A DNA stretch of 20,048 bases from a virus, in IMG/VR virus record IMGVR_UViG_3300008117_004958, positions 1 to 20,048 of that record. One strand, given 5' to 3'. Below are positions 1-20,048 of this stretch, in pieces. Both the position numbers and the translations under genes were made by a program. Every line of letters starts with the position of its first letter. Position 1 is the first letter of the stretch. The notes under the pieces were generated by a model that saw nothing but the letters and a program-made list of their open reading frames with translations, had not been told where the DNA came from and ran no database searches.

Positions 1-77
1 ATAAAATAGGAGTAAAAGGATTAGGATGGAAGAAAATGGGAAATCCACCTGAGTGGATATTTATTGGAAACATATAG
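1..77 (+). CDS. C-terminal end of an upstream gene (partial)
   Basis: The third reading frame is open from the left edge (base 3) to a TAG at 75-77 and encodes the last 24 residues of a protein, ending in PPEWIFIGNI. The other two forward frames stop within the first nine bases. The tail is rich in Gly, Lys and Trp. It is too short to name. A hairpin terminator follows 45 bases later, which fits the end of a transcription unit. Confidence 0.5.
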   Translation, partial: KIGVKGLGWKKMGNPPEWIFIGNI

Positions 78-122
78 AACAGATTCATTGCCTGTTCGCT
101 CAAAAGAGATAAAACTGGAGTA

Positions 123-155
123 GTGGCCCACCCAAAAGGTGGGCCACCTTATTTG
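123..155 (+). terminator. Hairpin terminator after the upstream gene
   Basis: GTGGCCCACC (123-132) and GGTGGGCCAC (138-147) form a perfect 10-bp stem around a 5-base loop. It is followed by CTTATTTG, a weak T-tract. The position, between the end of one gene and a promoter-like motif at 176, fits a rho-independent terminator, although the U-tract is poor. Confidence 0.65.
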
Positions 156-175
156 TAATGTCAAAAATAAAATCG

Positions 176-185
176 TATATTTAAT
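176..185 (+). promoter_or_regulatory. Late-promoter-like motif, copy 1
   Basis: TATATTTAAT matches the recurring TATATTTATA element in eight of ten positions. A TTG lies 20 bases upstream (153-155), a spacing that would also fit a Bacteroidota -33/-7 promoter. The first T is 14 bases before the ATG at 190, so transcription starting 5-7 bases downstream of the motif would give a leaderless or almost leaderless mRNA. Confidence 0.55.
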
Positions 186-189
186 TAGT

Positions 190-1629
190 ATGAGAAATCA
201 ATATCAAAAAGCAATCAGAAACTGGAATAGTATGATTAATAATGCTGTTCCTGCTGAAAGTAAAATTAAAACACCTAAAGTAATTATGGAAGAGGTAGTA
301 GAGGAAAAACCAAAACACATTGTAATTGTGGGAGCTGGTGTAGCAGGTATTAATGCCGCTACTAAATTAGTTGATAATGGCTATCCTGGTGAATATATTA
401 CTGTTATTGATAAAGGTAATGACCCACATAACCGCTTACCTGAAGAGGTAATGACAGGAATGCTTGGTGCTGGTGGATGGTCTGATGGTAAATTAACTTA
501 TCACACAGCAATTGGTGGTCAATTAGCTAAGTATTGTGGTGAGGAAAAAGCAATGCAGTTAATGGATCAAGTAATCTCTAATTTTAGACGTTTCCACCCA
601 AAACCAGAAGAAATATTCATGTCTGATCCACAAAAAGAGCCTAAATGGATTAAACCATACTTTGGTTTAAGAATGTTTCCTGTATGGCATATTGGATCTA
701 ATTTCTTACACGAGATTGCTAAAACATGGTATCAATATTTAATTAATAGAGGTGTTAAATTTGAGTGGAAAACTGAGGTTGAAGATATTGATTTTAATGA
801 TAATAGAATTTATACACACAATGCTGAATTAAAATATGATACTTTAATATTTGCAGTAGGGAAATCAGGTATTGATTTTGCTCAAAAATTATCTGATGAA
901 TATTCATTTCCAACTGAACCTAAATCAGTACAAATTGGTGTTCGATTTGAAGCACCACAAAAATATTTCCAAAAATTAATTGATGTATCTTATGATTTCA
1001 AATTATATCAAAAATTCGATAATGTATCTCTCCGTAGCTTTTGTACTAACAACAATGCGGCTTATGTGGCTGTTGAGGAAACCTATGGCGATGTTAGTTA
1101 CAATGGGCATGCTAAAAAAGGAAAGGAATTTGAAAATCAAATGACTAATTTTGGTATCCTAATGGAAATTAAGGGTATTGAAGATCCATTTAAATGGTCA
1201 CGTGATGTAGTACAAAAACTCCAAATTAATGGCACAGGATTATACTACTCACCTAATAGAACTCGCAAACCAGGATTAACATCTGAAAGTACAACAGTAT
1301 CAGCTACACAAATTGATGATTTAGGATTATTTAATAAGGTGATGGATGGATATGATCAATATATTTTAGATTTTATTGATCAAATGAATAAAGTATTTAA
1401 ATTTGGTGATGATTGGGGTATGTATATTCCTGAGGTAAAGTATCTATCACCTGAACCACTAGTTAACTACCATAACTTATCATTAAATCAGTTTCCAAAT
1501 GTACACTTTGTAGGTGATGCTTTATCAGCTCGTGGTATTACAGTATCAGGTGCACATGGCATTTATGTTGCTGAAAAACTAATTCAACATAAACATCTTG
1601 TAGAACTAACACAATCAGAACAATATTAA
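190..1629 (+). CDS. FAD-dependent oxidoreductase, COG2509-like
   Basis: The 479-residue protein is a two-dinucleotide-binding-fold flavoprotein. After about 40 residues of variable N-terminus comes the FAD-binding strand IVGAGVAGINAA (GxGxxG from residue 48), then an acidic strand end (VIDKG), a GGWSDGKLT loop typical of COG2509 dehydrogenases, a second ATG-like strand LIFAVGKSGIDF, and the closing FAD motif FVGDALSARGITVSGAHG near residue 440. The family is poorly characterised and the substrate is unknown, so only a flavin-linked redox role is inferred. The ATG at 190 was chosen over an upstream TTG at 139 because it lies 14 bases from the promoter motif and the upstream stretch is inside the terminator. 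Stop-to-start distance to the next gene is 10 bases. In a phage this is an auxiliary metabolic gene candidate. Confidence is high for the fold and low for any reaction. Confidence 0.8.
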   Translation: MRNQYQKAIRNWNSMINNAVPAESKIKTPKVIMEEVVEEKPKHIVIVGAGVAGINAATKLVDNGYPGEYITVIDKGNDPHNRLPEEVMTGMLGAGGWSDGKLTYHTAIGGQLAKYCGEEKAMQLMDQVISNFRRFHPKPEEIFMSDPQKEPKWIKPYFGLRMFPVWHIGSNFLHEIAKTWYQYLINRGVKFEWKTEVEDIDFNDNRIYTHNAELKYDTLIFAVGKSGIDFAQKLSDEYSFPTEPKSVQIGVRFEAPQKYFQKLIDVSYDFKLYQKFDNVSLRSFCTNNNAAYVAVEETYGDVSYNGHAKKGKEFENQMTNFGILMEIKGIEDPFKWSRDVVQKLQINGTGLYYSPNRTRKPGLTSESTTVSATQIDDLGLFNKVMDGYDQYILDFIDQMNKVFKFGDDWGMYIPEVKYLSPEPLVNYHNLSLNQFPNVHFVGDALSARGITVSGAHGIYVAEKLIQHKHLVELTQSEQY

Positions 1630-1639
1630 AATAAAAAAC

Positions 1640-1870
1640 ATGACAAAACGACTTAAAACAGAAGACGGAAGCATAGTATACTATTCAGAAGGTAAAATGC
1701 ACAATTTTGATGGCCCTGCCTATATCCCACAAGGCAATAAACGTGCTGCTGAATATTATTTATTTGGAATTAAATACACTAAAGTACAATGGGAAGAATT
1801 TAAGAAAGATGCTAATGGACTTCCATTTTACAAAACAGCTGTTGGTAAAGCATCAGGTGCTAGAGTTTAA
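1640..1870 (+). CDS. Small hypothetical protein with MORN-like segment
   Basis: The 76-residue protein is not assigned to a named family. The segment KMHNFDGPAYI followed by AEYYLFGIKY resembles the 'xx-N-x-DGPA-xx ... YYL-x-G' pattern seen in short phage proteins and in MORN_2-like repeats. No signal peptide or membrane segment is visible. It follows the flavoprotein gene by 10 bases with only an A-rich leader and is probably cotranscribed with it. The overlapping frame starting at 1707 is a shadow. Confidence 0.65.
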   Translation: MTKRLKTEDGSIVYYSEGKMHNFDGPAYIPQGNKRAAEYYLFGIKYTKVQWEEFKKDANGLPFYKTAVGKASGARV

Positions 1871-1885
1871 GCAGAATAAAGGTTA

Positions 1886-1895
1886 TATATTTGTG
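1886..1895 (+). promoter_or_regulatory. Promoter motif, copy 2 (TATATTTG form)
   Basis: TATATTTG at 1886-1893 is an exact fit to the Bacteroidota -7 consensus TAnnTTTG and also to the window's own recurring TATATTTATA element in its first seven bases. It fills the 27-base gap between two genes. The start codon at 1898 is 12 bases from the first T, so the transcript would begin at about the ATG. No TTG box is seen at the usual -33 distance. Confidence 0.5.
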
Positions 1896-1897
1896 TT

Positions 1898-2101
1898 ATG
1901 AAGTTTGAGCGCAAATATGAAGATGATGATACTATTGAAACGTGGACGTTTGATTTAAGTAAATTTAAACAAGGTCCAATTGAGGTAGATATTAAGTATA
2001 AGGCTGGTGCTGAAAAACGTATTAAGCAACGTGCTAAAGAGGCTAAGCAAGAAAAGAAAATAGCACGTCAAATGAATAAAATAAATAATAAAAATAAATG
2101 A
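1898..2101 (+). CDS. Small charged hypothetical protein
   Basis: The 67-residue protein has an acidic first half (EDDDTIETWTFD) and a strongly basic C-terminal half rich in Lys, Arg and Gln, probably one long helix. No family is recognised. Its ATG lies only 4 bases after the TATATTTG promoter box, with no room for a ribosome-binding site. The stop TGA overlaps the next start in ATGA (2098-2101), so it is probably translationally coupled to the kinase gene that follows. Confidence 0.6.
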   Translation: MKFERKYEDDDTIETWTFDLSKFKQGPIEVDIKYKAGAEKRIKQRAKEAKQEKKIARQMNKINNKNK

Positions 2102-2616
2102 AAATAGGATTAGTTGGTACAATGAGTGTAGGTAAAACTACATTAGCTAAAGCATTAGGTGAAACTGATCGTTTTAAAGATCATAGTGTGCAAACAGAAC
2201 GCAGTAAATACTTGCGCGATTTAGGTATTCCACTTAATACTGATTCAACATTAAAAGGTCAATTTGTATTTTTAGCTGAGCGTGCTAGTGAATTATTTCA
2301 TGATAATATTATTACAGATCGTACAATTTGGGACGTAGCTGCATTTACTTTATCAGCAAAATCAATAAAAGATTGGGAAAAGCGCGATTTTGTATCAGCA
2401 GCTATGCATCTTCGTGAACAATATGATGTGGTTATTTATGTATCTCCTGATGGAGTTAATGTAGAAGATAATGGGATTCGTGAAACTGATGTAGAATATC
2501 GTAAAAAAATTGATATTGTTATTAAAATGTTGCTAGAGGAATACAAACCTACTAAATTAATTACTGTTAGTGGTACTACTGAGCAACGTATTGCTACAAT
2601 TTTACAAAATATTTAA
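2098..2616 (+). CDS. P-loop kinase, AAA_28/NadR-like
   Basis: The 172-residue protein opens with a Walker A loop GTMSVGKTT (residues 7-15) directly after the first beta-strand. A Walker-B-like or lid region TDRTIWDVAAF follows near residues 73-83. A late strand VVIYVSPDG and an arginine-containing lid (NGIRETDVEYRKK) complete a small nucleoside/nucleotide-kinase fold. This arrangement matches the AAA_28 domain found in NadR (nicotinamide riboside kinase) and in many phage proteins. The substrate cannot be read from sequence: a nucleotide, NAD precursor or RNA-end role are all possible. It overlaps the preceding gene by four bases (ATGA). Confidence 0.75.
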   Translation: MKIGLVGTMSVGKTTLAKALGETDRFKDHSVQTERSKYLRDLGIPLNTDSTLKGQFVFLAERASELFHDNIITDRTIWDVAAFTLSAKSIKDWEKRDFVSAAMHLREQYDVVIYVSPDGVNVEDNGIRETDVEYRKKIDIVIKMLLEEYKPTKLITVSGTTEQRIATILQNI

Positions 2617-2624
2617 TATTTATA
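2615..2624 (+). promoter_or_regulatory. Late-promoter-like motif, copy 3
   Basis: AATATTTATA matches the recurring element in nine of ten positions and starts inside the last codon of the kinase gene (its first two bases) and runs into the gap. An ATG at 2624 overlaps its last base. The next in-frame ATG, at 2642, is 27 bases from the motif start, similar to the leader length at 6666 and 8577, and is preferred as start. Confidence 0.5.
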
Positions 2625-2641
2625 TGCACAACACCAACGAA

Positions 2642-3583
2642 ATGAAAAGATCCGAATTAAAAGAAATGATCCGTACCGCTATTGCGGAAGCTATAAATGA
2701 AGATGCAGCCGCTGACAAAGCAGCTCAACAAGCTAAAAAAGCAGCAATTGATAAAGAAATTGTAGCATTACAAAAAACTAAAGCTGAATTAGATAAAGAA
2801 ACTTCTCCATTAGCTGAAGAAAATATTGATGAATTAGCTAACGTAGCTGTACGCTACGAGCTAGCACCTGATGCAGCTGCCGCTGATTTTACAGGTAAAA
2901 AAGCTAGAATTGTTGCCGCTATGCAAGCTACAGAAGAACCAATGTCAAAAATGGATGTAGCTGGTGCTTTAGGATATGATAAACAAAATCCAATTAATGC
3001 TGATTTTATGGCATTAGTAGCTGATGGTACAATTGTACCTTCAGGTACTCAAGCAGCCCCTCGTTTAAATCGTCCTGCAGCTACTGAACCAGAAGCTGGT
3101 GAAGAAGAAACAGGCGATGAAGATATTGTTGCTAGAGATTTAAGTGATGAAGAAATTGAAGCATCATTTGCTAAAGCAAAAAGAGCAGGTGAGGAAGAGC
3201 CTGAAGCAGGTGAAATTGAAAAAGCAGATGTAAGTGCTGCATCAATGTCAGATGCAGATTACGATGCTTTTATGAAATATACTGATTTAGAAGGTCGTTT
3301 AGCTAAAGTTAAAAGTGATATTTTAAAAACTAAACGTACAAGAGGTGTTGCTGGTGATATTGCTGATCAACCATCAAGTGATTTAGAAAATTTACGTGGA
3401 TTGAAAGCTAGAATACAAGCTAAAATGGATGATTTATTAGCTGGATCTGAATATTTACAAAAACGCCAATCAAAAATTACAGGCAAACCAATTAGTAAAC
3501 CAGAACCAGAGGAAACTGAAGAAGAACCATTAGACGAATGGACTAAAGGTAGAATGCAGTATTACGCTGGTATTAAAAAATAA
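2642..3583 (+). CDS. Ala/Glu-rich protein, candidate internal head protein
   Basis: About 313 residues from the ATG at 2642 (an in-frame ATG at 2624 would add six). It begins with the amphipathic helix SELKEMIRTAIAEAINE and then DAAAD. The I-N-E site ending at residue 20 fits the (I/L)-x-E rule for T4-type prohead protease cleavage, so the start looks like a capsid-targeting leader; this is inference. Mid-protein, residues of about 90-130 (ARIVAAMQATEEPMSKMDVA) resemble a small winged-helix-like segment, flanked by long acidic, low-complexity stretches. The C-terminus, LDEWTKGRMQYYAGIKK, shares an R-x-Q-x-x-A-G-I pattern with two other proteins in the window. No enzyme motif is visible. It opens a three-gene unit that ends at the terminator at 5008. 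Confidence 0.75.
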   Translation: MKRSELKEMIRTAIAEAINEDAAADKAAQQAKKAAIDKEIVALQKTKAELDKETSPLAEENIDELANVAVRYELAPDAAAADFTGKKARIVAAMQATEEPMSKMDVAGALGYDKQNPINADFMALVADGTIVPSGTQAAPRLNRPAATEPEAGEEETGDEDIVARDLSDEEIEASFAKAKRAGEEEPEAGEIEKADVSAASMSDADYDAFMKYTDLEGRLAKVKSDILKTKRTRGVAGDIADQPSSDLENLRGLKARIQAKMDDLLAGSEYLQKRQSKITGKPISKPEPEETEEEPLDEWTKGRMQYYAGIKK

Positions 3584-3586
3584 AAT

Positions 3587-4258
3587 ATGAAAAAATTTGT
3601 TTTAGCTATTGTTGCAGCTGTTACATTATTTAGTTGTAAACCAAAAACAGAAGACATTAGTAAAGCAGTAAAGATTCATGAAGGATCTTTTGCTTTTTGT
3701 GGTGCCTCTGGAGCAACACCAACAGGAAAAAAGATTATTGTTCAAGGAGTAGAATATAATGAAGGATGTGCTATATGCCCTGTATTAACAGGACCATCTA
3801 TTTCTAACTTAGCAATGGAAGGTGTAAGTGGTACTTTTGGGGAATTTAATGTAAGTAAAAATTTTCAAACTCCTGATGGCACTAACAACACAGTATGGTC
3901 TTTATTTTGGTATTATGATTCAACAACTTTAGTACCTCAATTTAACCCATCTACTAATGAGTGGGAATTATTACCACCTATTAATCGTGCCTTTATTATC
4001 AATCTTGATTCCGCTAACACAAGCGAAAGTAATATGTTTGCAATGCCTGGTGTTATATTTGATACAACATCTACTGGTATTGTATTAGCAAAAGTATATG
4101 GCCCACTTAATGAGGCAGCAGTACCATTACGCAAAGCTATTCCAGTTGAATCAGGAATGAAATCCATAACTGCAGCTAAAGAAGGTTTCCCTTACCCTGT
4201 AGGGACACCAGTTCCTATTAGTGATTTAAGTAAGGAATTACAGAAAAAAAATAAATAA
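3587..4258 (+). CDS. Phage-encoded lipoprotein
   Basis: The 223-residue protein starts with a classic lipoprotein signal peptide: MKK, a hydrophobic stretch FVLAIVAAVTLF, and a lipobox ending in Cys17 (TLFSC). It would be exported, cleaved and lipidated, and in a Gram-negative host sorted to the outer or inner membrane. The mature part has a pair of cysteines in EGCAICPV and otherwise looks beta-rich and Pro-rich, with no recognised domain. It lies 3 bases after the preceding stop and 6 before a membrane-anchored coiled-coil gene, so the two are likely made together. A role in the envelope is inferred: lysis (outer-membrane spanin-like), superinfection exclusion or surface modification. It is longer than usual o-spanins. 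Confidence 0.75.
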   Translation: MKKFVLAIVAAVTLFSCKPKTEDISKAVKIHEGSFAFCGASGATPTGKKIIVQGVEYNEGCAICPVLTGPSISNLAMEGVSGTFGEFNVSKNFQTPDGTNNTVWSLFWYYDSTTLVPQFNPSTNEWELLPPINRAFIINLDSANTSESNMFAMPGVIFDTTSTGIVLAKVYGPLNEAAVPLRKAIPVESGMKSITAAKEGFPYPVGTPVPISDLSKELQKKNK

Positions 4259-4264
4259 TAAAAT

Positions 4265-4984
4265 ATGAGTCAAGTTAAAGAATTTGCTAGAGAAAATAGG
4301 AAAACAGTATGGTTAGCTTTATTGTTGCTTTTAGGATTTTTTATCTATGGTAACTTTACTAACAATTATCATAAAAAAGAAATTAAAGCATTAGAGACAG
4401 AAATTGCTGTTGTACAAGATCAATTTGAAGAAGCATTTAACGAAAAAGAGCGTTTTAGAGATTCATCTATCGCTTATGAGCTATTAGCTGAACAAGCTGG
4501 AGATGAGGCTGATGCTTTTAAAGCTAAAGCCGCTAAAGAACGTAAAGCAAAAGAAGAAGCATTAGCTGCTCTTCGCAACTTACCTAAAGATGTAATTGAT
4601 ACCTTCTTCATTAATCGCTATGTTAATGTAACTAAATCAGACATTGGTTTAGAAATTGACAAAAATGTAGGTAACGAAATTATAGTTGAATTAGTTGAAA
4701 AAGATCATTTAGTAGGTGAATTAGCTACCGCTGAAAATTTAAGCAATACATTAGGTGTTCAAGTAAAATCATTAGAAAGTTCACTTATGTTTTCTAAAGC
4801 AGCATTATCACAAGCCGATTCAGCAATTGCTTTTAGAACAAAACAATTTGAATTATCACAACAAGTAAGTGATTTACTTAAAAAAGATTTAAAAACCGCT
4901 AAAAATAAAGCCTTTTGGAATAAATTCAAAGGCGCTGGTGTAGGTGTTGCCGCTGGTGTAATGGTTGGTTTATTAGTTAAATAA
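4265..4984 (+). CDS. Membrane-anchored coiled-coil protein, spanin-like candidate
   Basis: The 239-residue protein has a short N-terminal cytoplasmic arm, a clear transmembrane helix at about residues 14-31 (VWLALLLLLGFFIYG), then a long charged helical region rich in Lys, Glu and Ala (about residues 35-105, coiled coil likely). A compact middle part (DVIDTFFINRYVNVT) leads to a second helical stretch, and the end is a Gly/Val-rich hydrophobic segment GAGVGVAAGVMVGLLVK. One N-terminal anchor with a periplasmic coiled coil is the plan of Rz-type i-spanins, and the neighbour just upstream is a lipoprotein. The C-terminal hydrophobic stretch is not typical of i-spanins, so a holin-like or other envelope protein is also possible. 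It is the last gene before the terminator at 5008. Confidence 0.7.
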   Translation: MSQVKEFARENRKTVWLALLLLLGFFIYGNFTNNYHKKEIKALETEIAVVQDQFEEAFNEKERFRDSSIAYELLAEQAGDEADAFKAKAAKERKAKEEALAALRNLPKDVIDTFFINRYVNVTKSDIGLEIDKNVGNEIIVELVEKDHLVGELATAENLSNTLGVQVKSLESSLMFSKAALSQADSAIAFRTKQFELSQQVSDLLKKDLKTAKNKAFWNKFKGAGVGVAAGVMVGLLVK

Positions 4985-5007
4985 TTTCCCCTTGCATACC
5001 CATGACT

Positions 5008-5035
5008 AGCCCGTCCGTTAAGGACGGGCTTTTTT
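5008..5035 (+). terminator. Strong rho-independent terminator
   Basis: AGCCCGTCC (5008-5016) pairs with GGACGGGCT (5022-5030) in a perfect 9-bp stem with a GTTAA loop, followed directly by five T. It ends the 2642-4984 unit. The next promoter motif begins two bases after the T run, so it insulates the terminase gene from upstream transcription. Confidence 0.9.
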
Positions 5036-5036
5036 G

Positions 5037-5046
5037 TATATTTATA
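5037..5046 (+). promoter_or_regulatory. Late-promoter-like motif, copy 4 (exact consensus)
   Basis: TATATTTATA lies between the terminator T-run and the terminase ATG at 5050, 13 bases from motif start to ATG. Nothing like a -35 or -33 box is possible upstream because that space is the terminator hairpin. This favours recognition by a phage late sigma factor using only a -10-like element. Confidence 0.65.
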
Positions 5047-5049
5047 TAT

Positions 5050-6633
5050 ATGAGTCAACAAGCCCAAATTAAAGAAATAATCAAGGCTGAGTACATTAAG
5101 TGCGCTACAGATCCTGTGCATTTCTTTAGAAAATATTGTTATATCCAACATCCGCTTAAAGGAAGAATATTATTCCATTTATACCCTTTTCAGGAAGATG
5201 TGTTAAGTGATTTTAGAAACAATCGTTTTTGTATTATTAACAAGTCACGTCAGTTAGGTATCTCTACTTTAGTAGCTGGCTTCTCTTTATGGACAATGTT
5301 GTTTCAAAAAGATAAAACTGTATTGTGTATAGCCACTAAACAAGAAACTGCTCGTGGAATGGTTGAAAAGGTACAGTTTATGTTTGATAACTTACCTGCT
5401 TGGTTAAAAGGTAACCAAAAACCTTTAGCTAATAATAAATTATCGTTCCAGCTAGCTAATAACTCTAGAATAGTAGCTACATCAGCTGCCTCAGATGCAG
5501 GTCGATCTTACTCAGTATCATTATTGTTAGTAGATGAGGCTGCCTTTATTGAGGGTATTGATAAAATTTATACAAGTATTAAACCAACCATTGCAACGGG
5601 AGGTGGAATTATTGCATTATCCTCTCCAAATGGTATTGGTAATTGGTTTCATAAAACATATACTGAAGCTGAAATTGGCAAAAACGATTTTAAAGCAATT
5701 CGATTACCTTGGAATTTACATCCTGATAGAAACGAGCAGTGGGAACAAACCGAAAGAGCAAATATGTCACCACGTGAATTTGCTCAAGAATATGATTGTG
5801 ACTTTTTAGGATCAGGTAATTCAGTTGTTGAACCCGACTTATTATCATTTTATGAACAAACGTACATCCAGGAACCTATCGAACGCCGCTTTATGGGTGG
5901 CGACTTTTGGATATTTCAGTATCCTGACTATACTAAGTCTTATGTTGTTAGTGCTGACGTTGCTCGCGGTGATGGTTCAGACTACTCTGCGTTTCACGTT
6001 ATTGATGTTACAACGTGCGAACAAGTGGCTGAATATAAATCGCAAATCGACACTAGAACCTTTGGCAATATGCTTGTTTCTGTTGCTACTGAGTACAATA
6101 ATGCTTTACTTGTGGTTGAAAACGCAAACGTGGGTTGGGATGTAGTTAATACTATAATTGAAAAACAATATCCCAAATTATATTATTCACCTCGTGCATA
6201 TGGTGAAATGCAAATGGATAAATGGATGGCTAAAATGGAATCTGATCAAACAGTTCCTGGTTTTACTACATCAACTAAAACAAGACCTCTTGTTATCTCA
6301 AAAATGGAGTCGTACATTCGAGAGAAGGCCTTTGTATTTCACTCTAAGCGTTTATTAGAAGAATTACGTGTGTTTATTTGGCAAAACGGTAAAGCACAAG
6401 CGCAAGTGGGATATAATGATGATTTAGTAATGGCATTAGGTATTGGGTTGTTTACTAGAGACACAGCAATGCGTTTCTATGAACAAGGAATGGATTTAAA
6501 TAGAGCAATGATATCTAACATAACTAAAACAGGACATAGTAACGCTCCTACCTTACCTAGTGGTGTTCGAAACCCTTATATGATGAACGACGGGCGTGGT
6601 GGGTTTGAAGATGTGTCATGGATATTAGGGTAA
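5050..6633 (+). CDS. Terminase large subunit (T4 gp17-like)
   Basis: A 527-residue packaging motor. The ATPase half shows the adenine-side motif YPFQEDVL, a Walker A variant NKSRQLGISTL (about residues 64-74) and Walker B LLLVDEAAF (about 157-165, with catalytic Glu after Asp), followed by the coupling motif ALSSPNG. The nuclease half has the RNase-H-like acidic residues: SADVARGDGSDYSAF (about 301-315), VVENANVGWD (about 355-364) and YNDDLVMALG (about 455-464). It pumps DNA into proheads at the portal and cuts concatemers. The ATG at 5050 is used rather than a TTG at 5002, which lies in front of the terminator. It is followed by the portal gene as in many T4-like relatives. No small terminase is recognised in the window. 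Confidence 0.95.
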   Translation: MSQQAQIKEIIKAEYIKCATDPVHFFRKYCYIQHPLKGRILFHLYPFQEDVLSDFRNNRFCIINKSRQLGISTLVAGFSLWTMLFQKDKTVLCIATKQETARGMVEKVQFMFDNLPAWLKGNQKPLANNKLSFQLANNSRIVATSAASDAGRSYSVSLLLVDEAAFIEGIDKIYTSIKPTIATGGGIIALSSPNGIGNWFHKTYTEAEIGKNDFKAIRLPWNLHPDRNEQWEQTERANMSPREFAQEYDCDFLGSGNSVVEPDLLSFYEQTYIQEPIERRFMGGDFWIFQYPDYTKSYVVSADVARGDGSDYSAFHVIDVTTCEQVAEYKSQIDTRTFGNMLVSVATEYNNALLVVENANVGWDVVNTIIEKQYPKLYYSPRAYGEMQMDKWMAKMESDQTVPGFTTSTKTRPLVISKMESYIREKAFVFHSKRLLEELRVFIWQNGKAQAQVGYNDDLVMALGIGLFTRDTAMRFYEQGMDLNRAMISNITKTGHSNAPTLPSGVRNPYMMNDGRGGFEDVSWILG

Positions 6634-6635
6634 TA

Positions 6636-6645
6636 AATATTTATT
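6636..6645 (+). promoter_or_regulatory. Late-promoter-like motif, copy 5
   Basis: AATATTTATT matches the recurring element in eight of ten positions. It begins three bases after the terminase stop, 30 bases before the portal ATG at 6666, which would leave a leader of about 18 bases. Confidence 0.45.
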
Positions 6646-6665
6646 GGTATAATTAAAACAAGATA

Positions 6666-8543
6666 ATGGCAGATCAAAAACCAGGTTTGTTTACTAGGCT
6701 AACGCGTCTATTCTCAACCGATGTTATCATCCGCAATGTGGGTGGTAATCAATTAAAGGTAGTAGACGTAGACAATATGCAAGCCTATGGTAACGTAAAA
6801 ACAAACGCCCTCATAGATAGATTCACTAAACTTCATCGTTATGGCGCTAATATGCCATATAACCCAACGATGAATTACCAAACACTTCGTATTCAGTTGT
6901 ATACTGATTATGAGGCAATGGATACAGAATCAATTATATCATCAGCACTTGATATTATCGCTGATGAATCTACTTTAAAAAATGAATCGGCAGAGGTATT
7001 ACAAATTAGAAGTGCTGACGAGAATATTCAACGCATCCTTTATAATTTATTTTATGATGTTTTAAACATTGAATTTAACTTATGGATGTGGATTAGAAAT
7101 ATGTGTAAATACGGTGATTGGTATTTGCATATGGAAATTGCTGAGAAATTTGGTGTATACAATGTAACACCATTATCAGTGTACGACATGGTTCGTGAAG
7201 AGGGTATGGATCCTCAAAATCCATCTTATGTGTGTTTCCGTATTGATCCAATGGTAATCGCTGCTGGCGGTATTGTATCACGTGTTAAAGATAGAGATGG
7301 TAAGATTAAATTTGAAAACTACGAAATAGCTCACTTTAGACTATTAACTGATGCTAACTATTTACCTTATGGTAGATCGTATATTGAGCCTGCTCGTAAA
7401 ACTTATAAGCAATATGTTTTGATGAAAGATGCAATGTTATTGCATCGTATCACACGTGCCCCAGAAAAACGTGTATTCAGTGTAAACGTTGGTAACATTC
7501 CTCCACATGAGGTAGATGCATACATGCAGAAGGTGATGCAGAAAATGAAGAAAACACCTTACATTGATCAAAATACTGGTGAATATAATTTACGTTATAA
7601 CTTAATGAACATGATGGAGGATTTTTATCTTCCAACTCGTGGCAATGATTCAGCAACTAAGATTGATACTATTAAGGGTCTTGAGTATAACGCTATTGAA
7701 GACGTAGTATTCCTACGTGATGAGATGTTAGCTGCCCTTAAGGTACCTAAAGCGTTCTTTGGATTTGAAAAAGATTTACAAGGTAAAGCTACATTAGCTG
7801 CTGAAGATATTCGCTTCGCTCGCACAGTTGAGCGTATTCAACGTATTGCTTTATCTGAATTATATAAAATTGCATTAGTACATTTATATACTCAAGGATA
7901 TGATGGTGAGGCATTAACTAACTTTGAATTATCATTAACTACTCCATCTATTGTTTACGAACAAGAGAAAGTAGCGTTATGGAAGGAAAAAGTTGATTTA
8001 GCCAAATCAATCCAGGACACTAACTTAATGCCTTCAGATTGGATTTACCACAATGTATTCCAATTTAGCGAAGATCAATACGATGAATATCGTGATTTAG
8101 TACTTGAGGATAAAAAACGTGTGTTCCGTTTAGCCCAAATCGAAAATGAAGGTAACGACCCAGCTAAAACTGGTAAATCATACGGTACTCCACACGATTT
8201 AGCTTCATTGTATGGCAAAGGTAGAACAGGAATGGATAAAGATGGCGCAGTTCCTCCAGGATATGATGAAAAACGTGATGTAGGTCGTCCTAAAGAAAGA
8301 TCCTCTATCATTAATACACAAAAAGATCCATTAGGTAAAGATAGATTAGGTGCTGGTGAAAATGGTACACTATATACCGCTAATCAACCTGAGGAAGGTA
8401 GTGGCACTCCTAAGGCAATGTTTGAGTATCAACGTAATAAAAAGTTATTTGAAGGATTTAATATAGCTCGCAAAGAGCTTGTGGTAGGACCTGATCAAGA
8501 ACCGTCATTATTAGACGAGAAAAACATCAAGGATATACAGTAA
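6666..8543 (+). CDS. Portal protein (T4 gp20-like)
   Basis: The 625-residue protein forms the dodecameric head vertex through which DNA passes and to which the neck attaches. It shows the T4-type portal pattern: an N-terminal region with YNPTMNYQTLRIQLY and TESIISSALDIIADEST, a wing region with YGDWYLHMEI, and the conserved LKVPKAFFGFEKDLQGKAT followed by EDIRFARTVERIQRI (about residues 354-395), equivalent to the crown/stem boundary where terminase and head proteins meet. It is longer than T4 gp20 (524 residues), mainly through a C-terminal extension rich in Gly, Lys and Asp after about residue 500 that looks disordered. Its place straight after the terminase gene supports the call. Confidence 0.92.
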   Translation: MADQKPGLFTRLTRLFSTDVIIRNVGGNQLKVVDVDNMQAYGNVKTNALIDRFTKLHRYGANMPYNPTMNYQTLRIQLYTDYEAMDTESIISSALDIIADESTLKNESAEVLQIRSADENIQRILYNLFYDVLNIEFNLWMWIRNMCKYGDWYLHMEIAEKFGVYNVTPLSVYDMVREEGMDPQNPSYVCFRIDPMVIAAGGIVSRVKDRDGKIKFENYEIAHFRLLTDANYLPYGRSYIEPARKTYKQYVLMKDAMLLHRITRAPEKRVFSVNVGNIPPHEVDAYMQKVMQKMKKTPYIDQNTGEYNLRYNLMNMMEDFYLPTRGNDSATKIDTIKGLEYNAIEDVVFLRDEMLAALKVPKAFFGFEKDLQGKATLAAEDIRFARTVERIQRIALSELYKIALVHLYTQGYDGEALTNFELSLTTPSIVYEQEKVALWKEKVDLAKSIQDTNLMPSDWIYHNVFQFSEDQYDEYRDLVLEDKKRVFRLAQIENEGNDPAKTGKSYGTPHDLASLYGKGRTGMDKDGAVPPGYDEKRDVGRPKERSSIINTQKDPLGKDRLGAGENGTLYTANQPEEGSGTPKAMFEYQRNKKLFEGFNIARKELVVGPDQEPSLLDEKNIKDIQ

Positions 8544-8546
8544 ATA

Positions 8547-8556
8547 CATATTTATA
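8547..8556 (+). promoter_or_regulatory. Late-promoter-like motif, copy 6
   Basis: CATATTTATA matches the recurring element in nine of ten positions, in the 33-base gap between the portal stop and the next ATG at 8577 (30 bases from motif start). Confidence 0.55.
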
Positions 8557-8576
8557 GATAGTGCATACTATTAATT

Positions 8577-9335
8577 ATGAAAATTAAGCATAGCAAATTT
8601 AAAAATACTGGTATCCTATTCGAGAAAGAATATAAGTTATACCAAGCGTTAATTCAACCTAAATCATTAAGTGAAGCTAAAGCCGAAACGTTTATCAACG
8701 CAACGCTTGAGGCTTCTTTGCGTTTAAACAAAACTGCTTTACGTAAGGAAAAATATAACTTAATTAAAGATATTCGTGAGCATTATGATTTAGAAGAATT
8801 TTTTAAAGCAAAAATCAACAACTACAAGCAGTACGCTGCTGCCTTTAATTTGATTGAGGCTCACAATTCACTTGAATTTACTGAACCACAACAAATCATC
8901 GATAATAAAATTACATTATTAGAGCACATCACTCGTAAAGAGGTAAATAAAGAAGGTGTTAAAGACCGTGTAATGGAAGAGTTTGCTAATATGGATAAAG
9001 GATCTCGTATACTTGCTTATCGCATGTTGTTAGAGAAGTTTAATAGTAAATATGCTACTTTATCTGATCGTCAAAAACTTACATTAAAAGAATTCATTAA
9101 CAACATCACTAATACAACTAAATTACGTGAATTTGTTAATAATAACTTTAAAGCTATTACTGAGGAAATTAATACATTAATCCCTACAGTAGCTGATAAA
9201 ACCACTCAAATTAAATTAGCTGAGGTAGTTAATTTATTACAGCCTTTAGATAAAACACAAAGTGTAAAGGATGAAAATATTGTTTCTCTTTTACAGTATT
9301 ATCAATTGATTGACGAATTAAAATCTGTAAAGTAA
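8577..9335 (+). CDS. Conserved head-cluster protein of unknown function
   Basis: The 252-residue protein is helical and rich in Lys, Asn and Leu, without membrane segments or enzyme motifs. The start MKIKHSKFKNTGILFE is a pattern I recall from proteins placed after the portal gene in environmental T4-like phages. From memory, in those proteins ILFE continues with a stretch like LLVRQIT before an EYKLY-type segment. Here ILFE runs straight into KEYKLYQAL, so a piece of the N-terminal third may be missing in frame at about 8624. The site is that of the T4 prohead core genes 67 and 68, so a core or assembly role is possible but not shown. The stop overlaps the next start (TAATG). Confidence 0.75.
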   Translation: MKIKHSKFKNTGILFEKEYKLYQALIQPKSLSEAKAETFINATLEASLRLNKTALRKEKYNLIKDIREHYDLEEFFKAKINNYKQYAAAFNLIEAHNSLEFTEPQQIIDNKITLLEHITRKEVNKEGVKDRVMEEFANMDKGSRILAYRMLLEKFNSKYATLSDRQKLTLKEFINNITNTTKLREFVNNNFKAITEEINTLIPTVADKTTQIKLAEVVNLLQPLDKTQSVKDENIVSLLQYYQLIDELKSVK

Positions 9336-9607
9336 TGAATAGATTGCAACAATTAGCTGGTTTAAATGAAGATGCTACAAGTGCTCCTGCACCCGTAAAT
9401 GCACCTGCTGATGTAAAAGCTTTAGGTAAAGCTCAAACATCTGCATCAACTGTAACTTCAAAAGCTAAAGCAATCAATAGTATTCAAGAATTTCCTGGTG
9501 CATTTGAAAACTGGTTTAAAACACTAGGATTCCAACCAGGTAAAATATCTAAAGGTGCTGTACGTGCTGAGGTAGAAAAAATATTAACTAAGTTAGGATA
9601 TAAGTAA
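9335..9607 (+). CDS. Small protein with protease-processed leader candidate
   Basis: The 90-residue protein begins MNRLQQLAGLNED, a short amphipathic leader ending in the L-N-E site (residues 10-12) that fits T4-type prohead protease cleavage. An Ala/Pro-rich linker follows, then a compact C-terminal domain with ENWFKTLGFQPGKISKGAVR. The design (targeting leader, cut site, small mature domain) is like the T4 internal head proteins, but homology is not claimed. It overlaps the previous gene by one base (TAATG) and is followed within 2 bases by the next, so the genes are probably translationally coupled. Confidence 0.65.
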   Translation: MNRLQQLAGLNEDATSAPAPVNAPADVKALGKAQTSASTVTSKAKAINSIQEFPGAFENWFKTLGFQPGKISKGAVRAEVEKILTKLGYK

Positions 9608-9609
9608 TA

Positions 9610-10524
9610 ATGGCTGAATTAAACACATATGGTGATTTAAAAAAAGTTATTAAAGCTATATCGTTAAAACAAAAAGGTGAGAAAATAGGAAATGTAGCGT
9701 TAGGAGCGGTTATGGGACTTATACCTGGAGCTGAAGCTGCTAAAACAACCTTTGATTTTATCAAAGCAGCAATTTCAAAACCAGATGCCAAGAAAACAAA
9801 TACTTGGTTAGATAAGTTAGATGTAGATGATAAGATGAGTGCCATTGTTGATAATACTGTGGAAAATGGATTTATGCAAGCAATGGCTAAATCAATAGAA
9901 GGCGAATCAGATACTAAACCATTAGAGTCTGATTTTAATATGAATGCTAAAATGGTTAACTACCTAAAACAACAATATGGTGGTAGACATATAGCAGGTA
10001 TAACAGAAAATAAAGATATGGATTTAAAAAAATACATAGAAGAATTAGTACGTAAAGAACTAGAAGAAATGTCTGGTTCTGGTGCTGCTGGTCCTTATTC
10101 AACTCCCTATGCTTTTGCTAAACCTGGTCAAAAATCAAACGCTGCTGTTAAAAATGCCGAGGAATCAGGTTGGAAATTAGCAAAAAAACCAAAAACATCT
10201 AAAGTTGTAGATTATAAAAAAATATTTGAAGTGAAAAAATTACAAGATATTATTAAAGAAGAGTTACTTAATGAAGTAACTTACCACAAATTTAAATCTG
10301 AAGTTAAATTCAGAACTAAATCTGAACAATTACATAAAGCAATTCGTGAGGTAAAGAAAAAATTACAAGAAATCGATCGTATTGTTGAATACACTTCACG
10401 CATGAAACAAGAATTAAGTGAGGATGGAGGAATTAATTACTGGAAAGCAACACAAAAGAATGTTGCTACTATCTCAGAAATGGTAAATCAACTAAATAAT
10501 AAAATTAAAAATCTCAATCAATAA
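9610..10524 (+). CDS. Virion-associated or core protein, unknown function
   Basis: The 304-residue protein has three parts. Residues 1-130 form a recognisable-looking domain with GDLKKVIKAI, a hydrophobic segment GNVALGAVMGLIPGAEAA, then NTWLDKLDVDDKMSAIVD and MNAKMVNYLKQQYGGRH. At residues 128-133 comes IAGITE, an (I/L)-x-E protease site candidate, followed by the amphipathic helix LKKYIEELVRKELEEM. The third part, from about residue 210, has a second helix of the same type (KLQDIIKEELLNE) and a C-terminal coiled coil. I do not recognise a family. Placement between portal and protease suggests a prohead core or internal component. The start ATG is 2 bases after the previous stop and the stop overlaps the next ATG. 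Confidence 0.7.
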   Translation: MAELNTYGDLKKVIKAISLKQKGEKIGNVALGAVMGLIPGAEAAKTTFDFIKAAISKPDAKKTNTWLDKLDVDDKMSAIVDNTVENGFMQAMAKSIEGESDTKPLESDFNMNAKMVNYLKQQYGGRHIAGITENKDMDLKKYIEELVRKELEEMSGSGAAGPYSTPYAFAKPGQKSNAAVKNAEESGWKLAKKPKTSKVVDYKKIFEVKKLQDIIKEELLNEVTYHKFKSEVKFRTKSEQLHKAIREVKKKLQEIDRIVEYTSRMKQELSEDGGINYWKATQKNVATISEMVNQLNNKIKNLNQ

Positions 10525-10760
10525 TGGCAAACGTTCCTTCAAATTTTAGTGCAACTGTTGTAAGTGGATCAGGTTCAGTAACAGGTTCATTTTATGGATT
10601 TACTGTTGCTCAAGCTGCTACCTTTACAGGTTTAAAAGATGGATATGGTAGTACTTTAGCTGCTGCTTCTTCTACTTTAGTTTTCCCTGCAGGTGCTAAT
10701 GTACCTTTAACTGTAACTAGTGCATCTATCTCAGCTGGTGCCGTAGTATTTTATAACTAA
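10524..10760 (+). CDS. Small beta-rich structural protein candidate
   Basis: The 78-residue protein is made of Gly, Ser, Thr, Val and Ala with almost no charged residues (one Lys and one Asp), for example SGSGSVTGSFYGFTV, LVFPAGANVPLTVTSASI and GAVVFYN at the C-terminus. Such composition is typical of small all-beta virion proteins such as head decoration or fibre-tip subunits, but no family is recognised. It is coupled to the gene before it (TAATG). Confidence 0.7.
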   Translation: MANVPSNFSATVVSGSGSVTGSFYGFTVAQAATFTGLKDGYGSTLAAASSTLVFPAGANVPLTVTSASISAGAVVFYN

Positions 10761-10778
10761 TTAAAGTAAAAAGGTAAA

Positions 10779-10910
10779 ATGGCAAAAGCAAAAGGTGGCG
10801 CTAAAGAAGCTCGTAAAATAACCTTTGGTAAACGTAAAGGTGGTAAAGCAAAAAAGTCACGTGGACCTAAAGATAAAAAAGTATCAAAATACAGAGGCCA
10901 AGGCCGCTAA
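10779..10910 (+). CDS. 43-residue very basic protein
   Basis: An ORF below the usual length cut-off: ATG at 10779, TAA at 10908-10910. The product has about 20 Lys and Arg in 43 residues and only two acidic ones (MAKAKGGAKEARKITFGKRK, then GGKAKKSRGPKDKKVSKYRG). It sits between a candidate decoration protein and a core-type protein, with 18- and 12-base gaps and the same A-rich upstream sequence as its neighbours, which supports a real gene. A role in neutralising packaged DNA or in core assembly fits the composition and place, and is inference. Confidence 0.65.
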   Translation: MAKAKGGAKEARKITFGKRKGGKAKKSRGPKDKKVSKYRGQGR

Positions 10911-10922
10911 ATTAAAATAAAC

Positions 10923-12742
10923 ATGAAAAGTATAGCTAACCAATATCGTGATTTAAAAGAAGGCAGAATGTCACAAGCAAACTTCATGCGTAATTTACGT
11001 ATGAGTATGCCTCAACACGTTACTAATGTAACTTCATTTAATGATGCTGTTAGAATTTTAAAAAGTAAAAGCATTTTAACTGAAGCTGCTTTAGGTGAAA
11101 ATAACTTATTAGATGAGCTTGAATCAGAAATGGAAAACGGTAAATCATATGCCGAAGCTATTTCTATTGTAGCTGCTAAACATGGTATGGGTGAAGATGC
11201 TTTAGCTACTAAATATCCTGAAGAGGCTGTTGGCAATAAAGCTTATGCTGATAATTATGACTATGCTGATGATGAATACCCAGCAGATTATGATACTTTT
11301 AGTGATTATGATGATGGAGAATTTTGGGAAGGTAAAGAAATGGAAGTTAGTAACCCAGAAGTAAAAGTAGGTGATATCGTTATTCCTAATAAAGGACCAC
11401 ATGAGGGAAGAACGCATGAAGTTATTGCTATTTTTCCTGATGGTTCTTTTAATATTAAGCCTAAATGGGCTGGATTAAAAGCAGCAGATATTAAATATAA
11501 ATTAGGTGCTGCTAAAGCAAAAATAAGTGATGTTGAAGTACTTGCTGAAGCTGAAAATCCAAACCTCAGAAGTCCAGAAGGAGTAGCTGAGTTAGTTGCT
11601 AACAAATATGCTGATAAATTAATCGCATTAAGACCTAATTTTAAAGAATTTCAAAATGCTGCTTTAAACTTTGCAGGACAAGAAATGTTAGCTGGTGGTA
11701 TGAACAAAACCGCTGTATCTAACTTATTATCTGCTTACGGATATTTTGAAGATTGGGTTCCTGACTTTATAGATGCTCTTGATAGTGAGCTTGAAACTCA
11801 ATCTATGATTAGCAAAGGTGAAGAAGAAGAATCAGGCAAATATACTAAATTTGATGATTTTGAAGGTGGAATTAGCGAAGTTGAAGAAACAAAATACCCA
11901 GTTGCTGGTGAAAAAGGATATATTCGCGTTAGCCAATTAAAAAAGGGTGATGTGTTAGGTGGATCTGGTTTAGAGATTGTTAATATGTCTACTGGCGCTA
12001 CAACACCATCAGGTAAAATTGAGGTAACTGTTAAAGATCCTAAAACAGGAAAAGAATTAACTAAGCTTATACTGATGATTTAGATAAAGCAAAGAAAATT
12101 GCTTTAGATCATTTAGCTGAAAATCCATTCTATTATACTGCACTTAAACTTTCAGGAATTGAATCACCTTCAGCTCCTAAAGCTAAAGCACCAGCAGAAA
12201 AGAAAGCTAAGAAAAAAGAAACAGTTGAATTGGTTGATAAAGAAAACCAAATGAAACCCGTTTCAAAAAAAAAGCTAAAGGAAGCTAGATTAAACATAGA
12301 TGGCGAGCCAAATACTGTTGTAAAACAAGCTATGGCATATGTTGATTCAAATCCTATGTTGAAAATTATATCTGATGATATTGAATTTCAACAATCAAGT
12401 AACCCAAATGAAGCTATCTTAAGATACGGATATTGGGAAGAATTACCAGATGAAGCTATTGCAAAATTAAAGTTGCAATTTAATGTAGAGGAAGATTTAG
12501 ATTATGATACAAATACTGGCGACATGTTTATGTATCTATTAACACCTAAAGCTAAAACAGGTTCAACTGATTTAGGTGCTTCATTTGAAAAATTTAAATC
12601 ACAACTTGAGGAAATGATTCGTGAGGCGGTAAATGAAATGCAAAGTGATGAACAAGAAATAGACAATATAGCTATGTCTATGGACGAAACATTTGATGGA
12701 CGTGATAATTTAGCTGATGAAATTGCAGCTCAACAAAAATAA
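10923..12742 (+). CDS. Large multi-domain prohead core protein candidate, frameshifted
   Basis: Two open frames (10923-12083, and the frame that runs to 12742) join into one protein of about 606 residues if one base is restored near 12065. As given, frame 1 ends KELTKLILMI-stop. The other frame reads AYTDDLDKAKKIALDHLAE directly after the same point, and TAAGC read as AAAGC-type spacing restores KELTKAYTDDL. The N-terminus (QANFMRNLRMSMP, AVRILKSKSILTE then AALGE) resembles leaders of T4-like core proteins, with an L-T-E protease site ending at residue 54. A KOW/SH3-like segment follows (VKVGDIVIPNKGPHEGRTHE), then helical and acidic regions. The C-terminal part contains the amphipathic helix QLEEMIREAVNEM. 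It lies just upstream of the protease gene, where T4 has prohead core genes 67 and 68. No homology to those is claimed. Confidence 0.7.
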
Positions 12743-12745
12743 TAT

Positions 12746-13360
12746 ATGAAAAATCTATTAGTAGATCATACTCCATTTCAAAGCGCAAAACTTACTATTG
12801 CTGAAAATAAGCAATTAGGTGAAGGTAAATCTCTTGTTACCCTTGTTGGTAAATTACAAGAGGCTGAGCAAAAGAATGGTAATGGCCGTGTATATCCTCG
12901 CGAAATTCTTGAAAGAGAAGTTAAAAAATACGCAGATGGCCCAATTAAAACCCGCACTTCTTTAGGAGAGCTTGACCACCCTGAAGCATCTGTTGTAAAT
13001 TTAGCCAATACCTCTCATGTTATTACAGAGGTATGGTGGAAAGGTAATGACTTAATGGGTAAATTACAATTATTACCAACTCCAAGCGGTAACATTGCCA
13101 AAGCACTTGTATTATCAGGTATTCCACTTGGTATTTCATCACGTGGTATGGGTTCTGTTAAGCAATTAGGTGAAACAGTTGAGGTACAAGATGACTTCGA
13201 GTTGCTCTGCTGGGACCTTGTTAGTGTTCCTTCCACTCCACATGCATATATGAAACTTGCTGAGTCAAAGCAATTTGCCTCTATTAAAGATTATAGTAAA
13301 GTAAATGGTTTAATTACAGAGATTATCTGTAATGCAACAGGAGTTTGTCCTCTCTGTTAA
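12746..13360 (+). CDS. Prohead core protease (T4 gp21-like)
   Basis: The 204-residue serine protease matures the prohead by cutting scaffold, capsid and internal proteins after (I/L)-x-E. The family pattern is clear: NGRVYPREILEREVKKY (about residues 46-62), the catalytic-histidine motif LGELDHPEASVV with His78, and the catalytic-serine motif PLGISSRGMGSV with Ser131-Ser132. The closing strand DLVSVPSTPHAYM is equivalent to the VSDPS-type segment of relatives. The length is close to that of T4 gp21 (212). Three bases separate it from the gene before. The next transcription unit starts after it with a promoter motif at 13388. Confidence 0.93.
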   Translation: MKNLLVDHTPFQSAKLTIAENKQLGEGKSLVTLVGKLQEAEQKNGNGRVYPREILEREVKKYADGPIKTRTSLGELDHPEASVVNLANTSHVITEVWWKGNDLMGKLQLLPTPSGNIAKALVLSGIPLGISSRGMGSVKQLGETVEVQDDFELLCWDLVSVPSTPHAYMKLAESKQFASIKDYSKVNGLITEIICNATGVCPLC

Positions 13361-13387
13361 GTTCCTTTGCGTTTTATTATATCTGCA

Positions 13388-13397
13388 TATATTTATG
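13388..13397 (+). promoter_or_regulatory. Late-promoter-like motif, copy 7, upstream of scaffold and capsid genes
   Basis: TATATTTATG matches the recurring element in nine of ten positions. A TTG lies 18 bases upstream (13367-13369), so this copy could also be read as a host-type promoter. It precedes the scaffold and major capsid genes, which should be the most strongly expressed late genes. Confidence 0.6.
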
Positions 13398-13421
13398 GGC
13401 ATCCTGTAATAGGTTGCCCAT
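13395..13421 (+). promoter_or_regulatory. Hairpin in the scaffold-gene leader
   Basis: ATGGGCA (13395-13401) and TGCCCAT (13415-13421) form a perfect 7-bp stem, extended inwards by CCT/AGG (13403-13405 with 13411-13413) across a T-T mismatch, with a GTAAT loop. There is no T run, so it is not a terminator. It would sit at or near the 5' end of the transcript from the promoter at 13388, five bases before the ATG at 13426. A 5' stabilising stem or a translational control element is possible. Confidence 0.5.
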
Positions 13422-13425
13422 CTCT

Positions 13426-14549
13426 ATGCAACCTCTATCGCCGACGCCAAAGCCGTTCGCGAAGCAGCGTTAGCAAACGCAAAAGCCGCTCTTGAGGAAG
13501 CCTTAGCTCCAAAAATTCAATCTATGCTTGCTGCAAAATTACAAGAAATAGAATCTGAAGATTTAGACGAAGCAAAAGACAAAGACGAAGTTGAAGAAGG
13601 ATTTATGCCTGACGTAACTGGTGATCTTGGTCAAGATGCTGAAAGAGCAAAAGGATTCGCTCTAGAAGAAGGCGACGATGAACTTAGTGAAGATTTCGAT
13701 TTATCTGAAATCTTAGCCGAATTAAGCGAAGAAAAAGAAGAAGAGCTTGATGAAGCAAAGAAAAAAGATAAAGAAGAAATGGATGAAGCTAAGAAAAAAG
13801 AAGACCTCGACGAGGCTGAAGAAGCTGAAGAAGAGGAAGAAGAAGAGTCTGAAGAAGCTGAAGAAGAAGAAACTGAAAGCGAAGACAAAATCACTGATTT
13901 AACAGTTGACGAATTGAAAGACATCATCAAAGACATCATTTCTGCAGAAATGGGCGGTGGCGAAGAAATGGCCGCTGACATGAGCATGGATATGGGTGGC
14001 GAAGAAGGTGCTGAAGACGTTAGCGTAGATTTAAGCGGTGAGGAAGAAATGGCTGAAGATTATTCCTCTGATGATGAATTAGACGAAATCGATTTAGAAG
14101 AATTATTGGCTGAACTTGATTCTTTAGACGAAGTTAAAGACGAGAAAGATCTCGACGAAGCTAAGAAAAAAGACAAGAAAAAAGAAGATGAAAAAGACGA
14201 AATGAAAGAAGCTCTTGAGACAATCGAGACTCTTCGTAACGAGTTAAACGAAGTTAACTTACTTAATGCTAAGTTGCTTTATGTTAACAAAATCTTCAAA
14301 GCTAAAAATTTGAATGAATCACAAAAATTAAAAGTAATTGCTCAATTTGATAAAGCAACTACTGCTACTGAAGCAAAAACTATTTTTGAATCTATGAACA
14401 ATGCTATTGAAAAATCTAAAAAGAGCATCGTTAAAGAATCATTAGGATTTGCCTCTAAAGCCGCTGGTGTTGCCCCTAAAAAGCCTATCGTTGAGGTAGA
14501 TGCTACAATGTCAAGATGGCAAATGCTTGCTGGTATTACTAAATTTTAA
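13426..14549 (+). CDS. Prohead scaffold protein (T4 gp22-like), start region frameshifted
   Basis: An acidic, helical protein of about 374 residues, rich in Glu, Asp, Lys and Ala, between protease and capsid genes as in T4. Clear coding in the main frame begins well upstream of the first in-frame ATG (13524): SIADAKAVREAALANAKAAL is encoded from about 13434. The frame has no ATG, GTG or TTG between there and the stop at 13410. The ATG at 13426 is in another frame and meets TAG at 13471. Adding one A to the AA run at 13430-13431 joins them as M-Q-T-S-I-A-D-A, so a missing base is likely. The middle is runs of E/D/K (about residues 75-220), with ELKDIIKDIISAEM inside. The C-terminus is MSRWQMLAGITKF. 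The scaffold fills the prohead and is removed by gp21. Confidence 0.8.
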
Positions 14550-14574
14550 TTATTAATTTTAAATTCATTTGACA

Positions 14575-16126
14575 ATGAACGTACAACAATTATTAGAGTC
14601 ATCTAACCAATACAAAGTTGTAATGGAAGATGCAAAACGTTTGTCAGGAAAGTGGGAAAAATCAGGCCTCTTAGAAGGTATCAAATCCACTACCGACAAA
14701 AACACAATGGCTATTCTCCTTGAGAATCAAGCTAAACAATTAATCACTGAAACTTCTGCTACTGGTGGTACTAATAGCATGACAGGTGGTGGTTACAATT
14801 CAGAAAACTGGGCTGGAGTAGCTTTACCATTAGTTCGCCGTGTATTCGGTGAAATCGCTGCTAAAGAATTCGTTTCTGTACAGCCGATGAACTTACCTTC
14901 AGGACTTGTATTCTATTTGGATTTCAAATATGGTACTGGTGTAAAACCATTTTCTGCTGGTGGTTCTTTGTATGGTGCTAACGCAACTACAAACGTAACT
15001 GATATCGCTTCTCAGTCACTTTACGGTGCTGGTAAGTTCGGTTACTCTATCAACCAGTTCTCAGCTTCTATCGCTGCTGTAACTACATCTATCGCTTGGT
15101 CTGATTTCAACTTGGATGCTAACTATTCTGCTTCTGTAACTCAATACAAGAAGATCTTAGTTCCACTTCCAGCTGCTGCTGACCAAAACGGTGTTCGCGC
15201 ATTCGTATTCACTTCTGGTTCAATCGCTGCAACTGATATCTTACAAGCTTTCACAGCTGTAAGTAACAACACAGCTTCTTTCATCGTAACTGGTTCTTTA
15301 GTTACTAACGTAACTGGTGCTAGTGCAGGTAACGTAGTATTGTATTATGATGTACAACCTACTCCAGCTGCTCGTGGTGATTTCGAAGACCAATCAGTTT
15401 CTGGTGGTGCTGGTAACGGTGGTGATGGTGGTTATCCTAACGCTCAAAGCGCTACTGCAATCGCTATCCCAGAAATCAACGTTCAGTTGAAATCTGAAGC
15501 AATTGTTGCTAAAACTCGTAAGTTGAAAGCACAATGGACTCCAGAATTCGCTCAAGATCTTAACGCTTACCATAGCGTAGATGCTGAAGCTGAATTAACT
15601 GGTATCTTATCTCAATACCCAATCAGTAACTTCTGCAGGTGTAGCTGTATCTGATTTAGGTTTCTATAACACACAAGGTGGTTGGTTCCAAACTTTAGGA
15701 ACTAAGTTACAAAAAGTATCTAACACTATCCATCAGTTAACATTGCGTGGTGGTGCTAATTTCTTAGTAACTTCTCCAACTATCGCTACTATCTTAGAAT
15801 CAATCCCAGGATTTGCTTCTGATGGTGATGGCGAAAAGGCTGAATTTAACTTTGGTATCCAGAAGGTTGGTTCTTTAAACAGCCGTTATAAGGTTTACAA
15901 AAACCCTTATATGACTGAGAACGTAATCTTAATGGGTTACAAAGGTGCTCAGTTCCTTGAGTGTGGTGCTGTATTTGCTCCATATGTTCCGTTAATCATG
16001 ACTCCACTTCTTTACGATCCAAATACCTTCACTCCACGTAAAGGTTTGATGACTCGTTACGCTAAGAAGATGATCCGTCCTGACTACTACGGTAAAGTAT
16101 ATGTTGCTGGTTTAAATACTCTTTAA
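14575..16126 (+). CDS. Major capsid protein (T4 gp23-like), interrupted
   Basis: The shell protein of the T4-type head, about 517 codons as given (T4 gp23 has 521). The start ATG at 14575 gives MNVQQLLESSNQY; a TTG at 14569 is rejected. A propeptide ends at the I-T-E site (residues 57-59, KQLITE then TSATGG), matching the T4 gp23 cleavage position near residue 65. The mature start contains NWAGVALPLVRRVFGE and VQPMNLPSGLVFYLDF, both hallmarks of the family. The first frame runs on to AEAELTGILSQ and then fails (stop at 15654). The second frame picks up as SVTSAGVAVSDLGFYN and continues to the end (YYGKVYVAGLNTL). The conserved segment that normally follows ILS (STEI...EINRE-type) is absent, so this is a small deletion with frame change at about 15610-15625, not a simple single-base shift. 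Codon use is richer in C-ending codons than in neighbours. Confidence 0.9.
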
Positions 16127-16142
16127 TCTAGTATAACATAAT

Positions 16143-16197
16143 TAGCCCCGTAAGGCTATGAAACAATTAGGGCTCAAGCGCAAGCTTGGGCCCTTTT
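16143..16197 (+). terminator. Terminator after the major capsid gene
   Basis: GGGCTCAAGC (16170-16179) pairs with GCTTGGGCCC (16184-16193) through a 10-bp stem with one G-U pair and a GCAA tetraloop, followed by TTTT. A smaller hairpin, TAGCC/GGCTA (16143-16147 with 16154-16158), precedes it. The rest of the 138-base gap up to 16265 has no gene and no clear promoter motif. Confidence 0.85.
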
Positions 16198-16264
16198 GTT
16201 ATATGTATACCCGGTACCAACAAATGCGCGTTTTGTATTTTTTAACCAAAACCCCATTTAAAAC

Positions 16265-16375
16265 ATGGAAAATTTAGCATTTGTATTACACTGGCATTTT
16301 TTGTTAGGTGTAGCAGTTGGTGTTGTGGTAGGACCGCACATCAAAAATTTAGTTTCTAAGTTTATTAAAAAATAA
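16265..16375 (+). CDS. 36-residue membrane microprotein
   Basis: An ORF below the usual cut-off: ATG at 16265, TAA at 16373-16375. The product is one hydrophobic helix, LAFVLHWHFLLGVAVGVVVG (about residues 4-23), followed by a basic tail ending in SKFIKK, so it is predicted as a single-pass inner-membrane peptide. It stands alone between two terminators (16170-16197 and 16385-16409). A holin-like or membrane-accessory function is possible, but nothing identifies it. Coding status rests on the start with A-rich leader, the sensible topology and the isolated transcription slot. Confidence 0.55.
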   Translation: MENLAFVLHWHFLLGVAVGVVVGPHIKNLVSKFIKK

Positions 16376-16384
16376 ACTAAAAGG

Positions 16385-16409
16385 CCCGAGCAATAAGCTC
16401 GGGTTTTTT
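16385..16409 (+). terminator. Rho-independent terminator after the microprotein
   Basis: CCCGAGC (16385-16391) and GCTCGGG (16397-16403) form a 7-bp stem with an AATAA loop, followed by six T. A promoter motif starts four bases after the T run, the same terminator-then-promoter arrangement as at 5008-5046. Confidence 0.88.
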
Positions 16410-16412
16410 ATT

Positions 16413-16422
16413 TATATTTATA
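16413..16422 (+). promoter_or_regulatory. Late-promoter-like motif, copy 8 (exact consensus)
   Basis: TATATTTATA lies directly after the terminator and 24 bases before the PhoH-gene ATG at 16437. A short ATG frame at 16427 that ends after nine codons overlaps the start and is probably not used. Confidence 0.6.
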
Positions 16423-16436
16423 TCAAATGTTGTTGC

Positions 16437-17040
16437 ATGAAGGAACCAAACCGTGAGAGAAAAAACGACATTAAGCTCATTAATGCCGTTCAGTTAAATG
16501 ATGAACAAAAAGAAGCAAAAAGGTTAATAGTAGAAAACCAAGTTGTAATTGTAACAGGTAGAGCAGGATCAGGTAAATCATTAGTATGTGCTCAAGCCGC
16601 ATTAGATTTTCTTAAGAAAAAACAAATCAGCTGTATTTACAATACACGTGCATATGGAGGCACTTATCGAAAATCTTAATAAATGCTGCACCAATAAAAA
16701 CGAAGTGCCTGGATTAATTGAGGATGGTAAGGTTAAAGCATTACCAGTTCAATTCATCAGGGGTAAAACTATCGATGATATACTAATTGTTGAGGAAGCA
16801 CAAAATCTTACCAAAGGTGAGATGCTAGCTATATTAACACGATTGGGCAAAACTGGTAAAATTGTTATCAACGGTGACAACGAACAAACCGATATAAACT
16901 CAAAAACAGGCGAAATAAACGGGCTCTCTTACGCAATCGAATTATCTAAAAAAATCGAGGAGATCAAGTGGATTAAATTGAAAGAAAACCACAGATCGGA
17001 TCTAGTCGGAAAGATACTTGAATACGAATATGGAAAATAG
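16437..17040 (+). CDS. PhoH-like P-loop ATPase, interrupted
   Basis: PhoH-family ATPase, common in phages, with the helicase-like core. The first part encodes QLNDEQKEAKRLIVENQ and the Walker A loop VTGRAGSGKSLVCAQAA (about residues 36-52), then KQISCIYNTR. The second frame begins near 16645 as HMEALIENLNK and goes on to IRGKTIDDILIVEEAQNLT (Walker B, VEEAQ in place of the usual DEAQ), KIVINGDNEQTDI and a C-terminal ENHRSDLVGKILEYEY, all PhoH hallmarks. The conserved piece between, normally R-P-x...-GFLPG-x...-EKM-x-P-Y, is missing, so a deletion of perhaps 20-30 codons with a frame change lies near 16645-16655. PhoH proteins are thought to act on RNA or in stress, but the role in phages is unsettled. 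Confidence 0.85.
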
Positions 17041-17041
17041 C

Positions 17042-17051
17042 TATATTTATA
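17042..17051 (+). promoter_or_regulatory. Late-promoter-like motif, copy 9 (exact consensus)
   Basis: TATATTTATA starts two bases after the PhoH-gene stop. The GTG at 17053 is 11 bases from the first T, so a transcript from this motif would begin at or just after the start codon. Confidence 0.6.
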
Positions 17052-17052
17052 C

Positions 17053-18522
17053 GTGTTAAATACTACTTATAAAAACATTTCTGATTTAACAGTTTACGCT
17101 GCATTTGAAGAAGCAGTTACCACTTACGGTAACATGGTTTATCAATTTAAAATTAGAGATAATTATATTAATATTGAAGGTTCTGATTCATTACCATTTA
17201 ATAATAGTGCTATTACATTTGTTAATAGTATTGATGTTAACTCACCAATTACTTGGTCAGGCCCTCGTTTAGCAACCTGGGAAGATATTGGATATGATCA
17301 AGCATATTCACAATCAATTGTTGATGGTGAAATTTATGCTATATCAGCCTCATTATCTAATTTTATAGCATTAGATCAAAAACAAATTAAATCATTAACA
17401 TTTGCTAATGACTTTTATGATCAGTCTTTAAATGCAACTATTGATTTAAGTGTATATGTTTATAACCAATTCAATAAAATGGGTGGTTTAACATCAGGAT
17501 CAGGCACATCAGGCAATCCTTATGTAATTACTACTACTGGTTCTTTTGTTTATACCTTTGTAACATCACCTCAAATTGCAGGTGGTGGAGCTCCATTTGG
17601 TACAGGATCTATTCCAACAGTATATGTTCAGGATAGTAATGAACCTGCATTAAACAATAGATTAATTAGCAATAACTTAGCTACTCTTACAACTACAATT
17701 GCTGAGGATTACGCCTCAGAGGCAGGAGTAGGAGGACATTATAATGTAATTAGTGGTGCTATTCCAATGATAGCAGGTGTACAAGATTATGATTTAAATG
17801 CTTGGGCTTCAGCCTCAGCATCATTAGAACCAGGTGATAGAATTGAGGTTAGAAGAGTTTATTATGAAGAACCACCTGCAATTGTAAGATATTTTGATCC
17901 ATATGCTGGTACAGGTACTGGTATTCAATCCTTACTTGAAACATTTGGATTTGGTCAATTTTCTCCTGGTATTAACTTCTTATTAATGCCAATTTATTTT
18001 GATGTTCAAAGAATTCAAGCAATTGAATTAAACGATCAAATAAGGAGAGCTGCTTATTCATTTAATTTAGTAAATAATAAGTTAAGAATATTTCCTATTC
18101 CTAATGTAAATAAAAATTTATTTATTGATTATGTAAAAATAAGCGATAAATTTAGTGCTGTAAAAGATCCTAGAAATAATATTGTAACGGATGTAATGAA
18201 TGCTCCATTTAGAAATCCATTATATTCTAGAATTAACACTGTAGGTAGAACTTGGATCTTTAAATACACATTAGCATTATGCCGTGAAATTGAAGCCCAC
18301 ATCCGTATTCAATTTGCTAATTTAAATATTCAAGGTGTAGGACCACTTCAAGGATCTGAATTAATTACGGATGCTAGAACTGAAAAAGAAAATCTATTAA
18401 CTGAATTAAAGGAAATGTTGAATGAAACCTCTCGTAGAGGTCAGTTAGAAAGAAAGCAACAAGAGGCTACTTTCCAACGTGATACATTACAACAAATTCC
18501 TTTACCAATTTATATATTCTAA
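17053..18522 (+). CDS. Neck protein (T4 gp13-like)
   Basis: The 489-residue protein is read from a GTG at 17053 (no ATG occurs in frame before 17134). The C-terminal third carries the gp13 signature: RTWIFKYTLALCREIEAHIR (about residues 399-418), then LQGSELITDARTEKENLL and TELKEMLNETSRRGQLE, ending PLPIYIF. T4 gp13 (309 residues) joins the completed head to the tail with gp14. This protein is longer, with an N-terminal half rich in Ser, Asn, Ile and Gly that I cannot match, so it may be an expanded version. The stop overlaps the next start (TAATG), and the next gene is gp14-like, as in T4. Confidence 0.75.
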   Translation: MLNTTYKNISDLTVYAAFEEAVTTYGNMVYQFKIRDNYINIEGSDSLPFNNSAITFVNSIDVNSPITWSGPRLATWEDIGYDQAYSQSIVDGEIYAISASLSNFIALDQKQIKSLTFANDFYDQSLNATIDLSVYVYNQFNKMGGLTSGSGTSGNPYVITTTGSFVYTFVTSPQIAGGGAPFGTGSIPTVYVQDSNEPALNNRLISNNLATLTTTIAEDYASEAGVGGHYNVISGAIPMIAGVQDYDLNAWASASASLEPGDRIEVRRVYYEEPPAIVRYFDPYAGTGTGIQSLLETFGFGQFSPGINFLLMPIYFDVQRIQAIELNDQIRRAAYSFNLVNNKLRIFPIPNVNKNLFIDYVKISDKFSAVKDPRNNIVTDVMNAPFRNPLYSRINTVGRTWIFKYTLALCREIEAHIRIQFANLNIQGVGPLQGSELITDARTEKENLLTELKEMLNETSRRGQLERKQQEATFQRDTLQQIPLPIYIF

Positions 18523-19148
18523 TGCCAGGAGGAATACAAGTATATCCACCAATAGGAACGAGCATAAATCCGTATCCAACGGGCTCGCCACCTCCTCCTC
18601 CTCCCCCTCCACCACCACCACCTCCTCCAACAGGATCTGGTAATCCACCTTCTGGTTCTGGTGGCCCAACAGGCGGCGGTGGCGGAATTATTGGTAACTT
18701 AGATCAACAAATCAGTTATTCTAACCAAAAAGTTGGTTATTTTAAAATTGATTTGTATAATACTAAGCCAAACTTATATGGAGAGTCATTAGAAAAATGG
18801 TATTATCCTCCAATTGAAGTAAAATGTTTAATTGAAAGAGGAGTTATAACAAATACAGATACTGAATTTGGTGTTGATGTAAATCAAACATTAACTGTAA
18901 CTGTAAGTAAAACTGAGTTTGAAACAACATATAACTTTACTCCTGAAGTAGGTGATATTGTTACAGATCAAAGTAAATACTATGAAATAAGCAGCATAGA
19001 TAGACAATTTGTAACAATTCCAGGCACTGGAACTTCATCATCAACACTAGGTAATGCAACAAACACACCAGGATTTATTGTATTGTATGTACTATCTGCT
19101 TACTTAGTAAGAACAAGTAAACTTAATATATTAAAATATAGTACATAA
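18522..19148 (+). CDS. Neck protein with polyproline N-terminus (T4 gp14-like candidate)
   Basis: The 208-residue protein begins with about 60 residues of low complexity: 14 consecutive prolines (about residues 23-36) and then Gly/Ser/Pro-rich sequence. The remaining domain (ISYSNQKVGYFKIDLYNTK, EKWYYPPIEVKCLIERG, EFGVDVNQTLTVTVSK, PEVGDIVTDQSKYYEISSID) resembles the T4 gp14 arrangement of an FGED-type element, a strand pair and an EGDLIYF...FEI-type strand. The match is by pattern and gene order (directly after a gp13-like gene), not alignment. The proline tract would need host EF-P for translation. Overlaps its neighbours by one base on both sides. Confidence 0.6.
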   Translation: MPGGIQVYPPIGTSINPYPTGSPPPPPPPPPPPPPPTGSGNPPSGSGGPTGGGGGIIGNLDQQISYSNQKVGYFKIDLYNTKPNLYGESLEKWYYPPIEVKCLIERGVITNTDTEFGVDVNQTLTVTVSKTEFETTYNFTPEVGDIVTDQSKYYEISSIDRQFVTIPGTGTSSSTLGNATNTPGFIVLYVLSAYLVRTSKLNILKYST

Positions 19149-19489
19149 TGGGACTATTAGGTAAAATATTATTAAAAGAAGGTATCACAATTTTTAGATG
19201 TGATGTTTTAATTAAAACCGATGCTGAACAAAATAAAGTTGAGGTTTATAATGAAATTAGAGCATTAGAGGGTGTAGTTGTGGTAACTATTGAACAAAGT
19301 GATTTTTTAGATGCTAAAGCAACTAACAACTACGAATATTCTTTATTAAAAATAAAATATATTGGTAGAGGTGATGCTAAAACATCAATTAAAGATATAG
19401 GTATTAGTGCGGTAACTAAGAATCGTGTTCCTGGTTTATTGCAGTTTATACCTCGTTATAATACAATTGTAAAAGTAGGATCATATTAA
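19148..19489 (+). CDS. Neck/tail-region hypothetical protein
   Basis: The 113-residue protein alternates strand and helix: FRCDVLIKTDAEQNKVEVYNE, RALEGVVVVTIEQ, EYSLLKIKYIGRG and an Arg/Pro-containing end. This is a beta-alpha-beta layout, possibly ferredoxin-like. No family is named. T4 has the tail terminator gene 15 after gene 14, but this protein is less than half that length and I do not make that assignment. Overlaps the preceding stop (TAATG). Confidence 0.7.
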   Translation: MGLLGKILLKEGITIFRCDVLIKTDAEQNKVEVYNEIRALEGVVVVTIEQSDFLDAKATNNYEYSLLKIKYIGRGDAKTSIKDIGISAVTKNRVPGLLQFIPRYNTIVKVGSY

Positions 19490-19500
19490 TATTAACAGCA

Positions 19501-19809
19501 ATGAAATTACTAGACATTTTAAAAGAGTTAGACAATAACGACGACATTATTAAAAAAGGATTTAAATTAAGCGAACCAGAGGTAGATCCAGAAACAGGAA
19601 GAGTTACTAGCTCTGTAACTTATTTACCTAAGTTTAAACAAATTCGTATTGATCTTTATAAAGTAAGAGATCAATTTAGACCGTTTAAACAATCAACTAA
19701 TCCTGATATTGCAGCTACAGCTAAAAACATATCTACTACTATTAATAAATTAAACGAATTAATTTTAGCATTAGATGGAATGATTGAGTTGCAAAAAAGT
19801 ATGAAATAA
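19501..19809 (+). CDS. Small helical hypothetical protein
   Basis: The 102-residue protein is mainly helical and charged: an N-terminal helix MKLLDILKELDNNDD, a short beta-like middle with VDPETGRVTSSVTYLPKF, and a long C-terminal helix with TINKLNELILALDGMIE. No family is recognised. It follows the previous gene by 11 bases and overlaps the next by one base (TAATG), so it belongs to the same unit. Confidence 0.65.
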   Translation: MKLLDILKELDNNDDIIKKGFKLSEPEVDPETGRVTSSVTYLPKFKQIRIDLYKVRDQFRPFKQSTNPDIAATAKNISTTINKLNELILALDGMIELQKSMK

Positions 19810-20048
19810 TGACTCATATTCGTAAACCAATACCAAAAAATCAGTCTCAAATTACTCAAGAGGCTTTACCACCCGCTTATTTAAAAAGCCAAGGTAAACC
19901 GCCTCAGGATACTTTATTTACTCATAATCGTGCTTTTGAAACATCACGTAAAAACGATAAAATAAAGGATGTAAATGTTGGTTTAGAAGATATTGATGGA
20001 GCTATTAAATATTATTTTGACAATATTATTAAACCTACAATTGTTTTA
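19809..20048 (+). CDS. Structural protein candidate, 5' part only (partial)
   Basis: ATG at 19809 overlaps the previous stop, and the frame stays open to the right edge (80 codons). The product begins MTHIRKPIPKNQSQITQEAL and continues through FTHNRAFETSRKNDKIKDVN to LEDIDGAIKYYFDNIIKPTI. From memory, proteins with an N-terminal QSQIT element and an 'IDxAIxYYFxNxIKPTV'-type segment occur in structural modules of environmental T4-like phages, so a connector or tail role is suggested but not shown. Confidence 0.65.
   Translation, partial: MTHIRKPIPKNQSQITQEALPPAYLKSQGKPPQDTLFTHNRAFETSRKNDKIKDVNVGLEDIDGAIKYYFDNIIKPTIVL

Follow-up and report, generated by a model that had tools for sequence, protein, structure and literature searches.

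The stretch of DNA analysed here (the window) is the whole of record IMGVR_UViG_3300008117_004958 and comprises 20,048 bases. It is T4-like phage DNA: a T4-type terminase, a gp20-type portal (PF07230, 1.5e-69), a gp21-type protease (PF03420, 3.5e-33) and a gp23-type capsid protein (PF07068, 2.9e-30) are all encoded 3' of the flavoprotein gene that is the subject of this report, and on the same strand. The nearest isolates to the window are Flavobacterium phage immuto (portal 59%) and Microcystis phage Mel-JY01. The hosts of this T4-like clade are probably Bacteroidota, as hinted by two ORFs inside the relative phage genome G002, one of which (154381-156123) resembles, by eye, a TonB-dependent receptor with no PHROG match, the other (152770-153972) a Bacteroidota lipoprotein, again by eye. 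Within the window, the gp23-like capsid gene (14569-16126) and a gene that is PhoH-like by eye (16437-17040) are each broken into two frames and are full-length in G002; these breaks are possibly assembly indels.

The features surrounding the flavoprotein gene are collected in Table 1. The window opens within a gene truncated at the end of the contig; its final codons, KIGVKGLGWKKMGNPPEWIFIGNI and a stop, match the end of gene c11 of the related locus L003. The family of c11 was assigned with PF03013 (4.5e-6, in L003) and phrog_624 (2.9e-52). The approximately 110 bases between the stop codon of this gene (75-77) and the start of the flavoprotein gene hold a conserved RNA element at 77-150.

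Table 1. Coordinates of the features at the flavoprotein locus
Feature	Position	Strand	Remarks
C-terminal end of c11	3..77	+	Cut by contig edge; Pyr_excise (PF03013)-like, phrog_624
Hairpin P1	77..97	+	77-82 pairs with 92-97; 9-nt loop AUUCAUUGC
H-type pseudoknot	86..125	+	Loop 86-91 (CAUUGC) pairs with 120-125 (GUAGUG)
Terminator hairpin and T-rich tail	123..150	+	Terminator scan, 10-bp stem; base reuses the pseudoknot strand
Promoter-like box TATATTTA	176..183	+	Conserved before the gene in relatives
COG2509-type FAD-dependent flavoprotein	190..1629	+	479 aa; ATG start; intact ORF
Small MORN-like ORF	1640..1870	+	76 aa; MORN-like by eye only
Small ORF, frequent neighbour	1898..2101	+	67 aa; in 39/82 sequences (flavoprotein-selected set)
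AAA_28/NadR-type P-loop kinase	2098..2616	+	172 aa; PF13521 1.7e-10; phrog_2107 9.1e-24

A flavoprotein of the COG2509 family

The original prediction, which had described a full-length COG2509-type enzyme with both dinucleotide motifs and the C-terminal FAD-contact motif in place, is borne out in each of these respects. The N-terminal dinucleotide motif GAGVAG occupies residues 48-53, the second glycine motif AVGKSG residues 222-227, and the FAD-contact GD residues 442-443; all three are kept in 41 phage homologues, and their cores in 49 phage and bacterial sequences. Pfam analysis returned general FAD/NAD Rossmann families only (Pyr_redox_2, E 3.8e-10), while a profile built from 15 relatives identified VP0956 (PDB 3nlc) at E 1.4e-33, other flavoproteins scoring 1e-8 or worse. 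An AlphaFold2 model based on the 49-row alignment of phage and bacterial sequences reached a pLDDT of 86, superseding an earlier and poor model from phage sequences alone (pLDDT 73). VP0956 is also its top structure match (Z 29.7, 3.1 Å over 388 residues). With VP0956 and the Clostridia homologues, the protein has in common the motifs GxGxFSDGK, HxG, VxIGVRxE and RxFC, as well as NGH, TN-L, YxxExK and the C-terminal GD. It is thus almost certainly a member of COG2509.

From phages to Clostridia, 41 alignment columns are invariant across the 49 sequences, the window included. Among the invariant residues are K101, H167, R252, E254, K271, R282 and C285, together with E296, N305, H307, E415, K417, G442 and D443; residues of active-site type are hence fixed rather than freely varying. 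Because of its fold, these invariant residues and its purifying conservation, the flavoprotein is predicted to be active and is very likely catalytically competent. Our search for literature on COG2509 found a single passing mention, and we know of no settled reaction, substrate, product or ligand for this family.

The second-ranked fold matches of the model are the HI0933-like structures 4cnj, 3v76 and 2gqf, with Z of about 19.6 (about 19-20 with 2i0z included). These represent COG2081, the HI0933 family, which includes RdsA. In contrast to the match with VP0956, the alignable stretch is only about 230-270 residues. NGH and RxFC are invariant in COG2509, the comparison with the HI0933 family being one of fold alone.

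A core module of a T4-like phage clade

A protein scan of IMG/VR yielded 80 flavoprotein loci that were kept, with best segments 70-87% identical. The order flavoprotein, small MORN-like ORF, P-loop kinase, terminase, portal is common to these approximately 80 protein-found loci and to about 130 IMG/VR loci retrieved with an unrelated DNA pattern. In the flavoprotein-selected set of 82 sequences, the window counted in, the MORN-like ORF is present in 79 and the kinase in 80; the Pyr_excise-like gene is sometimes part of the module, preceding the flavoprotein. Since a set selected by the flavoprotein is biased for a comparison of conservation, this comparison was repeated in loci retrieved solely with the upstream RNA pattern. 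In this set, the median identity of the flavoprotein was 69.5% versus 54.6% for TerL, and the flavoprotein exceeded TerL in 42 of 45 loci. It is nearly certain, therefore, that the module is a conserved core component of this T4-like clade, and the sporadic occurrence that would speak against the original prediction was not what we saw: the gene is near-constant and its neighbours are fixed.

The phylogenetic check that accompanied the original prediction also gave a clear result. In a maximum-likelihood tree, all copies from T4-like phages form one group (100/99), and the branch between this group and the cellular copies in the tree amounts to 5.2 changes per site. The cellular copies were taken from a single scan as its 80 top-scoring sequences and are mostly from Clostridia. 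The phage copies are only about 25-32% identical to cellular COG2509 proteins and, unlike these, have a fixed phage operon and an RNA element; they constitute a new clade of a known orphan family. Around the bacterial genes, no convincing conserved neighbour was found in 80 loci, a purA-like gene lying near six of them. Eight homologues annotated as 'fecal phage' (H1-H8) were rejected as phage genes: these unverified records resemble bacterial fragments, with scores like those of plasmid-borne Lachnospira genes or a position among bacterial branches.

The isolate matches listed for the flavoprotein come from Campylobacter phages and 'Bacteriophage sp.' records only, with none from immuto or Mel-JY01. 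The Campylobacter Fletchervirus protein, a 'NAD/FAD-utilizing dehydrogenase' (phrog_12409), is the other phage COG2509 member in isolates. It keeps the family-invariant residues in a joint alignment, yet is only about 24-28% identical, sits on an extremely long branch of the tree, and has neither a kinase neighbour nor an RNA element.

The adjoining NadR/AAA_28-type kinase is likewise as originally predicted, with two small ORFs separating it from the flavoprotein. Its PF13521 match spans the whole domain (residues 2-164) at 41.8 bits, against a curated cut-off of 27, and its nearest phage family, phrog_2107, is named thymidylate kinase. The proposed constancy of this partnership holds within the present group (of the 49 RNA-selected loci that extend 4 kb or more downstream, 47 include the kinase) but not beyond it: Fletchervirus has the flavoprotein, whereas a similar kinase occurs without it in CP21-type Campylobacter phages and in Flavobacterium phages, so that the link is not obligatory elsewhere. 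The suggestion that the two genes form a cofactor mini-pathway for NAD was not sustained, as seven relatives yielded no NAPRTase; a NAD pathway via CTP_transf_like matches was also rejected, these matches being short or general. A mobile cassette of five genes (phrog_1314, an ATPase and three more genes; 12401-16537 in L003) occupies the gap between kinase and terminase in L003, and that between the flavoprotein and the MORN-like ORF in L065 and L033.

In at least nine loci (e.g., L072:9758-11928, L075:418-3247, L079:2993-4845, L241, L244, L305, L314 and L237) the flavoprotein gene is cut at one and the same place, around residues 207-213, which corresponds to a loop that differs freely in length among the intact proteins. 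The two halves are separated by endonuclease-like (GIY-YIG-like) or short ORFs. Most N-terminal halves finish in ETGE-IL[EK]D and most C-terminal halves open with M[RK]KIKFD. Both halves keep their starts and stops and remain conserved; with these signals of their own, both appear to be translated. A group I intron was considered as the cause of the split and rejected, with no Rfam match, and the conserved MRKIKFD start of the C-terminal halves makes genes in pieces the more likely explanation.

The relatives carry further genes of interest. A phage tmRNA lies beside a tRNA-Leu in L171 (15887-16717) and L183 (16806-17929), with tags ending in ADYALAA and ADYAVAA, and a phage GroEL-type chaperonin (PF00118, 2.3e-68) is encoded in G002 (L172:18369-19979). 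The G002 stretch L174:2734-7599 (61-66 kb) contains the preQ0 pathway genes FolE, QueE-like, QueC and QueD, as well as a 261-aa phrog_19058 protein that is DpdA-like by eye only. Judging from this gene content, the DNA of these relatives likely contains 7-deazaguanine bases. Could the flavoprotein belong to this modification pathway? QueC is present in G001-G005 and G010, and FolE, QueD and the QueE-like protein also in G002; however, immuto has QueC and no flavoprotein, Fletchervirus has the flavoprotein and no QueC, and in G002 a distance of about 70 kb separates the pathway genes from the flavoprotein gene. We consider such a role very improbable.

A structured RNA element upstream of the gene

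The conserved RNA element directly upstream of the flavoprotein gene was absent from the original prediction. In 33 sequences from flavoprotein-selected loci, 100% of cells in P1 are paired, with four of five pairs changed on both sides, and 99% of cells in the pseudoknot, where both-side changes affect three pairs; pseudoknot variants include CAUUGC/GUAGUG, CAUAGC/GCUGUG and UAUAGC/CUGUA. When the partners were slid by 1-3 columns the covariation fell to near zero, and none of 500 shuffles was as high as the seven both-side pairs, a count for which the sequences had been joined across a variable linker beforehand and in which changes in related phages are not independent events. The strand that closes the pseudoknot lies inside the terminator fold to the extent of one to six of its six nucleotides in 135 elements, and with all six in 40 of these.

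A search of IMG/VR with DNA patterns, made without reference to the protein, returned at least 135 distinct elements. In 128 of the 135 the flavoprotein is encoded within the first three ORFs; of the remaining seven, four lie at contig ends, two precede a divergent copy of the flavoprotein, and one is a chance hit. A pattern for the UAUAGC variant retrieved 12 stretches, and the one of these that is devoid of the usual motif (L349) still encodes a flavoprotein with 47% identity. In the reverse test, which covered the 53 flavoprotein loci whose upstream sequence was long enough, a relaxed pattern found the element in 47 and the covariance model recovered two more (L027 and L037), leaving four loci (L021, L022, L029 and L033) with no element by pattern or model. 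A deep-branching flavoprotein variant (GAGVSTQYGVLHLL; L293:6258 onward) is still accompanied by the RNA element and by a Pyr_excise-like gene upstream.

The covariance model, R1, matches the window at E 1.5e-12, the window itself being among its 19 seed sequences. It places one strong copy near the gene in each of 11 flavoprotein-phage records and finds no element in immuto, Mel-JY01 or Fletchervirus; immuto and Mel-JY01, near relatives that do not possess the flavoprotein gene, are thus also devoid of the RNA. Weak extra matches near the main copy in G010 (88499-89257), a record with a split gene, are possible decayed duplicates. Rfam 15 at the gathering score gave no match for the window and four relatives, and relaxed thresholds on the isolated stretch gave no credible match up to E 10. 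Taken together, there is very little doubt that this is a real structured RNA tied to the flavoprotein gene, and it is a new one, previously uncatalogued and with no Rfam family.

In 103 of 124 cases the start of the element falls in a span that runs from 6 nt ahead of the upstream stop codon to 19 nt past it, and the upstream genes are diverse (105 of them end in 90 different C-terminal hexapeptides). The idea that the pseudoknot promotes read-through of this stop codon was rejected, since the in-frame extension past the upstream stop is short and variable, with a median of 11 codons. A start at the stop codons of many different genes could equally mark a 3'-end RNA in its own right: a small RNA, released by cleavage or termination at the ends of upstream mRNAs, which would serve the flavoprotein as substrate, partner or scaffold instead of controlling it as a leader. 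The terminator at its end, the promoter-like box that follows and the single strong copy per genome, always near the flavoprotein gene, are in keeping with this reading. Against it, a Pyr_excise-like gene or other ORFs can separate element and flavoprotein, and the terminator reuses the pseudoknot strand, which is the usual sign of a leader switch. We regard a separate small RNA as a serious alternative, though an unlikely one.

Promoter-like box, proposed attenuation and possible substrate

The region between the terminator and the start codon bears on the timing of expression, which the original prediction had placed late in infection, behind a late-type promoter. A conserved promoter-like box is indeed present; the T4 late promoter TATAAATA, however, shows no enrichment in the window, whose plus strand lacks an exact copy, and was rejected. 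TATATTWA-type boxes gather 30-75 nt past the pseudoknot strand (132 elements yielded 116 matches, against a background of about 0.01 per 15 nt), and in two relative genomes the promoter-like box is enriched 3-4 fold at 12-60 nt before starts. In relative genomes it also precedes QueE-type and other non-structural genes; late timing is therefore not proven, and the claim of strictly late expression is not supported. The same applies to the virion role that had been derived from it. A late gene for virion assembly, or for the redox protection of particles, would suit a position just upstream of the terminase, portal, protease and capsid genes on the same strand, but the box is not confined to structural genes, no virion motif or signal was seen, and the neighbours of the Fletchervirus homologue are dUTPase, clamp loader, lysis and topoisomerase genes. 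Such a function is accordingly highly unlikely. Overall, the observation behind the original prediction is confirmed and its interpretation partly supported.

As the pseudoknot and terminator pairings appear to be mutually exclusive, we propose that the element may act in the manner of an attenuator, a proposal read from the pairings and to which we give slightly less than an even chance. If the pseudoknot formed, the strand that starts the terminator stem would be withheld and read-through from upstream would reach the flavoprotein gene; were the pseudoknot absent, the terminator would close and the gene would depend on its own promoter. The promoter-like box would provide a second, independent supply of transcript. 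Its position past the terminator weakens the attenuator model, since the gene may not need read-through at all.

What the pseudoknot might respond to can be considered by analogy. Pseudoknots of the preQ1 and SAM-II type are likewise small, hairpin-type and overlap a terminator; the phage element differs from these in its conserved loop and in being tied to one phage gene. A riboswitch, with the pseudoknot as an aptamer whose ligand is some metabolite connected to the reaction of the flavoprotein, would account for the compact H-type fold, the conserved loop AUUCAUWGC, the overlapping terminator and the strict association with one gene. Many riboswitch classes, on the other hand, control several gene families, while this element was not found beyond the flavoprotein gene and is matched by no Rfam class, and we judge a metabolite aptamer decidedly unlikely. 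The broader notion of a new phage-only riboswitch or protein-responsive RNA, sensing the substrate, product or state of the flavoenzyme, seems rather less unlikely, though still doubtful.

With regard to the reaction, the flavoprotein could use its FAD for a two-electron redox reaction whose substrate is a nucleobase or nucleic acid, similar to HI0933/RdsA and GidA on RNA. GidA acts on tRNA. RdsA is the E. coli 23S rRNA D2449 synthase (PMC12501074). The suggestion, a weak one, draws on these RNA-acting fold relatives, on the adjoining P-loop kinase and on the Pyr_excise-like gene upstream; against it, the fold relatives are distant (Z about 16-20) and many of them do not act on nucleic acid. 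A nucleobase or nucleic acid as substrate is thus a tentative proposal, and one that we rate below attenuation. The best overall explanation of the locus, a core COG2509 enzyme in a fixed module with an RNA attenuator, falls a little short of an even likelihood in our estimation.

COG2509, an orphan family that is widespread and for which a structure has been solved, here provides a core gene of a T4-like clade that is common in IMG/VR. The genes split by homing elements, with both halves intact, represent a natural test of which parts of the flavoprotein matter. The pairing of flavoprotein and RNA is the surprising part, and it makes the function of COG2509 testable: if the element is a dedicated RNA switch, its ligand would reveal the reaction of an enzyme family widely distributed among bacteria.
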